A stretch of DNA of 64,000 nt from Acidobacteriaceae bacterium (lineage in GTDB: Bacteria; Acidobacteriota; Terriglobia; Terriglobales; Acidobacteriaceae), in the NCBI GenBank assembly GCA_021323655.1, contig JAJPKO010000037.1:62001-126000 (forward strand), read 5' to 3'. The notes below the pieces were generated by a model. That model was not told the origin of the DNA. It did not search any database and saw nothing but the letters and a program-made list of their open reading frames with translations. A program made the position numbers and the translations under genes. This document shows, piece after piece, positions 1-64,000 of the stretch; the first letter of the stretch is position 1, and every line of letters begins with the position of its first letter.

Positions 1-362
1 CAATGGATTTGCGCGAAGCCATCGGGAGGCAGATCTTTGGCTGTGATATCTGCCAGGACGTTTGCCCGTGGAACCGGAAAGCTCCCATTGCCGCAGACCC
101 TGAGATGATTCCGCGCCCTGAACTGGTGAACCCGGCGCTCGGCTGGCTGGCAGAATTAAGCCAGGAAGACTTCGGAAGACTCTTCTTCGGCTCACCCGTG
201 AAGCGCGCAAAATTCGAAGGACTGCGCCGGAACATTGCCATTGCCATGGGAAACAGCGGCCGGAAGGAGTTTTTGCCCAAGCTGCGGGAATGGGCATCCG
301 AGAGCGATGCCGTGCTGGCTGAGTCTGCGGAGTGGGCCATCCGACAAATCGAGCGCTCCTGA
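1..362 (+). CDS. queG: Epoxyqueuosine reductase QueG, C-terminal part (5' end outside window)
   Basis: The reading frame is open at the left edge, so only about the last 120 residues are seen. The motif CDICQDVCPWN is the second half of the ferredoxin-like 4Fe-4S signature of QueG, the cobalamin-dependent enzyme that reduces epoxyqueuosine to queuosine in the wobble base of tRNAs with GUN anticodons. The following helical tail (about residues 70-119), with repeated Leu/Ala positions, fits the HEAT-like C-terminal domain of the family. The first ATG at position 3 lies inside the protein and is not the start. Identification is by family knowledge and the cysteine pattern. Confidence 0.9.
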   Translation, partial: MDLREAIGRQIFGCDICQDVCPWNRKAPIAADPEMIPRPELVNPALGWLAELSQEDFGRLFFGSPVKRAKFEGLRRNIAIAMGNSGRKEFLPKLREWASESDAVLAESAEWAIRQIERS

Positions 363-366
363 TCGT

Positions 367-741
367 TCAGGTCAGAAGATCGTCAATCTTCTCCAGCAGC
401 TCTTTTGGGGGAACAGGTTTCTCCAGCAAATGAAAGCCTTCCCTCGCAATGCGCTTATCATTCAGCAGATCACCCGATGTCACGTGTGCGGAGAACAAAA
501 GGACCTTGCACGCCGGGCATCTTTTTCGGACCTCAATCCCAAGTTCCACTCCTGACATATGAGGCATGCGAACATCAGTTAAAAGCAGGTCAGGGACCCG
601 CATGTTTACGTAGCTCAATGCCTTCAGCGGATCCATAAACGGCAGCGCGGAGTAGCCATTTGCAAGCAGAATCATCGCCAGTGTCTCGGTAATCAGCACT
701 TCATCATCTACGACGAAAATAAGAGGCGACTCTTTCGGCAT
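367..741 (-). CDS. Stand-alone response regulator receiver protein
   Basis: This 124-residue protein is a single receiver domain with no output domain. The acidic pocket is VDDE (residues 11-14), the predicted phosphoacceptor is D56 in LLTDVRMP, and the conserved lysine is K108 in LLEKPVPP. It would take a phosphoryl group from an unidentified histidine kinase and act by protein contact. It ends 5 bases from queG on the opposite strand, and no kinase gene is beside it, so its partner is unknown. Receiver-only proteins like this are common in Acidobacteriota. Confidence 0.85.
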   Translation of the reverse strand: MPKESPLIFVVDDEVLITETLAMILLANGYSALPFMDPLKALSYVNMRVPDLLLTDVRMPHMSGVELGIEVRKRCPACKVLLFSAHVTSGDLLNDKRIAREGFHLLEKPVPPKELLEKIDDLLT

Positions 742-900
742 CGGATCGTCCGGAAGGAATTTAACTACATATTGACTTAGATTTCGTGCTTTGAATAGTA
801 ATCGGACCCAAAGTACATATTCCGTGGACTTGCCGGGACATACTTATGGATCTAACTCTCTTACCTTAGTGAGTGCATATCGGGCAGGAAGGAGGTACGT

Positions 901-999
901 ATGAGAAAAGCACAGCACTGCGTTCCGCGCAGGAAAACGAAACACAGGTACAAAATACCCACGTCCACAACTTTTGCCGGGCAAAATCTGCGGACGTGA
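901..999 (+). CDS. Possible 32-residue basic small protein
   Basis: An ATG at 901 is preceded by the strong Shine-Dalgarno sequence AAGGAGG (889-895) at 5-base spacing, and the frame runs 32 codons to TGA (997-999). The product is very basic (eight Lys/Arg in the first 18 residues) with one Cys, and matches no family I know. A weak sigma-70-like pair lies upstream (TTGACT 772-777, TAGTAA near 796-801). The last codons fall in the hairpin at 960-998, which could instead serve as the cold-shock gene terminator. The strong ribosome site is the main support; function is unknown. Confidence 0.4.
   Translation: MRKAQHCVPRRKTKHRYKIPTSTTFAGQNLRT
960..998 (-). terminator. Nested inverted repeat downstream of the cold-shock gene
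   Basis: Outer arms CACGTCC (960-966) and GGACGTG (992-998) enclose inner arms TTTTGCC (972-978) and GGCAAAA (980-986). On the minus strand the structure begins about 28 bases after the cold-shock stop codon and is followed by TATTTTG, so it may be that gene's terminator. It also covers the 3' end of the small plus-strand frame at 901-999. Confidence 0.45.
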
Positions 1000-1026
1000 T
1001 CGTCTATGCTGTCAGAGTAAGGGACC

Positions 1027-1233
1027 CTAGTTATTGCGCACTACGTTGGCGGCGCTAAGTCCCTTTGGGCCTTGCTGGCACTCAAACTCTACTGATTCGC
1101 CCTCGTTCAGGGTCTTGTATCCGCTGTCCTGGATCGCGGAGAAGTGGACGAAAACATCCTCTCCCGTCGAACGCTGGATAAATCCATAGCCTTTGGCTCC
1201 ATTGAACCACTTCACAACACCATGCTCTTTCAC
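1027..1233 (-). CDS. Cold-shock (CspA-family) nucleic-acid-binding protein
   Basis: This 68-residue protein is a single cold-shock domain with both RNA-binding motifs: KGYGFI (RNP1, about residues 14-19) and DVFVHF (RNP2, about 26-31). Such proteins melt RNA secondary structure and bind single-stranded nucleic acid in the cytoplasm. The start is the GTG at 1233-1231: AAAGGAG sits 5 bases upstream on the minus strand, and the product then begins [10 protein letters not shown], the normal start of the family. A longer frame to 1320 adds 29 unrelated residues and is not used. Stress or cold control is likely from the family, not shown here. Confidence 0.93.
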
Positions 1234-1664
1234 GCGAACTCCTTTCTCATTGTGAGCTTCCGGAAAAAGACACCCCAAGAAACCAAAGGCCGCCACTTCT
1301 GCGAAGGGCAGCCTTTTCAATCCAGGTAGATTTTCCAGAAACTGTTACTAAACACAAACAACTGGCCTTCCAACGATTACTCAGTCGTCCTGAAAGACAG
1401 ACTGTGCCATATGTTATGGCAGGAAAGCACTTGAGAAATCAAGTAAAAAATGGGACCAAAGCCAATAATTTTCAGTAAGTTACCAAAGGACACTGGCCTT
1501 TGGTAATTTTAAAAAGGCGGCTCTTTGTAACGGAAGAAGGTGAAGGAACTGCCAGTGGAATGGCCTTTTTACCTAGACGGCCCCAGGGCCGGAAAAGGCA
1601 CACCGCTCTTCAGCCCTGTTTATCATAACTCTATGCCGATCTCCTCTCTTGTGCAGCAGTTGCT
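1234..1664. other. Non-coding divergent region between the cold-shock and yihY-like genes
   Basis: About 430 bases with no convincing coding frame. It must hold the promoters of both flanking genes, which diverge. Visible structure: the perfect hairpin at 1480-1506, and three copies of a TGGCCTT core (around 1364, 1495 and 1560). I recognise no riboswitch. Confidence 0.5.
1480..1510 (+). terminator. Perfect 10-bp hairpin followed by TTTT
   Basis: TTACCAAAGG (1480-1489) pairs perfectly with CCTTTGGTAA (1497-1506) across a 7-base loop, and TTTT follows on the plus strand. This is the shape of an intrinsic terminator or attenuator reading rightwards. It lies about 155 bases upstream of the yihY-like start with no plus-strand gene just before it, so it may act in a leader transcript or end a small RNA. 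Confidence 0.45.
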
Positions 1665-2546
1665 ATGCCGCTAAAAGATGCTGTGCCACCGCTGGCCCGC
1701 CCACCCCGACGCAACCATGGTGTTGTGAACCAGACCGTTTCGCTCGCGCGCTATCTAACGCAGACTGAGGTGCATACGTACGCCTTCAGCGTGGCGGCCA
1801 ATGCCATCCTCTCACTCTTCCCTTTCATCGTGCTTATGTTCACGCTTGCGCGCCGCGTCTTTCATTCTCAGGCAATGGAGGACGTGATCGGCGACATGTT
1901 GCGCTATTTTCTGCCCTCAAATCAGGATTTCGTTGTCCGCAATATGAGCCGGCTGGCCAATCCACGCGGAGGCGTACAGGTGCTCTCCCTGGTCATGCTG
2001 CTCATTTCCTCCACCGGCGTCTTCCTGCCGTTGGAAGTGGCCCTGAACCGCGTCTGGGGAGTAAACAAAAACCGCAGCTACGTGATGAACCAGCTTGTCT
2101 CGCTCGCATTGGCGCTCGGCGTGGGATTATTAGCGCTGACTTCCATCGCATTTACCGCCGCTCAGGGTGAGGTACTCAGATTTATCTTCTTCGGGCAGAC
2201 CAATAACATCGTCTATCTGTTTTTTGAGCGAGGCTTTCTGCGGATTTCAGCCGCATTTCTGAGCGTTGCGCTGTTCTCCATCATTTATTGGGCACTGCCG
2301 AACCGGAAATTGCCTCTGCGTGCGGTCCTGCCCACGGGCATCGTGACTGGACTCATCTGGGAAGGCGCCAAATGGCTCTTCGTAAAAGTCCTGCCATGGC
2401 TTGACCTGCGCGCCGTGTACGGACCATTCTCTGTCTCCGTCACTCTGATGATGTGGGCCTTTCTCACCGGATTAATTCTTCTTGCGGGTGCACAGTATTC
2501 CGCTACCCGGTTCGCTCTCCGCATGGTGCAGGAATCAGAAAGCTGA
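1665..2546 (+). CDS. YihY/BrkB-family inner-membrane protein
   Basis: A 293-residue polytopic membrane protein with about six hydrophobic segments (roughly residues 38-60, 100-125, 138-165, 180-205, 222-245 and 255-282). The blocks AFSVAANAILSLFPFIVLM and FLPLEVALNRVWGV match the YihY/BrkB family, formerly called ribonuclease BN by mistake. Molecular function is not established; members have been linked to serum resistance and envelope function. The ATG at 1665 has only a weak ribosome site, but no better in-frame start fits. The gene is monocistronic and converges on the YtxH gene. Confidence 0.88.
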   Translation: MPLKDAVPPLARPPRRNHGVVNQTVSLARYLTQTEVHTYAFSVAANAILSLFPFIVLMFTLARRVFHSQAMEDVIGDMLRYFLPSNQDFVVRNMSRLANPRGGVQVLSLVMLLISSTGVFLPLEVALNRVWGVNKNRSYVMNQLVSLALALGVGLLALTSIAFTAAQGEVLRFIFFGQTNNIVYLFFERGFLRISAAFLSVALFSIIYWALPNRKLPLRAVLPTGIVTGLIWEGAKWLFVKVLPWLDLRAVYGPFSVSVTLMMWAFLTGLILLAGAQYSATRFALRMVQESES

Positions 2547-2682
2547 GCGGGGCCCCTGGGCCATGCAGATTTTCCTTCTCGTGTCGCCTTTCTCCATCAT
2601 CTTCTGGGTGATGAAGTGTCAGGAAACCCCTTTCCCTATATATTGCTGGACAGGCCGACTCTCAGCCGACCCCCCATTAATC

Positions 2683-2702
2683 TCGCTCCAGGGGTGGAGC
2701 GA
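2683..2702. terminator. Hairpin between convergent genes
   Basis: TCGCTCCA (2683-2690) and TGGAGCGA (2695-2702) form a perfect 8-bp stem with a GGGG loop. It lies between the converging yihY-like and YtxH genes and could slow or end transcription from either side, although neither side has a clear T tract. Confidence 0.4.
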
Positions 2703-2719
2703 CCGTCTGGTGATTGTGC

Positions 2720-2995
2720 TTACACAATACTTCTCACGCGTTTTGCCGCTGTGGAATACGCGCTGCTGGCGGAATCCAGAGCATCTTCCACTGCTTCTCT
2801 GCTGGCTTTGTATGCTGAGATAGCACGCTCACCAAGAGTATCTGCGGTATCGTGCACATAATCGGCCGCATCTTCCAGTTTGCGGCGCACCTGCCGGCGG
2901 GTCCGCTCACCTGTTTGCGGAGCGTAAAGCAATGCGATCGTTGCTCCCGCTGCGATGCCGACTGCAAATGCCGTCCAGAACTTCCATCCGTTCAT
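2720..2995 (-). CDS. YtxH-domain small membrane protein
   Basis: A 91-residue protein starting MNGWKFWTAF, with one membrane segment rich in Gly/Ala (about residues 5-24, ending LLYAPQTGERTRRQ). A long charged helix follows, probably a coiled coil, with regularly spaced Ala, Asp and Lys/Arg. The LYAPxxGxxTR signature defines YtxH proteins, usually linked to general stress. The start at 2995 is supported by AAGGAG 6 bases upstream; the longer frame to 3106 runs into unrelated sequence. The exact role is unknown. Confidence 0.88.
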   Translation of the reverse strand: MNGWKFWTAFAVGIAAGATIALLYAPQTGERTRRQVRRKLEDAADYVHDTADTLGERAISAYKASREAVEDALDSASSAYSTAAKRVRSIV

Positions 2996-3077
2996 ATTTC
3001 GCTCCTTACACGCAAAGTACTCGAACTGAGATACGCAATTCGGCACCGAGGGTTGCCGAGGGTAGACGGCCCGGAAA

Positions 3078-3530
3078 AATCTGCAACTTTCCGGCGTACC
3101 TATCATCGGCTTATCGGCGAAGCAGGAGTGGGCTACCCCTCCGCCGCGACTTCAATGCCCCCGCCTCTGATGTTTGCGCGTGAAGAGATCGTGGCGGTAC
3201 TTCCACTGGAAGTACGCGAGCGCGCAGATGAGGTCTTGCTCTATGCCCTGGGTTTCGCGCCTCGACATGCTGCACAGCGCAGCACAGGAACACCGGATTG
3301 TTCTTATCGTATATACATCCGCGAAGATGGCCAGTCCAGTGTCAGACGTGCGCATCCATTTGGCCCTCTATTTCTGGGGTGAAACATGGGCCATGGCTGC
3401 ATGGTGCGAAATGCGCAATGACTTTCGCACCTTTCGCGTGGATAGAATACAGCATCTGGAAACCCTCGATGAGGTTTTCACATCAAAAGCAGGCCAGATG
3501 CTGTCAGACCTATTTGCGGAGAGCGCGTAG
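3078..3530 (+). pseudogene. Decayed WYL-domain (YafY-type) transcriptional regulator
   Basis: Family blocks appear in order but in three frames. Frame of 3078: LQLSGVPIIG. Frame of 3116: GEAGVGY, then PPPLMFAREEI and LPLEVRERADEVLLYALGF. Frame of 3174: AAQEHRIVLIVY, then FWGETWAMAAWCEMR and DFRTFRVDRI, ending at 3530. These match the linker, middle and WYL ligand-binding parts of YafY-type regulators, which normally have about 230 residues with an N-terminal HTH. Here the HTH is missing, the middle has lost roughly 50-100 residues, and two frameshifts remain. It cannot give an intact regulator. Identification is by motif memory and is clearest for the last 60 residues. Confidence 0.75.
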
Positions 3531-3553
3531 CAAATGCGCGCAGTAGCAGCACT

Positions 3554-4519
3554 TCAGCACTCTATATCTGCCTTCTTCAACGTGTCTTTCAGACCCTGCA
3601 TGCTGACGCGGGTTGAGGCTTCCGGAGTGCCTGCACCGCGCCAGTGCGTCTCGAGGCTTACCGCATAGTGGTATCCATCGCGCTTCAGTGCTTTGAATTG
3701 ACCGACCCAATCCACTACACCTGCTCCCACCGGCGCCCATTCGTACTTACCGCCAGGCAGGCGCTTTACATCTTTGCAGTGGCAATGTCCAATGCGATCC
3801 TTTGGCAGGGCATCATAACCGTTGGGGTACGGTGTGTTGTCCGGGAAAGTCGCCGCATTGCCTGGGTCCCAGTTCAGCATAAAGTTCTTGTTCGGAATTG
3901 CCTTCAGAACAGCTGCCGCCTCTTCACCTGTGGCCGTATTGCACGACATCTCGTTCTCAAGAACAAGAATCAGGTTGTGCTTCGCGCACTTTTCTGCCGC
4001 CTCACGCAGCTTGTCGTTAATGGCAGCTCGATATTTCTGTGGATCATCGAGCCTCCAGAAGTCGAAGCAGCGGATGCGGTCTGTTTTAAATGCCTTCGCT
4101 GTTTCAATACAGATATCCAGCAACTCGTCCTGCTGCTTGAAATCGAAGCTGGCCTTGAACTGGTCGCGGTGTTCAGAAAATTTGGAAGCAGGTGCGCCCG
4201 GCCAATCTGTTTTAAACAGCGGACTGGCAATATCGGTAACACGCAGCCTGTATTTGGTAAGAATACGCTGTGCCTCTGCGATTTCACTTGAACTGAGATT
4301 GCTGATGTTCTTGTTCCACATACCACGCAGCTCAATCCAATCCAGTCCAAAATCATTGGCTGCTACCGAGCACGCATGGTCAAAGTCCTGACTGATCTCG
4401 TCGTTAATTACAGAGAGGCGAAATGGGCAGCTCTTCATTCTCTGGGCCAGGGCCGACACGGTTGACATAAGTCCTGAAGCGGTCAGACCGCCCACAAATG
4501 CTCGACGCGAAATTGACAT
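3554..4519 (-). CDS. Secreted sugar-phosphate isomerase/epimerase-like TIM-barrel protein
   Basis: A 321-residue protein with a twin-arginine-type leader (SRRAFVGGLTASGLMS) and an AP-endonuclease-2/xylose-isomerase-like barrel. Likely metal ligands are the Glu of LENE, the Asp of NWDPGN, the His of GHCHCKD and the Glu of SLETHW. Such proteins isomerise or epimerise keto-sugars, or act on related sugar acids; the substrate cannot be read from sequence. The start at 4519 (MSISRRAF) has GGAGG 5 bases upstream; the longer frame to 4570 has no support. It lies 128 bases behind the TonB receptor gene on the same strand, suggesting a shared carbohydrate pathway. Confidence 0.82.
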   Translation of the reverse strand: MSISRRAFVGGLTASGLMSTVSALAQRMKSCPFRLSVINDEISQDFDHACSVAANDFGLDWIELRGMWNKNISNLSSSEIAEAQRILTKYRLRVTDIASPLFKTDWPGAPASKFSEHRDQFKASFDFKQQDELLDICIETAKAFKTDRIRCFDFWRLDDPQKYRAAINDKLREAAEKCAKHNLILVLENEMSCNTATGEEAAAVLKAIPNKNFMLNWDPGNAATFPDNTPYPNGYDALPKDRIGHCHCKDVKRLPGGKYEWAPVGAGVVDWVGQFKALKRDGYHYAVSLETHWRGAGTPEASTRVSMQGLKDTLKKADIEC

Positions 4520-4622
4520 GCAACCTCCAGAATCAGCAACAAAGTTATGGTAACGCATCCATAACGGCAATCAGGCGAAGAAGGAGCGTTCTTCAGATTT
4601 CGTACCGGAGAACGGTATCGAA

Positions 4623-4641
4623 GGATGAAGAGCAATCATCC
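4623..4641 (-). terminator. Short hairpin after the TonB-dependent receptor gene
   Basis: GGATGA (4623-4628) pairs with TCATCC (4636-4641) around a 7-base loop, starting 6 bases past the receptor stop codon on the minus strand. The stem is short and the tail is only TTC, so it is a weak terminator candidate. Confidence 0.35.
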
Positions 4642-4647
4642 TGGAAT

Positions 4648-7600
4648 TCAGAATCGAATGATTCCAGAGAGCTGTAAAGCCCGGCCGCCGCCTGTTCCGT
4701 TTACACCGGAGCCTGATCCAATGGTAGAAGTAACCTGTCCAAAGGTGCCGCTGGTGATGGAAGCGCTGGGATTACCAAATTGCGGAGTGTTGCTTAATTG
4801 GAAAGCATCCACTCGTGTTTCTAATGTCAGATTTTCCCACAACGGGAAAGTCTTAAAGGCAGAAACATTGTCCTGAATAAATCCAGGGCCATAGAACTGG
4901 TTCCGTCCAGAACTGCCCAGCGTGGTTCCGTAACGGACAGAACAAGGTGTGCCCGTGCACCCCACTGGTTGCGTAAAGCTCGTCGGATCAAACCATTCCT
5001 TCCCTGGCCCAATTCCATGAAGCACATGGAATGGTTTCACGAGGTTCGCCGTCTGTGTCTGTCCTGGCGTATTGATAGATCCGCCATTTGCTGTCACCGT
5101 AAATGGCGTGCCGGACACAACAGAAATGATGCCAGACAGCTTCCATCCGCCAAATGCAACCGAGCTGAAGCCGTGGCTAAGCCACCGTTTTCCTCTTCCG
5201 AATGGCAATTCATAGGTAAAGCTCTCTTCAAAATTGAGCCGACGGTCAAAATCATTCGGAGCATAGTTATGCCGCTGGTCTATCCAGAAAGTCAGACCGC
5301 CATCGTCACCGCTCTGATAACCCAGTCCCTTGCCCCAGGTGAAAGCAGTCTCTGTCGCCAGACCATTATTGAATCGACGCGTCAGTTGCGCCTGCAATGC
5401 TTGGTAATTCGATGAAAACCCTAAGAAGTAAACATTTGTTGCCGCCGTGCGCCCAAAAGCAATAGCTTCTGGTTCTGCTGTCGGACCCAATCCTAATGCA
5501 GGGGGAAGGTTCACATTCTGTGCGGAACCGATTCGAACCCCATGATTACCTACATAAGACAGCTGCATCGTAAATTGACCAGGAAGCGCCTGCTCAATTG
5601 CCATATTCCACGACTCAACATAAGGATTCTGATAGTTCTTTGGAATCACGACGTAGGACTGATTTTTAGGTGCAGGCAAAATCCCGTTGGAAGGAATCGT
5701 AACAGGCTTAGGCGCTGGAAAGCCCGATTGAAATGTTGCCACCTGCCCGTTATCCAGCACAGCCGGAGTATACGCGCCCAGCGGCTGATAGCTGTTGTTT
5801 GCACGGACTGGATAGTTATAGGCATATGTATTGTCCGGAAACGGCATATAGCTGATACCAAACCCGCCGCGGAAAACCGTCTTGTCTGTTGCGCGGAAGG
5901 CAAACCCGGTACGCGGAGCAAACCAGGTATAGCGCGTCTTCATACCCAGGTTCGAAGGATTACCACCCACTCCAGCGATGACAAGTGTGCTCGTTGTTGG
6001 ATCGTAGTTCGAAAATCCGCCGGACTTGCCCGGGATAGCAGGCGGATAAAACTCCCATCGCAGTCCGAGATCAAGCGTCAGTTTTGGCGAGGCCTGCCAC
6101 TTGTCTCCTGCAAACAGAAAAAGCCACCACTGCCGATAGGCAGGCGAATAAGTATTAATGTCACGCCCGACCTGGCTCGGCACATCCAGCAAAAAGCTGG
6201 CCATATCATTGGCGACATTTGTCTTGCCGTCTTTGATGGAAGTCTGATTTTCGCTGAAGGTGATCACGCCACGCGGGCTGAAGGTCTGGTCCTGTAATAG
6301 ATTGTCCTGTACCCGGCGCAGATCTCCACCAAACTTAAAGGTGTGATTACCTATGATCTTTGTCCAGTGGTTTACAAAATCAATGTTTGCCTCTCCGCGC
6401 CTCCATGGAAGCGAAGCAGAATACCCGATAATCGGGCTGCTGAAGGAGCCAAGCGAAATCCCTACCTGACCACTTGTGAACTGGCTGATGTTCACTCCCG
6501 GTATCCCAATCTGTGTGGCATAGTCATGACCATATCCGGCTGGCGTAGCGTTGTTGTGGTAGTGTGCTATCCCAAAACGAACTTCCGTCAGTAAAGTTGA
6601 TGAAAACGCACGATCATAGTTGACTCCAGTGCTATACGCGTTCTGGATTCCAGTTCCTTCAAAGGCGCCCTGGGCAGGCCCGCCAGCAACCTCTCCAAAA
6701 ACAGGGGCTTGGTATGTATTTACCTTCTGGAAGCTAAAGCGCCCGCTCAGATGGTCCTTTTCAGCAAGCTGCGCGTCAATTTTTGCGTCATACGAGTCCG
6801 CCGACTTTTGAAAAGGAAGAACGGCAAAATAATTATTGCTCGGCGCAGATAATGAAGTACCTGCAATCTCAGCTGGCAACAGTTGCAACAGCTTCAGCGA
6901 GACCGGATTTACACGCCCCAATGGGATCTGATTATTCGGGAATGGCGTCCTTCCGCTGCCATCCGCATTTCCAGTGGATGGATCATAAATCTGGCCAGTG
7001 CCATCGCTTTTGAGTGGCGCGCTCAGATCAATATATCCATTGGCATTGGGTGTATAGAATTCCTTCGGCGGAATGGTCAAAACATTAGAGTTTGATTCAT
7101 GGTCTGATGTCCGGTAATAGTCTCCATAGAAAAACAGCCTATCTTTAATGACAGGCCCGCTGAAGTTACCTCCGAAATAGTTGTATGCAACATGCCCCAC
7201 TTTCTTGCTGAAGTAGGAACGCGCATCGAAAACACTGTTTTGCAGGTATTCAACGACGGACCCATGAAAAGCGTTAGAACCAGACTTAAGGGTGACATTC
7301 GTTACCGCACCGATGGCTCTTCCGAGCTCGGCCTCAAAGTTATTCGTTGAAATGTCTACCGTTTGAATGGCATCCGCAGGTGGAATCATGATCTGGAGCA
7401 AGCCTGTACGCTCATCATCATCAATTCCCTCAATCTGGTAACTGTTTCCCATGCGTGGAATGCCGTTAACTTCTGTCTGCAAGGAACTTTGCGCATTAAA
7501 AAATTGTGAGTGCTGGAAACTTGCGGGCGTAGTACCCGGTACAAGGTTTAACAAGCCTTGAAAATTTCGATTCACGCTCAACGGCATGTCTTCCACGTGC

Positions 7601-8037
7601 CGCGCTTCAAACTTCGTACTCACATCGGCACGATCCGTCTGCAGAATCGGGGGAACATCTGTCACCGTAATGATTTCCGTCGTACTTCCCGGCTCAAGGT
7701 TCATGTCAACACGTGTGGTTGTGTTCACAATTACGTCTACTCTGGCTCGGGTTTCCTTCTTGAAGCCGGTAGCTTCTGCCGTGACCGAATATGCCCCTGG
7801 CGCCAGATCAGGAAAAGTATAGTTTCCGCTAGCATTGGTAGTAGCCTCATGAGTGATCCCCGTGGAGATTTCCTTGATCGAGACTTTGGCGTTGGGAATG
7901 CTCGCACCCGTCTTGTCATTGATACTGCCAAGAAGTGTTGCTGACACTGCCTGAGCATTTCCTGAGACGGAAAAACACAGGAACAGCACGATCGTTACGG
8001 CCAGAACCAGCAGGCGGTACTTATGAATGGATGTCAT
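4648..8037 (-). CDS. TonB-dependent outer-membrane receptor with carboxypeptidase-regulatory domain
   Basis: This 1,129-residue protein has a signal peptide (about residues 1-30, ending near SGNAQA), a carboxypeptidase-regulatory-like beta-sandwich (about 31-115, with VSATLLGSINDKTGASIPNA), a plug region (about 120-250) and a long beta-barrel ending in IIRF with the C-terminal Phe typical of outer-membrane proteins. The architecture is the Oar-like receptor class that is greatly expanded in Acidobacteriota, inferred to import oligosaccharides or other large nutrients using TonB energy. GGAGAGG precedes the ATG. A LacI-type operator sits 73 bases upstream. Divergence from a uronyl-hydrolase relic and nearness to kduI suggest a pectin- or uronate-derived substrate. 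Confidence 0.93.
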   Translation of the reverse strand: MTSIHKYRLLVLAVTIVLFLCFSVSGNAQAVSATLLGSINDKTGASIPNAKVSIKEISTGITHEATTNASGNYTFPDLAPGAYSVTAEATGFKKETRARVDVIVNTTTRVDMNLEPGSTTEIITVTDVPPILQTDRADVSTKFEARHVEDMPLSVNRNFQGLLNLVPGTTPASFQHSQFFNAQSSLQTEVNGIPRMGNSYQIEGIDDDERTGLLQIMIPPADAIQTVDISTNNFEAELGRAIGAVTNVTLKSGSNAFHGSVVEYLQNSVFDARSYFSKKVGHVAYNYFGGNFSGPVIKDRLFFYGDYYRTSDHESNSNVLTIPPKEFYTPNANGYIDLSAPLKSDGTGQIYDPSTGNADGSGRTPFPNNQIPLGRVNPVSLKLLQLLPAEIAGTSLSAPSNNYFAVLPFQKSADSYDAKIDAQLAEKDHLSGRFSFQKVNTYQAPVFGEVAGGPAQGAFEGTGIQNAYSTGVNYDRAFSSTLLTEVRFGIAHYHNNATPAGYGHDYATQIGIPGVNISQFTSGQVGISLGSFSSPIIGYSASLPWRRGEANIDFVNHWTKIIGNHTFKFGGDLRRVQDNLLQDQTFSPRGVITFSENQTSIKDGKTNVANDMASFLLDVPSQVGRDINTYSPAYRQWWLFLFAGDKWQASPKLTLDLGLRWEFYPPAIPGKSGGFSNYDPTTSTLVIAGVGGNPSNLGMKTRYTWFAPRTGFAFRATDKTVFRGGFGISYMPFPDNTYAYNYPVRANNSYQPLGAYTPAVLDNGQVATFQSGFPAPKPVTIPSNGILPAPKNQSYVVIPKNYQNPYVESWNMAIEQALPGQFTMQLSYVGNHGVRIGSAQNVNLPPALGLGPTAEPEAIAFGRTAATNVYFLGFSSNYQALQAQLTRRFNNGLATETAFTWGKGLGYQSGDDGGLTFWIDQRHNYAPNDFDRRLNFEESFTYELPFGRGKRWLSHGFSSVAFGGWKLSGIISVVSGTPFTVTANGGSINTPGQTQTANLVKPFHVLHGIGPGKEWFDPTSFTQPVGCTGTPCSVRYGTTLGSSGRNQFYGPGFIQDNVSAFKTFPLWENLTLETRVDAFQLSNTPQFGNPSASITSGTFGQVTSTIGSGSGVNGTGGGRALQLSGIIRF

Positions 8038-8109
8038 GACCTCTCCTCAGGAACTACAAGCTCGCCCTTCGCGTGTAGAAGCAATCAGAATTGCTACGGA
8101 GGTTAATAT

Positions 8110-8123
8110 TGGAAACGTTTGCA
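8110..8123. promoter_or_regulatory. LacI/GalR-family operator
   Basis: TGGAAACGTTTGCA fits the palindromic consensus TGNAANCGNTTNCA of LacI/GalR-family repressors at every fixed position, including the central CG. It lies just downstream of a TTGACA-type promoter for the TonB receptor, where a bound repressor would block transcription start, and between that gene and the divergent hydrolase relic. No LacI-family gene is in the window, so the regulator is elsewhere. Confidence 0.65.
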
Positions 8124-8153
8124 AAACTAACGAGCGGTCGGAAGAATTGTCAA
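8124..8153 (-). promoter_or_regulatory. Probable sigma-70 promoter of the TonB receptor
   Basis: On the minus strand TTGACA (8153-8148) is followed after 18 bases by TAGTTT (8129-8124). The -35 box is perfect and the -10 box is poor (3 of 6). The predicted start falls within the LacI-type operator next to it, giving a coherent repressible promoter. Confidence 0.45.
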
Positions 8154-8280
8154 GCAAATCCAGAAAACGAGACTAAGTCCCAGATAGCGGGACGTGATTG
8201 CCAGCTTTTTGAGACATTTGCTGTCAGCGTTTGATACACCATTTCTTAACCGGATGCAGTTGACTCGCCGGAACCCAAAT

Positions 8281-10196
8281 ATGCGCGTGCGATACTTTTG
8301 CCTGTTCCTTCTGCTCGGATTCACCGTGCCCCTCCTTCTTTCCTCGAATGCCCAGGAACTTCCGTGGTCACAGCGCATGGCGAATACAACGACCCAACGC
8401 TGGCCGGATGGAAAATTTGTTGCGAACGACACCCTCTGGAAATGGAATTATGAACTCGGCGTCCTGCTACAGGGGATGGCAGATGTCTGGTATCACACTG
8501 GCGATGCGACTTACTACAAATACATCAAGAGCGCAGTAGACAATTTGGTCAGCAGTGATGGCTCGATTCCAACCTACAGGCCAGAAGACAATGAGCTGGA
8601 TGACCTCGCACTCGGGCGCACACTGCTCCTGCTCTATGGAGTAACCCAGGATGCTAAGTATTACAAAGCTGCAAAGCTGCTTCGCGATCAGCTCAAGGTA
8701 CATCCGCGAACTACTGAAGGCGGCTTCTGGCATAAGCAAAAATATCCCAACCAGATGTGGCTCGATGGCCTGTAAATGGCAGGACCTTTTTATGCCAACT
8801 ACGCAGTCACCTTCTATGAGCCGCAGGATTTTCAGGACATCACAAAGCAATTTGTTTTGATGGCCAGACACGCACACGATTCAAAAACCGGCTTGCTCTA
8901 TCACGGTTGGAATGAAACCAGACAGCAGCACTGGGCAAACCAATCCACAGGAGCATCGCCAACTTTCTGGGCCCGCGGTATGGGTTGGTATATGATGGCG
9001 CTCGTAGACACACTTCCCTACTATCAGTCGGACGGCCGGCGCGCACAACTCCTCGACATTTTGCGAAGGCTGGCTGCCTCCATCACCAGGTATCAGGACA
9101 AAGAGACTGGCCTCTGGTATCAGGTGATGGACAAGCCCCATAAAAAGGACAATTATTTTGAATCCTCTGCATGTTTACATATGCGCTTGCAAAAGGCGTA
9201 CGGTTGGGATACCTGCAACCATCCTACGCACAAAACGCTGAACGGGCATGGGAAGGCATTCTGAAGCAATTTGTACAGACAGACTCGGACGGTAGACTCA
9301 CCCTCACTGGTACGGTCCGCGCCATCGGACTCGGAACAGGCCCTGGCAACGATGGAAGCTACGAGTACTACACATCTCAGGAAGTCGTCCGGAATGACCC
9401 AAAAGGCGTCGGCGCATTTCTGATGGCGGCAACAGAAATCGAGTCTGCTCAGACGACAAAACTCGGACGCGGCAAGACCGTCCTGCTGGATGCCTGGTAC
9501 AACAGCCAAACACGCAAAAACGCCGCAGGACAAACCGTTCTCTACCACTACAAATGGGACGACTTCGCCAACAGCGGCTACTCCATTTTTGGCCACATGC
9601 TGCGCGAATATGGACTCAGGACAGAGACCCTGCCCAAAGCGCCAACTTTATCCGATCTCAACAAAACACAAGTTTACCTGATCGTTTCGCCTGACAACCC
9701 ACAGTGGAACAAGAACCCACACTACATGAATGAGGCAGATGCCAGAGTGGTTGCAGACTGGGTGAAAAGCGGCGGAATGCTTGTCATCATGCAAAATGAC
9801 CCTACCCACTCCGACATTGAACACATGAATATTTTGGCGGACAAGTTCGGGATGCACTTTAACAATGTGCAACTCAACGCTGAAGAGGGTAACCATTTTG
9901 AAATGGCGCGTATTGATGTCCCCGGAAAAGGTCCGGTCTTCCATGCTCCACACGTTCTATTCATGAAAGAGATATGCACCATTTCGCCTAAACCGCCTTC
10001 TACTGCCGTATGGACATATAAGGGAAGCGTTCTGCTTGGAAAGGCCAGATACGGCAAAGGCGTAGTAGTTGGCATGGTAGACCCTTGGCTTTATAACGAA
10101 TACACAGATTGAAGAAAACTTCCACCACCGTATGACAACTTCGCGGGCGGCAAGGAATACATTCGCTGGCTGTTAGAACAGCTTCCAACACATTAA
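8281..10196 (+). pseudogene. Broken GH105/GH88 unsaturated rhamnogalacturonyl hydrolase with C-terminal GATase-like domain
   Basis: An original protein of about 638 residues is split by three lesions. It has a signal peptide (MRVRYFCLFLLLGFTVPLLL), then a six-hairpin GH105 domain (WKWNYELG, ELDDLALGRTLLLLYG, MWLDGL, GMGWYMMALVD, SGTVRAIGLG-like TGTVRAIGLG), then about 200 residues resembling the DUF4350/GATase-like domain fused to such enzymes. TAA at 8773-8775 stands where LDGLYMAGP is expected (TAC to TAA). A one-base-type frameshift lies near 9165 (ESSA, then MFTYALAKGVRLGYL). TGA at 10110-10112 is followed in frame by RKLPPPYDNFAGGKEYIRWL to the true stop at 10194. GH105 enzymes remove unsaturated uronic acid ends left by polysaccharide lyases. 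Confidence 0.88.
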
Positions 10197-10226
10197 TCTT
10201 TAATCTTTCACCGCATAGGGAACCAA

Positions 10227-11051
10227 ATGAAGATGCATCTGCTTGCAGACCACCTAAGGTATCCGCGAATGACGACGGCTGAATTGCGCGAAAGTTTTCT
10301 GCTTGAGAAACTCTACCAACCTGGAACCATCCAGCTTACCTATGTTGACCTTGATCGCGCTGTTGTTGGGTTTGCCGCACCGGAATCGTCTTCGTTGCTG
10401 CTACCCACAGACAACGCCCTCAAGGCCAGCTACTTTATTGAGCGACGCGAACTGGGTGCATTAAACATTGGCGGGGCGGGGAGCATCACAGTAAATGGCC
10501 AGAGGTACGATCTGGCCAATCTCGATTGCCTATACATTGGAAAAGGAAATCGTGAGATCACCTTTGCTTCAGAAGATAACGCGAAGCCAGCCGTCTTCTA
10601 TCTACTGAGTTATCAAGCGCACAGCCCCTTTCCGACAACACTCATAAGAAAAGAGGATGCCGATCCTACCGAATTAGGCAGCACGGAAACCAGCAACAAA
10701 CGCACAATCTATAAATACATTCATCTACGGGGGGCACGCAGTTGCCAACTGGGTGTCACGCACCTGGCGGTAGGCAGTGTGTGGAACACCATGCCTCCAC
10801 ATACGCACATGCGCCGCTCTGAAATCTATATGTACTTCAATCTTGAGCAGAGCGCACGCGTTTTCCACTTAATGGGACCGGCCGATGAAACGCGGCACTT
10901 CGTCATGAAAGACCGCGAAATCATCATCTCACCAGGATGGTCTATTCACGCCGGCGCAGGCACCAGTTCCTACAGTTTCTGCTGGGGCATGGGTGGCGAA
11001 AATCAGGATTATGCAGACATGGATTCCGTTTCTGTCCAAAGCTTGTTATGA
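10227..11051 (+). CDS. kduI: 5-dehydro-4-deoxy-D-glucuronate isomerase
   Basis: The 274-residue product matches KduI, which converts 5-keto-4-deoxyuronate (from unsaturated uronates of pectin or glycosaminoglycans) to 2,5-diketo-3-deoxygluconate in the cytoplasm. The double-stranded beta-helix carries the expected zinc ligands H192, H194, E199 (PPHTHMRRSEIYMYF) and H241 (WSIHAG). Length is normal (about 275-280 residues). It starts 30 bases after the hydrolase relic, so both were probably one operon. The usual partner kduD is not in the window. This gene is intact although the upstream hydrolase is not. Confidence 0.95.
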   Translation: MKMHLLADHLRYPRMTTAELRESFLLEKLYQPGTIQLTYVDLDRAVVGFAAPESSSLLLPTDNALKASYFIERRELGALNIGGAGSITVNGQRYDLANLDCLYIGKGNREITFASEDNAKPAVFYLLSYQAHSPFPTTLIRKEDADPTELGSTETSNKRTIYKYIHLRGARSCQLGVTHLAVGSVWNTMPPHTHMRRSEIYMYFNLEQSARVFHLMGPADETRHFVMKDREIIISPGWSIHAGAGTSSYSFCWGMGGENQDYADMDSVSVQSLL

Positions 11052-11133
11052 AGTTAACTCGAGCGAAGAAGAATGTGGGACCCTCTTCATTGAAACAAGG
11101 ACAGATGCATTCATTACACAACTGGAGATATTT

Positions 11134-11601
11134 ATGAAACGTGATCTGCTTATCATTGCACTTCCTTTACTCGCCAGCGCCGTCTACGCACAGCAGCCAA
11201 ACAAAGCCGATTACTTTTCAACAGAAGACATTCAGCAGCAGCTTTCCGGTTTAGCATCAAAGGCCGAATCAGCAGGTAGCAGCGGCTCTACGCTCGGCGA
11301 TTATGGAAGCCACAAAATTCAGCTTAGCCTCCGCACAAAGAGTGGAGGAGCGGAAATACACTCACACTATGACGATGTCTTCATTGTGAAGCAGGGTCAC
11401 GCTACCCTTACTACCGAAGGCACCATTCCGGACTCAAAGGCCAGCCCTGACGGGGAAACAAAGGGCACCCACATTACAGGCGGTCAGACGCACGAAATCT
11501 CAGCAGGCGATATCGTCAATATTCCTGCGGGTACTCCGCACCAGCTCACAATCCCTGAAAGAATAATATTCAGCACAATCGTGATTAAGATACGGGAGTA
11601 G
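11134..11601 (+). CDS. Secreted cupin-domain protein
   Basis: A 155-residue protein with a signal peptide (MKRDLLIIALPLLASAVYAQ) and one cupin beta-barrel. Metal-ligand-like residues are the His pair in EIHSHYDDVF and the late His in PAGTPHQL. Such small exported cupins bind sugars or metals, or have mild isomerase or oxygenase activity; no reaction can be assigned. The start at 11134 is supported by GGAGA 6 bases upstream and by the leader; the longer frame to 10993 overlaps kduI. It follows kduI by 82 bases on the same strand and may belong to the uronate operon. Confidence 0.82.
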   Translation: MKRDLLIIALPLLASAVYAQQPNKADYFSTEDIQQQLSGLASKAESAGSSGSTLGDYGSHKIQLSLRTKSGGAEIHSHYDDVFIVKQGHATLTTEGTIPDSKASPDGETKGTHITGGQTHEISAGDIVNIPAGTPHQLTIPERIIFSTIVIKIRE

Positions 11602-11700
11602 AGCGAACGGCTGAAATTTCATTGAATTACACCTCCACCACGTGGCTTGATGAATACGAATAAGTTTGTGTACTGTATCCATACTCCACTCCGGCTGCCG

Positions 11701-11964
11701 TCAATATGGCTTTCTGTACTCAATTTCATCTCCACGCAGAAAATACTCGGCGGAACAGTTGTTCGCCCCACAGATGATGGACTCCAGGCTGATGAACTGG
11801 GCCTTCGTGATCAGCCCGAGGGCGCCGCAGCGCGGGCATGCGAGCACTGCCCAGTAGGGATTGCGGGCATCGCCCATGGTCCCCGCGTTTTCCAGAACAA
11901 ATAACGTTCCGGGTTCCATTTGCTCCGGAATCCATTCTTCAAGCAACTGCAGCTCTGCGGACAT
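11701..11964 (-). CDS. Small zinc-ribbon-like protein
   Basis: An 87-residue protein with two cysteine pairs, C43-C46 (CPRCG) and C65-C70 (CGANNC), spaced like a zinc ribbon. I do not recognise a named family. It overlaps the MerR-type gene by 26 bases and has its own strong ribosome site (AGGAGGCGAG just before the ATG), so the two are co-transcribed and probably translationally coupled. It may be a partner or regulated product of that regulator, but this is only inferred from the arrangement. Confidence 0.75.
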   Translation of the reverse strand: MSAELQLLEEWIPEQMEPGTLFVLENAGTMGDARNPYWAVLACPRCGALGLITKAQFISLESIICGANNCSAEYFLRGDEIEYRKPY

Positions 11965-12508
11965 TCTCGCCTCCTTTTCTGGCTGGCTTGCTGGTTTGTT
12001 TCTGGGGACTGCCTGATGGTGCGCTCTTGGGTCGTTCCGTTGCCTTCCTTTTGCTTCCGGCTGCGATTACGCGACTTCTTTTGGCATGCGCCAGAAGCTC
12101 CTTCAAATCAACATTGATACGCCGCATTGCGTCCGTTAAAGATATCAACAGCATCGGCTGATTTGTGTTGCGCATCAGGTCAATGATCTGCCGGGAATCC
12201 GACTCAAGATAAATATGGCGATCATCCAGCAGCAGATGATGCTCTTCTCGGCCTTGCACAATGTCGGCAAGACGCGCATGCACCTCTCGCCGCAGAAAAC
12301 GCAAAACGCGACGCACCTGTTGAAGCGAAATGCGCCTGCGGCGAAGCTCTTCTATAACTGTGATCTCAACCAGATCTTCCGGTGAATAGATGCGATTGCG
12401 GCCTTCGCGCCGGGGCACCACGACGCCTTTTTCGTCCCACCATTGCAACTGGCGTGCGGTAACGCCTGTAAGCTCGAGGACGTCGCTGGTAGTAAAGCGG
12501 TCGAGCAT
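11939..12508 (-). CDS. MerR-family transcriptional regulator
   Basis: This 189-residue protein has an N-terminal MerR winged helix (about residues 3-72: TSDVLELTGVTARQLQWWDE, then RNRIYSPEDL), followed by a helical linker and a Lys/Arg/Ala-rich tail of about 40 residues. The effector domain has no cysteine cluster, so metal sensing is unlikely; it resembles the short MerR regulators often seen in Acidobacteriota and Deltaproteobacteria. A perfect 9-bp dyad just upstream suggests autoregulation. It is the first gene of a two-gene unit with the overlapping zinc-ribbon gene. Confidence 0.88.
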   Translation of the reverse strand: MLDRFTTSDVLELTGVTARQLQWWDEKGVVVPRREGRNRIYSPEDLVEITVIEELRRRRISLQQVRRVLRFLRREVHARLADIVQGREEHHLLLDDRHIYLESDSRQIIDLMRNTNQPMLLISLTDAMRRINVDLKELLAHAKRSRVIAAGSKRKATERPKSAPSGSPQKQTSKPARKGGENVRRAAVA

Positions 12509-12526
12509 AGGTGCAATGCCCCTTCA

Positions 12527-12550
12527 AAACATTTCCTGCCAGAAATGTTT
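12527..12550. promoter_or_regulatory. Perfect dyad upstream of the MerR-type gene
   Basis: AAACATTTC (12527-12535) and GAAATGTTT (12542-12550) are perfect inverted repeats with a 6-base spacer, 19 bases before the MerR start codon. It lies at the predicted transcription start of the promoter at 12557-12585, a position suited to autorepression. Confidence 0.5.
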
Positions 12551-12556
12551 GATGTG

Positions 12557-12585
12557 ATTGTTCTCCTATCCGTCTGTGGTGTCAA
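12557..12585 (-). promoter_or_regulatory. Probable promoter of the MerR-type gene
   Basis: On the minus strand a perfect TTGACA (12585-12580) is followed after exactly 17 bases by AACAAT (12562-12557), which matches TATAAT at 4 of 6 positions. The MerR coding start is about 50 bases downstream. Confidence 0.5.
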
Positions 12586-12642
12586 CCGGGAAATTGCGAG
12601 AGGGTGTTTGCAAAGTATCGAGGGGGAGAAACTGGCCGCCTG

Positions 12643-14331
12643 TTAGGCGTCAGAGTTCAGCGGGTCTGGATGGAACATGGTGATAATGGACTGCTCCACA
12701 CCGTCTGCCTTCATGAACCGCCCACCTCCGGCCCGTTTGGCGCGGTACATGGCTAGGTCGGCGGCCCTCCACAGCTGGTGAGCATCCGTCCCGTGATCTG
12801 GGAAAATGGCGATGCCAAGGCTTGCCGATAGGTCCAGTGTGGCATTGGAAACCGTGAACTGTTTTTTGAAAGCCGAAAGCAGATCAGCGGCCACTTTCTC
12901 CGCATCTTCGTCTGAGTGCAGGTCTCCCAGGACGACAGTGAACTCCTCGCCACCAGTCCGGGCCACGGTGTCCGATTCGCGCAGGCGTTTCTTCAGACGA
13001 CCCGCAATCTCCTGCAGGCAGATGTCTCCGACGGCGTGACCATACGTATCATTGATGTGCTTGAAGCGGTCGAAATCAATGCAGATGATCGCCGCCTTCT
13101 GATTGTGGCGGGACGAGCTTTCCAGTGTGTGCCGCAGGCGCTGCTCCAGATGAGAGCGGTTCGGCAGATTGGTCAGCGGATCGTGATTGGCCCTGTGCTC
13201 CAGCTGCTCATAGAGACGCTGTCTGTCGGTCACGTCAATGACCATGCAGAAGCGTGCCATGCGCCCTTCAAACTCAATAACGTGAGAAGATATCTCGGCA
13301 TAAAACCAGCTGCTGTCTTTCCGGTAGTGTCTCCACAGTCCGGTCGCACGTAGAGGCTCTCCGGCTTTGGAAATGAGCTTCTGCGATTCGATGCGGTCCA
13401 GCACTTCCACCTGATTGAGCAGGTGCAGTGCCAGGAACTCTTCCCGCGTGTATCCGTACTGCGCGAGGGCCGCATCATTTACTCGCAGCGCGTGGGAAGT
13501 TTCCGGATCGTAAATGAACATCGGGTGGGGATTGCTGTCAAACAACAACTGGTACTGCTCGCGCTGCGCCTCGGCATCCACAATCTGCTCTTCCATCAGC
13601 GTGAGCATCATGCCGAATTCCACAAAGTATTTCGGCACATTCCACAAGTTTGGAGAGACGGCCAGATGTGGGAAAAAGTGCCCCACGCACACGCTCACCG
13701 GAAAGACCATCGCCCAGGCAACCAGACCAGCCGAGGCAGTCACAACTCCAACTGAAGCCCTGCGAAAGTCCTCCCAGTAAAGGACCGCATTGATGAGAAA
13801 TAACTGGGTCAGGATCGCGTTCAGCCCCAACCCGGCCTGTTTATGCGCGATAAGTACAAGCATCCAGCTGCCGCAGCCAACGGCAATCAGGTTGTTCGCC
13901 CACACAATCCTGTTTTTTCTTTTGGCAAAGCGCGAGCCGACCCATATGACAGCGCATTCCCCTAAATTCGCAAGCAGGACCAGCGGGGCCACACGGTTGT
14001 AATCAAAAGCAACCAGAAAGACGTACACTACCGTCGGCAAGCTCGAAATGATCGCAAGCCAAACCAGCCGCCGTCTCGACAGAAATGAAATGGTCGAAGC
14101 AAGAATGAAGCAGATGCCGCAAAAGACAAGCCCAAGAACGCTGACAGCGGCCTGCATGCTTTGCCAGAAGCTGGTAACAGGCCGCAGCTCGAGCGATGCA
14201 AAATGAAGCAGAACAAACAACCAGCCCACAATCCAGAACAGCAGGCGCGGAGAAGTACGTTTCCGGTGGATCATGCCGAAGAGCAGCACCAACAGGCCCA
14301 GAATCAGAATGTCTTGCCAGGTGTTTTGCAT
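12643..14331 (-). CDS. Membrane-bound PAS-GGDEF diguanylate cyclase
   Basis: A 562-residue protein with about seven membrane segments (residues 5-245), a PAS domain (about 257-372) and a GGDEF domain (about 380-550). The active-site motif is GGEEF (460-464), and an inhibitory RxxD site (RESD, 451-454) is placed five residues before it, so an active, product-inhibited cyclase making c-di-GMP from two GTP is expected. The N-terminal membrane part may sense a membrane or external signal, and the PAS a small ligand. No EAL or HD-GYP phosphodiesterase is in the window. The gene is monocistronic beside tRNA-Val. Confidence 0.93.
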   Translation of the reverse strand: MQNTWQDILILGLLVLLFGMIHRKRTSPRLLFWIVGWLFVLLHFASLELRPVTSFWQSMQAAVSVLGLVFCGICFILASTISFLSRRRLVWLAIISSLPTVVYVFLVAFDYNRVAPLVLLANLGECAVIWVGSRFAKRKNRIVWANNLIAVGCGSWMLVLIAHKQAGLGLNAILTQLFLINAVLYWEDFRRASVGVVTASAGLVAWAMVFPVSVCVGHFFPHLAVSPNLWNVPKYFVEFGMMLTLMEEQIVDAEAQREQYQLLFDSNPHPMFIYDPETSHALRVNDAALAQYGYTREEFLALHLLNQVEVLDRIESQKLISKAGEPLRATGLWRHYRKDSSWFYAEISSHVIEFEGRMARFCMVIDVTDRQRLYEQLEHRANHDPLTNLPNRSHLEQRLRHTLESSSRHNQKAAIICIDFDRFKHINDTYGHAVGDICLQEIAGRLKKRLRESDTVARTGGEEFTVVLGDLHSDEDAEKVAADLLSAFKKQFTVSNATLDLSASLGIAIFPDHGTDAHQLWRAADLAMYRAKRAGGGRFMKADGVEQSIITMFHPDPLNSDA

Positions 14332-14421
14332 TGTGCGCTCTCTATGTCATTCATCGGCGAACAGTTGAACAGCGTGCGAAGAAAGTCGCAAAAAAGCACA
14401 ACAGGTAAACAGGGAAAGACG

Positions 14422-14436
14422 GCGCTTAAAAAGCGC
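14422..14436 (-). terminator. Short hairpin downstream of tRNA-Val
   Basis: GCGCTT (14422-14427) and AAGCGC (14431-14436) form a 6-bp stem with an AAA loop, 44 bases past the 3' end of the tRNA. It is a weak candidate for the tRNA terminator. Confidence 0.3.
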
Positions 14437-14479
14437 ACAAACTATCAATTGTTATTGCTTGTTATTCATTTGACTTAGA

Positions 14480-14556
14480 TGGTGGGCAGTGCAGGGCTCG
14501 AACCTGCGACCTCCTGCTTGTAAGGCAGGCGCTCTAACCAACTGAGCTAACCGCCC
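14480..14556 (-). tRNA. tRNA-Val (anticodon UAC)
   Basis: On the minus strand a 77-base cloverleaf including an encoded CCA: acceptor GGGCGGT pairs with ACTGCCC (one G-U-type pair), the D arm contains AGCTCAGTTGGTTAGAGC, the anticodon stem CCTGC/GCAGG holds loop CTTACAA (anticodon TAC), and the T arm contains GGTTCGAGCC. It reads valine GUA and, by wobble, other GUN codons. Confidence 0.96.
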
Positions 14557-14657
14557 TGAGGGAAAACCCTCCCTTTCCTGAGGGTGGGACATCAAGGCTT
14601 CCTTATTTTATCAAAACTGTATGAAGGCCGTTCCAATGCGCTGATAAACTTGGAGTT

Positions 14658-15497
14658 GTGCGTCGTCTGATTGTCAATGCAGATGATTTTGGACTTACTT
14701 CCGGCATAAACCGGGCTGTGATTGAACTGCATGCTGCCGGAGCGCTTTCTTCTGCGACGCTGATGGCGACAGCTCCTGCCAGCTCCTTTTCCCAGGCCGC
14801 AGAAGAAGCCAGACGCCATGCCTCGCTCGGTGTGGGCTGCCACGTGGTTCTGTTAGACGGTGCCCCGGTATTGCCCCCCTCTGAAGTCCCTTCCCTGGTG
14901 AGCGGAGATGCCTTCCGGCCCAAACTCAGCACCTTTGTGACAGACTTGTTGCGCGGCCGCATTGCCGAAGCGGAAATCGAGAAAGAGGCCACAGCACAAA
15001 TACGCAAGCTGCAACAGGCCGATATTCCGGTGACGCATGTAGACACCCATAAGCACGCGCATATGTTTCCGCGCGTCTTGCGCCCCTTGCTGCGGGCCGC
15101 GCTCCAGTGCGACATCCATGCCATCCGCAACCCGTTTGAGCCCAACTGGGCGCTCAACGCAACCGCCAACGCCGGCCATGTCCGCAAGATGCAGGTGCGG
15201 CTGCTGCGGTCGCAGAGTTCCGCCTTTGCGCGGGAGGTAAACCGTGCCGGCCTTAGAACCACCGATGGCGCAATCGGCGTACTAGCCACAGGAACACTGG
15301 ACCAGACAACCATCGGCAGTCTTCTGGCTGCCATGCCCGATGGAACGTGGGAACTGGTCTGCCATCCCGGATACAATGACGCAGACCTGCAGCGCCAGCG
15401 AACACGGCTGCATGCGTCTCGCGATATAGAACGGACTGCCCTGCTGGATACAGTCTCGCAATCCGGAATCGATCTGATTCATTTCGGACAGATTTGA
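14658..15497 (+). CDS. ChbG/YdjC-family carbohydrate deacetylase
   Basis: A 279-residue protein beginning with RRLIVNADDFG, the metal-binding signature of the ChbG/HpnK/YdjC family, with THVDTHKHAHMFP (about residues 130-142) supplying further metal and catalytic His residues. Members remove N-acetyl groups from chito-oligosaccharides or, as HpnK, act in hopanoid side-chain synthesis. The GTG at 14658 with GGAG just upstream is used; spacing is short. It precedes bshA by 55 bases on the same strand. It is not the PIG-L-type BshB deacetylase, but the pairing raises the question whether it takes part in bacillithiol chemistry. Confidence 0.85.
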   Translation: MRRLIVNADDFGLTSGINRAVIELHAAGALSSATLMATAPASSFSQAAEEARRHASLGVGCHVVLLDGAPVLPPSEVPSLVSGDAFRPKLSTFVTDLLRGRIAEAEIEKEATAQIRKLQQADIPVTHVDTHKHAHMFPRVLRPLLRAALQCDIHAIRNPFEPNWALNATANAGHVRKMQVRLLRSQSSAFAREVNRAGLRTTDGAIGVLATGTLDQTTIGSLLAAMPDGTWELVCHPGYNDADLQRQRTRLHASRDIERTALLDTVSQSGIDLIHFGQI

Positions 15498-15552
15498 ATC
15501 CTGAAACAGAGTTGCACGTCAAACACTTAATTTACAGGACCCAGGAACACCC

Positions 15553-16725
15553 ATGAAAATTGGAATCACCTGCTATCCCACCTACGGCGGCAGTGGCGTT
15601 GTCGCTACAGAACTAGGAATTGAGCTTGCCCGCGCAGGACATCAGGTGCATTTCATCACGTATTCGCAGCCCTTCCGCCTGTCCGGGCGCGAGGAAGGCA
15701 TCTGCTATCACGAGGTCCCCGTCTCAAATTACCCGCTCTTCGAGTATCCGCCCTATGATCTTGCCCTTGCCTCCCGCATGGCAGAGGTGGCCGAATATTA
15801 CGGCCTGGACCTGCTGCACGTGCATTACGCCATCCCGCATTCCGTCAGCGCTCTGCTGGCGCGGCAGATGCTCGCCGTACGTGGCCGTCACCTGCCCTTT
15901 GTGACCACCCTTCACGGGACGGACATTACCCTGGTCGGATTGGACCGCTCATACCTGCCCATTACGCAGTTTTCCATCGAACAGAGCGACGGCATCACTT
16001 CCATTTCGCAGTATCTGAAAGACCGCACCATTCGTGAGTTCAAAATCACGAGCGACATCGAAGTCATCCCCAACTTTGTGAACTGTGATGTCTATGTCCC
16101 ACTGCCCGAAGAAGTCAGGCAGGCAGAAAGGGCGCGCTTCGCCCCATCGGATGAAAAAATCCTGATCCATCTCTCGAACTTCCGTCCCGTCAAGCGCGTC
16201 ACCGATGCAATTGAGGTCTTCTCCCGCATCAACGAGCGTGTGCCGGCGCACCTGCTGCTCGTAGGCGACGGCCCGGACCGCTCCGCCGCCGAGTGGCTCG
16301 CCTTGCGCAAAGGGATCCAGGAGCGCGTGCACTTCCTCGGAAAACAGGAGAGCGTCAATGAGCTTCTTCCCGTTGCCGATCTCATGCTGATGCCCAGCGA
16401 ACTGGAATCTTTCGGTCTGGCGGCTCTCGAAGCCATGGCGTGCCGTGTTCCTTCCATCGCCACGCGCGTCGGCGGAGTACCTGAATTGATCGAAGAGGGA
16501 GTCAACGGAAGGCTCTTCCCTGTTGGGGACGTGGACGGCATGGCCCACGCTGCGATCGATCTGCTATCGAGTCCGGAAAAGCTGGAGGCGATGTCGGTAG
16601 CGGCACGTCAGACTGCACAAAAGCGGTTCTGCTCCACCAAGATCATCCCTCTGTACGAAAGTTTCTATGCCCGCGTGCTGGAACGCGCGGGGGCTGCCGC
16701 CGGGTCCGTCTCATCTTCTTCGTAG
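15553..16725 (+). CDS. bshA: N-acetyl-alpha-D-glucosaminyl L-malate synthase BshA
   Basis: This 390-residue GT4-family glycosyltransferase starts MKIGITCYPTYGGSGVVATELG, highly characteristic of BshA, and carries the donor-binding SELESFGLAALEAMA near residue 285. BshA joins GlcNAc from UDP-GlcNAc to L-malate, the first step of bacillithiol synthesis, in the cytoplasm. The gene implies the cell uses bacillithiol; bshB and bshC are not in the window. Its last 61 bases overlap the 3' end of the convergent kinase gene, and its C-terminal tail (AGAAAGSVSSSS) is low-complexity and beyond the usual family end. Confidence 0.93.
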   Translation: MKIGITCYPTYGGSGVVATELGIELARAGHQVHFITYSQPFRLSGREEGICYHEVPVSNYPLFEYPPYDLALASRMAEVAEYYGLDLLHVHYAIPHSVSALLARQMLAVRGRHLPFVTTLHGTDITLVGLDRSYLPITQFSIEQSDGITSISQYLKDRTIREFKITSDIEVIPNFVNCDVYVPLPEEVRQAERARFAPSDEKILIHLSNFRPVKRVTDAIEVFSRINERVPAHLLLVGDGPDRSAAEWLALRKGIQERVHFLGKQESVNELLPVADLMLMPSELESFGLAALEAMACRVPSIATRVGGVPELIEEGVNGRLFPVGDVDGMAHAAIDLLSSPEKLEAMSVAARQTAQKRFCSTKIIPLYESFYARVLERAGAAAGSVSSSS

Positions 16726-18014
16726 CCACCCGCCGGCATCTCCATGCTCACCAGCGTTCCCCGTCCCGGGCGGCTCGTGATATCAAATCTCGCATTGTCA
16801 CCAAACAGAACTTCCAGGCGCTCCCTCACATTATTCATACCAATGCCAGTGCCCTGCAGCACTCCGCTGGAATGCGACCGCCCGGGAACAATCCCCACTC
16901 CGTCGTCTTCCACTTCAATCATCAGCTTTCCTGCATCCAGTTTGCTCCGGATCGTAATGGTCCCTCCGCTGATGCGTGGCTCCAGCCCATGCTTGATGCT
17001 GTTCTCGATCAGCGGCTGCAGAATCATACTCGGCACAGGCAGATCGAGAGTGGCTGGATCAATCTCCTTCACCACTTTGAGCTTGTCCGCACCAAAACGT
17101 ACCACCTCAATGCCCAGGTAGTCGTCGGTAAAACTCAACTCATCGCGCAGCAGGATATAGGAATCGTGCTCTTTCAGCAGCGCGCGCAGTATGTTGGCCA
17201 ACTTCACAATCAATTCACGCGCCTGCTCCGGGCGAAAGCGCACAAGCGAAGCGATGGAATTCAACGTGTTAAACAGAAAGTGCGGATTGATCTGGCGTTG
17301 CAGCGCATCCAGCCGCGCCTCCAGAAGCAGACGCTTCTGCTCTTCCAGTTTCTGCTCAATGCGGATCGCGTTCCATATTTTCAATGGAATGCCCACCACC
17401 ATGGCCGAGCATGCCCAGATCGCCACGCGGATAAGCCAGGAAGAGCCAACCAGGGCAAAAAGCCGGTTCGGATACATGGTTGCGAGCCAGCCGCGGCAGA
17501 TCCCCAGACCCACAATCAAAGCAAGTAGGAGCACCTGGCGGTCAAAGCGCGGCTTGCGGAGGTTGCGGCGTATCCAGCGGTAAATGCTGAGGTCTACAAA
17601 CGGGGAAAAGGACCAGACCTCTTCCTCTTCCACAAAGCGCCCATACATTCCGGCAATCACGCCAACAGCCAGATTGAACGGCAGGCTCAGATACTCATGG
17701 TGCAGCATGGCCGGCAGCGAAAGCATCGCGCCACCCGCCAGCGCAGACAAAGGTCCCATGAGAATGCCGAGCAGGATCGTGGTCTCAAAGGCAATGTCTG
17801 CGGCATAGAAATTCGGCACGATTACCCGCACCATCACGCCCAGCGTCAGAGGAATGCAGATAAACGCCAGCAGGGCCAGCGTTTGCCCCGCGTTACGGCC
17901 CTGTGTAAAAAGCAGGCGTTGAAATGTGCGCGCGCGCGCCAAAGCGCTCGAAACGGCCGCCGCCACGCCGAGCTTGATCAAAAGCGTAATGAGGATGAGC
18001 TTTGGCTCGTACAC
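16665..18014 (-). CDS. LytS/YehU-type sensor histidine kinase
   Basis: A 449-residue membrane kinase with about six transmembrane segments (residues 5-220, 5TM-LYT-like), a short coiled coil (EEQKRLLLEARLDALQRQ), the His_kinase motif NPHFLFNTLNSI with the phosphoacceptor His, and a HATPase domain (LIENSIKHGLE, VEDDGVGI, GTGIGMNNVRERL). Family members pair with LytTR-type response regulators to control envelope, peptide or carbon-source responses. No LytTR partner is adjacent, which is unusual. The C-terminal tail after EMPAGG is low-complexity and lies antisense to the end of bshA. It diverges from ribA. Confidence 0.9.
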   Translation of the reverse strand: MYEPKLILITLLIKLGVAAAVSSALARARTFQRLLFTQGRNAGQTLALLAFICIPLTLGVMVRVIVPNFYAADIAFETTILLGILMGPLSALAGGAMLSLPAMLHHEYLSLPFNLAVGVIAGMYGRFVEEEEVWSFSPFVDLSIYRWIRRNLRKPRFDRQVLLLALIVGLGICRGWLATMYPNRLFALVGSSWLIRVAIWACSAMVVGIPLKIWNAIRIEQKLEEQKRLLLEARLDALQRQINPHFLFNTLNSIASLVRFRPEQARELIVKLANILRALLKEHDSYILLRDELSFTDDYLGIEVVRFGADKLKVVKEIDPATLDLPVPSMILQPLIENSIKHGLEPRISGGTITIRSKLDAGKLMIEVEDDGVGIVPGRSHSSGVLQGTGIGMNNVRERLEVLFGDNARFDITSRPGRGTLVSMEMPAGGYEEDETDPAAAPARSSTRA

Positions 18015-18060
18015 GTTTTCACTCTAGTTGAGCGGCAGTGCGAATGTATAGGGCGCTTCG

Positions 18061-18066
18061 TATAAT
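18061..18066 (+). promoter_or_regulatory. -10 box suggesting a leaderless ribA transcript
   Basis: A perfect TATAAT ends 6 bases before the ribA ATG, so transcription would start at or next to that ATG. No good -35 box is placed 16-18 bases upstream, and no ribosome-binding site fits between the box and the ATG. No FMN riboswitch could fit here. Confidence 0.5.
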
Positions 18067-18072
18067 CAAGTT

Positions 18073-18729
18073 ATGCCTTTTGAAAGCGTAAAAAAGGTGG
18101 CGGATGCGGACTTCCCCACGCGTTGGGGGCATTTTCGCATTCTTGGATTTGAAGGCGTCATCTCCAATCCAGAGCCATGCAATGACAAGCTGCCTGCCCC
18201 GGTGAAGCGCCTGGAAGGCGCAGTCGCGCTGATCATGGGAGATATTCACTCTGCGCCACCCATCGTGCGTATCCACTCGCAGTGTCTCACTGGAGATGTC
18301 TTCCACTCCCTGCGCTGTGATTGCCGCCTGCAACTCGAGCTCGCCCTTAAGAAAATTACAGAAGCGGGCGCCGGCATCCTTCTGTATGAACAACAGGAAG
18401 GTCGAGGCATCGGCTTAATGGCGAAACTGAAAACCTATGAACTCCAGGACCAGGGACTGGACACTGTCGAGGCCAACGTCGAGCTTGGTTATAAGCCGGA
18501 TTGCCGCGAGTTTGAACTTCCCCCCGAGGTACTGAAGCAGCTCGGCGTACCCGCCGTCCGGCTCATTACCAATAATCCTGAAAAAGTCCAGGCACTCGAA
18601 GAAGCAGGTATCCGCGTAGTCGAACGCATCTCCGCCGCCGTAGAGCCTGAAGAAACCTTCCAGCGATACCTGCAGGTCAAGCGTGAGAAGATGGGACACC
18701 TTGTAGAAGAATTGACCCCTCCGGCATAG
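18073..18729 (+). CDS. ribA: GTP cyclohydrolase II
   Basis: This 218-residue protein carries the zinc ligands C71, C82 and C84 (CLTGDVFHSLRCDC) and the catalytic block EQQEGRGIGL (106-115). It opens GTP to 2,5-diamino-6-ribosylamino-4(3H)-pyrimidinone 5'-phosphate, the first step of riboflavin synthesis. It is a stand-alone cyclohydrolase, not the RibBA fusion, and no other rib genes are near, so the pathway genes are scattered. Length is typical (about 200 residues). A perfect -10 box lies just upstream of the start codon. Confidence 0.94.
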   Translation: MPFESVKKVADADFPTRWGHFRILGFEGVISNPEPCNDKLPAPVKRLEGAVALIMGDIHSAPPIVRIHSQCLTGDVFHSLRCDCRLQLELALKKITEAGAGILLYEQQEGRGIGLMAKLKTYELQDQGLDTVEANVELGYKPDCREFELPPEVLKQLGVPAVRLITNNPEKVQALEEAGIRVVERISAAVEPEETFQRYLQVKREKMGHLVEELTPPA

Positions 18730-18918
18730 GGCGCATACCGAACGTTGACCATCACCAGAATGCCCGACCCACCGTGCACAGTCGAGAGCAATTAGCCAAA
18801 TTTTTGCTGGACCAGGCCAAGGCCGAAAGGCGGCGTGTTTACGTTCTGGGAAGGAAGGGTGGAAAACCACAACTACAAACTCCCACAACAAAACCCGTAC
18901 GAAATGCGCGGTTGATCT

Positions 18919-20157
18919 TCACCGCATCAGGATTCCCACAATTGAAGCTGACATGAGGTTCGCCATAGTTCCGGCGAGCATGGCACGCAATCCGAGCCGG
19001 GCCAAATCGCTGCGGCGGTTGGGGGCCAGCGCACCGATACCGCCGATCTGAATACCGATGGAGCTGAAGTTGGCGAATCCGCACAACGCAAAGGTCGCAA
19101 TGGTGAAAGAGCGGAAGTCGAGCATCGCTTTCTGCGCTCCGAGCAGCGAATATGCCACTACTTCATTAATGACCATGCGCGTGCCCAGCAAATTGCCTAC
19201 GATCTTCGCATCGTGCCAGGGCACACCAATCAGCCATGCAACCGGAGCAAAGATGGCTCCCAGAATCGAGTCCAGCTTCGACGGAAACGGGATGTGGTGT
19301 GCGCCCAGCCAGTTGTGCAAGCCGCCGAGAATGCCATTTGCAAGCGCGATGAGAGCAATAAACGAGATGAGCATGATGGCAACGTTGAAGGCCAGCCGCC
19401 CGCCGTCAATCGTGCCGCGCGCAATTGCACCAAGCAGGTTTTCGTCCTTTTGCTCAGCGTCCTTTGGCATGTGGACAGTGCCTTCTGTCGCGGGCGTTTC
19501 GGTTTCCGGAACGAGCATTTTGGAAATGAGGATCGTTCCTGGCGCGGTCATAATCACAGCCGCAAGCAGGTGCTGAGCCTCAATACCATAAAGAATGTAA
19601 GCCGCCATGATGCCGCCTGAAACATGCGCCATGCCGCTGGTCATAATCGTCATCAGCTCGGAACGGGTCGCATCAGGCAGAAAGGGCCGGATTGTGAGCG
19701 GCGCTTCCGTCTGGCCCATGAAAATGCTGGCTGCGACATTCAGACTCTCCGCGCCGCTGACGCGCAGCGTGAATTGCATAAGACGCGCAAACAGATGAAT
19801 CAGCAACTGCATGATCCCTACGTGATAGAGCACTGCAAAAAATGCCGAGATGAAGATGATCGTCGGCAGTACCTGAAACGCAAAGATGCTTCCTGACGAG
19901 GAATGCTGTTTTCCGAGTTCACCAAACACAAACGTGGACCCGGCATAGGCGTAGGAAAGCAACCTGGTAACCGCCGCACCAGCAGTACCCATGGCCCGCT
20001 GTCCCCAGGAGAAATCAAGGACGATAAAGGCGAAGAGCAATTGCAGGCCCAGCCCCCAGAGCACAGTGCGCCAGCGAATGGCCTTGCGGTTGGCGGAAAA
20101 AATCCATGCCAGAGCGAGCATGGTCAGCAGTCCTAGAACACCGGTAAACCGTCCCAA
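18919..20157 (-). CDS. nupC: Concentrative nucleoside transporter (NupC/CNT family)
   Basis: A 412-residue membrane protein with 8-10 hydrophobic segments and the CNT blocks NVAASIFMGQTEAPL, TSGMAHVSGGIMAAY and CGFANFSSIGIQIGG. It should import nucleosides by proton or sodium symport across the inner membrane. It is the third gene of cdd-deoA-nupC on the minus strand (26-base gap behind deoA), a pyrimidine nucleoside uptake and salvage unit. A hydrophilic loop at about residues 215-240 is rich in Glu/Lys/Asp. Confidence 0.93.
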   Translation of the reverse strand: MGRFTGVLGLLTMLALAWIFSANRKAIRWRTVLWGLGLQLLFAFIVLDFSWGQRAMGTAGAAVTRLLSYAYAGSTFVFGELGKQHSSSGSIFAFQVLPTIIFISAFFAVLYHVGIMQLLIHLFARLMQFTLRVSGAESLNVAASIFMGQTEAPLTIRPFLPDATRSELMTIMTSGMAHVSGGIMAAYILYGIEAQHLLAAVIMTAPGTILISKMLVPETETPATEGTVHMPKDAEQKDENLLGAIARGTIDGGRLAFNVAIMLISFIALIALANGILGGLHNWLGAHHIPFPSKLDSILGAIFAPVAWLIGVPWHDAKIVGNLLGTRMVINEVVAYSLLGAQKAMLDFRSFTIATFALCGFANFSSIGIQIGGIGALAPNRRSDLARLGLRAMLAGTMANLMSASIVGILMR

Positions 20158-20183
20158 ATTTCTCTCCTGTTCAACACCTAATC

Positions 20184-21539
20184 CTATGGGCGCTTTGGCG
20201 CTTGAAGAAACTTTTTTCTGTTTTCAGCGGTGATGATTTCCTGCACCAGCGGAGGGTGTTCTCCCGGCACGTCGGCAATCACAATCGCTTTGCGCAAAAG
20301 CACCTCTGGCTCGGCAAAGCGCGCGGGGTCGTTCAAAAACATCGTCAGGATTGGCTCCCCTGCTTTCACTTGAGAGCCGAGCTTTGCGTGCATTTCCATG
20401 CCTGCGTGAGGGGCCACTGGTTCGCCTGCCCGCTCACGCCCGGCGCCCAGGCGCTGCACGGCCCATCCCACGGCGGTGCAGTCCATGTAAGCAAGATATC
20501 CGGAACGGTCTGCAAGGAAGTCTTTGCGTGCCTTCGGCTGGTGAAATTGTTCTGGATGCGCGAGGGCCGCCATGTCTCCGCCATGCGCTTGAACCATGCT
20601 GGTGAAAGCTTGAAGCGCTGCGCCAGAGCGCAGGACCTCTTCCGCACGATGGCGGCCCTCTTCCGCTGACGGAACCAGCCCACCAAGATAGATCATCCAT
20701 CCGGCAAGAATGAGGGAAAGCTCTCGCAGGTCCTCGCTCAGTGGGTGGCGATTGCCTTCCATCACTTCGAGCGACTCCCAAACCTCGACCCAATTCCCGG
20801 CAAAGCGGCCCAGCGGCTGATCCATATTGGTGAGCAGCGCGGCAGTCCGAGTTCCGGCACGTTCCCCGGTTTCTACCATCAGCGCAGCCAGAAAGAGCGC
20901 GTCCGTTTTGTTGTGCAGGAATGCGCCCGAGCCCGTTTTTACATCGAGCACGAGACCATTAAGTCCTGCGGCAAGCTTCTTGCTCATAATGGAAGCGCAG
21001 ATAAGAAAGGGGCTTTCCACCGTGGATGTACAATCGCGCAATGCGTAGAGCACGCGGTCGGCAGGGACGAGGGCCTGGGTCTGGCCGACGATGCTTGCTC
21101 CAGCTTTTGCCAGTACCTGTTCCATTTCGCTGAGCGAAAGCTGCGTGCGATATCCCGGAATGCTTTCGAGCTTGTCGAGGGTGCCTCCGGTATGGCCCAG
21201 AGCGCGACCGCTGATCATGGGAACCACGAGGCCGGCAGCAGCTGCAATCGGTGCGACGAGCAGCGAGGTCTTGTCGCCAACTCCTCCGGTCGAGTGCTTG
21301 TCCACAGCAAATTTTCCAAGCGGTGACGGGTCGAAGGTCTCGCCGGAAAAGCGCATCGCTGTCGTAAGCGCGTCCACTTCTGCCAGAGAAAGCCCGCGCA
21401 GGAATGCGGCCATCAGCCACGCCGCGAGTTGCTCTTTCGGGATACTGCCATGCGCAGCGCCGTTGGCCAGATAGCGGATTTCTTCGGCAGATAGCTCCTC
21501 GCCATCGCGCTTTTTGCGGATGAGATCAACGGCGTGCAT
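20184..21539 (-). CDS. deoA: Thymidine/pyrimidine-nucleoside phosphorylase
   Basis: A 451-residue enzyme with the family signature SGRALGHTGGTLDKLESIPGY split across residues about 110-130, and the phosphate-binding KHSTGGVGDKTS (about 80-91). It splits thymidine, deoxyuridine or uridine with phosphate into base plus (deoxy)ribose-1-phosphate. Sequence alone does not separate DeoA from the broader pyrimidine phosphorylases. The ATG at 21539 (MHAVDLIRKKRDG) matches the family start; the TTG at 21557 lies deeper inside cdd. The ATG overlaps the end of cdd by 14 bases, implying coupled translation. Confidence 0.93.
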   Translation of the reverse strand: MHAVDLIRKKRDGEELSAEEIRYLANGAAHGSIPKEQLAAWLMAAFLRGLSLAEVDALTTAMRFSGETFDPSPLGKFAVDKHSTGGVGDKTSLLVAPIAAAAGLVVPMISGRALGHTGGTLDKLESIPGYRTQLSLSEMEQVLAKAGASIVGQTQALVPADRVLYALRDCTSTVESPFLICASIMSKKLAAGLNGLVLDVKTGSGAFLHNKTDALFLAALMVETGERAGTRTAALLTNMDQPLGRFAGNWVEVWESLEVMEGNRHPLSEDLRELSLILAGWMIYLGGLVPSAEEGRHRAEEVLRSGAALQAFTSMVQAHGGDMAALAHPEQFHQPKARKDFLADRSGYLAYMDCTAVGWAVQRLGAGRERAGEPVAPHAGMEMHAKLGSQVKAGEPILTMFLNDPARFAEPEVLLRKAIVIADVPGEHPPLVQEIITAENRKKFLQAPKRP

Positions 21540-21954
21540 CAGATTTCCAGTCTGCAAAGCTGTGAGGCAGAAGTTGAGAAAACGGGACGGCCGTCATGCC
21601 GCCCTTCCCATCTGCGAAGTACACAACCGCATCTTCCGTCACGAACTCGGCGAGCACCTGGCGGCAAGCCCCGCAGGGAGGGCTGGCGGCGTCATTCAGA
21701 TTTGTAATTGCTACGGCTACAATTTTGCGCGTTGCTCCTGATTCCGAGAGGGCCTTGACGGCAGCCGAACGTTCGGCACAGATGGTCAGGCCGTAGGAAA
21801 TGTTCTCGACGTTGCATCCAGTCACAATCGAGCCGTCGTCAAAGAGCAGGGCTGCGCCAACATGGAATCCGGAATAGGGGGCATATGCATTTTTCGCGGC
21901 GGAAGCGGCGGCTTCGCGCAGCAGTTCCTGTTGTTCCCGCGTAGGTTGAGGCAT
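21526..21954 (-). CDS. cdd: Cytidine deaminase
   Basis: A 142-residue homotetrameric-type cytidine deaminase with zinc ligands C59 (CAE motif, catalytic E61), C94 and C97 (PCGAC). It turns (deoxy)cytidine into (deoxy)uridine, feeding DeoA. It is the first gene of cdd-deoA-nupC. Its start is 81 bases from the divergent cheA start, so the two promoters share a very short region. Confidence 0.94.
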   Translation of the reverse strand: MPQPTREQQELLREAAASAAKNAYAPYSGFHVGAALLFDDGSIVTGCNVENISYGLTICAERSAAVKALSESGATRKIVAVAITNLNDAASPPCGACRQVLAEFVTEDAVVYFADGKGGMTAVPFSQLLPHSFADWKSDARR

Positions 21955-22035
21955 TGCACTCTGAGGCTATCGAGAAGAGGGGCCCGGCGCAAGGCGCCTT
22001 TCAAGTTTTCCCTTGCTTTTTCCGATAACCCATAC

Positions 22036-24219
22036 GTGGACGACCTGACACGCGAATTTCTGATTGAGAGCCAGGAAGGGCTGGACCGCATGGAGCGGTG
22101 CCTGACAGAATTGGAGGAACGTCCCGAAGACCGCGAGCTCCTGGCCGACATCTTCCGCTCCGTCCATACCATCAAGGGGACGACGGGTTTCCTCGGTTTC
22201 TCGCGTCTGGAGAAACTGGCCCATGCAGGCGAAAACCTGCTTGGACTGCTGCGTGATGGCAAGCTGCTGGCAAATGCTGCGATCATCAGCGCGCTGCTGT
22301 CTCTGCTGGACCAGTTGAGGAAGATTCTGGTAAATATTGAAGCTTCTGGCGGCGAAGGTGAGGGCGAGGATGCTGCCATGATCGCCCGCCTGCTCGAGCT
22401 GCAGGAACCGCAGACCCGGGTGGGAGCTGAAGCCAAAGCGGAACAGGGGCCCATCGAAAAGTCGAAAAAGAAGCGCAAGCCGCGCACCAAAAAACAAACA
22501 GAAGAAAAGGGCCTTACCAAAACAGCAGCGCCTGAGCCGGAAGGTCGCGCCATGGAGGTCTATCAGGCCGATCCGCAAGTAGTACAACCGCCCCGCGCCA
22601 TGGTGAACACTGCGGAATCCACGCTGCGCGTGGATGTGGACCTGCTGAACCGGATGATGAATCTGGTAGGCGAGCTGGTGCTGACACGCAATCAAATTCT
22701 GCAGCGCGTCAGCGCAGACTCCGACATGACACTGCTCTCCCGTCGCCTGGACATGGTAACGGCGGACCTGCGTGAAGCGGTCATGAAGGCGCGCATGCAG
22801 CCAGTGAGTCATGTCTTCTCCAAGTTTCCGCGCATGGTGCGCGATCTGGCACAGCAGTTGAACAAGCGTGTACGGCTGGTGATGGAAGGCCAGGAGACGG
22901 AACTGGACAAGAGCCTGCTTGAGGCCATCAAGGACCCGCTGACGCATTCGGTCCGCAATGCCATCGACCACGGCGTAGAAGCGCCGCATGTGCGCGAGGC
23001 TGCGGGGAAAGACGCGGAAGGCACGGTAAAGCTGCGCGCTTATCAGGAAGGAAGCTACGTCATCATTGAAGTTTCCGACGACGGCGGCGGTATGAAGGTC
23101 GAGCGGATTCGCGACAAGGCCCTTGAACGCAAGCTCATTACCCGCGAGCGTGCCGCACAGCTTTCTGACCGCGAGCTGATGCAGCTGATCTTTCTGCCTG
23201 GATTCTCTACTGCCGAGGCCATTACAAATGTTTCCGGACGTGGCGTTGGCATGGACGTAGTGCGGACCAACGTGGAAAAGATTGGCGGCAAAGTTGAGAT
23301 TGACAGCCGTCCGTGCAAAGGAACCACGCTGCGGCTGCGGATCCCCCTGACACTGGCGATCGTGCCTGCGCTGATTGTTTCAAGCCGGGGGCAGAGCTTT
23401 GCGCTGCCTCAGGGAGCGCTTTCTGAGCTGGTGCATCTGTCTGCCGAGCAGGCAAAGATGCAACTGGAATGGATAGAGGGAGCTGCGCTCTACAGGCTGC
23501 GCGGCAAACTGCTGCCACTGGTGTTTCTCGATCTGCTTCTGGGCCAGCGCGAGGAGGGCAGGTATGACGGTGAGGCTTATATCGCGGTGTTGAACGCAGA
23601 AGGGCGGCGTTATGGCCTTGTCGTGGATGGGCTGGCCGATCCGGAAGAAATTGTGGTGAAGCCGTTGTCATCTGTGCTGAAGCAGATAGGCTTGTTTTCC
23701 GGCGCAACCGTGCTGGGCAACGGCGAAATGGCACTGATCCTTGACCCGGGGGCCATTGCCACGCGTGCCAACATCAGCGTGGCACTGGAAGAAGACACAC
23801 ACGATGTAATGGAAGCCGAAGCACGCAGTGGCGCAGCGGAATACCTGCTGATGCAGAGCGGCAACGAGCATACGGCAGTGCCTCTCGATACAGTGCTTCG
23901 CATCGAGCGCATCCCGCGCAACAAGCTGGAATGGCTGGGCGGCGTACCTGTTCTGCGGTTTGAAGGCGCTCTGTTGCCTCTGCATAACCTGGGCGCGGAG
24001 GGAGATGAAATGACAGTTGTGGTTTGCCGCGATGGCCTGCGTCATGTCGGCGTTGCCGTTTCGCAGGTGCTGGACGTGGCCGAGGGAAGACCGCTCGAAG
24101 AGGCTGGGACCCATACTGCGGCGCAAAACGTGACACTGCTGAATGAGAAGGTGACAAGCATTGTACCGCTCGAAGCTGTCCCGGCTCTGCCTATAGGAGC
24201 GATGGAGACCATGCAATGA
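22036..24219 (+). CDS. cheA: Chemotaxis histidine kinase CheA
   Basis: A 727-residue CheA: HPt domain (residues 1-105, phosphoacceptor H44 in SVHTIKGTTG), a Lys/Arg-rich linker with no clear P2 domain (about 130-190), dimerisation (LLNRMMNLVGELVLTRNQIL), HATPase (HSVRNAIDHGVE and GRGVGMDVVRTNVEKIGG), a CheW-like domain, and a second CheW-like region (about 600-725). It autophosphorylates and feeds CheY and CheB. The GTG at 22036 (product starting MDDLTREFLIESQEGL) is the best start because upstream residues are not family-like and overlap cdd; no clear ribosome site is seen. First gene of cheA-W-Y-B-R. Confidence 0.93.
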   Translation: MDDLTREFLIESQEGLDRMERCLTELEERPEDRELLADIFRSVHTIKGTTGFLGFSRLEKLAHAGENLLGLLRDGKLLANAAIISALLSLLDQLRKILVNIEASGGEGEGEDAAMIARLLELQEPQTRVGAEAKAEQGPIEKSKKKRKPRTKKQTEEKGLTKTAAPEPEGRAMEVYQADPQVVQPPRAMVNTAESTLRVDVDLLNRMMNLVGELVLTRNQILQRVSADSDMTLLSRRLDMVTADLREAVMKARMQPVSHVFSKFPRMVRDLAQQLNKRVRLVMEGQETELDKSLLEAIKDPLTHSVRNAIDHGVEAPHVREAAGKDAEGTVKLRAYQEGSYVIIEVSDDGGGMKVERIRDKALERKLITRERAAQLSDRELMQLIFLPGFSTAEAITNVSGRGVGMDVVRTNVEKIGGKVEIDSRPCKGTTLRLRIPLTLAIVPALIVSSRGQSFALPQGALSELVHLSAEQAKMQLEWIEGAALYRLRGKLLPLVFLDLLLGQREEGRYDGEAYIAVLNAEGRRYGLVVDGLADPEEIVVKPLSSVLKQIGLFSGATVLGNGEMALILDPGAIATRANISVALEEDTHDVMEAEARSGAAEYLLMQSGNEHTAVPLDTVLRIERIPRNKLEWLGGVPVLRFEGALLPLHNLGAEGDEMTVVVCRDGLRHVGVAVSQVLDVAEGRPLEEAGTHTAAQNVTLLNEKVTSIVPLEAVPALPIGAMETMQ

Positions 24220-24683
24220 GTTCGATGATGTTATCTGAAGACGTGCTGGAGATGTGTTCGGTGCGGGTGGGAGAAACACTCTTCGGTATTCCGGTCACGC
24301 GGATCCTTGAAATCCTGGGCAAACCTGCGACACATCCTGTTCCGCTCTCGCCGGATTTTATTGGTGGACTGGCGCATTACCGCGGGGAAGTGCTGACGAC
24401 GGTGTCGCTGCGGCGGCTGCTCCATATGTCGCGACATGAAACGAGCGAAGATGTGCTGGTATTTGAAGGCGACGACGGATATTTTGGCCTGCTGGTGGAT
24501 GAGGTCTGCGAGGTGCTGACGGTCTCTCCGGCAGAGTTTGAGAGCAATCCGTCCACGCTCGATGATCGCAGAAAATCGCTCTTTGCCGGCACCTACAAGC
24601 TCCAGAGTGGCCTGCTGGTCATGCTCGATCCGGACCGGCTTGACCCAGTGCGTCTGGCCGGGCTGGAACTGAGGGTGGCATGA
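24216..24683 (+). CDS. cheW: Chemotaxis coupling protein CheW
   Basis: A 155-residue single CheW domain (CSVRVGETLFGIPVTRILEIL, then LVDEVCEVL) that would couple receptors to CheA. The ATG overlaps the CheA stop (ATGA), a sign of translational coupling. No methyl-accepting receptor gene is in the window. Confidence 0.92.
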   Translation: MSSMMLSEDVLEMCSVRVGETLFGIPVTRILEILGKPATHPVPLSPDFIGGLAHYRGEVLTTVSLRRLLHMSRHETSEDVLVFEGDDGYFGLLVDEVCEVLTVSPAEFESNPSTLDDRRKSLFAGTYKLQSGLLVMLDPDRLDPVRLAGLELRVA

Positions 24684-25051
24684 AGGCGATGATCGTGGAC
24701 GACTCCGGCTTTATCCGTGGCTTTTTGCGCACGCTTCTTGAAGCACGCGGAGTTGTATGCGTCGAAGCGGAAAACGGAAAGGCTGCACTTGACATGGTGT
24801 CCGCACCGGCTGCATTTGATGTGGCGCTGGTAGATGTCAACATGCCGGTGATGAACGGGCTGGAATTTGTGAAAGCGCTGCGCAGCAATCCAGCACATAG
24901 CAGCATGAAAGTGGTGATGGTGACTACGGAAGCAGACCATGCGTTTATTGAAGCGGCGCTGGGATTCGGAGCGGATGAATATCTTATGAAGCCCTTTGAT
25001 GAAGAGTCACTGCTTGAAAAGCTTCAGATGGCCGGTCTGGAGCTGGCATAA
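24680..25051 (+). CDS. cheY: CheY-type response regulator
   Basis: A 123-residue receiver with acidic residues D7-D8, phosphoacceptor D52 (LVDVNMP), T82 (VTTEA) and K104 (MKPFD). It should carry the CheA signal to a target such as a flagellar switch or twitching motor. It overlaps cheW by 4 bases (ATGA) and is the only CheY in the operon. Confidence 0.9.
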   Translation: MKAMIVDDSGFIRGFLRTLLEARGVVCVEAENGKAALDMVSAPAAFDVALVDVNMPVMNGLEFVKALRSNPAHSSMKVVMVTTEADHAFIEAALGFGADEYLMKPFDEESLLEKLQMAGLELA

Positions 25052-25059
25052 CCACGGCC

Positions 25060-26130
25060 ATGTATTTGCCTCCTGTTCGCGTCCTGGTTGTGGACGATTC
25101 TCTGGTGATGCGCAGTCTTCTGCGCATGGTGCTGGCCTCCGATTCGGGAATCGAGCTCGCCGGCATGGCTGCGGATGGCGCAAGTGCTCTCGATGCGGTC
25201 GAACGGCTGAAGCCCGATCTTGTTCTGCTGGACATTGAGATGCCGCGCATGAACGGCATTGAAATGCTGACCGAACTGCGTGCGCGCAGGCATCCGGCAA
25301 AAGTCATCATGTGCAGCACCCTTACCCGGCGCGGCGCAGGCATCACGCTCGAGGCATTGGCGCGCGGCGCAGCTGACTACGTCACGAAGCCGACGGCCCA
25401 GCACGGAGCGGTCGATGCAGTGGCCACACTCACCCGTGAATTGCTGCCGAAAATTCGCGGGCTCTTCCCGGCCGCTCATGCCACAGTTGGACATGGCCCC
25501 ACTTCTGAAGCGATGGCATGCCGGCCGCACAAGCCTGTCAGCATTGTGGTAATTGGCGTCTCCACAGGTGGTCCCACGGCACTCGAAACGCTTCTGCCGC
25601 AGCTTCCCGGCGACTTTCCCGTTCCGGTTGTGATTGCGCAGCACATGCCACGCTTGTTTACCTCGCTGCTTGCCGAGCGGCTCGATCGCATCTCTGCATT
25701 GAAAGTGTCTGAGGTCGTCGCGGGTGAATACCTGACTTGTGGACGCGTGTATCTGGCGCAGGGTGACCGGCATCTGCAACTGGCGCACGCGGCGTTTGGA
25801 CGCGGCCATATATTTCGTTTACTTGAGCCTGCTCCCGATGATTTTTGCCGCCCATCGGTGGATGTGTTGTTCCGTTCTGCTGCAGACGCATTTGGCGACG
25901 GAGTTGCCGGCGTGGTGCTGACCGGAATGGGATCAGATGGCATGGAAGGATGCAAGGCAGTACGGCAAGCTGGAGGGCAGGTACTTGTACAGGATCGTGC
26001 CAGCAGCGCGGTCTGGGGAATGCCTGCTGCTGTGGCCGAAGCAGGACTCGCGCACCGGGTGCTGCCGCTTCCCGCAATTGCCGCCGAGCTGGTGCGCCTC
26101 TGCGCTGTCTCAAGGAGGGCCAGCGCCTGA
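25060..26130 (+). CDS. cheB: Protein-glutamate methylesterase CheB
   Basis: A 356-residue protein: receiver (residues 5-125, D58 in LLDIEMP) joined to the methylesterase domain (about 158-350) with the catalytic triad S168 (GVSTGGPT), H195 (AQHMP) and the Asp of GMGSDGMEG. Phosphorylated CheB removes methyl groups from receptor glutamates and deamidates glutamines. It begins 8 bases after cheY and overlaps cheR by one base (TGATG). Confidence 0.94.
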   Translation: MYLPPVRVLVVDDSLVMRSLLRMVLASDSGIELAGMAADGASALDAVERLKPDLVLLDIEMPRMNGIEMLTELRARRHPAKVIMCSTLTRRGAGITLEALARGAADYVTKPTAQHGAVDAVATLTRELLPKIRGLFPAAHATVGHGPTSEAMACRPHKPVSIVVIGVSTGGPTALETLLPQLPGDFPVPVVIAQHMPRLFTSLLAERLDRISALKVSEVVAGEYLTCGRVYLAQGDRHLQLAHAAFGRGHIFRLLEPAPDDFCRPSVDVLFRSAADAFGDGVAGVVLTGMGSDGMEGCKAVRQAGGQVLVQDRASSAVWGMPAAVAEAGLAHRVLPLPAIAAELVRLCAVSRRASA

Positions 26131-26945
26131 TGCCCTGTTCGGACGTGGATCTCTCATTCTTGCGTCAGTTTATTCAGGAGCGCTCAGGCAATGTCCTCGG
26201 CCCTGAACGCGACAATCTGTTTGAAGCGCGCCTCTTCCCGGTGTGGCAGGGCCGCGGGATGGGCGGCCTCGAAGAGCTTGTCCAGAAGCTGCGGTCCGCA
26301 TCGGACCCCGCATTTGAACAGGCCGTGGTCGACGCCATGACCATTAATGAAACCAGCTTTTTCCGTGACCATGCGCCTTTTGATCTCATCCGTGAAAAGC
26401 TTCTGCCCGAGTTGATCCGCTCCCGTGAGAAAGAGCGGCGGTTGCGTCTGTGGAGTGCAGCTTGCTCCAGCGGACAGGAGGCCTATTCTCTTGCCATGCT
26501 GATACGCGAGTCCTTTCCGCAAATAGGTGACTGGAAAATCGAGATCATCGGAACGGACATTCACGCCGCCATGATCAGCCGTGCCCGCACTGGCCGCTAT
26601 GAGCGCATGGAGATCAATCGCGGACTCCCCGCCGGTTATCTGCTCAAGTATTTCCAGCGCGATGGCGAAGAGTGGCAAGTCGTTCCCGAGCTGCGCGATA
26701 TGTGCCACTTTGAACAACTCAATCTCACGCACATTTCTCCCTTCTTCAATCAATTTGATGGCATCCTGTTGCGCAATGTGTTGTTCTACTTTTCCGCAAT
26801 TACGCAAAGCCGCATTCTCAGATGCCTTCGCACCTCCATTCGGTCTGACGGTTTTCTGATCCTGGGCCCAAGCGAGCGGGCCGAAGTGCCGGACGCATGG
26901 CAAAGCTTCCTGCAGGGCAATGTCTGCTACTACAGGCCGTTGTGA
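26130..26945 (+). CDS. cheR: Chemotaxis methyltransferase CheR
   Basis: A 271-residue SAM-dependent methyltransferase: N-terminal helical domain, then the SAM-binding WSAACSSGQEAYSLAM and IIGTDIHAAMISRARTGRY, and the late ILLRNVLFYF. It methylates receptor glutamates. The ATG at 26130 overlaps the cheB stop by one base and has AAGGAGG about 10 bases upstream. A longer frame from 25845 only runs inside cheB. Confidence 0.94.
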   Translation: MPCSDVDLSFLRQFIQERSGNVLGPERDNLFEARLFPVWQGRGMGGLEELVQKLRSASDPAFEQAVVDAMTINETSFFRDHAPFDLIREKLLPELIRSREKERRLRLWSAACSSGQEAYSLAMLIRESFPQIGDWKIEIIGTDIHAAMISRARTGRYERMEINRGLPAGYLLKYFQRDGEEWQVVPELRDMCHFEQLNLTHISPFFNQFDGILLRNVLFYFSAITQSRILRCLRTSIRSDGFLILGPSERAEVPDAWQSFLQGNVCYYRPL

Positions 26946-26997
26946 AATCCGGAAAAACAACCTCTTTCCTCATGCTTGCTTACACTGAATAAGGCAC

Positions 26998-29900
26998 ATG
27001 AGCAGACGGAAAACTACAGATGTTCTGGAACTGTTTCATCCGGTGACGGCGGAATGGTTTCGCTCTGCTCTGGGGCAACCGACCCTGCCGCAGCAGATGG
27101 GATGGCCAGCAATTGCACGCGGCGAGAGCACGCTGATACTGGCACCCACAGGCACGGGCAAAACGCTCACCGCATTTTTATGGTGTCTGGACCGGCTTCT
27201 GTTTGGAAGAGGTGAAAGGACCGCTGGATGCCGGGTGCTGTATGTGAGTCCGCTGAAGGCCCTTGCCGTAGACGTGGAGCGAAACCTGCGCGCGCCTCTT
27301 GCAGGAATAACGGAGATAGCGCAGAGCCGGGGAGTGGCGTTCCAAGGGCCGGAAATCAGCGTGCGCACAGGCGACACTCCTCAAAAAGAACGCACCCGGT
27401 TCCGGCGGCATCCGGCTGAGATTCTCATCACCACGCCCGAATCTTTATATCTGCTGCTTACCTCTGAATCTGCGGCAGCACTGTGCCCGGTGGAGACAGT
27501 CATCATAGATGAGATCCACGCCCTGGTAGCAACCAAGCGAGGAGCGCATCTCGCGCTGAGCATAGAGAGGCTGGAGGCAATTGCGCAGAGGCCCATTCAA
27601 AGAATTGGCCTTTCGGCAACGCAAAGGCCGCTTGAAGAAGTGGCGCGTTTTCTGGGTGGAACTTGCCGCGCAAGCGACGTTCAGCCTGAAGTGAAAGGCA
27701 GTCATCTCGATAGCGTTCAAAGCGACTACGCTTTTGCAATCTCGCGGCATGACCACGACACACCTGTATTTCGTCCCGTCACCATGGTGAATGCCAGCGG
27801 GCACAAAGAGCTGGTACTGCGGGTAGATGTTCCAGTGGAAGACATGGCACGGCCTCGGCAACCAGACAATCCGAACGAGCCGAAGCGCGATTCCATCTGG
27901 AATGCGATTTACCCGCGCTTACTGGAAATCGTGCGAGAGCGGCGGTCCACCATCATCTTTGTCAACAATCGCCGCGTCGCGGAACGGATTGCTGCGGCCA
28001 TGAATGACCTTGCGGGCGAGATCATTGCGCGGGCGCATCACGGATCGCTTGCCGCGGCGAAGCGGCAGGAGATTGAGGAGCAACTGAAAGCCGGAAGCAT
28101 TCGTGCTCTGGTTGCCACCTCTACGCTCGAGCTTGGAATTGATATGGGCGCGGTGGACATGGTGGTCCAGGTGGAATCACCTCCTTCGGTCGCCAGCGGA
28201 ATGCAGCGGATTGGCCGCGCGGGCCATCACGTCGGAGCTGCGAGCGAAGGAGTCATCGTTCCCAAATACCGCTCCGACCTTGTAGCGTGCGCAGCAGTTA
28301 CGCGAGCAATGCATGAAGGTCTGGTGGAATCCACGCGGTATTTGCGAAATCCGCTGGATGTGCTGGCACAGCAGATTGTCGCGATTGTGGCACATCCTCC
28401 CCGGCTGACCATTCCCCGCAAGCAGGGCCAGCCTCCTGCACGTGCCGAGATAGCGGCAGAGGACCTGTTGCATCTGGTTCGGGGTGCAGCACCCTTTGCC
28501 ACGCTCAGCCGCGAATCATTTGAAGGCGTGCTCGATCTGCTCTCAGGACGATACCCTTCAGACGAATTCGCCGAGCTGCGGCCGCGCATTACCTGGGACC
28601 GCGAACATGACATTCTGACGCCGCGCGAGAGCGCTAAGAATCTCGCCATTCTGAACGCTGGCACAATTCCAGACCGCGGACTCTATGGTGTTTTTCTTTC
28701 CAAAGATGAAGGCAAACCGGTACGCGTGGGCGAGCTGGATGAGGAGATGGTCTTTGAAAGCCGCATTGGAGACACATTTGTACTTGGCGCATCCACTTGG
28801 CGCATTGACGAGATTCGTCAAGACCGGGTGCTGGTCTCTCCCGCGCCGGGCGAGCCGGGAAGAATGCCGTTCTGGCATGGCGACCAGGCCGGGCGACCGC
28901 TTGAATTTGGCAAACGCATTGGACAGCTGGTGCGGGAGTTGCGCGAAGCTCCACGCACTGCGGCCATGGGCCGTCTGGTTCGCGAGCATGATCTGGCCCC
29001 GAATGCTGCCGAAAACCTTCTGCGCTTTATTGCCGATCAGGAGGCTGCGACCAGACAAGTTCCTGACGACCATACGATCGTCGTGGAGCGCGTGCGGGAC
29101 GAAGTAGGCAACTGGCGCGTCTGCGTACTGACGCCCTTCGGAAGCCGCGTCCATGCTCCCTGGGCCATGGCTGCGGCAGCAAAGCTGGACGATGTCGAAA
29201 CGATGTGGTCCGACGATGGTTTTGTGCTGCGTTTTCCCGATACGGAGCAGCCTCCAGCCGTCGAAGTGTTGCACCTGGATCCGGCAAGTGCTTCAGAACT
29301 TGTGCTGCGGCAGCTTGGCTCAACGGCCATGTTTGCCGCCAGGTTCCGCGAGAATGCAGCGCGAGCATTACTGCTGCCGAAACACCGTGCGCAGGGTCGC
29401 TCTCCGCTCTGGCAGCAGCGGAAGCGCGCTCATAGCCTGTTGACTGTCGCCTCTCAATACCCATCGTTCCCCATCATTCTGGAAACATACCGCGAGTGCA
29501 TGCGTGATGTCTTTGATATCCCGGCGCTCCAGGAAATTCTGCGCAACATTGAGGCAGGCGAAATCGGCGTGCATGTGGTAGATACCGAGCGCCCGTCGCC
29601 ATTCGCATCGTCGCTGATCTTCAGCTATGTGATGAATTACATCTACGACGGCGACCCTCCTTTGGCAGAAAGAAGAGCACAGGCGCTCGCCATCAATCAG
29701 GAACAACTACGTGATCTTCTTGGCGACGCAGACCTTCGCGAGCTTCTGGATAAAAAAGCGATCGCGGAAGTCGAAGAGCAGTTACAGCTGCGCGGAGAGA
29801 TGTATCGCGTGCGCTCCGCCGATGGTGTCCACGATCTGCTGCTGCGCCTGGGAGACCTGTCGCGGGATGAAATTGCGCAAAGGCTCGCATCTCCTGAGTT

Positions 29901-31593
29901 GTTGCAGGTCCTGGATGACCTCGCACAGGCAAAGCGCGTGGTGAAAATTGAAGTAGCTGGCGAGAAACGCTTCATTGCCATAGAAGATGCGACGCGGTAT
30001 CGCGATGCGCTTGGCGTCGCATTGCCAAAGGACCTGCCGAAGAAACTGTTGGCTCCCGCGTCATCGCAGGATCCAGTACTGGAGCTGGTGCGAAGGTATG
30101 CGCGAACACATGGACCGTTCACGCTCGAAGAAGTGGCTGGCAGGTTTGGGCTGAAACCAAAAGCGGCGGAAGCAACGCTACGCATACTGGTAGCCAATGG
30201 CCGTATCGTAGAAGGCGGCTTCCGTCCCAATGGCGCGCACCGCGAATGGTGTGATGCCGAAGCGTTGCGGATGGTGCGCCGAAAGACGCTGGCCAGGCTG
30301 CGCAAGGAGATTGAACCCGTCGAACAGCCGATGCTGGCGCGGTTCCAGACGCACTGGCAAGGAATTGTGCAGCGCCGCCGCGGTCTGGACGCCCTGCTCG
30401 ACGCGATTGAGACGTTGCAGGGAGCACCGTTGCCCGCATCGTTGCTTGAATCACAGATCCTCCCCGCACGAATTGAAAAGTATTCTCCAGCAGATTTGGA
30501 CACCCTGATTGCGGCAGGAGAAATTGTCTGGCGCGGGGTCAGTTCGCTGGGCGAGCGAGATGGCCGCATTGCGCTGTATCTGGCAGACAGGATGCCGGCG
30601 CTCTTGCTTCCAGCCGCGTCAGAAGAAATCCCAAAAACGGGTTCGCGAGACGCTGCCATTCTTGCGGAACTGAACCGAAGCGGCGCGCTCTTCTTTGCCC
30701 AGCTCCATGAGCGTGTAGGCGGTGGATATCCCGGCGAAACGCTGGACGCCCTGTGGTCGCTCGTATGGCGCGGGCTTGTGACCAACGATACTTTTCACGC
30801 TCTGCGCGCCTATACGGCAAAGCCGGTAGAAAAGAAATCAGCCAGGCGTGTCCATAATGAGCAGGCTTTTCGCTCCCGCAGAACGGCTCCGCCGACCGCA
30901 TTGGGACGATGGGCGCTGGTGCCGAACACGCCTGCATCCCCCACCGCGTGGAGCCACGCTACCGCCCAGCAGTTGCTCCAGCGCTACGGCATTCTTTCGC
31001 GCGAAACCGCAGCGCTGGAGGAGATTCCCGGCGGATTCAGCGCCGTCTATGACGTTCTGAAAGCGATGGAAGAGGGCGGGCGCATCCGTCGTGGGTATTT
31101 CGTCGCGGGACTTGGGGGCGTCCAGTTTGCTCTTCCAGCAGCCGTGGAAATTTTGCGGTCGTTACGCGGCCGTCCGCCAGAAAAAGCCGAGATGGTGGCT
31201 TTGGCCGCAACAGATCCGGCGAATCCTTATGGGGCCGTGCTCCCCTGGCCCGCGGATACGACAAGCCGTTCTCTCGGCCGCAGTGTTGGCGCAACCGTTA
31301 TCCTGCAAAATGGAGAGTTGGTTGCGTATTTGCGCAGGAACAACCCCAATCTGCTCGTCTTTTTGCCAGACGAAGAACCGGAGCGAACAAATACCGCGCG
31401 AAATCTTGCAGCATTTCTGTTCGAGATGGCGCAGACTGAGTTACAGAAAGAAAGCGGTAGCCACCGTCGCGAAGGATTATTGATCGCTACGATCAATGAC
31501 CAGCCTGCACACCAGAATTCCTTCTCCCGGGCTTTGCAGGAGTCTGGATTCTACGTGGCCCCGCGAGGGCTGCATGTGAGGCGCACGGGGTGA
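26998..31593 (+). CDS. lhr: Large Lhr-type DEAD/DEAH helicase
   Basis: At 1,531 residues this matches full-length Lhr (E. coli 1,538), a 3'-5' ATP-dependent DNA and RNA-DNA translocase linked to DNA repair. Motifs: Walker A PTGTGKT (about residue 50), DEIH (about 170), SATQR, and QRIGRAGH (about 400), followed by the Lhr winged-helix and core domains and a long C-terminal extension. The cytosolic product is probably monocistronic; it follows cheR by 52 bases but has its own AAGG site. Length and motif order are intact. Confidence 0.93.
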   Translation: MSRRKTTDVLELFHPVTAEWFRSALGQPTLPQQMGWPAIARGESTLILAPTGTGKTLTAFLWCLDRLLFGRGERTAGCRVLYVSPLKALAVDVERNLRAPLAGITEIAQSRGVAFQGPEISVRTGDTPQKERTRFRRHPAEILITTPESLYLLLTSESAAALCPVETVIIDEIHALVATKRGAHLALSIERLEAIAQRPIQRIGLSATQRPLEEVARFLGGTCRASDVQPEVKGSHLDSVQSDYAFAISRHDHDTPVFRPVTMVNASGHKELVLRVDVPVEDMARPRQPDNPNEPKRDSIWNAIYPRLLEIVRERRSTIIFVNNRRVAERIAAAMNDLAGEIIARAHHGSLAAAKRQEIEEQLKAGSIRALVATSTLELGIDMGAVDMVVQVESPPSVASGMQRIGRAGHHVGAASEGVIVPKYRSDLVACAAVTRAMHEGLVESTRYLRNPLDVLAQQIVAIVAHPPRLTIPRKQGQPPARAEIAAEDLLHLVRGAAPFATLSRESFEGVLDLLSGRYPSDEFAELRPRITWDREHDILTPRESAKNLAILNAGTIPDRGLYGVFLSKDEGKPVRVGELDEEMVFESRIGDTFVLGASTWRIDEIRQDRVLVSPAPGEPGRMPFWHGDQAGRPLEFGKRIGQLVRELREAPRTAAMGRLVREHDLAPNAAENLLRFIADQEAATRQVPDDHTIVVERVRDEVGNWRVCVLTPFGSRVHAPWAMAAAAKLDDVETMWSDDGFVLRFPDTEQPPAVEVLHLDPASASELVLRQLGSTAMFAARFRENAARALLLPKHRAQGRSPLWQQRKRAHSLLTVASQYPSFPIILETYRECMRDVFDIPALQEILRNIEAGEIGVHVVDTERPSPFASSLIFSYVMNYIYDGDPPLAERRAQALAINQEQLRDLLGDADLRELLDKKAIAEVEEQLQLRGEMYRVRSADGVHDLLLRLGDLSRDEIAQRLASPELLQVLDDLAQAKRVVKIEVAGEKRFIAIEDATRYRDALGVALPKDLPKKLLAPASSQDPVLELVRRYARTHGPFTLEEVAGRFGLKPKAAEATLRILVANGRIVEGGFRPNGAHREWCDAEALRMVRRKTLARLRKEIEPVEQPMLARFQTHWQGIVQRRRGLDALLDAIETLQGAPLPASLLESQILPARIEKYSPADLDTLIAAGEIVWRGVSSLGERDGRIALYLADRMPALLLPAASEEIPKTGSRDAAILAELNRSGALFFAQLHERVGGGYPGETLDALWSLVWRGLVTNDTFHALRAYTAKPVEKKSARRVHNEQAFRSRRTAPPTALGRWALVPNTPASPTAWSHATAQQLLQRYGILSRETAALEEIPGGFSAVYDVLKAMEEGGRIRRGYFVAGLGGVQFALPAAVEILRSLRGRPPEKAEMVALAATDPANPYGAVLPWPADTTSRSLGRSVGATVILQNGELVAYLRRNNPNLLVFLPDEEPERTNTARNLAAFLFEMAQTELQKESGSHRREGLLIATINDQPAHQNSFSRALQESGFYVAPRGLHVRRTG

Positions 31594-31628
31594 ATCGAGA
31601 AGGACAATGAAAAGCCCGGTACCAGGGA

Positions 31629-33059
31629 TTACTTTGCTGGCTGGCGCAGCAGTGCTGGGTTTCTGGCAGCGCATTGCACGATGAGTTCTCCAAATAATGT
31701 GTTGGCCCATGCGAACCACGAGCGAGTGAATTTCTTCACATCGTCCTTGTCATAGCTTTCATGGACGAACCCTGTTCCGGCAGAAGAAAGCTTAATCATC
31801 TCGAGCATTCTACGTACCTCCTCATCAGAGTTGGACGTAAGCGCGTAGATGATCTGTGACATGGGCCAGATCATGTTCTGGCCTTCATGCGGGCCACCAA
31901 TTCCCTCACCCGCTGTCCCCTGAAAGAACCATGGATTCTGCCGGCTCCAGACAAACCGTCGGGTCCGCGCATAGAGCGCAGCATCGGGTGAGCTTTCCAG
32001 ATATGGCAGACCGAGCAGGCTGGGCACGTTCGCATCATCCATCAGGAGCTGGCTTCCGTACCCATCCACCTCATAGGACCAGATTATTCCTTCGCTTGTT
32101 TGCACAATGGCATGCTGTTGGAGAGCGGACTCAACCTCAGTCGCCAGCGCGTGGGCCTGGCTTGCAAGGGCCGAGTCGTACAGGATGGCGCTGGACATCT
32201 CTGCCAGATGGCGCAGAGATGTCACAGCAAAAAGGTTGGAAGGCACGAGAAATGGAAAGATGCAGGCGTCGTCAGATGGACGGAAGCCGGAGGCGATCAG
32301 ACCTACCGGATTGACTGGATTTCCATAACCGTTGTCCGGCAGGGTCTCAGTAGAAATGACCGACTGGCGCTGGAAGCGGTAGGGGCCATGGCCTTCTTTC
32401 CGCTGCTGTACTTTCATGGTTTGAAGCGTCAGCTTCATCGCCTCTTTCCATGTCGCATCGAATGGACTTGTGTCTCCGGTGTGCTTCCAGTATCCGTAGG
32501 CGAGCCGGATGGTATAGCAGAGTGAATCCAGCTCCCATTTACGCTCACCCACTCCGCGCTTCAGCTCGGTCTTGTCTGCGCGGCTCCATTTGAGCGGTGG
32601 AGCATTCAGGTCGGCCATGAAGGCGTTTGCGTATGGATCAATCAAAATACAGCGGGCCTGCCGCCGGATGACGCCTTCGAGCAGTTCGCGCAGCGCCTGG
32701 TCCCTAGCGGCAAGCGGCAAATATGGCCAGACCTGCGCGGAAGAGTCTCGCAGCCACATGGCCGGAATGTCCCCGGTGATTACGGCCGTATCCGGCTTGC
32801 CCTCGAAACGCCCCGGCTCGACTGTGGTGTCGAGCGTATTCGGGAAGCAGTTTACAAACATCTCCGCCAGAACGGGGTCGGCAATGCGAGCACGGATGCT
32901 GGCGATGAACTCTTCCACCGCGGCACTATGGAAGCGGCGGTTCACCAGTGCAGGTCGGCGTGAAGAACCCTCAAGGGCGAAGAAGGGCCTGGCGTGGGCG
33001 GCAAGAACGGCGGTTGCGGCGGCTTTTATCACAGAGCGGCGCGAGAGTTTTCTATCCAT
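31629..33059 (-). CDS. GH125 exo-alpha-1,6-mannosidase-like glycoside hydrolase
   Basis: A 476-residue protein with a twin-arginine leader (RKLSRRSVIKAAATAVLA), then an (alpha/alpha)6-barrel with TGDIPAMWLRDSSAQVWPYL, RKWELDSLCYTIRLAYGYW and GIGGPHEGQNMIWPM, hallmarks of GH125 (formerly DUF1237). Characterised members remove alpha-1,6-linked mannose with inversion. Export by Tat points to periplasmic use on glycans. No other mannan genes are adjacent. Its 3' end faces lhr across 35 bases. Confidence 0.9.
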   Translation of the reverse strand: MDRKLSRRSVIKAAATAVLAAHARPFFALEGSSRRPALVNRRFHSAAVEEFIASIRARIADPVLAEMFVNCFPNTLDTTVEPGRFEGKPDTAVITGDIPAMWLRDSSAQVWPYLPLAARDQALRELLEGVIRRQARCILIDPYANAFMADLNAPPLKWSRADKTELKRGVGERKWELDSLCYTIRLAYGYWKHTGDTSPFDATWKEAMKLTLQTMKVQQRKEGHGPYRFQRQSVISTETLPDNGYGNPVNPVGLIASGFRPSDDACIFPFLVPSNLFAVTSLRHLAEMSSAILYDSALASQAHALATEVESALQQHAIVQTSEGIIWSYEVDGYGSQLLMDDANVPSLLGLPYLESSPDAALYARTRRFVWSRQNPWFFQGTAGEGIGGPHEGQNMIWPMSQIIYALTSNSDEEVRRMLEMIKLSSAGTGFVHESYDKDDVKKFTRSWFAWANTLFGELIVQCAARNPALLRQPAK

Positions 33060-33097
33060 TGCTGGTTTTCGGTTCGTGATTGTTTCAATGATTCGGG

Positions 33098-33604
33098 TTA
33101 ATTCCTGGCAAGTGGAAACAAGGTTTCCTGCTCCACTTTTTCTTCGGCGGAGGAGGGCCTCTTCTTCGCCGAGACTCCGATCACAGCCAGGACCTCAAGC
33201 GTGATGAGCGCGCTTCGTGGAATCCATATGCGCTGTGTATTTCCCCGAATATCGGGCGGAGTCAGAAAGAAGCCATCTTCGCCCAGAAGCGTGAGATTGT
33301 TTTCCGCAAGGCCCTCCAGGATTTCTCCGTCCTGAAATTGAAGACGCAGCCACAAGCCTTCTCCGCGAGGACGTCCAGCAAAATTTTTTCGCAGCAGCCG
33401 TTCAGGGTTGTTGACTTCGCCAGAGTTAAAGTCCCGCACGAAGCATATCCACTTAAGTTCCTCATTTTGCAGGGTCAACACTTTTCCGCACAAATCCAGC
33501 AGCTCAATCTTTCCCTGGCGTGCAAAGCCATCTGCAGGGAGATATCCGGCCACCCAATCGCGGGTGAATTTGCGAATGACGACCTTTTTCCGGCTGGTGG
33601 CCAT
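33098..33604 (-). CDS. Conserved acidobacterial protein of unknown function
   Basis: A 168-residue soluble protein beginning with RKKVVIRKFTRDWVAGYLP and containing CFVRDFNSGEVNNPERLLRK and LTPPDIRGNTQRIWIPRSAL, a pattern I associate from memory with an uncharacterised family (DUF6982-like) common in Acidobacteriota. It appears as a beta-rich fold without a signal peptide. It sits 38 bases upstream of the GH125 gene on the same strand, so co-transcription is possible. No function can be assigned. Confidence 0.75.
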   Translation of the reverse strand: MATSRKKVVIRKFTRDWVAGYLPADGFARQGKIELLDLCGKVLTLQNEELKWICFVRDFNSGEVNNPERLLRKNFAGRPRGEGLWLRLQFQDGEILEGLAENNLTLLGEDGFFLTPPDIRGNTQRIWIPRSALITLEVLAVIGVSAKKRPSSAEEKVEQETLFPLARN

Positions 33605-33796
33605 AGAGAAACCGGGTGTTGTCTTTGGGATTGTCTAACCGCAGCGAAAATTGTGCAACCCCGTAGCTATTTCAGCCCCTGTATGGTACAGTGTTCCTTT
33701 GTATTGTGGGTAGTTGTACCTGTAAGCCTTTGCAAATCAGGTATTTATCTTTCGTGATGCGCAAGGCTTCAAATTCTTCGATACAGACTGTTTAAG

Positions 33797-35542
33797 ATGC
33801 CCGATTACATTTATCTTCTGGAAAACCGTCTTTTACCCGCCCAGCAAAAAGCCATCCAGCAAGTGCGCGATGCCGCCCGTGATGCGGGTATGACCGTTTT
33901 TCTTACCGGCGGAGCAGTACGCGATCTGACCACTGGCACTACGGTCTACGACCTTGATTTTACGGTGCAGGGGAATGCTCTGAAGCTGAAAAAAACTCTG
34001 GAAAAGGCCGGAGCCGTGCTTTGGGGCGAGCATGAACCGACGCGTACCCTCTTTTTCTGGTTCCCGGGCAGTGTGCGGGTTGAGGTTTCGAGCGCACGGC
34101 GCGAAGAGTACCCCAAACCGGGCAAGCCGGTATATCACTGGGCGCCCATTCTCGAAGATCTGCGACGGCGTGATTTTACAGCGAATGCGATGGCAATTTC
34201 GCTGAATGAAGGCTCGTATGGTCTGCTGCTTGATCCGCTGAATGGCATGGCAGACATTGAGGCGCGGCAACTGCGCCTGATCAGCCCCTATGGATTTATC
34301 GAAGACCCGTCTCGTCTGCTGCGGGCCGTGCGGCTTCGCTCCCGCCTTGGCTGGAACCTGGAAGAGCGTACCCAGACGCGCTACGAAAACGCGAAAAATG
34401 ACGATGCGATTGATGCCATTTCTTCCTATCTGAAAGGATATGAACTGGAAGAAATCGGGCATGAGCAGGATGGCTTGCGCGCCCTGAAGGCCCTTGAAGC
34501 CGAAGGCTGGATCAAGAAGGTCTTCCCCGCCTGGACCAGCTCCAAAGCAGACCAGCACGGACTGGAGCACCTGCTGGAAAATTACTACCAGCTTCTGATG
34601 CAGGGTGTGCATCCGGACCTCTCCGCCGCTCAAATGGAGCTCCTGACGGCGAAGATGCAGACCAAGGACATCGCCGTACTAAAACGCTGTTTTCCCCGGC
34701 ATGGTTTTGTGGAGCAGTGGAACCATCTGGAAGCCGAAACAAAGAAGTTTGCTGCGCTTTTGACTGCCAAGGAAACCGCCACCCCGTCTGCTACATGGAA
34801 GCTGATTACGTCCTACCAGCCGGAACCTGTGCTGTGGCTGGCACACACCGGCAAAGGCGCGGCCATTCAGAACAAATTTAAGAACTTCTTCACGGTATGG
34901 CCAGAATTCAGACAGAAAATTCCTCTTGCCATCATGCAGGAGATGCGCATTACGCCGGAGATCGAGCGTTACTCCAAGCTGTTGGAGAACCTGTTCTTCC
35001 ATCTCATTGACGGCAAGCTGCAAACGGAAGAAGAACTGCGAGCCTTCCTAGAGCCGTATTCCCCGCCTGCGCCCCCCCCTCCGGTCACGATTCGGCGCTC
35101 GCGTAAAAAGGCTGCTGAACCGAAGATCAAATCCGAGAAGTTCTCTGAAGAGGAAGTCGAGGAAGTAGAAGTTCCGAACCTCGAAGATCTCGACCTCGAA
35201 ATAGATGAAGACGAGGGAGAGGAAGAGCACGAAGAGGCGGAGGAATCTTCTGATGCAAAAGAGCTGGAGACCAGGTCCAAACCTCTTCCATCAACTCAGA
35301 AGACCCAGAAGAAGGCCGCGGTAAAGGAGAAATCGGCTCCTCCAAAGAAGACTGCTGCCCAACCAGCGCCTGCTCCAGCCAGGAAAGCAACCGCCAAGCC
35401 CGCGCCACCGGCCAAAACTGTTGTTAAAACAAAAAGCGCCAAAAAAGGTAGCAGTTCCAGCCATCAGAAGGATGTGAAGGCAAAACCGGTAAAGAAGGCC
35501 CCGGCCAAGCTCGCGAAGAAGGCTGCGAAGAAGAAGCGGTAG
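33797..35542 (+). CDS. CCA-adding/poly(A) polymerase-family nucleotidyltransferase with histone-like tail
   Basis: Residues 1-415 are a class II tRNA nucleotidyltransferase-type core: GGAVRD (38-43), the catalytic carboxylates in YDLDF (D52, D54), RRRDFTANAMA and the RNA-binding RLLRAVRLRSRL. Such enzymes add or repair the CCA end of tRNA, although both tRNAs here encode CCA, so a repair role is likely. Residues about 418-581 form a disordered tail: a Pro-rich hinge, an acidic block (about 449-490) and a Lys/Ala/Pro-rich stretch like histone H1. This tail is far outside the normal family length and may bind nucleic acid. The start codon has no clear ribosome site. Confidence 0.85.
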   Translation: MPDYIYLLENRLLPAQQKAIQQVRDAARDAGMTVFLTGGAVRDLTTGTTVYDLDFTVQGNALKLKKTLEKAGAVLWGEHEPTRTLFFWFPGSVRVEVSSARREEYPKPGKPVYHWAPILEDLRRRDFTANAMAISLNEGSYGLLLDPLNGMADIEARQLRLISPYGFIEDPSRLLRAVRLRSRLGWNLEERTQTRYENAKNDDAIDAISSYLKGYELEEIGHEQDGLRALKALEAEGWIKKVFPAWTSSKADQHGLEHLLENYYQLLMQGVHPDLSAAQMELLTAKMQTKDIAVLKRCFPRHGFVEQWNHLEAETKKFAALLTAKETATPSATWKLITSYQPEPVLWLAHTGKGAAIQNKFKNFFTVWPEFRQKIPLAIMQEMRITPEIERYSKLLENLFFHLIDGKLQTEEELRAFLEPYSPPAPPPPVTIRRSRKKAAEPKIKSEKFSEEEVEEVEVPNLEDLDLEIDEDEGEEEHEEAEESSDAKELETRSKPLPSTQKTQKKAAVKEKSAPPKKTAAQPAPAPARKATAKPAPPAKTVVKTKSAKKGSSSSHQKDVKAKPVKKAPAKLAKKAAKKKR

Positions 35543-35584
35543 AAAACCTCCTTTTTCGCAAGTGCACAACTTCAGTGCCCGCTC

Positions 35585-37012
35585 TTAACTTTTGCTTTCT
35601 TTCTCCCGCGCCCGCACTTTAAACCAGATTGGAGAGCCTTCGAATCCGAAGGCTTTTCTTATCTGGTTTTCAAGAAAGCGCTCAAAAGAGAAGTGCAGCT
35701 TCAAGTCTCGGTTGGTGAAGAGGATGAAAGTCGGGGGCGCCACGGCTGCCTGAGTCATGTAGTAAATCCGCATCTTCTTCGCCAGAGGCACCCCTGCGCG
35801 TTCGAAATCTACACGCTCCAGAAACTTGTTCATCTGGCTGGTGGAAATGCGCTTGCGCCGCTCTTTCGCCACGCGAATCACAGTATCCAGAACGCGAGAG
35901 ACATTGGATCCTGTGGCAGCCGAGATAAAGACTATAGGTGCGTAGCTAAGATATTTGAGAGCATTCCGCACCTGCTGCTCAAAGATCTGCTTCTGGGCCG
36001 GCGGCTTGCCGTCCGTTCGGTTGGTCGTAACGAGGTCCCACTTATTGATGACAATCACCACTGAGCGCCCGCTCTCATGCGCGTAACCGCCAATTGTGGC
36101 GTCAGAAGCAGTCACTCCTTCGGTGGCGTCGATCACAAGCAGGGCCACATCGGCTGCTTCCAGATGCTTCCGGGCCATCACGACGGACAGCTTCTCCGCC
36201 ATCAGCCGCGTCTTCCCTTTTCGCCGGATGCCTGCCGTATCCACAATGCGCAGTTGCTGCCCGGCGTGCTCAATCACTTCATCCACCGCATCCCGCGTAG
36301 TGCCTGCAATAGGCGAGACAATGGCCCTTGAGGTCCCGGTCAGCGCATTCAGCAAGGTTGACTTGCCAACATTCGGGCGCCCGATGATGGCCACGCGAGT
36401 TTCCTGCTGCTGAAATTCACCATGCGTGCGGTGCAGGGATTCTTCCGGCTCGGAACCGGCCTGCTCCAGGGTTTCTTTGTGCTCTGGAAACTCGAGAACC
36501 GCAAAGACCTGGTCCAGCAGATCTCCGATGTTGTGACCGTGCTCTGCCGAAACCGGAACCAAGTTCCGGATTCCTAATTGGCGAAAGTTTTCCGCCGAGG
36601 CATCGAGGGCTTCCGTATCAATTTTGTTTACGGCCAGAAAGAGGGGCTTCCCTGTTTTGATGAGAAGCCGGGCCAGATCCAGATCAGGCGAGGCAAGCTC
36701 TGAGCGGCCATCCACCACCATTACCACCGCCTGGGCCTCTTTGAGCGCAACGCGCGCCTGGCGAAATATCTCAGACGGAATCAGTGCCTCTTCATCGGGA
36801 ATAATGCCGCCAGTATCTACCACGCGGGCGACGCGTCCGTCCCACTCCACCTCACCATAGATGCGGTCGCGGGTAATGCCCGGCTCATCACCGACAATGG
36901 AACGGCGCGAACCCGTAATGCGGTTGAACAGCGTGGATTTGCCAACATTCGGCCTGCCGATGATGGCAAAAAGCGGCGCATCCGGGACATTTTTTTGTGT
37001 CGGAGTTTTCAA
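35585..37012 (-). CDS. der: Ribosome-assembly GTPase Der (EngA)
   Basis: A 475-residue protein with two tandem GTPase domains, each with GRPNVGKST (first near residue 19, second near 212), the DTGGI and DTAGI switch motifs, NKID and NKWD, and a C-terminal KH-like domain. It is essential for 50S subunit maturation. The only in-frame start is a TTG at 37012, without a strong ribosome site. It diverges from the ABC exporter genes and converges with the CCA-type gene. Confidence 0.94.
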   Translation of the reverse strand: MKTPTQKNVPDAPLFAIIGRPNVGKSTLFNRITGSRRSIVGDEPGITRDRIYGEVEWDGRVARVVDTGGIIPDEEALIPSEIFRQARVALKEAQAVVMVVDGRSELASPDLDLARLLIKTGKPLFLAVNKIDTEALDASAENFRQLGIRNLVPVSAEHGHNIGDLLDQVFAVLEFPEHKETLEQAGSEPEESLHRTHGEFQQQETRVAIIGRPNVGKSTLLNALTGTSRAIVSPIAGTTRDAVDEVIEHAGQQLRIVDTAGIRRKGKTRLMAEKLSVVMARKHLEAADVALLVIDATEGVTASDATIGGYAHESGRSVVIVINKWDLVTTNRTDGKPPAQKQIFEQQVRNALKYLSYAPIVFISAATGSNVSRVLDTVIRVAKERRKRISTSQMNKFLERVDFERAGVPLAKKMRIYYMTQAAVAPPTFILFTNRDLKLHFSFERFLENQIRKAFGFEGSPIWFKVRAREKESKS

Positions 37013-37042
37013 TGTCAGATTCAGGGCTACTATGAAATTTTA

Positions 37043-37066
37043 CCGGAACAGGAACTCTGTTCTGGA
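37043..37066. promoter_or_regulatory. Palindrome between der and the ABC exporter
   Basis: GAACAG (37046-37051) and CTGTTC (37057-37062) are perfect arms around GAACT, and the match extends outwards with one mismatch (CCGGAACAG / CTGTTCTGG). It lies in the divergent promoter region and could bind a regulator of either side. It resembles a GAAC-N-GTTC dyad, but spacing does not fit a known SOS box. Confidence 0.35.
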
Positions 37067-37145
37067 AAGCCTATATATTTAGAACGATTTCAAGTCATTC
37101 TTCGTATACACTGGCGCCACACCTTGATGGGAGAAGTCTGCCTGC

Positions 37146-38051
37146 ATGACACCGGTCGTTGAGTTGGACCGTATCTCGAAATCCTACGAAAACAAGGTTG
37201 CTGTCCGAGACCTGAGCTTGCGCATTGATTCCGGAACCATGTTTGGACTGCTGGGACCGAATGGCGCCGGAAAAACTTCCACCATCCGCATGATGGTGGG
37301 CATCACCATGCCCGATTCGGGCAGCATAAACCTGCTGGGCAAGCCATTTGACCGCGAAGGCCTGAAGAGGGTCGGCTATCTGCCGGAAGAGCGGGGCCTT
37401 TACAAAAAGATGAAGGTCATGGACCAGCTCATTTTCATGGGCGAGCTGCGAGGGCTGGATCCTGCCGTTGCCGGACGCCGAGCGCACGACTGGTGTGAGC
37501 GGCTGCAGATTCTGGATGCGTCGGAAAAGAAGACAGAAGAGCTGTCAAAAGGCATGCAACAGAAGATCCAGTTCATTTCAACGTTGCTGCATGAGCCGCA
37601 GCTCATCATTATGGATGAACCTTTTTCCGGTCTCGATCCGGTGAACACGACGCTCCTGCAGGACGTGCTGATTGAGCTGAAGAAGGCCGGAAGGGCCATC
37701 CTGTTTTCGACTCACCGGATGGACCAGGTGGAAAAGCTCTGCGATTCTCTGTGCCTGGTGAATCGCGGTGAGGCCGTGCTGTCCGGCGGCATGCGCGAAA
37801 TCAAGTCCCGCTATGAACGGAACCGCGTCATTATCGAGTTCGAGGGCAGCGACGCGTTTCTGCAGCATCCAGCCATTGCTGAATACAAGGACTATTCCGG
37901 TTCAGTAGAAATCAGGCTGAAGCCCCATGCCGGTGCTCAGGACCTTCTGCACACCGCTGCCGCGGCGGCAAAAATCTACCGGTTTGAACTGGTCGAGCCG
38001 TCGCTGGAAGAAATCTTCATCCAGACAGTAGGAGAAAAAGTGGATGCGTGA
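37146..38051 (+). CDS. ABC transporter ATP-binding protein (NatA-like)
   Basis: A 301-residue ABC ATPase with Walker A GPNGAGKTS (about residue 38), signature LSKGMQQKIQF, Walker B LIIMDEPFSGLD and a C-terminal regulatory part after residue 225. It resembles the ATPase of NatAB sodium exporters and other ABC-2 type exporters. GGGAGAA precedes the ATG. It overlaps the permease gene by 8 bases, so the two make one exporter. The substrate is not readable. Confidence 0.9.
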   Translation: MTPVVELDRISKSYENKVAVRDLSLRIDSGTMFGLLGPNGAGKTSTIRMMVGITMPDSGSINLLGKPFDREGLKRVGYLPEERGLYKKMKVMDQLIFMGELRGLDPAVAGRRAHDWCERLQILDASEKKTEELSKGMQQKIQFISTLLHEPQLIIMDEPFSGLDPVNTTLLQDVLIELKKAGRAILFSTHRMDQVEKLCDSLCLVNRGEAVLSGGMREIKSRYERNRVIIEFEGSDAFLQHPAIAEYKDYSGSVEIRLKPHAGAQDLLHTAAAAAKIYRFELVEPSLEEIFIQTVGEKVDA

Positions 38052-39288
38052 AATCTGGTTGATTGCAAAACGCGAATATCTGGAGCAGATTCGAGGCAAG
38101 GCCTTCCGGATCACTACAATTCTGATTCCCATTACGTTTGCCATCATTTTCGGAATTTCATTCCTGGCGGGCAAGAACTCCGGTTCCAATAAGCACATTG
38201 CCATTGCCACGGCAGACCCCAGACTTGCGGACCAGATTGCAGACCAGCTGCGTGCCGATAAAGATGCGCGTATGACGGTGGATGTGGTGGCCCCTGTCTC
38301 GGCTGACACACGGCAACAGCTTGTCTCGCAGATAGACCAGAAGCATCTAGATGGATTTCTCTGGCTGGATACAGATATTGCCGGGAAAACCGATGCCCTG
38401 TATGTGGCCCGTTCTTCAGGCGATTTCGTCACTGAGTCGCGCCTGAATGATGCGGTCAACCATGCAGTGATTCGGCAACGCCTTTCTGCGCATGGCATTC
38501 CCGCCGGTGCCGTGGATGCGATCACGCGCAATGTGAAGATCAGCACCGAGCAGGTAAAGAATGGCAAGGAAGTCTCCAGCAACGCCTTTGGCACTTTCTG
38601 GGCCGCGTATGTGATGGCCTTCCTGCTTACGTTCACCCTTATGATGTATGGCATGAATGTGGGACGTGCGGTCATTCAGGAAAAGACCTCGCGCATCTTT
38701 GAAGTGATGCTCTCGGCGGTGAAGCCAACCCACATGCTTGCCGGAAAGCTTATCGGGATCGGCGCAGTCGGGCTGACCCAACTGGCAATCTGGGCAGCAG
38801 CGGGAGCGATTTTCTCCGGCTCTGCGCTTGCAGCCAGCCTGATGTCCGGCTCCATCAAAATCGCGGTTTCCTGGCAGGAGATTGTACTCTTTGGGCTCTA
38901 TTTCCTGCTTGGCTATGCACTGTACAGCACACTGTTTGCAGGACTGGCCGCCACGTGTGAAACCGAGCAGGAGTTGCAGCAGTATGCTCCGTTGGCCGCC
39001 GTTCCCGTCTGGCTCAGCTTCAGCATGATTGCATTTATTGTGAGCAATCCAAATTCGTTCTGGTCTGTGGCCATCTCCATGTTCCCGCCCTGCGCGCCCA
39101 TCGCTATGTTCCTGCGCATTGCGTCCCAGTTCCCTCCCCTATGGCAGATTGCGCTTTCTCTCGCTCTGCTGGCGCTGTCTGTCTATATCGTCACCTGGTT
39201 TTCATCACGCATTTACCGGGTTGGCATTCTGATGTACGGCAAACGCGCCACAGTGCCGGAAATGCTGCGCTGGCTGCGCTACAGCTAG
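38044..39288 (+). CDS. ABC-2 type exporter permease (NatB-like)
   Basis: A 414-residue permease with one N-terminal membrane segment (about residues 20-40), a large extracytoplasmic domain (about 45-175) and five to six C-terminal segments (about 178-395), the layout of NatB/YhaP-type ABC-2 permeases. It includes VIQEKTSRIFEVMLSAVKP, the conserved coupling region of the family. Translation is coupled to the ATPase gene. Confidence 0.9.
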   Translation: MREIWLIAKREYLEQIRGKAFRITTILIPITFAIIFGISFLAGKNSGSNKHIAIATADPRLADQIADQLRADKDARMTVDVVAPVSADTRQQLVSQIDQKHLDGFLWLDTDIAGKTDALYVARSSGDFVTESRLNDAVNHAVIRQRLSAHGIPAGAVDAITRNVKISTEQVKNGKEVSSNAFGTFWAAYVMAFLLTFTLMMYGMNVGRAVIQEKTSRIFEVMLSAVKPTHMLAGKLIGIGAVGLTQLAIWAAAGAIFSGSALAASLMSGSIKIAVSWQEIVLFGLYFLLGYALYSTLFAGLAATCETEQELQQYAPLAAVPVWLSFSMIAFIVSNPNSFWSVAISMFPPCAPIAMFLRIASQFPPLWQIALSLALLALSVYIVTWFSSRIYRVGILMYGKRATVPEMLRWLRYS

Positions 39289-39338
39289 AGTGGTTTGCCC
39301 ATTGGCACGCATCGGCATTAAGGGCCAAAGTGTGACCA

Positions 39339-40295
39339 TCACATACCTGGTGTACGCAACTCGCGCCGAAATTCGCCTGGCGTCATGCCCGTAGTCTTAC
39401 GAAAGAGTCTGCCGAAGGAAGCACTGTCTTCATATCCAATGCGATAGCAGATCTCTGACACGCTGAGACTGGTTGATTCCAACAGCGTGCGAGCAGCTCC
39501 CACGCGCTGTTCTTGTATCCATTTGCCGGGCGACAGTTTCAGCTCATCGTGGAACCTTCGCGCGAGCGTTCTCGGAGTCATATGCAAGGCACCAGCAAGA
39601 AACGGCACACTCAGCTCTGTCAGGTTGGACTGTGCCAATCTGCGAAGGCGCTTCTCAAATGAAGTCGCCCCCAGCAGAGCAGGAATTTCATACGGATCCT
39701 GTGATTCCCGCGCCGGCGGCAACACCATTTGCTTTCTTACCTGCCGCTCTTCTTTTTCAAAGCCGAGGTCGCGGAGCAGACTGCTGATCAATTCCAACCC
39801 CGCAAACGCTGCGCCGCTTGTATAGAATGGCCCATCTCGCACGAGGATGCGTTTGGGCTGCCACTTCACCAGCGGAAACTGGCTCTCTGCCTCTTTCTTC
39901 AGCCACCAGGAGATGGTTGCATTCTTTCCATTCAGCAGCCCTAGGTCCGCGAGGATGTAAGAAGCTCCACACGTTGTGGCCAGGACTGCACCCTGGCGCC
40001 GCGCTAACAGCACCAACGGTTTCGCCTGCTCTGATTGCTTCTTTAATTCGTGAATAGATTCAGAGACATTTGTAGTGATGCCCGTCAGCAGCACCAGCAC
40101 ATCCATTTTGCGGGAAGGCCGTCTTCGCGTAGGGTACAGAATTCCCGACTTTGAACGCGCACGTGAGGCGCTCGAAACGAACTCGAATGTCACCACTTCT
40201 TCCCCTCGAATTTCATTCACTGCCTGAAAAGTCTCTGCGAATGTTGAAGCGATTGCGGAGTAGAAGGCGTCGGGCAGGTGAATGACCACGTGCAT
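39339..40295 (-). CDS. GlxA-type transcriptional regulator (DJ-1/PfpI plus AraC HTH)
   Basis: A 318-residue protein: N-terminal DJ-1/PfpI-like domain (about residues 1-190, with VLATTCGASYILADLGLLNGKNATISWW) and a C-terminal AraC/XylS double HTH (about 215-315, ending ICYRIGYEDSASFGRLFRKTTGMTPGEFR). Members sense small molecules or aldehydes and control catabolic or detoxification genes. It diverges from the oxidoreductase gene across 114 bases and is the natural candidate to regulate the oxidoreductase-racemase pair, inferred from position. Confidence 0.9.
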   Translation of the reverse strand: MHVVIHLPDAFYSAIASTFAETFQAVNEIRGEEVVTFEFVSSASRARSKSGILYPTRRRPSRKMDVLVLLTGITTNVSESIHELKKQSEQAKPLVLLARRQGAVLATTCGASYILADLGLLNGKNATISWWLKKEAESQFPLVKWQPKRILVRDGPFYTSGAAFAGLELISSLLRDLGFEKEERQVRKQMVLPPARESQDPYEIPALLGATSFEKRLRRLAQSNLTELSVPFLAGALHMTPRTLARRFHDELKLSPGKWIQEQRVGAARTLLESTSLSVSEICYRIGYEDSASFGRLFRKTTGMTPGEFRRELRTPGM

Positions 40296-40409
40296 GTGGC
40301 AAGTTTGGCATAGACAACGTCACAATTGCCACTGGCGAGCTTGTCATCATCCCTCTTACGCTGTTTTCAGGTCAGATGAATGCTCTACCAGATCAGGATG
40401 GGAGAGAGT

Positions 40410-41420
40410 ATGAAGGCATGGGTTTTGCAAAACTTTGGGCTGGACAATCTCAAGATGGTTGACGTGCCGGTACCGGAGCCGGGCGATAACGAGGTATTGA
40501 TTCGGGTCAGCGCTGTGTCATTGAATTACCGCGACAAGCTAATTGTCGAAGGACTCTACAACCCTGAACTTCAATTTCCGATGACTCAGGTGGCCGACAC
40601 TGCGGGTGTAGTAGTGCAGACCGGGAAAAACGTTTCTCGCTTTCAAACAGGCGATCGCGTAATTACACACTACGCAACGAGATGGGTGGATGGGCCGCCG
40701 ACTGTAGATGAAGTTGTCCACACGCTCGGGAATACCATTCCAGGAGGTCTGGCTGAATATCTTGGGATGGATGAAAATGCGGTCGTTCATGCCCCCGACT
40801 ATCTGACAGATGATGAAGCTGCAACGTTGCCGGTGGCCGCATTGACAGCATGGCACGCGCTGAAGGAAAAAGGACGGCTCGTTTCCGGTCAAACTGTCCT
40901 CATTCAGGGAACAGGCGGTGTCTCTATCTTTGCCCTTCAGATGGCCATGGCCTTTGGAGCGAAGGTCATCGTGACATCCAGCAATGACGAGAAGCTGGAA
41001 CGAGCAAGAAATTTAGGTGCGAATAAAACCATCAACTATGTCCGGGTCCCTGATTGGCATACAGAAGTGCTGAAGATGACCGAGCAACAAGGAGTGGACC
41101 ACATTCTGGAAGTGGCTGCAGGAAAAAGCCTTCGCCAGTCTATAGAGGCGATTAAGCCCACGGGACAAATCTCCGTCATTGGCATCCTGGACGGTGTGTT
41201 GTCCGAGATACCAATATTCCGCCTGCTGCAAAAGCAGGCGTCCATCGTTGGTCTTGTTACCGGATCACGAAAAATGTTTGAAAACATGAATGCAGAACTT
41301 TCGAAGATCAAGCTTCATCCAATCCTTGATTCCGTATATAGCTTTGAGGATGCGCGTAAAGCTTACGATCGGCTCTATAAAGGGGCGTTCGGAAAGATCG
41401 TTATCAGAGTGGCTGACTAA
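40410..41420 (+). CDS. Zinc-type medium-chain alcohol dehydrogenase/quinone reductase
   Basis: A 336-residue MDR oxidoreductase with an N-terminal GroES-like fold, VADTAGVVVQTG, and a Rossmann domain containing VLIQGTGGVSIFALQMA (about residues 165-182). It lacks the usual catalytic-zinc Cys and the four-Cys structural zinc site, so it is probably zinc-independent and NADP(H)-linked. GGGAGAGAG precedes the ATG at 40410. It is followed 48 bases later by a racemase-fold gene and diverges from a GlxA-type regulator. The substrate is unknown. Confidence 0.88.
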   Translation: MKAWVLQNFGLDNLKMVDVPVPEPGDNEVLIRVSAVSLNYRDKLIVEGLYNPELQFPMTQVADTAGVVVQTGKNVSRFQTGDRVITHYATRWVDGPPTVDEVVHTLGNTIPGGLAEYLGMDENAVVHAPDYLTDDEAATLPVAALTAWHALKEKGRLVSGQTVLIQGTGGVSIFALQMAMAFGAKVIVTSSNDEKLERARNLGANKTINYVRVPDWHTEVLKMTEQQGVDHILEVAAGKSLRQSIEAIKPTGQISVIGILDGVLSEIPIFRLLQKQASIVGLVTGSRKMFENMNAELSKIKLHPILDSVYSFEDARKAYDRLYKGAFGKIVIRVAD

Positions 41421-41468
41421 ACTCACCCGAGGATGAATACGTTTTAAAACCTGAGGAGAAACAGAAGG

Positions 41469-42140
41469 ATGAAGACGCTCGGACTTGTTACTGGATTGGG
41501 TATGGGCGCCGGAATTTTTTACTACCGGCAGCTGGTGTCTGCGTATCGAGTCTTGGGCGTTCATCCGCAAATCGTCATGGTCCACGCAGATGTGCAAAAA
41601 GTGATGGACCTTGCTTTGCGGCGGGAAGTCAGCGAATTAGCAACCTACCTTCGAGGCCTGCTGGAGCAGTTGAAGAGAGGCGGTGCTGATCTCGGCTGCA
41701 TTCCTGCCTTTTCACCTCAGGTCTGCGATGCGGAATTGAAGGCAATTACTCCTCTGCCGCTCCTCAGCCCACTGGACGCAATCGTCCAGAAGGCCCAGGA
41801 GAGCAATCATCGCAGATTCGTAGTTCTGGGCGCACAAGTGACCATGGAGACCCAATTATTTGGGCGGCTGAAAGAATTCGAGATTGTCGGGCTTCCAGAG
41901 AGTGATACAGATACCGTGGCAAGCATCTACAAACTGATTGCGGAGCGGGAACATGCTACAACCGAGCAATTCAATACGGTCAGTGCGATTGCACAAAAGG
42001 CTGTGACCGTAAGCGGGGCAGATGCGGTGATACTGGCGGGCACAGATTTTTCGTTTGTCTTCAACGAAACCAATACGAACTTCCCCTGTATAGACGGGGC
42101 GCGGGCGCACATCTCTGCGCTCATCGAAGCGATGCAGTGA
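41469..42140 (+). CDS. Asp/Glu racemase-fold protein lacking both catalytic cysteines
   Basis: A 223-residue protein with the racemase-family layout (LGLVTGLGMGAGIFYYRQL at the start). The first motif, normally ADxxxIxCNTAH, reads GADLGCIPAFSPQV with Ala80 in the Cys position; the second, normally GCTE, reads AGTDF with Gly191 in the Cys position. Cysteines C77 and C86 are nearby but misaligned. Classical two-base racemase chemistry is therefore unlikely; the protein may be an isomerase or lyase variant, or a binding protein. It is probably co-transcribed with the upstream oxidoreductase. Its 3' end is 12 bases from the attachment repeat. Confidence 0.8.
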   Translation: MKTLGLVTGLGMGAGIFYYRQLVSAYRVLGVHPQIVMVHADVQKVMDLALRREVSELATYLRGLLEQLKRGGADLGCIPAFSPQVCDAELKAITPLPLLSPLDAIVQKAQESNHRRFVVLGAQVTMETQLFGRLKEFEIVGLPESDTDTVASIYKLIAEREHATTEQFNTVSAIAQKAVTVSGADAVILAGTDFSFVFNETNTNFPCIDGARAHISALIEAMQ

Positions 42141-42152
42141 TTGATTTTGCTA

Positions 42153-42197
42153 TGGTAGCGCCATCGGGGATCGAACCCGAACTCTCCGCCTTGAGAG
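42153..42197 (-). repeat. Distal attachment-like repeat (tRNA-Glu 3' fragment)
   Basis: Forty-five bases identical to the 3' part of tRNA-Glu, from within the anticodon stem-loop through the T arm, acceptor strand and CCA. Identity stops at 42198. It cannot fold as a full tRNA. Confidence 0.92.
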
Positions 42198-42307
42198 AGT
42201 GTAGAACCTCTACCCTTCAACGTTCCTTCAAGGAAACCTTGACGTGAAATGGTAGTACGAAGCGTGTTATTCCCCAATGTTTATGAGGGCTTAAACGCTA
42301 TTCCATT

Positions 42308-42324
42308 CCCTAAACCCTTTAGGG
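42308..42324. terminator. Hairpin after the 205-residue gene
   Basis: CCCTAAA (42308-42314) and TTTAGGG (42318-42324) form a perfect 7-bp stem with a CCC loop, about 30 bases beyond the stop codon of the minus-strand gene. There is no T tract. Confidence 0.35.
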
Positions 42325-42352
42325 CGGACTTCCCTATGTCCTATCCGGGTTA

Positions 42353-42360
42353 TGTCATAA
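42353..42360. repeat. TGTCATAA octamer, distal copy
   Basis: One copy of the octamer repeated three times at the other end of the element (43301-43347). It lies about 155 bases inside the distal attachment repeat and overlaps the 3' end of the 205-residue gene. It may be an arm-type recombinase site. Confidence 0.4.
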
Positions 42361-42972
42361 GGAATCCCGATTGAAGGGATGCTTCTCAAGCCATTCTTCT
42401 AAAGCCCTTGCCTTGTCATCAAGCCCCATTCCCCGGAAGATCGGAACCAAACACCCAATTGACGCAGTTCCCGAAGTCACAAGTAGTTCAATGACCATCT
42501 CATCCGAATAGTTGGGGCCAACGTTGCCATCATCTCGAAACTGACGGCCTAGCTGTTCCAGACCTGAGTGTGTGTATCCGTTCAATGTTGCCCAATGGTC
42601 TGCAAAACTCTGAAGCCAACCGCCAGCCCCATACTTGTTGTCAAGTTCAGTAGCCATCGGCCTGAATCGTGGAAAAGGTTCTTCGCCCTTCTGCCCAATT
42701 GCATTCACTTGTTCATCGGTTGCAATCAAGTTCACCCACAATCCACGAAACGCAGTCTCAATTTGTGATCGCAACAACGCGAAAGCTGACGCTGGCAAAT
42801 GCTGACTGATTAAGCTATGAATCGCTTGGTGATGACCCATTGCAATTAAAACGTATGCCCACACAAGGTCATGGCGTGGACTTGATGGCAGGTTCGCACC
42901 ATGCAGTTGCGACAATATAACGTCCAATGCGCCCTTGTTGTAATCCAGTGCTTCATCAATTGTGTTTGCCAT
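42355..42972 (-). CDS. 205-residue helical protein of unknown function in the tRNA-Glu element
   Basis: A mostly alpha-helical soluble protein with no signal peptide or membrane segment. The stretch LLRSQIETAFRGLWVN (about residues 66-81) gives an L-x-R-x-x-x-E-x-x-x-R-G-x-W pattern that I associate, from memory, with uncharacterised families such as DUF6988 and DUF5677; this needs a profile search. No nuclease or kinase motif is visible. AAGGAAT precedes the ATG, and a 51-codon ORF ends 13 bases upstream on the same strand. As the only substantial gene in the element it is a candidate cargo function such as phage defence, but nothing in the sequence proves this. Confidence 0.7.
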   Translation of the reverse strand: MANTIDEALDYNKGALDVILSQLHGANLPSSPRHDLVWAYVLIAMGHHQAIHSLISQHLPASAFALLRSQIETAFRGLWVNLIATDEQVNAIGQKGEEPFPRFRPMATELDNKYGAGGWLQSFADHWATLNGYTHSGLEQLGRQFRDDGNVGPNYSDEMVIELLVTSGTASIGCLVPIFRGMGLDDKARALEEWLEKHPFNRDSL

Positions 42973-42985
42973 AGCGTTTATTCCT

Positions 42986-43141
42986 TCAACGCACCACGCG
43001 GTATACTGCCGTAAACATCAAGCCTGTACGATCACGATTGATGCCTACAATGTTCTGTGGCTCTTGCCCCTCACACTGCTTTGCCGCTTCAGCAGCCGCA
43101 ATGGTTCCTGCTGGCAGCCCTAGCATTTCGGACGTCCGCAT
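42986..43141 (-). CDS. 51-residue small protein upstream of the 205-residue gene
   Basis: On the minus strand an ATG at 43141-43139 is preceded by AAGGTGG (43157-43151) at 9-base spacing and runs 51 codons to TGA (42988-42986), ending 13 bases before the next gene. The N-terminal half is Ala-rich (AGTIAAAEAAKQ) and the C-terminal half contains GINRDRTGL. I know no family for it. Organisation and ribosome site fit a two-gene operon with the 205-residue protein. It could also be the remnant of a longer gene, because an overlapping frame starts at the ATG near 43203. Confidence 0.45.
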   Translation of the reverse strand: MRTSEMLGLPAGTIAAAEAAKQCEGQEPQNIVGINRDRTGLMFTAVYRVVR

Positions 43142-43300
43142 CTGCTGATACCACCTTGGGTATGTGGATTAGCTTTCCAACGTCCAGATTGTCTTTGTCC
43201 ATGACTTCCACATTGTAGGGGCTTATTCAGGAAGAGGAACGCAGAAAAACCCCCGAAAGACGCAGCTATGAGCAACGCTACCAGCCTATAACATTCCCAT

Positions 43301-43347
43301 TGTCATAAAAATATTGGTACGGCTGTTTGTCATAAAGAATGTCATAA
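43301..43347 (+). repeat. Three TGTCATAA octamers near the tRNA-proximal end
   Basis: TGTCATAA occurs at 43301-43308, 43328-43335 and 43340-43347, all in the same orientation, 68-114 bases from the tRNA-Glu repeat. A fourth copy lies near the other end at 42353. Direct repeats of this size flanking a core site are typical of arm-type binding sites for tyrosine recombinases or their directionality factors; this is inference. Confidence 0.5.
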
Positions 43348-43357
43348 TGCAGTGACA

Positions 43358-43379
43358 AACAACGTTAGCAGCCGTTGTT
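43358..43379. repeat. Inverted repeat next to the tRNA-proximal attachment site
   Basis: AACAACG (43358-43364) and CGTTGTT (43373-43379) are perfect 7-base arms with an 8-base loop, 36 bases from the repeat that forms the tRNA-Glu 3' end. Confidence 0.45.
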
Positions 43380-43414
43380 AGGGCTGTTAACTTATTGATT
43401 TTATTTCCTAAACT

Positions 43415-43491
<77 letters not shown>

Positions 43492-43609
43492 AGGAGGAAT
43501 GTCGTCGGCGTGGGCACTGCCGACTCATCTCATTCTAGCAGAAGAACCTCCGCTCCGCGAAGCGGCTCTGGCGTGAATCATTCGTCACAGGTAAGGCATC
43601 ATTCAAAAC

Positions 43610-44656
43610 ATGGCATCCATGTCCCGGCTTGCGCGTACCCCGCTTTCGATTCTCGACCTTGCTCCCATTAAAGATGGCCGCACAATTTCTGAAAGCTTCC
43701 ACGAGACGCTCGATCTCGCGCAACATGCGGAACAAGGGGGGTACAAGCGCTACTGGCTGGCGGAACACCACAATCTCGCCTCGGTGGCCAGCGCAGCCAC
43801 AGCTGTGCTTATCGGACATGTGGCGGGAGGCACTTCCACAATCCGCGTCGGCGCAGGCGGAATCATGCTGCCCAATCATGCTCCGCTTGTGATTGCCGAG
43901 CAGTTCGGCACGCTCGAAAGCCTTTATCCAGGGCGCATTGACCTGGGCCTGGGCCGCGCTCCCGGCACGGACCATCCAACCATCCGCGCGCTCAGGCGCG
44001 AGCTTCGCAACGGCGACAACTTCCCGGAATTAGTGGCTGAGCTCCGCGGATACTTCGCTGCTCCCAAGCCAGGACAGGCAGTCAAGGCCATTCCGGGTGC
44101 GGGACTGAATGTTCCCATCTGGCTGCTCGGCTCCAGCGGATTCGGCGCACAGCTTGCCGGAGACCTCGGACTTCCCTTTGCTTTTGCCGCGCACTTTGCT
44201 CCTGCGGACTTGTTCTCTGCCCTGGAAATCTATCGTCACTATTTCCAGCCATCCGAAGTGCTGGATCGTCCCTATGTAATGGTAGGTGTTCCCGTACTCG
44301 CCGCAGATACGAATGAAGAGGCCGAGCGGCTCTCTACGACTGAATACGTTGCTGTTCTCAGGCTGATCCGAGGCCAGCTTGCGCCGCTATCGCCTCCGGT
44401 AGACAGCGTGAAGGGGCTTGCCAATGATTTCGAGCACGCAGCCATTGCGTCAAAACGAGCAGCGGCCATCCTTGGCGATCGCAAAACCGTAGCCGACAAA
44501 CTGGAGGCATTTCTTGAGAAAACAGGAGCAGATGAATTGATCCTCACCTGCAATCCATATGAACACTCTGCACGTTTGCGCTCGTATGAAATTGTGGCAG
44601 AGCTCAAGAGAGAAGCTGAATCAGCCGTCCACCTTCAGAGCGCGATGGCGCAATGA
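43610..44656 (+). CDS. LLM-class (luciferase-like) flavin-dependent oxidoreductase
   Basis: A 348-residue TIM-barrel flavoprotein: [14 protein letters not shown] at the N-terminus, YWLAEHHN (residues about 48-55), [20 protein letters not shown] and [13 protein letters not shown], the standard blocks of bacterial-luciferase-like monooxygenases of the MsnO8/YhbW branch. It would use FMNH2 and oxygen; the substrate is unknown. It starts about 118 bases from tRNA-Glu on the other strand, and its 3' end is 14 bases from the convergent decarboxylase gene. Confidence 0.9.
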
Positions 44657-44670
44657 AAGTAGACGGTGGG

Positions 44671-47037
44671 TTATTTCGCGACTCGTGATGAAGGATGGGT
44701 CCGCGGCTTCGTGCGCCCGTTCGTCTTCTTCTCGGGAGATTCAATCACGCCACGCATCCAGAAGTTCCCTTCGCTGTCTACCTCAATCCCGTGGACTTCG
44801 CGCTCGAAACCCGGAAAGCGCTTGCCGAATTCTTCCAGCGCGAGCAGAAACCGAATGGTCGGGCTGCTGGCGTCCCCCAGGCGCTCACCCGGCATACACA
44901 TCGGGATCCCCGGCGGATAAGGCACCAACATCACGGCTGAGATACGGCCCTGCATCTCGGTGAGGCGCACTTTTTCTGTTCCTTCGCGAATGAGCTTTTG
45001 ATAGGCCTGGGCTGGCGTCATCACCTGCGGCAGGTCAATGTCAAAGGCCTCCTGCAGAAGCCCCGGCAGGTTCAGCTCCTTCATGGCAGCGTGCATCTCA
45101 TCGCTCAGCTGCTTCAGGTCCATCATCCCGTAGCGCTCAGGATACTTGGCTACGAGTTGCGGCAGCGCCTCATTCACCGGTGCTTCTGTGTCGTAAAGCC
45201 TGCGGAACTCAAACAACGTTTCCAGCAAGCTTCCCCACTTACCTTTACTGGTACCGACCGAGAAGAGCGTCAGGATAGTGTAGTCACCCGTACGGGCAAT
45301 CTCCACGCGCCGCGCATCCAGAAATGCCGTCAGAATGGCCGCCGGAATTCCCCAGTCCGCCATGTTGCCCTGCGCATCAATGCCCGGCGTAAGAATCGTA
45401 ACCTTTGTAGGGTCCAGAAGAACGTAATTGTTGGCAATGTCTTCATCACGAAAGCCATGCCATGTCTCGCCTTGCTTCAGCGTCCAGCAAGTCTGCGACT
45501 CCGACAGCAGATCATCCGGCGCATCTTCAAAGCGATAGACCTCGCCCGTTTCCGGATCACTCACCGTATCCGGCTGGAACATCCCAAAGAACCACCCGCC
45601 GCCTTCTTCCGCCTTCAGACGGTGCGCAACCGACGCCATCGCCTTGCGGAAGCTGATAGCGTCCTCGATGGTCTCCATCATCAGGGTCGAACCCGCAGGC
45701 TCATCCATCATGGCCGTCGCCACATCAATCGAGGCAATCATGGGATAGAACGGCGACGTCGTACCGCGCATCATGAATGACTCATTGAACTGGTCAAACT
45801 CCAGCGGCGCGCGGGGGCTGAGTTTCACATGGATCATCGAAGCCATGGAAAACGCCGGAAGCATCTTGTGCGTGGACTGCACGGCAAAAAGCAGCGGGCG
45901 ATCCGGCATCTCTTCCGGCACATCCATGGCAAAGCGTCCGCGATACAGCGAATGGAACTTGGCATAGGCATACCAGGCTTCATCAAAATGCACGCGCGGT
46001 ACGCTCTTTTTCAGTTCCTCTACCACGGCATTCACGTCGTAGCAAAAGCCGTCATACGTGGAGTTGGTGACGACCGCATAGCTCGGATTTTTGGAGACGG
46101 CGCCGGCCAGAAACGGGCTCTTGTGAATCTGCTCCTGAATGTTCTCAGGGCGGAAGCGCGCCAGCGGCACGAGTCCTATCATGCCGAAGCCGTTGCGCGT
46201 TGGCTTAAAGTAGACCGGCCGCGCGCCCGTTACCGTCAGCGAGTGGCAGATGGACTTGTGACAGTTCAGGTCGGCCAGTACCATCTCGTCCTGCGCAATG
46301 ACACCATGGCCGACAATCTGGTTCGAGGTAGACGAGCCGCCGAGAACGTAGAAGGTCCAGTCTGCGCCGAAGATACGCGCAGCATTGCGCTCTGACTCCG
46401 CTGGTGGACCGATATGGTCCAGCCAGGAACCGAGCTGTGAAGTCGAGATACCCAAGTCGGAGCGTAACAGATTTTCGCCGAAAAACTTGTGGAAGGCCAT
46501 GCCTATCGGATGTTTGAGATAAGCCACACCGCCCATGTGCCCGGGAGCGTCCCAGGAATATGCGCCCTGGTCGGTGTACTTCACCAGTTCGCGGAAGTAC
46601 GGCGGCAACAACTGTTCATGGTAGCGCTCTACGGCGAAATCCACGCGGTTCGCGATGAAAGCAGGCGTGTCCCCGAACAGGTGAATATATTCGTGGACCT
46701 GCTTGATTACTTCCAGTGGCAGTTCGCTGACCAGAGTACGATCAGCGATGAGAAAAATCGGCAGCTTCTTATTGCGGCGGCGCACAGCGCGAATAATGTG
46801 CAGCGCGGCCCGCTCATCGAACTGGTTGTTTTCCGGCAGGTCCCAGTCCAGCAAAATGGCGCTGTACGAAGGGTCAGAGGTGACGAGCGCCAGCCCATCT
46901 TCCGGCGTCGAAGTGCGTACAACGCGGTAACCCTCTTCCTGAATTGCATGCACCAGGCGCTCCATTGCCTGGTCTGCGACCGAATCGGTGCCGCCTGCTT
47001 CACTTGCAATCAGCAGGACCCAGCGGCCTTGTTCCAT
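44671..47037 (-). CDS. Orn/Lys/Arg decarboxylase (fold-type I, with wing domain)
   Basis: A 788-residue PLP enzyme of the bacterial inducible Orn/Lys/Arg decarboxylase type: N-terminal receiver-like wing (about residues 1-130, with ILLDWDLPE), large catalytic domain with HFDEAW and QSTHK (PLP lysine), and a C-terminal domain with YPPGIPMCMPGE. It would make a polyamine or diamine (agmatine, cadaverine or putrescine) and consume protons; the substrate cannot be assigned by eye. The ATG at 47037 gives the normal start of the wing; the longer frame to 47184 is not family-like. Confidence 0.88.
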   Translation of the reverse strand: MEQGRWVLLIASEAGGTDSVADQAMERLVHAIQEEGYRVVRTSTPEDGLALVTSDPSYSAILLDWDLPENNQFDERAALHIIRAVRRRNKKLPIFLIADRTLVSELPLEVIKQVHEYIHLFGDTPAFIANRVDFAVERYHEQLLPPYFRELVKYTDQGAYSWDAPGHMGGVAYLKHPIGMAFHKFFGENLLRSDLGISTSQLGSWLDHIGPPAESERNAARIFGADWTFYVLGGSSTSNQIVGHGVIAQDEMVLADLNCHKSICHSLTVTGARPVYFKPTRNGFGMIGLVPLARFRPENIQEQIHKSPFLAGAVSKNPSYAVVTNSTYDGFCYDVNAVVEELKKSVPRVHFDEAWYAYAKFHSLYRGRFAMDVPEEMPDRPLLFAVQSTHKMLPAFSMASMIHVKLSPRAPLEFDQFNESFMMRGTTSPFYPMIASIDVATAMMDEPAGSTLMMETIEDAISFRKAMASVAHRLKAEEGGGWFFGMFQPDTVSDPETGEVYRFEDAPDDLLSESQTCWTLKQGETWHGFRDEDIANNYVLLDPTKVTILTPGIDAQGNMADWGIPAAILTAFLDARRVEIARTGDYTILTLFSVGTSKGKWGSLLETLFEFRRLYDTEAPVNEALPQLVAKYPERYGMMDLKQLSDEMHAAMKELNLPGLLQEAFDIDLPQVMTPAQAYQKLIREGTEKVRLTEMQGRISAVMLVPYPPGIPMCMPGERLGDASSPTIRFLLALEEFGKRFPGFEREVHGIEVDSEGNFWMRGVIESPEKKTNGRTKPRTHPSSRVAK

Positions 47038-47165
47038 TACATCCACCTCACTGCATCTCCTTTCCTCTTCTTCAGTCCACACTGCGACAGTGAAAGGAGC
47101 ATAAATTTTTCTTTGATTCCGGAACCTGGGGCGCTGACAGGACTGCCTGTATTGCCGGGGAAACA

Positions 47166-47198
47166 GGAAAATGCCCACTGGCATCTGCCAGCAGGCAT
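47166..47198 (-). terminator. Intrinsic terminator of the DsbA-like gene
   Basis: ATGCCCACTGGCA (47171-47183) pairs with TGCCAGCAGGCAT (47186-47198), a 13-bp arm with two wobble positions in the minus-strand RNA, beginning 20 bases after the stop codon and followed by TTTTC. This is a good Rho-independent terminator. Confidence 0.7.
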
Positions 47199-47217
47199 GT
47201 GTCCATTGTAATGGGAT

Positions 47218-48219
47218 TTATTTGTCGCTCTGGACCTGAAATTCCACAATTTTTTTCAGCGTCTCATAAGGGACAGAATTAAGCGGCAGTCCGCGGCCAT
47301 TGATGAACAACCACGGGGTCTCATTTACATTCAGATCCTGTGCCAGATGCAACGAGGCATCCACCAAGCCCTTTGCCTCGGCTGAATCCGAGCAGGCCGT
47401 GGCCTTCGCCGCGTCTACTCCGGCCTTGGTGGCCGCATCATTCAACGTTGTTGCTGCTGCTTCCGGAGTCAAGCTGGCCTGGTTCGCAAACAAAGCGTCG
47501 GCATACTTAAAGAAGGCGTCATTGCCCCCCAGTTTTGCCACGCACACACCGTATGCTGCTGCCTTGTACGCTTCCGGATGGATCGAAGTCAGTGGCAGGT
47601 TCTCAAAAACATAGTGCGCGTTCGGAAAGTCGGCCAACAGCTTTTGGATTGTAGGCTGCGCCTCTTTGCAATGCGGGCATTGAAAATCCGCAAACTCTAC
47701 GAACAGCAGCTCTTTGGATGCCGCACCGCGGGAAGGCCCATTGGCGCTGGCCTGGAGCACCTTGCGTGTCGAATCAAAGGGACGCGCGCCAAAAGGCATC
47801 ACTTCGTTGGAGATCAGGTGCTGCCCATCCGGAGTCGTGAAAAATTGCAGCGATCCAATCTGCTGCGGGTTTGTCTTTTGCGCCGCCAACACCGTCACCT
47901 TGCTCACTCCAGGCGCGGCCGTCTTCTGGATGGCCTGCACCTGCCACACGCGGTCCGCATCGTATCCCCAAAGCTGCTGAAGGAAGGCGTTCACTGTCTC
48001 CTTCGTTGGAGTAGTAGCGGTAAAGTTCACCGGATCTGCCGGCGGAAACTGCGGAGTGCCAACCGTGGGCGTAGGCGCGCTGGGCGCCGTCGGCACCTCT
48101 TCCGTCGAAGCCGTAGGCGCAGCCTGCTGCTGGCTCTGGTTCTGCTGCGCAAACGCAGGCGTAATCGCGGCGAGGGCCATCGCAAACAGGGCTTCGCGCG
48201 TGAAAGTAAAAAGCTTCAT
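47218..48219 (-). CDS. Exported DsbA-like thiol-disulfide protein
   Basis: A 333-residue protein with a signal peptide (MKLFTFTREALFAMALAAITPAFA), a Gln/Pro/Thr-rich linker (about 25-70), an N-terminal domain of about 100 residues, and a DsbA/thioredoxin-like domain with the redox motif CPHC (FADFQCPHCKEAQP). It fits the class often described as DsbA-family or vitamin-K-epoxide-linked thioredoxins acting in the periplasm. The start at 48219 is supported by AAAGGA and the leader; the longer frame to 48387 would overlap nadE. A clear terminator follows. Confidence 0.88.
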   Translation of the reverse strand: MKLFTFTREALFAMALAAITPAFAQQNQSQQQAAPTASTEEVPTAPSAPTPTVGTPQFPPADPVNFTATTPTKETVNAFLQQLWGYDADRVWQVQAIQKTAAPGVSKVTVLAAQKTNPQQIGSLQFFTTPDGQHLISNEVMPFGARPFDSTRKVLQASANGPSRGAASKELLFVEFADFQCPHCKEAQPTIQKLLADFPNAHYVFENLPLTSIHPEAYKAAAYGVCVAKLGGNDAFFKYADALFANQASLTPEAAATTLNDAATKAGVDAAKATACSDSAEAKGLVDASLHLAQDLNVNETPWLFINGRGLPLNSVPYETLKKIVEFQVQSDK

Positions 48220-48312
48220 CGAAATCCTTTCTGGATTGCTGAGTGAAATTCTATCGCGCTGGAAGTACTTGTGGTCTCCTGCGAATCTCACACATCCCTT
48301 CAGCCCGGGTGT

Positions 48313-48335
48313 CCCAGGTCTCGAAGAGACCTGGG
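48313..48335 (-). repeat. Perfect hairpin repeat after nadE
   Basis: CCCAGGTCTC (48313-48322) and GAGACCTGGG (48326-48335) form a perfect 10-bp stem with a GAA loop, 6 bases after the nadE stop codon on the minus strand and without a T tract. It looks like the hairpin at 56822-56844, also with a GAA loop, and may be a member of a dispersed palindromic repeat family that also works as a transcript end. Confidence 0.6.
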
Positions 48336-48340
48336 AAGCT

Positions 48341-49987
48341 TCACACCTGTACCTTGACCGCAATCGGAAAGCGCCGCCCCGGACCAAACGCCTTCTTCGT
48401 CACCTTAAGTACAGGCGCAGCCTGCTGACGCTTGTATTCGCTGCGTTCCACCAGTTTGACGACGCGCCGTACCAGTTCGATATCGGCCTTCTGCTTCGAC
48501 GCAATCTCCTCCGGCGTTTCATAATTCTCCACATATGCTTCCAGAATCGGATCGAGCACCTCATATGGCGGCAGGGAGTCAATATCTTTCTGTCCGGGAC
48601 GCAGTTCAGCCGACGGAGGCTTATCAAGAATCGCCTGAGGAATGCGTTCGCCCTTCTGGTTTACGAAACGGCACAAATCGTAGACCCGCGTCTTCATCAC
48701 ATCGCCAATTACAGCCAGAGCGCCGACCATGTCTCCATAGAGAGTGCAGTAACCCGTGGCCATCTCCGATTTGTTCCCCGTCGTGAGCACCAGCGCATTG
48801 AATTTGTTCGACAGCGCCATCAGCAGCGTTCCGCGCACGCGCGACTGGATATTCTCTTCCGTCAGGTCCGGCTTCAATCCGACAAAGAGCGGGGCCAGCG
48901 CCTTGTTGTATTCCGCAAAAATGTCGTCAATGCGAATCAGCTCAAACCGGATGCCCAGGTTTTCCGCCAGATGCCTGCTGTCGTCAATGGACCCCTGCGA
49001 CGAATACGGGCTGGGCATTCCCACGCCGAGCACGTTCTCCTTACCCAGAGCGTCCGTGGCAATGGCCGCCACCAGAGCCGAATCAATGCCACCGCTCAGT
49101 CCAATAATGGCCTTCGAGAATCCGCATTTGCGTACATAATCGCGCGTTCCCAGCACCAGCGCGCTGTAGACGGCCTCATCTACATTGTCCGTCTGATCAT
49201 GCACATCGCCTGTGCCCGCATCCAGGTCCGCAAAAATCAGATCTTCTTCAAAGGACTTACCCTGCGCAATCACTTCTCCTTCACGCGAAAGCACGAGGCT
49301 TGATCCGTCGAAGACCAGGCTGTCCATCCCGCCTACCTGGTTCACCATCACCACAGGAGCGCAGTGGTGCCGTGCAATCGCGGCCAGCATTTCGCGGCGA
49401 GTCTTGCGCTTGCCGCGCCAGTATGGAGAAGCCGAGATGTTCAGAATCAGATTCCCGCCCTCGCGCATCAGCTCTTCCACCGGGTCCACGGCATGAAGAC
49501 GCTTATGCCAGAAGTTCTTATCGTTCCAGGCATCTTCGCAGATGGTCAACGCGACGCGCTTGCCGCCCAGATGGACCAGGTGCTGCTTTTCCGCCGGAGC
49601 AAAATAGCGCTGATCATCAAAAACGTCGTAGAACGGCAGCAGCATCTTTGACTGCACAAAATCCACTTCGCCCTTGCGCAGCAACGCGGCAGAGTTCATC
49701 ACACGCTTCCCTGTTCCCACAGGCGCATGCGTCACATAGCCCACAATGATGGCGATGTCCAGATCAGTGGTGGCCTCAGCAATTTCCTGAATGGCCTCTT
49801 CGGAGCGCTTCAGAAACGATGGCTTGTCCAGAAAATCTGCCGGAGGATACCCGCAGACGGCCAGCTCCGGAAAGAGCACAAGATGAGCTCCGCCCGCCGC
49901 CGCCTGTCGAGTAAAATCGAGGATTTTGGCGATGTTTCCGGTGAAATCACCGATGGTGGGATTGATCTGGGCGAGCGCAATCTTCAC
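48341..49987 (-). CDS. nadE: Glutamine-hydrolysing NAD+ synthetase
   Basis: A 548-residue fusion: N-terminal nitrilase-like glutaminase (catalytic Glu in VLFPELAVCGYP, then ICEDAW with the nucleophilic Cys) and C-terminal NAD synthase with the PP-loop GLSGGIDSALVAAIA (about residues 296-310). It amidates nicotinic acid adenine dinucleotide to NAD+ using glutamine-derived ammonia and ATP. Length is typical for the two-domain bacterial form. It is separate from the downstream DsbA-like gene (121-base gap with a hairpin). Confidence 0.95.
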   Translation of the reverse strand: MKIALAQINPTIGDFTGNIAKILDFTRQAAAGGAHLVLFPELAVCGYPPADFLDKPSFLKRSEEAIQEIAEATTDLDIAIIVGYVTHAPVGTGKRVMNSAALLRKGEVDFVQSKMLLPFYDVFDDQRYFAPAEKQHLVHLGGKRVALTICEDAWNDKNFWHKRLHAVDPVEELMREGGNLILNISASPYWRGKRKTRREMLAAIARHHCAPVVMVNQVGGMDSLVFDGSSLVLSREGEVIAQGKSFEEDLIFADLDAGTGDVHDQTDNVDEAVYSALVLGTRDYVRKCGFSKAIIGLSGGIDSALVAAIATDALGKENVLGVGMPSPYSSQGSIDDSRHLAENLGIRFELIRIDDIFAEYNKALAPLFVGLKPDLTEENIQSRVRGTLLMALSNKFNALVLTTGNKSEMATGYCTLYGDMVGALAVIGDVMKTRVYDLCRFVNQKGERIPQAILDKPPSAELRPGQKDIDSLPPYEVLDPILEAYVENYETPEEIASKQKADIELVRRVVKLVERSEYKRQQAAPVLKVTKKAFGPGRRFPIAVKVQV

Positions 49988-50007
49988 AAAGTTAGTGTAT
50001 CAATGCA

Positions 50008-50047
50008 GAAACGCTGGCGCTCCGGGGCAACAGGGCGCCAGCGTTTC
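50008..50047 (-). terminator. Strong hairpin after the ABC permease
   Basis: GAAACGCTGGCGC (50008-50020) and GCGCCAGCGTTTC (50035-50047) are perfect 13-base arms around a 14-base loop, starting 3 bases past the permease stop codon on the minus strand. There is no T tract in that direction, although TTTT occurs on the other side. A very stable transcript end or terminator is likely. Confidence 0.6.
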
Positions 50048-50050
50048 CTT

Positions 50051-52636
50051 TTACTCCGTCCGCAGCGCCTGCATCGGCTCAATTCCCGCTGCTTTTTGTG
50101 ACGGAATCACCGCCGCAATCAAAGCAGCAAAGACCAGCAGCAAAATGGCCAGCGATAACATCACCGGGTCCCACGGCTTCACCGAATAGAGTTGGCCTGC
50201 AATGGCATACCCCGCGCCTATCGCAGCCGGGACCCCAATCGCCAGCCCGATGGCAACCTGCAAAAACGCATTGCGCAGGACCATCTTCAATACTGAAGAG
50301 CGGTCCGCACCCAGTGCCATGCGGATGCCAATCTCAGTGGTGCGCTGCTCTACAGTATAGGCCGTCACGCCGTACAGTCCTACGGCTGCCAGCACCAGGG
50401 CCAGACCGCCAAACAGCGTGGTCAGCGTTGCAATCATATTTTGCTCGGAGAAATCCGAATCAAGAATATGGTCGTAGCTGTCCACACTGTAGAGGACCAG
50501 ATTCGGGTCTATCTCGCCCAGCGTTTTGCGTATCTGCGCCTCCAGACCCGGTGGATTACCGGGGGCCCACACGATGATGTTGTTCAGGTAGTGCGACCAT
50601 GTCTCAATCGCCGTGTAGTGAGGTTCGTCCCAATGCATCACCTGCGCCTCCGGTACAAAGTACCGGGGCCGTACAGGTTTTTTTACGGACCATGACGAAT
50701 AGTGCACGTCAGGCACTATGCCCACTACTTCATACGTGCCCGCATACTTCAGTTCTCCCTGCCCGAAGTGTTTGCCGATGGGGTTTTCGCCGGGAAAGAA
50801 CTTTTTGGCAAAGGCCTCGTTGATGACGGCCACATTCCGGGTCCCTTCCGTATCCTGCGCAGTAATCGAGCGGCCCTTCAGCACAGGCACTCCGAGGGTC
50901 TCGAAAAAGTCCGGCGTAATCCGCACAAACCCAGCGCTGGTGTCATCCTTGGCTCCCGGCTCTGGCTTTCCCTCCACTCGCACGGGGTTGTTCCAGTCGT
51001 CGTTGGTCATGGGACCATAGAGAGCTACACTGACCTTGCGCACCCCCGGAATCGCGCTCAGCCTTTCCTGAATTTCACGGAAGAGTGTCTCCAGTTGCTC
51101 CGCTTTGTAGCCCGCAAGGACGGGATTGATGGAAGCAACGTACCTCCCTTTCGTCTCGAAGCCGAATTTCTGATGTTCAATATTCCGCAGACTCTGCCCC
51201 AGCAGTGCGGCTGCGCATAGCAGCACCACAGACAATGCCGCCTGCACAATCACCAGCGCTTTCTGTGACCATGTAGCCCGGCCGCTGATCGAGCGGTTCG
51301 TCCCTCGCAGCGCTTCCACCGGGTTGGCGCGGGCCACCAGCCATGCCGGAGAAATGCCGAACAGGACTCCGGTCAGCACTGAAATGCCCAGCGTGAAAAA
51401 CAGGATGGGCGTAGAAGGCGTGGCCTGGATGGGAAGATAGCTCTGCTGCAGCGTATCGGCAAAAGCAAGATGCAAGACAAGCCGTGTTCCCGCATACGCA
51501 ACAAAGGTCCCGAAAATTCCGCCAATGATTCCCAGCGTTACACTCTCTATCAGCGCCTTACCCACCAGCCGCGAAGGCGATGCACCCAGCGCCGAGCGTA
51601 CCGAGTTCTGGTGACGCTCCTTAAGGCCGCGCGCCAGCAGAAGGTTGGCAATGTTCGCGCACGCAATCAGCAACACACAGGCTGATGCGGCAAAAAGCAG
51701 CGTCAGGCCGTCGCCGTAGGTCTGCCGCATTTCGGCCACACCTGCATTTCCCGGCGTAAGGTGCAGCGTCTGCTTCTGCCAGTTCTGTTTTTCCTGCGGA
51801 CTCATGTCGCTCACATGGCTGGCCAGCCATTCATGCAGCTCCAGTTGCAGCTTTGCCTCAAGCCCCTTCGTGTCTGTGCCGGGCCGGACACGGCCAATCA
51901 GGTTCAGAAAATTTGTACTTGGTGTCTTGATGCGTACTGCCGCACCATGAGTCAAGCTGCCCAGGATCGGTTCGGTCGAGAGCGGAATCCAGAAGTCCGG
52001 CATTCCCCACCAGGAGAGCCTGCCGCCGTAAAACCCGGGCGCAGCCACTCCGACCACCGTGAACGGATGGCCATTGATCTGGTACGTCGAACCCACCACC
52101 GATGGATCACCGCCAAACTTCTGTTGCCAGACGTGGTAGCTCATCACCGCCACGGGCGGCGCGCCTTCCACATCATCGGAGTCCGTAAATACACGACCGA
52201 TCCACGCGCCCACTCCGAAGGTGCGGAAGAAATTTCCTGACACATATTCGCCATTGATCGTCTGTGCCTGCTGCGATGTTCCCGCGCGGCGGACCGCCAG
52301 CGGCTCATTGCCGGATTCGAATCCGGCAAGGTCCGTAAATTCCTGCGTCTGCGCACGGAACAATCGGTAGGCTTCATACGAGAAGAGGCTGAAGTTGTTA
52401 TCGTCTCCCTGCGTATAACCGCCCCAGTTGCAGCACAGGGCCTTGTCCCCGATGCGCCACAATTGCTCTGGCTTTGTCACTGGCAGAGACTTCAACATGA
52501 TCTGCTGGACCAGCGTAAAGATGGCGGTCGTCGCCCCGATTCCAAGCGCCAGGGTCAGAACAGCAGTAAATGTAAAGCCAGGCGATTTGCGCAACTGTCG
52601 CAATGCATAACGAACATCATTCCAGATTGAAGACAT
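50051..52636 (-). CDS. Large FtsX/MacB-like ABC permease (acidobacterial type)
   Basis: An 861-residue protein with two FtsX-type permease modules and two MacB-PCD periplasmic domains: membrane segment at about 20-45, periplasmic domain (about 50-280), three segments (about 295-430), a second periplasmic domain (about 465-720), and three C-terminal segments (about 740-850). It starts MSSIWNDVRYALRQLRKSPG, the hallmark of the large permease family expanded in Acidobacteriota. Such proteins need an ATPase; none is adjacent, so it is an orphan permease. Roles proposed for the family include export and envelope homeostasis. The start at 52636 has GGAGC upstream. Confidence 0.92.
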   Translation of the reverse strand: MSSIWNDVRYALRQLRKSPGFTFTAVLTLALGIGATTAIFTLVQQIMLKSLPVTKPEQLWRIGDKALCCNWGGYTQGDDNNFSLFSYEAYRLFRAQTQEFTDLAGFESGNEPLAVRRAGTSQQAQTINGEYVSGNFFRTFGVGAWIGRVFTDSDDVEGAPPVAVMSYHVWQQKFGGDPSVVGSTYQINGHPFTVVGVAAPGFYGGRLSWWGMPDFWIPLSTEPILGSLTHGAAVRIKTPSTNFLNLIGRVRPGTDTKGLEAKLQLELHEWLASHVSDMSPQEKQNWQKQTLHLTPGNAGVAEMRQTYGDGLTLLFAASACVLLIACANIANLLLARGLKERHQNSVRSALGASPSRLVGKALIESVTLGIIGGIFGTFVAYAGTRLVLHLAFADTLQQSYLPIQATPSTPILFFTLGISVLTGVLFGISPAWLVARANPVEALRGTNRSISGRATWSQKALVIVQAALSVVLLCAAALLGQSLRNIEHQKFGFETKGRYVASINPVLAGYKAEQLETLFREIQERLSAIPGVRKVSVALYGPMTNDDWNNPVRVEGKPEPGAKDDTSAGFVRITPDFFETLGVPVLKGRSITAQDTEGTRNVAVINEAFAKKFFPGENPIGKHFGQGELKYAGTYEVVGIVPDVHYSSWSVKKPVRPRYFVPEAQVMHWDEPHYTAIETWSHYLNNIIVWAPGNPPGLEAQIRKTLGEIDPNLVLYSVDSYDHILDSDFSEQNMIATLTTLFGGLALVLAAVGLYGVTAYTVEQRTTEIGIRMALGADRSSVLKMVLRNAFLQVAIGLAIGVPAAIGAGYAIAGQLYSVKPWDPVMLSLAILLLVFAALIAAVIPSQKAAGIEPMQALRTE

Positions 52637-52816
52637 ACATGCTCCAGACATTTCATAGAAAGTGAAGGCAATCATCTACACCAGCACGTCGCGCACCAAA
52701 AGAATGGAGTAGCTAAACGCCTCAATCTAAAGCTGTAAGCTGCCGCGTTGCGAATTCAGAAGCATGACCGACTGTCCGGTTTCGAGCAGGGGCCGTCCGG
52801 AAATGGACACTCGCCC

Positions 52817-53104
52817 TCACACTTCGAAGTCCACTTCAATCGGCTCAATCAGAGGCATCAACCAGCTCACCAGCTTCTGGTGGACCGGGTGCGGCCCATA
52901 CGCATCCAGGCTCGCCCTGTCCACAAATTTCATCACTCCCCCAAAGGTGTAGCCCTGTCCACGCGGAGAGATGTTTTGGCCCGCATAGGTTTCCAGCAGT
53001 CCAGGGATCTGCCCTTGCAGCGCTTTGATTTCCCTCTCGGCCCTGGCAATCTGTTCTTCAGTGGTTCCCGGTTTCCAGCGAAATGCAAAACAATGAATAT
53101 ACAT
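52817..53104 (-). CDS. Dabb-domain (stress-responsive alpha/beta barrel) protein
   Basis: A 95-residue single Dabb domain (MYIHCFAFRWKPGTTEEQI, and YTFGGVMKFVDRASLDAYGPHPVHQ with the family HPxH). These ferredoxin-like proteins form dimeric barrels; most have no known enzyme activity. The start is MYIHC at 53104 or MMRET six codons earlier; the first fits the family better. Monocistronic. Confidence 0.85.
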   Translation of the reverse strand: MYIHCFAFRWKPGTTEEQIARAEREIKALQGQIPGLLETYAGQNISPRGQGYTFGGVMKFVDRASLDAYGPHPVHQKLVSWLMPLIEPIEVDFEV

Positions 53105-53194
53105 AGCTGTCTCTCGCATCATACAGCCACGGTAATCTCCCTGTTACTCTATCGTTAACACAACGAACTTTGATTTTTTTGAGACGGTTCGCAC

Positions 53195-54787
53195 GTGCCC
53201 GACCAGCAGATTGACTACCATAACTGGAAGCCGAAGCATAACCCCTGGCTGGTTGCGCTCACGGTCACCATCGCCACCTTTATGGAGGTGCTCGACACCT
53301 CCATTGCCAACGTGGCATTGCCGCACATGGCCGGTTCGCTCGGTGCCAGCGAGGAAGAAGCCACCTGGGTGCTCACCAGTTATCTTGTCTCCAGTGCCGT
53401 CGTGCTGCCCATCTCCGGCTGGCTGGCCACACGTTTCGGACGCAAGCGCTTTTACATGGCCTGCGTCACAGTTTTTACCATCTGCTCCTTTCTTTGCGGA
53501 ATCGCGCCAACCCTACCGCTGTTGATTCTGGCCCGCGTCCTGCAAGGTGCCGGCGGCGGCGGTCTCGCCCCGAGCGAACAAGCCATCCTCGCCGACACCT
53601 TCCCCGTCAGCAAGCGCGGTCAGGCCTTCGCCGTCTACGGAATGGCTGTCGTCGTGGCACCTGCCATCGGCCCAACGCTGGGCGGATGGATCACCGACAA
53701 CTTCAACTGGCACTGGATCTTCTTCATCAATGTTCCGTTCGGCATCCTCTCGCTCTTTCTCTCACACCGCATGGTCGAAGACCCACCCTACCTCAAAGAG
53801 GAACAGAAGAAGACCAAAGGCGTGGATACCGTCGGCCTGGGACTCATCTGCGTGGGCGTCGGCTGCCTGGAGTTCGTGCTGGATAAGGGTCAGGAAAAAG
53901 ACTGGTTCGGCGACCACATGATTACCGGCTTCTTCATCCTCGCCATCTGCGCGCTCGTGACATTTGTCATCTGGGAGTGGAACCACGAAGACCCCGTAGT
54001 GGACATCAAATTGCTCCGTGTGCGCAATTTTGGCACGGCCATCTTTCTGCAATTCATCCTTGGGATGGTCCTCTTTGGCAGTACCGTGCTCATTCCTCAA
54101 TTCCTACAGGTGCTGATGGGCTACACCGCTGAACGCGCCGGAATGGCGCTCTCTCCTGGCGCCCTCGTCCTCATTCTTATGATGCCCATCGCAGGGCGCC
54201 TTATCAGCAAAATAGACGCTCGCCTGCTCGTCTCGATCGGCTACGCCATTACTGCGCTGGGCCTCTACAACCTTACGCGTCTGGATCTTGAAACCAGCTT
54301 CGGCACCATCGTGCTGTGGCGTATGCTTCAGGTCTGCGGACTCGCCTTCGTTTTCATCCCCATCAGCACGCTCAATTACGTGGGTGTGCCCTTCAACAAG
54401 AACAACCAGATTTCCAGCTTCTCGAACTTCGCCCGCAACATCGGCGGCAGCGTCGGCACGGCGCTTCTGACTACGTTCCTCCAGCGCAATGCGCAGGCCC
54501 ACCAGGCCACACTCAGCGCCAATGTAATTTCAGGAAGCGCCCGCTATATGAACTTCATTGAAGCCACAAAACAGGCGCTGGTACGTTTAGGCCAAAGCCC
54601 CGATCAGGCATCGCAGACCGCCATCGGGCATGCCTACCAGATGCTGGTCCAGCAGTCCTCCATGCTCAGCTACGTTAATGCCTTCTGGGGACTCAGCATC
54701 ATCATCGCCTGCCTGGTGCCGCTGCCCTTCATCATGCGCAAACCGCCAAAGATGAGCAAAGCAGCCGGCGAGGCAATGGGCCATTAA
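53195..54787 (+). CDS. DHA2-family (EmrB/QacA-type) drug exporter
   Basis: A 530-residue major facilitator with 14 predicted membrane segments. Family blocks: FMEVLDTSIANVALPHMAGS, LVSSAVVLPISGWLATRFGRKR (motif A), and GPTLGGWITDNFNWHWIFFINVPFG (motif C region). It should expel hydrophobic toxicants using the proton gradient. The GTG at 53195 (PDQQIDYHNWKP) has a GAGACGG-like site upstream. No EmrA-type adaptor or TolC gene is adjacent, so its outer-membrane link, if any, is encoded elsewhere. Confidence 0.92.
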   Translation: MPDQQIDYHNWKPKHNPWLVALTVTIATFMEVLDTSIANVALPHMAGSLGASEEEATWVLTSYLVSSAVVLPISGWLATRFGRKRFYMACVTVFTICSFLCGIAPTLPLLILARVLQGAGGGGLAPSEQAILADTFPVSKRGQAFAVYGMAVVVAPAIGPTLGGWITDNFNWHWIFFINVPFGILSLFLSHRMVEDPPYLKEEQKKTKGVDTVGLGLICVGVGCLEFVLDKGQEKDWFGDHMITGFFILAICALVTFVIWEWNHEDPVVDIKLLRVRNFGTAIFLQFILGMVLFGSTVLIPQFLQVLMGYTAERAGMALSPGALVLILMMPIAGRLISKIDARLLVSIGYAITALGLYNLTRLDLETSFGTIVLWRMLQVCGLAFVFIPISTLNYVGVPFNKNNQISSFSNFARNIGGSVGTALLTTFLQRNAQAHQATLSANVISGSARYMNFIEATKQALVRLGQSPDQASQTAIGHAYQMLVQQSSMLSYVNAFWGLSIIIACLVPLPFIMRKPPKMSKAAGEAMGH

Positions 54788-54811
54788 GTACCATGAAGGG
54801 TTGAGGCATAC

Positions 54812-56800
54812 ATGGATTTCCAACTGGTAAGCGACTACAAACCGCGTGGCGACCAGGGCCGCGCCATTGACGAGCTTGTCTCAGGCATCCACTCCGGCGA
54901 AAAACATCAGGTGCTGCTCGGCGTCACCGGCTCCGGCAAGACTTTCACCATGGCCAAGGTCATAGAAGAGCTCAACCGTCCCGCGCTCGTGCTTGCTCAC
55001 AACAAAACACTCGCAGCGCAGCTCTATCACGAGTTCAAACGGTTCTTTCCGCACAATGCGGTCGAGTATTTCGTCTCTTACTACGACTACTATCAGCCAG
55101 AAGCCTACATTCCTTCCGGCGACCTCTACATTGAAAAAGAAGCCACCATCAATGAAGAGCTGGATAAGCTGCGCCTCTCCGCCACCCGCTCTCTCTTCGA
55201 GCGCCGCGATGTAGTCATTGTTTCTTCTGTCTCCTGCATCTACGGCCTCGGGGACCCGGACGCTTACTATGGAATGCTCCTGCTGCTTGAAAAGGGCCAG
55301 CGCGTCCGCCGCGAAGACATCACGCGCAAGCTGGTAGAAACCCTCTACGAACGTAACGACGCCGACTTCCGCCGCGGGACCTTTCGCGTGCGTGGCGACG
55401 TCATCGAGGTCTTCCCTACTTATGATGAAAACGCCTACCGCATTGAGCTCTTCGGTGACGAGGTGGACTCGCTCTCGCAGATTGACCCGCTCTTCGGCAC
55501 CGTCAAGCAGAAGTACGCGCGCCTGCCCATCTATCCCAAGAGCCACTACGTCGTGCAACCGCACAAGCGGCAGGCCGCCATTGATTCCATCCTCGACGAA
55601 CTGGCCTGGTGGGAGAAGGAACTCGAGTCACAAGGCCGTCTGGTCGAAGCGCAGCGTGTACATCAGCGCACACGCTTCGATCTCGAAATGATCAAGTCTG
55701 TCGGTTATTGCCACGGCATTGAAAACTACTCACGCCATTTTTCTGGGCGACTCCCCGGCGAGCCACCACCGACCCTGCTCGATTATTTCCCCCGCGACTA
55801 CCTCATCTTTATTGATGAATCCCATGCCACTATCCCGCAACTCCACGGCATGTGGCACGGCGACCGCTCGCGCAAGCAGAACCTCGTAGATTACGGTTTC
55901 CGCCTGCCCTCAGCCATGGACAACCGTCCGCTGCGCTTTGAGGAATTTGAGGCCCGCACCAACCAGTTGGTCTATGTCTCGGCCACGCCGGGGCCATATG
56001 AGCTGACAAAATCATCCGGCGTCGTCATCGAGCAGATCATCCGCCCCACCGGCCTGATTGATCCTGAGGTAGAAATACGCCCTGTGCGCGGACAGATTGA
56101 CGACCTTCTTGCTGAAATCCGCGACCGTACCAAAAAGAACGAGCGCGTCCTCGTCACGACCCTGACCAAGCGCATGGCAGAAGACCTGGCCGGATACTAC
56201 ACCGAGGTCGGCGTGCGCTGCCGGTACATGCACTCTGAAATCGAGACCCTCGAGCGCGTGCGCCTGCTGCGGGACCTGCGCAAAGGCGAATACGACGTGC
56301 TCATCGGCATCAACTTGCTCCGTGAAGGCCTCGACCTGCCCGAAGTCTCACTCGTCGCCATCCTCGACGCCGACAAAGAAGGCTTCCTGCGCTCTGCCGG
56401 CTCGCTCATCCAGACCATCGGACGCGCCGCACGTCACGTAAACGGCAGGGCCATTCTCTACGCCGATCATGTCACCGATTCCATGCGTCAGGCCATGGAT
56501 GAAACCTCTCGGCGGCGCGAAATCCAGCGCGCCTACAACGAAGAGCACGGCATCACGCCCACTTCGGTCATTCGCGCAGCCGATATGTCTCTCGCAAAGA
56601 TTCTCAAAGCCGATTACGCCGACCTAACCGAAGAGACCGACGAAATGCCCGACTTCAAATCGCAGGAAGATCTCGACGTCTACATTCTGAAGCTCGAAAA
56701 CGAGATGCGCGAAGCTGCAAAAGTCTTCGAGTTTGAAAAAGCAGCAAAACTGCGCGATACCGTAAAAGAACTGCGAACAAAGGAGTTTCTGTTCAGCTGA
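54812..56800 (+). CDS. uvrB: Excinuclease ABC subunit B
   Basis: A 662-residue UvrB with Walker A GVTGSGKT (residues 37-44), the beta-hairpin region [12 protein letters not shown] (about 92-103), DEAD-like DESH, helicase motifs SATPG and [12 protein letters not shown], and the C-terminal UVR (UvrC-binding) domain (about 620-655). It verifies damage and loads UvrC in nucleotide excision repair. Start ATG 54812 lies 24 bases after the exporter gene; I see no LexA-type box there. Confidence 0.97.
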
Positions 56801-56821
56801 CCAACATAATCATCCAGGTGC

Positions 56822-56844
56822 CCCACATCTTGAAAAGAGGTGGG
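56822..56844. repeat. Hairpin repeat between uvrB and ccmF
   Basis: CCCACATCTT (56822-56831) and AAGAGGTGGG (56835-56844) pair at 9 of 10 positions with a GAA loop, set in the context GGTGCCCCA...TGGGCTTC. It starts about 20 bases after uvrB and has the same loop and border as the hairpin after nadE. Confidence 0.55.
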
Positions 56845-56979
56845 CTTCGCAGGATTTTCAAACCAACCCTGGCACCTATCCAAAACACCTCCACCCAAAG
56901 ATGGATTTTTCACTTCCTCCCACCCCGGATTGCCGCTGCAGCATTCGTGGTGCGAAAATGAAGTGTTCTCCTTACAACC

Positions 56980-59034
56980 ATGCCCACCCTTGGTAGTTTC
57001 GCCCTTCTACTCGCCCTTGCCCTGAGCGGATACAACCTCGTCGCAGGCGCTATCGCCCTCCGCCAACTGGCCACCGGCGCTCGCGGACGCGTTTCGCCCG
57101 AACGGCTGGCCGAAACTGCGCGGCGTGCCGGAATCGGCAGCTTCATCGCCGTAACCGCCGCTGCCTTTGCCCTGGTCTGGGCAGCCTTTACCAACGACTT
57201 TTCCGTCGCCTATATCCTGCACCACTCCAACCGCGCACTACCCACGTCCTATAAATTCGCCGCGCTTTGGTCTGGTCAGGAAGGCTCGCTGCTGCTCTGG
57301 GCCTGGCTGTTGACAGGTTACGGTTTCCTCCTGCGCCTCCGGCACAAAGTAGACGTAAAGCTGACCGCCTACGCCTCCACCATCCTTGCCGGAATCCAGG
57401 TCTTCTTTCTTTTGCTGCTGAATTTCGCGGCGCCGCCGTTCTCGCTCGTCAGCGGCACCATCCCGCAGGACGGCTTCGGCCTCAACCCGCTGTTGCAGTA
57501 TCCCGAGATGGTCATCCACCCCCCGATGCTCTATCTCGGGTACTTCGGCTTCAGCGTGCCTTTCGCCTTTGCCCTCGGCGCATTGATGATGCGCTACCCC
57601 GGCGAAAAATGGATCCACATCACCCGCCGCTGGACCATGGTTACATGGCTCTTTTTGACCTGCGGCATCTTCCTCGGCGCACACTGGGCCTACTCCGTCC
57701 TGGGATGGGGCGGCTACTGGGGTTGGGATCCGGTCGAAAATGCCTCGCTGATGCCATGGCTCACCGGGACCGCGTTTCTGCACTCCGTCATGATGCAGGA
57801 AAAGCGCGGCATGATGAAGCACTGGAACGTCTGGCTCATCTTTTCAACTTTCGCGCTTTCCATTCTCGGCACTCTGCTCACGCGCTCCGGACTCGTCAGC
57901 TCAGTCCACGCCTTCGCGCAGTCCTCTATCGGCTCGTGGTTCTGGGCCTTCCTCGTCATCGTGCTCGCTGTCTGCCTGTTTACTTACGTCCTGCAACGCG
58001 ACCATCTCAAGAGCGAGCACAAGCTCGAATCGCTCGTCTCGCGCGAATCCAGCTTTCTCTTCAACAATCTCGTCCTCCTCGCGGCCTGCTTCACCATCCT
58101 CTGGGGAACGCTCTTCCCTGTCATCTCCGAGTATGTGCAGGGAAACAAAGTCACCGTAGGGCCGCCGTTCTATAACCGTGTCGCTGTTCCCATTGGTCTG
58201 TTCCTGCTCTTCCTTACCGGAATCGGCCCACTGCTGGCATGGCGCAGTTCTTCCTTCAAAAGCATCCGGAAAAACTTCATCCTGCCCGTCGTCGCCGCAT
58301 TTGTAACTGCGATTGTTCTTATCGCTACCGGCATGCGCCCCTGGCAGGATTCCGGCGCTTTCTACTCGCTGGTCGCCTGGTCACTGGCCGCCATGGTTAC
58401 AGTGGCCGTCGGCTCTGAGTTTCTGCGCGGCGCACGTGTTATCCAGCGCCATACCGGACAAAACCTGTTCGCCTCCACCATCCAGCTCACCCGCCGCAAC
58501 ACGCGCCGCTATGGTGGATACATCGTCCACTTTGGCGTGGTCGTCATCTTCATCGGGCTCGCCGGCTCGGCCTTCAACCAGAGCAAGGAGCAGGAGCTGA
58601 ACTACAAGCAAAGCATGACCATGGGGCCGTATCGCATCGAATGCCTCGATTACTCACAGGACTCGAACCCCAACTACGACACCGAGTATGCTCTGCTCGA
58701 CGTCTACCGCAGTGGCAAAAAGATCACGCAGCTTGCTCCCGAAAAGCGCTTTTATCAGGCCAGCCAGACCACCTCAACCATCGTCGCCAACCACTCCACG
58801 CTTGCATGGGACCTCTACGTTATCTACGCAGGTAAAGACCCGGACAACGGCCAGCCCATCATCAAGGTCTTCCTGAACCCGCTGGTCGCCTGGATATGGA
58901 TTGGCGTTATCATCGTGGTCCTTGGCACTTTCGTCGCGCTCATTCCCAATATGTCCGCAGCACTCGCCGCCAGCCGCAGCCGCGTGCAAGTGGCGGAGGC
59001 ACCCGTGCTCGCTGCAACCAAAGGTGGCAACTGA
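56980..59034 (+). CDS. ccmF: Cytochrome c maturation heme lyase CcmF
   Basis: A 684-residue membrane protein with about 15 segments and the tryptophan-rich heme-handling motif GWGGYWGWDPVENASLMPWL (about residues 244-263), plus His residues in the PEMVIHPPMLY region. CcmF transfers heme to apocytochrome c in the system I pathway. It is followed with a one-base overlap by ccmH. The rest of the system I genes are not in the window. Confidence 0.93.
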   Translation: MPTLGSFALLLALALSGYNLVAGAIALRQLATGARGRVSPERLAETARRAGIGSFIAVTAAAFALVWAAFTNDFSVAYILHHSNRALPTSYKFAALWSGQEGSLLLWAWLLTGYGFLLRLRHKVDVKLTAYASTILAGIQVFFLLLLNFAAPPFSLVSGTIPQDGFGLNPLLQYPEMVIHPPMLYLGYFGFSVPFAFALGALMMRYPGEKWIHITRRWTMVTWLFLTCGIFLGAHWAYSVLGWGGYWGWDPVENASLMPWLTGTAFLHSVMMQEKRGMMKHWNVWLIFSTFALSILGTLLTRSGLVSSVHAFAQSSIGSWFWAFLVIVLAVCLFTYVLQRDHLKSEHKLESLVSRESSFLFNNLVLLAACFTILWGTLFPVISEYVQGNKVTVGPPFYNRVAVPIGLFLLFLTGIGPLLAWRSSSFKSIRKNFILPVVAAFVTAIVLIATGMRPWQDSGAFYSLVAWSLAAMVTVAVGSEFLRGARVIQRHTGQNLFASTIQLTRRNTRRYGGYIVHFGVVVIFIGLAGSAFNQSKEQELNYKQSMTMGPYRIECLDYSQDSNPNYDTEYALLDVYRSGKKITQLAPEKRFYQASQTTSTIVANHSTLAWDLYVIYAGKDPDNGQPIIKVFLNPLVAWIWIGVIIVVLGTFVALIPNMSAALAASRSRVQVAEAPVLAATKGGN

Positions 59035-59495
59035 TGCGGCGCGCTCGAATCTCGCAAATCGGACTTCTCACCTTGCTGCTCGTCTTCACGCTCGGCTCGG
59101 CCGACACCGGTGTCCGCTACAACGACCTAAGCCATAAAATGATGTGCGCCTGCGGCTGCGGACAGGTCCTCGGCGAATGCAATCACCTCGGCTGCCCCGA
59201 CTCCGAGCAGATGCTGCACGAATTGCGCACCGACATCAGCAAAGGTCAGAGCGACACCGCAATTCTTGAAGCATTCCAGGCCAAATACGGCCCGACCATC
59301 CTCGCCGCGCCTATGCTTACCAAATTTAATATCGTCGCCTGGGTCGTGCCTCCAGTTGTACTTCTGCTCGGCATCTTCGGTACCTTCGCCCTCGTCCGAA
59401 AATGGAGACTTCGCACCGTCGCAACACCAGCACCTTCCGCCGTCCGCGGTTTCGACCGCATCCGCGACCAGATTCGCAAGGAAACAGAAATATGA
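59034..59495 (+). CDS. ccmH: CcmH-type cytochrome c maturation thiol protein with CxCxC motif
   Basis: A 153-residue protein with an N-terminal signal or anchor (residues 1-24), a CcmH domain, and a C-terminal membrane segment (about residues 102-122). In place of the classical LRCxxC the motif is MMCACGCGQVLGECNHLGC with cysteines C38, C40, C42, C49 and C54, a variant seen in Acidobacteriota and some Deltaproteobacteria. It should reduce or hold apocytochrome thiols for heme attachment. The ATG overlaps the ccmF stop (TGATG), and the stop overlaps the next start (ATGA). Confidence 0.88.
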   Translation: MRRARISQIGLLTLLLVFTLGSADTGVRYNDLSHKMMCACGCGQVLGECNHLGCPDSEQMLHELRTDISKGQSDTAILEAFQAKYGPTILAAPMLTKFNIVAWVVPPVVLLLGIFGTFALVRKWRLRTVATPAPSAVRGFDRIRDQIRKETEI

Positions 59496-59788
59496 GCACC
59501 ATCACCTGCGCATTGCTGCTGATCGGCATCTTCGCCTACGTCTTCTGGCCTGAACACCGCGTGGAAGCCCAGACGCAGAAGACGCGCCTCGATTTTCTGC
59601 GCGAGCGCAAAGACGTTATTTATGACAACCTCCGTGACCTGAATTTCGAATACCGCGCCGGGAAATATCCTGAAGAGGACTACCAGGCCCAACGCGCAGC
59701 CCTCGAAAACGAAGCCGCAGAAACCATCGCTGAAATTGAACTACTGGAAAGGCAAGGACTCACGCATTCGCCCAAATTATCATCCTGA
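59492..59788 (+). CDS. CcmI-like short membrane protein
   Basis: A 98-residue protein with one N-terminal membrane segment (MSTITCALLLIGIFAYVFWP) and a coiled-coil region (DFLRERKDVIYDNLRDLNFEY, then KYPEEDYQAQRAALENEAAE). The pattern equals the N-terminal part of CcmI (CycH) without its TPR domain. It overlaps ccmH by 4 bases. It probably acts as a scaffold for apocytochrome delivery, inferred from context. Confidence 0.75.
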   Translation: MSTITCALLLIGIFAYVFWPEHRVEAQTQKTRLDFLRERKDVIYDNLRDLNFEYRAGKYPEEDYQAQRAALENEAAETIAEIELLERQGLTHSPKLSS

Positions 59789-59797
59789 GCGTCGGGT

Positions 59798-59826
59798 CCC
59801 GAAACGCGCTATTTTCGCGTTCCGGG
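59798..59826. repeat. Hairpin after the CcmI-like gene
   Basis: CCCGAAACGCG (59798-59808) and CGCGTTCCGGG (59816-59826) pair at 10 of 11 positions around CTATTTT, 10 bases after the stop codon. Flanks (GGGTCCC, GGGAAGCC) are like the other hairpin repeats of the window. Confidence 0.55.
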
Positions 59827-59876
59827 GTGGGAAGCCAGGGTCTGCTTTTGTATAGACTGTCACTGAACCGGGTACC

Positions 59877-59900
59877 CCATCCTTTGCGCAACAAGGATGG
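59877..59900. repeat. Hairpin just before the carboxypeptidase-regulatory gene
   Basis: CCATCCTT (59877-59884) and AAGGATGG (59893-59900) form a perfect 8-bp stem around TGCGCAAC in the context GGGTACCCCA...TGGAGGC. Second of two hairpins in the 135-base gap; it lies close to the next ribosome site and could affect its use. Confidence 0.5.
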
Positions 59901-59923
59901 AGGCGGAAACAGAATCAACCAAC

Positions 59924-61150
59924 ATGACGAAATTATCGACAAAGTTCATCTCGCGCCTTATCGCACTCACACTCCTTGCCCCCCTCAGTGCATGGGCGGT
60001 AACTGTAACCGGAACAGTTACAAACAAGACCACCAACAAGCCTGCCGCTGGAGACGACGTGGTCCTCATCGCCTTCGCGCAAGGCATGCAGGAGGCCGCC
60101 CGCACCAAAACCGACGCCCGCGGCCACTATTCCATCGAGGTGCCCGACAATGGAATGCACCTCATCCGAGTGGACCACCAGAAGGCCGCCTACTTCCAGC
60201 CGCTCCGCCCGGAAATGACCACCGCCGATGTAGACGTCTATGATGTGCTACCAAAGGTCGAAGGTGTCACCACTGAGGCCGACGTCATCCGCATTGAAAC
60301 CGACCAGCAGGGCCTCCACGTAGTTGAAAACTACTTCGTCAAAAATGATTCTGACCCGCCAAAGACGCAATTCGGCCCTCGCGCGTATGAAATCTATCTG
60401 CCGCCTGACGCCCGCATTGAAGGCTCCGCAGCCATGGGCCCTGGAGGAATGCCCGTCTCTTCCTCGCCTGTACCAACAGAAGAAAAGGGCTACTACACCT
60501 TCGTCTTCCCTGTCCGCCCCGGCGAAACCCGCTTTCAGGTCAGCTATCATCTGCCCTATTCAGGCAGCTTCTCCTTCACTCCTAAGGTTTCTCTGCCCAC
60601 CCAGAATGTCGCCGTCATGCTGCCCAAGAGCATGAAGTTCTCTGCCGGCGGTACCGTGTCGTTTCAACCCATCAATGAGGACGTAACCGCCCAGACCTTC
60701 CTTGCCCGCAACGTCTCTCCCTCACAGGCCATGGCCTTTACCGTCTCGGGAACCGGCTCAATGCCGCGCGACTCGCAGGCCCAGGGAGACCAGCAGCAAG
60801 GCGAACAGCCCTCCGCTGCGAACGATACGCGTCCCGGCGGCGGCCTCGGCACTCCCATTGACACCCCCGACCCGCTCAACAAATACAAGTGGTGGATCCT
60901 CAGCGGACTCGCCCTCGTACTCGCCATTGCAGCCGCATTTCTGCTTCGTGGCAAGCCGGAGGCAGCAGTGGCCACATCATCTTCCCCTGCGCCAGCGATG
61001 CCCGTGCAGGGCGACCTCCTCGCCACCCTGAAGGAAGAGCTCTTTGCGCTAGAAACTGAGCGTCTGGAAGGCAAACTGACCGAATACGAATACACCGAAC
61101 AAAAGTCCGCGCTCGAAACAGTCCTTCGGCGCGCACTCTCACGGCAATAA
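59924..61150 (+). CDS. Membrane protein with carboxypeptidase-regulatory-like domain, linked to cytochrome c maturation genes
   Basis: A 408-residue protein with a signal peptide (about 1-26, ending SAWA), a carboxypeptidase-regulatory beta-sandwich (VTGTVTNKTTNKPAAGDDVVLI onwards), a beta-rich middle domain to about residue 270, a Gln/Gly/Pro-rich linker, one membrane segment (WWILSGLALVLAIAAAFLL, about 317-335) and a cytoplasmic helix resembling the CcmI-like protein (LEGKLTEYEYTEQKSALE). It follows the ccm genes by 135 bases, with the start at 59924 chosen because the leader begins there; 59897 is also possible. Function is not known. Confidence 0.75.
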   Translation: MTKLSTKFISRLIALTLLAPLSAWAVTVTGTVTNKTTNKPAAGDDVVLIAFAQGMQEAARTKTDARGHYSIEVPDNGMHLIRVDHQKAAYFQPLRPEMTTADVDVYDVLPKVEGVTTEADVIRIETDQQGLHVVENYFVKNDSDPPKTQFGPRAYEIYLPPDARIEGSAAMGPGGMPVSSSPVPTEEKGYYTFVFPVRPGETRFQVSYHLPYSGSFSFTPKVSLPTQNVAVMLPKSMKFSAGGTVSFQPINEDVTAQTFLARNVSPSQAMAFTVSGTGSMPRDSQAQGDQQQGEQPSAANDTRPGGGLGTPIDTPDPLNKYKWWILSGLALVLAIAAAFLLRGKPEAAVATSSSPAPAMPVQGDLLATLKEELFALETERLEGKLTEYEYTEQKSALETVLRRALSRQ

Positions 61151-61234
61151 CAACTGCTCGGGCAGGCAACGTCCTGCCTTTACCCCACATCAACCTCTCG
61201 ACAAAATCGCCTTTCTTATGGTCTAGTGGCGTGC

Positions 61235-62290
61235 ATGAAAGCTTTCAGCGCTGCTGCTCTTGGATTTCTCTGCGCCATTGTCAGCCAGGCCCAGACCGTA
61301 CCCTCGTCTGCGCCGCAGACCAACACCAGCTATATTGACGCGCAGGGCACAGCGCACATCACGCGTGTCGTTCCCGTCCCACAGACCGTCAGCCCGGGAG
61401 CGCAAAAGTTCCTCGCTCGCCCAACTCCTGATGTCCCCGAGTCCCTCTCCGTTGCGCAGCAACGCGCCATGATAGATGCGTGGCAGGCAAAGGCTGGTGA
61501 CGCGTATCGCCAGGTCTACCCGGCTTCCATCGCCAGTGGCACCATGGGCGGAGTTCCCGTGCGCATCATCACCCCGCCCGTCATCGGGGCAGGAAAGGGC
61601 GACCGCGTTCTGCTGAATCTGCACGGCGGCGGCTTTATGGTGGACTCTGGCTCGCTGACAGAAACCATCCCCATCGCGAACATCGCCCAGACAAAGGTCG
61701 TGGCAGCCTTGTACCGCCTCGCCCCGGAAAATCCATTTCCCGCTGCGGTAGATGACGCGATTGCCGTCTACAAAGAGCTGCTCAAGACATACAAGCCCAA
61801 CCATATTGCCATTTATGGCACTTCGGCAGGCGCCATTCTTACAGCCGAAACAGCCGCAAAGATCAAACAACTCGGCCTGCCTCTGCCCGGAGCGCTCGGC
61901 ATCTTCTCCGGATTAGGCGACTTCAGCAAGCCAGGCGATTCGCAGGCCATCTTCGGCCTGAATGGTCTTTCCGGACACCTTGCCGTCCCCGCGTTGGGCG
62001 TGCAGCTTCCCCAATACGTCGCCAGAACCGATGCGAAAGATCCCATACTTTCTCCGCTATTTTCTGATCTGCGCGGCATGCCGCCCACTCTTTTCGTCAC
62101 CAGCACACGCGACCTTCTACTGAGCGGCACCGTCATCCTCCATCAGGCCTTTCTTAAGGCCGGGGCAGACGCGCAGCTCGTCGTCTTTGAGGGTCTGCCC
62201 CATGCCTTCTGGAACAACGTAGACCTTCCCGAATCACGCGATGCCGATGAGATCATGGCGCACTTCTTCGATACCCACCTGGGAAAATGA
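61235..62290 (+). CDS. Secreted HSL-family alpha/beta-hydrolase (esterase)
   Basis: A 351-residue protein with a signal peptide (MKAFSAAALGFLCAIVSQAQ) and an alpha/beta-hydrolase of the hormone-sensitive-lipase type: oxyanion motif HGGGF, nucleophile GTSAG, Asp in TSTRDLLL and His in GLPHAFW. It should hydrolyse short-chain esters in the periplasm. The start at 61235 is chosen because the leader begins there; ribosome site is weak. Monocistronic. Confidence 0.88.
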   Translation: MKAFSAAALGFLCAIVSQAQTVPSSAPQTNTSYIDAQGTAHITRVVPVPQTVSPGAQKFLARPTPDVPESLSVAQQRAMIDAWQAKAGDAYRQVYPASIASGTMGGVPVRIITPPVIGAGKGDRVLLNLHGGGFMVDSGSLTETIPIANIAQTKVVAALYRLAPENPFPAAVDDAIAVYKELLKTYKPNHIAIYGTSAGAILTAETAAKIKQLGLPLPGALGIFSGLGDFSKPGDSQAIFGLNGLSGHLAVPALGVQLPQYVARTDAKDPILSPLFSDLRGMPPTLFVTSTRDLLLSGTVILHQAFLKAGADAQLVVFEGLPHAFWNNVDLPESRDADEIMAHFFDTHLGK

Positions 62291-62337
62291 CCCTGCTGGA
62301 TATGCACACCGTACCCTGCGATACTTGAATCAGAGCC

Positions 62338-63129
62338 ATGGCGGAAGTTTGTGCGAAGTGTGATGGAATGGGCATGCGTGTCGTCGCCCGCCCCGATGGA
62401 ACCAGTGCTGCTGAACCCTGCGAGTGTCAGCAGGCGCGCCGCGTCGCGCGCCTGCTGGATCGCGCCAAAATTCCCCCCAGATACAAGCACTGCACCTTGC
62501 AAAGTTTCGAGGTCGGCCGCCACTCGCATGAATCTCTGCGCGCCGCATTTATCATGGCCGATAGGTTCGTCACCGCATACCCCCTTGAAACCGATGGCAA
62601 AGGGCTGCTCTTCACAGGCTCCATGGGCGTCGGCAAAACTCATCTTGCCGTCGGCCTGCTGCACGCCCTGATCACCGAACGCGGCGCACGCGGCCTTTTC
62701 TGCGATTACCGCGAGCTGCTCAAGCAGATTCAGGAATCCTACAATCCATCCACCCACATCACCGAGCTTCAGGTGCTCCAGCCCATCTTCGATGCTGAAG
62801 TCCTGCTCATTGACGATCTCGGATACATCAAGCCCACCGAGTGGGTGTGGGACACCGTCGCACTGATTCTCAACGCCCGCTACAACGCCAGACGGACCAC
62901 CCTCATCACTACAAACTACCCTAATCTTCCCGCCGCTGGCGCATCCGGCGGACAGGAATCAACTCCTGCCAGCCGCGAGCGCAGAATGGCAGACTCCGTG
63001 ATGCGCGAAGAATCCCTCGGCGACCGCATTGGCGAACGCATGCGCTCCCGGCTGATGGAAATGTGCGTCGAAATAAGAATGGAAGGAAAAGACCTACGCC
63101 AAACCGTAAAGCGCGCCCGCTTCTCCTGA
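62338..63129 (+). CDS. DnaC/DnaI-like AAA+ ATPase with N-terminal zinc finger
   Basis: A 263-residue protein with an N-terminal zinc-finger-like cysteine set (C5, C8, C28, C30), Walker A GSMGVGKTH (94-102), Walker B EVLLIDDLG (about 153-161) and ITTNYP (sensor I). It resembles helicase loaders (DnaC/DnaI) and the ATPases of IS21-type transposons, but no transposase or dnaB is beside it. Part 205-225 is a Gly/Ser-rich loop. It probably loads the replicative helicase in this lineage; an unlinked mobile origin is less likely. Confidence 0.82.
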   Translation: MAEVCAKCDGMGMRVVARPDGTSAAEPCECQQARRVARLLDRAKIPPRYKHCTLQSFEVGRHSHESLRAAFIMADRFVTAYPLETDGKGLLFTGSMGVGKTHLAVGLLHALITERGARGLFCDYRELLKQIQESYNPSTHITELQVLQPIFDAEVLLIDDLGYIKPTEWVWDTVALILNARYNARRTTLITTNYPNLPAAGASGGQESTPASRERRMADSVMREESLGDRIGERMRSRLMEMCVEIRMEGKDLRQTVKRARFS

Positions 63130-63159
63130 TATCGTAAAATCTGCTTTCACGGAGCAGAC

Positions 63160-64000
63160 ATGATGACAAGGCGTGACTTTCTTTCGCAGGCAGCCGTCAC
63201 CGCCGCAGGCCTCGTATCCATTCCATCCCCGGCCCAGTCGGCCGAAAGTGTCAAACACCTCGCTCCGCCGCAAAAACCCGTCATCGTCACCCGCGAAACC
63301 GGCGACAACACCATAGACGAAGCTTACAAAATGCTCCTCGATGGCGCTGACACACTCGACGTCTGCAATCACATCTGCATGGGCCGCGAAGACGACCCCA
63401 ACGATCGCAGCGTTGGCTATGGCGGTCTGCCTAATGAAGACGGCATCGTCGAGCTTGACGCCTGCTGTATGCACGGCCCTACGCGCACAGCCGGCTCCGT
63501 TGGCGCCATCCAGAACATTCGCCACGCTAGCCTCGTCGCCCGTCTTATTATGGAACGTTCCGGTCACGTCATGCTCACTGGCCTGGGTGCCGAGCACTTC
63601 GCCGTCATGTATGGCTTCAAACGTGAGGACCTCCTCACCGATGACGCCCGCAAAATGTGGCTTCTATGGAAGGAAAGCCGCTCCAGCCAGAATTTCTGGG
63701 GACCGCCGATGTCCGCGCCCGGCGGAAAGGACGCAAACCCCGCTCCCTCTCTCAACCACAGCGCAATTCCCCTCCATCCCGGTCCGAAATGGGCTGAGCT
63801 GATCCGCGCCCGCTCGCAGCAGCTCACGGCCATGGCTGCCGATCTTGGCATCCCCGAACACAAGCGCGCAACTGCCGTCAATCAGATACTCTGGCCCACC
63901 ACAGGCACCATCCACGTCTCCGTCGTAAACACAAAAGGCGAGATGTCCGGAGCGACCTCTACCTCAGGCCAGGCATTCAAAATCGCAGGCAGGCTAGGTG
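63160..64000 (+). CDS. Tat-exported glycosylasparaginase/L-asparaginase family protein (3' end outside window)
   Basis: The frame opens at ATG 63160 (GGAG 5 bases upstream) and runs to the window edge, 280 codons. It has a twin-arginine leader (MTRRDFLSQAAVTAAGLVS) and matches the Ntn-hydrolase glycosylasparaginase/isoaspartyl peptidase family: LDACCMHGPTRTAGSVGAIQNIRHA, and the autoprocessing Thr site in TGTIHVSVVN. It would cleave the GlcNAc-Asn bond or isoaspartyl bonds in the periplasm. The C-terminal (beta-subunit) half is mostly outside. The gene was too open-ended to appear as a complete frame. Confidence 0.88.
   Translation, partial: MMTRRDFLSQAAVTAAGLVSIPSPAQSAESVKHLAPPQKPVIVTRETGDNTIDEAYKMLLDGADTLDVCNHICMGREDDPNDRSVGYGGLPNEDGIVELDACCMHGPTRTAGSVGAIQNIRHASLVARLIMERSGHVMLTGLGAEHFAVMYGFKREDLLTDDARKMWLLWKESRSSQNFWGPPMSAPGGKDANPAPSLNHSAIPLHPGPKWAELIRARSQQLTAMAADLGIPEHKRATAVNQILWPTTGTIHVSVVNTKGEMSGATSTSGQAFKIAGRLG

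Follow-up and report, generated by a model that had tools for sequence, protein, structure and literature searches.

A DUF6988 defence-candidate gene alone in a minimal tRNA-Glu(CTC) element of an Acidobacteriaceae bacterium

Introduction

The locus analysed here raises the question of whether a short stretch of DNA behind a tRNA gene in an Acidobacteriaceae bacterium constitutes a mobile element, how many genes it carries and what their products might do. The locus lies in a window of 64,000 nucleotides, the whole stretch of DNA that was analysed. A preliminary description, made from the letters of this window, had proposed a tRNA-borne element with a two-gene cargo, a 51-residue and a 205-residue protein organised in the manner of a toxin-antitoxin or small defence operon, and had put forward DUF6988 and DUF5677 as leads for the larger protein. 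In the DefensePredictor study, 94 units were tested against 24 phages and 42 of them were validated (PMC13092281). The available text of that paper counts DUF6988 with four other DUFs as "newly implicated in defense", from units protecting E. coli MG1655; the same text names no mechanism for DUF6988 and leaves unstated which unit contained it and whether that unit is a single gene. It is the sole paper to mention DUF6988 among 5.39 million open papers, and PDC-S52, the PADLOC family that the 205-residue protein also matches, is mentioned in none of them. In this work we analyze the anatomy of the element, the reality and family of its two reported frames, and the distribution of their homologues.

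Results

The element is delimited by an exact duplication, over 45 bp, of the 3′ end of a tRNA-Glu(CTC) gene, with 1262 bp separating the starts of the two copies, and this duplication bears out the proposal that the element is tRNA-borne. Its landmarks are:

43415..43491, minus strand: intact tRNA-Glu (CTC) gene, the integration target (ARAGORN; Rfam tRNA, 68.2 bits)
43415..43459, no strand assigned: 45-bp direct repeat, attL-like copy within the tRNA gene (exact repeat)
42153..42197, no strand assigned: 45-bp direct repeat, attR-like copy at the far end of the element (exact repeat)

We place high confidence in this anatomy of a tRNA-borne insertion with an att-like duplication. The interior of the element has a GC fraction of 0.475, versus 0.558 for the window, and the element is flanked on the outside by genes for an Asp/Glu racemase and a luciferase-like monooxygenase (Pfam). 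The sole recognised gene between the 45-bp repeats encodes the 205-residue DUF6988 protein, and the flanking repeats uphold the earlier view of this gene as cargo of the element. An integrase-sized open reading frame (ORF), which an autonomous integrative element would hold between its ends, is absent from the element: besides the 205-codon gene, the largest frame in the ORF list has at most 66 codons. The 13 matches to PF00589 in the genome all fall on contigs other than that of the element. The retention of attL- and attR-like ends (the 45-bp repeats) with no integration or transfer genes recognised (ORF list) is the arrangement of a CIME as outlined in the available text of PMC5704250, from which the element departs in being just 1.26 kb long.

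A second copy of the element was found neither in the same genome nor among 277 fetched loci, and no parent element turned up in the genome's 13 integrase loci or in the fetched loci. Of the 277 fetched loci, three showed a match to the element at E 0.01 (L158, L051 and L025), in each case inside the 205-residue gene, and its non-coding parts by themselves yielded a single 26-bp match (E 0.67). An Rfam scan of the element returned the tRNA only, a plastid UTR on the opposite strand reaching 24.2 bits, under the cut-off of 65.7, and a scan of the element for sigma-70-type promoters returned none (shuffles average 1.9).

The octamer TGTCATAA occurs five times in the 64-kb window, with four of the five copies, in a single orientation, inside the element:

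43301..43347, plus strand: three TGTCATAA motifs (43301, 43328 and 43340) near the tRNA end, candidate integrase arm-type sites by putative function
42353..42360, plus strand: fourth TGTCATAA, near the attR end and overlapping the stop codon of the 205-residue gene (motif count)

Four copies of this motif were observed in none of 1000 shuffles, and at least four copies of any 8-mer in 9 of 1000. Because the copies are laid out at both ends of the element, we read them as integrase arm sites, which they may be; operator sites are the alternative. The motif is found in none of the genome's own 13 integrase loci, and a 22-base pattern of the TGTCATAA pair gave no match in viral contigs.

The tRNA-Glu end, allowing at most three mismatches, is present in 53 of 300 genomes of the family, and three of the 300 hold two copies on one contig (source genome, 1262 bp; G001, 762 bp; G033, 8367 bp); since three genomes hold a doubled tRNA end, we take the site to be in use. 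In G001, the one congener searched (L112, tRNA-Glu at 4034-4110; also L070:2667-3476), the same tRNA-Glu(CTC) is the site of a 762-bp insertion between the copies of a 48-bp repeat (98%); its largest ORF has 78 codons, short of integrase size, and it has no DNA similarity to the 1.26-kb element. Together with the source genome, this gives two species of one genus with dissimilar mini-insertions at one site. In G033 (L111, G033:C35:50000-61000, positions 1012-9455), an 8.4-kb element occupies the same tRNA, with an integrase adjoining the tRNA, large primase/helicase-like and resolvase-like proteins as read by eye, and short GTGACT-type repeats resembling arm sites at both of its ends. Two contigs of G566 (L118 and L119), on both of which ARAGORN places a tRNA-Glu, are near-identical downstream of the tRNA-Glu end and different upstream, and look, perhaps, as if empty and occupied sites coexisted in the assembly.

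Two frames had been reported on the minus strand of the element, 13 bases apart, with AAGGTGG and AAGGAAT upstream of their ATGs and with L-x-R-x3-E-x3-R-G-x-W in the larger product. All of these features were confirmed in the sequence, the last at residues 66-79 of the 205-residue protein:

42355..42972, minus strand: gene of the 205-residue DUF6988 / PDC-S52 protein, with an AAGGAAT ribosome site upstream (Pfam, PADLOC, codon-position pattern)
42986..43141, minus strand: 51-codon open frame that we do not regard as a gene (length at chance level, searches for relatives negative)

We consider the 205-codon frame a gene because codon position 3 varies most and because of its length. Relative to its two nearest relatives (L158 and L041, 57% and 45% identical at the protein level), the differences at codon positions 1/2/3 amount to 34/26/61% and 36/36/70%, and dinucleotide shuffling of the 1217-bp interior produced an ORF of at least 205 codons once in 300 trials. 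The protein scores 72.8 bits against Pfam DUF6988 (PF22491; curated cut-off 27) over residues 42-168, and matches PADLOC PDC-S52 at 3.7e-20 over positions 16-153 of the 211 in that profile, in a library that shows no curated cut-off. With the E limit set to 10, the 19 proteins of alignment A4 match both profiles without exception. Judging from these profile matches, we assign the gene with high confidence to DUF6988/PDC-S52, to which it adds a member of an already known defence-candidate family. Its membership is full by the curated cut-off and the invariant residues are common to it and its homologues; it is set apart by its solitary position in a minimal tRNA element and by the distance of its best relative found (61% identity in the best segment), the nearest named one, in Edaphobacter aggregans DSM 19364.

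Against DUF5677 (PF18928), the 205-residue protein scores 13.9 bits, below the cut-off of 27.1. Compared profile to profile, DUF6988 and DUF5677 align with a probability of 92% and E 6e-7 (hhalign; reversed-profile controls 0.1-0.2%, integrase 0.3%), and an R, an E/D and an H are common to all 12 aligned DUF5677 members. By profile comparison, DUF5677 is a true distant relative of DUF6988, and the DUF6988 lead, with DUF5677 at a distance, is sustained by the Pfam and hhalign scores. No NCBIfam family matched the 205-residue protein and its best PHROGs match had E 0.28; viral contigs held no confirmed relative, and phage records no match at E 0.01.

In an alignment of 48 family proteins, from which L048 (stop), L172 (truncated), six duplicates and five of nine plasmid records were left out, residues L66, R68, T134, H135 and G137 do not vary. 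An acidic residue occupies position 72 throughout (E42/D6), position 76 is basic in 46 (R44/K2/N2), position 131 is mostly polar N, H or D (N25/H14/C5/S2/D2), and position 130 is L40/M7/A1, with no arginine. The HEPN features given in the available text of PMC3710099 are an Rx4-6H motif whose R is followed by a polar N, D or H, and an Ex3[KR] element further upstream. Residues 130-135 of the present protein read L-N-G-Y-T-H and residues 72-76 conform to Ex3R, and the sequence at 130-135 places the typical HEPN motif in register except for its arginine. The motif Rx4-6H is thus lacking in all 48 proteins, which have L, M or A at 130 where R is expected, and the polar residue and the H are present (N/H/D at 131 in 41 of 48, H135 in 48 of 48). 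The Ex3[KR] element is present too (E/D72 in 48 and R/K76 in 46 of 48), a weak match because this spacing is common in helices.

An AlphaFold2 model of the 205-residue protein is a confident helical bundle (pLDDT 90.9), which aligns to HEPN entry 2hsb with Z 10.8 and rmsd 2.6 over 122 residues. Other HEPN entries follow (sacsin, Z 10.4; 4nqf, 10.1) and the first non-HEPN row stands at 8.6, values of a kind that helical bundles, by the tool's own warning, can reach by shape alone. The model of a distant homologue from B. ambifaria (pLDDT 90.6) aligns to 2hsb with Z 8.5 and rmsd 3.3 over 126 residues at rank 50, with rhodopsins at Z 10.7 and 2hsb as the sole HEPN-titled row among the 50 listed. 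Both Z lists re-examine matches that Foldseek had itself proposed, and entries missing from them therefore exclude nothing; Foldseek alone gave nothing at E 0.001 or better. Comparison of DUF6988 with HEPN and HepT by hhalign gave no link, in a setting where the HEPN-HepT positive control failed too and the profiles were small (7 sequences each from 14 and 18 loci; DUF5677, 12 from 17; at least two mutual hits required). A PDB sequence search returned weak repeat-protein hits for the single protein (best E 0.011) and a best E of 1.7 for the profile, and Cas_Csm6_HEPN matched 1 of 19 homologues at a non-significant E of 0.072. With HEPN toxins and RNases (2hsb, HepT) the protein shares the retained Ex3[KR] and N/H/D-x3-H parts, and in one model its bundle aligns with theirs at Z 10.8, a match that is not robust in the second model; it differs from them in having L/M for the motif arginine and in its lack of a sequence-profile link. 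Because the defining arginine is absent and the fold match is not robust in the second model, we do not file the protein as HEPN. It may work like a HEPN effector; our confidence in HEPN-like chemistry is low to moderate.

The 51-codon frame is probably not a gene. When the 442-bp leader was shuffled with dinucleotides preserved, 826 of 1000 sequences contained an ORF of at least 51 codons (538 of 1000 counting the minus strand only), and two further ORFs, of 51 and 53 codons, are present in the actual leader. The 51-residue product belongs to no Pfam, PADLOC, NCBIfam or PHROGs family and has no confirmed relative in viral contigs. Searched with tblastn against the 1.5 kb upstream of 44 homologues, it gave a best E of 0.64, with no hit whatever upstream of L158 and L041, and the Edaphobacter relative has a 180-residue ORF in the upstream position instead. 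Hits at E 0.007 or weaker occur in 9 other genomes of 398, and at the three loci where ORFs were called (L062, L063 and L067) each hit is overlapped by an ORF longer than its own frame could provide. The preliminary description had itself named lack of conservation of this frame with the 205-residue gene as the outcome that would count against its reading, and the tblastn result is that outcome; the conserved small partner gene of a type II toxin-antitoxin pair was not found at the 44 homologues. On the shuffling and upstream-homology results, the two-gene cargo was rejected.

Counting the source genome, DUF6988 homologues occur in 4 of 100 relatives and 25 of 398 genomes of the family and, by the Pfam model, in 5 of 396 genomes of the phylum. 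The source genome has one copy, and 9 of 72,556 plasmid records carry a homologue. The distribution is patchy. On an Aliarcobacter faecis plasmid (L014, 2191-6540), one of four plasmid regions inspected, the homologue comes right after two genes with DUF262, a domain of some phage-restriction systems. In Edaphobacter aggregans, the homologue and a convergently oriented tyrosine integrase (profile E 4.6e-37) overlap at the end of the latter, and a protein read by eye as a serine recombinase is encoded two genes upstream of the homologue; a resolvase-profile hit at this locus proves nothing, since the Edaphobacter protein was one of the two from which that profile had been made.

After removal of 6 duplicates from 51 scanned loci, integrases were present in 6 of the 45 distinct homologue loci versus 1 of 20 control loci, and tRNA genes in 7 of 45 versus 5 of 20, with homologue loci of unequal length (3.6 to 20.6 kb) set against controls of 18 kb. 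The tRNA counts indicate that travel with tRNA islands, suggested as a trait of the homologues, is not general. Neighbourhoods are mixed, with housekeeping genes among them. A scan of 138 neighbour proteins of up to 900 residues, from 28 of the 45 loci, gave single strong PADLOC hits (GajA, type I methyltransferase) among the best 25 of 144 families matched, and the corresponding scan of 135 control proteins, drawn from a wider span, gave matches to 19 families, the best at 1e-22; as many PADLOC models overlap, we claim no enrichment of defence neighbours. Ten large neighbours scanned singly yielded one hit, the methyltransferase. At L053:8499-10381 (G029), the homologue lies 50 bp upstream of a 13-gene tRNA array. 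At L048 (G754:C6), the homologue is broken by a TGA, and the locus has an integrase and two tRNA-Glu genes.

Discussion

We judge it somewhat probable that the locus is a 1.26-kb integrase-less insertion behind tRNA-Glu(CTC), carrying a one-gene DUF6988/PDC-S52 phage-defence effector with HEPN-like action. The element would be what is left of an integrative element, or a part of one that was carried passively, CIME-like in nature; an integrase acting in trans, or one present in an ancestor, would have moved it, and its arm-type sites would have been retained. Its 205-residue protein would be a one-gene phage-defence effector, quiet until infection, when it would stop the growth of the infected cell through an action on RNA resembling that of HEPN toxins. 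The working site would most likely consist of the R68-x3-E72-x3-R76 helix face and the N131-x2-T134-H135-x-G137 turn.

The defence link proposed for the locus on its context is backed, at the level of the family, by the PDC-S52 match and by the DUF6988-containing unit validated in E. coli (PMC13092281). That unit, compared by domain name alone in the available text, has the same Pfam domain and was phage-tested in E. coli, and it comes from a host phylum other than that of the 205-residue gene. By this analogy, we hold with moderate confidence that the gene may serve phage defence. Evidence for this reading of the locus comprises DUF6988/PDC-S52 membership, the validated unit, patchy presence, carriage on plasmids, the Edaphobacter integrase, the att duplication, the lower GC, the clustering of TGTCATAA, the conserved residues and the first model. 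Arguing against it are the lost arginine, the second model, the lack of a Foldseek match at E 0.001 or better and of an hhalign link to HEPN or HepT, the mixed neighbourhoods, the absence of TGTCATAA from the genome's integrase loci and the empty promoter scan.

Other readings of the locus account for some of these observations. DUF6988 could have an accessory role outside defence, such as that of a helical regulator binding RNA or a ligand, in what would be just a decayed island; the housekeeping genes next to several homologues, the integrase counts (6 of 45 loci versus 1 of 20 controls) and the lack of tRNA enrichment agree with this, and we regard it as rather unlikely in view of the PADLOC candidacy, the experimental validation of a DUF6988-containing unit in the available text of PMC13092281, the patchy presence and plasmid carriage, and codon positions 1 and 2 that vary less than position 3. 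The element could also have arisen without integration, the 3′ end of the tRNA having been duplicated locally and other DNA acquired by chance, as its size of only 1.26 kb, its lack of an integrase-sized ORF and the lack of a second copy in the genome or among the fetched loci would allow. This is very unlikely: the repeat is the tRNA 3′ end, which tyrosine integrases leave duplicated, the same tRNA in relatives holds the 762-bp (G001) and 8.4-kb (G033, integrase adjoining) insertions, and TGTCATAA clusters at the ends of the element.

A genuine two-gene toxin-antitoxin system, with a fast-evolving 51-residue antitoxin and a 205-residue toxin, would fit two frames on one strand, 13 bases apart, both with plausible ribosome sites, and small antitoxins can diverge beyond recognition. 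It is nevertheless highly improbable, given the chance length of the 51-codon frame (826 of 1000 shuffles), the want of any family, of a confirmed viral-contig relative and of a relative upstream of the 44 homologues, and hits in relatives that reach E 0.007 at best and overlap longer ORFs at L062, L063 and L067. A possibility that we advance tentatively is that DUF6988 and DUF5677 form an unrecognised HEPN branch, in which the active-site arginine would have moved from Rx4-6H (now L/M-N/H-x3-H) to the invariant helix residue R68 of R-x3-E-x3-R, here in a one-gene, integrase-less tRNA cassette that keeps its arm sites.

Conclusions

The locus is a minimal tRNA element, either decayed or moved passively, whose only recognised gene is a defence candidate from a known family. 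The 48-protein alignment gives a short list of residues for the study of its mechanism (R68, E72, R76, N131, T134 and H135), and, to judge by the 1.26-kb element, a unit with little beyond its att ends and candidate arm sites may be able to carry a defence-type gene. If DUF6988 and DUF5677 did constitute a HEPN branch, a validated yet unexplained defence domain would be a re-wired RNase.
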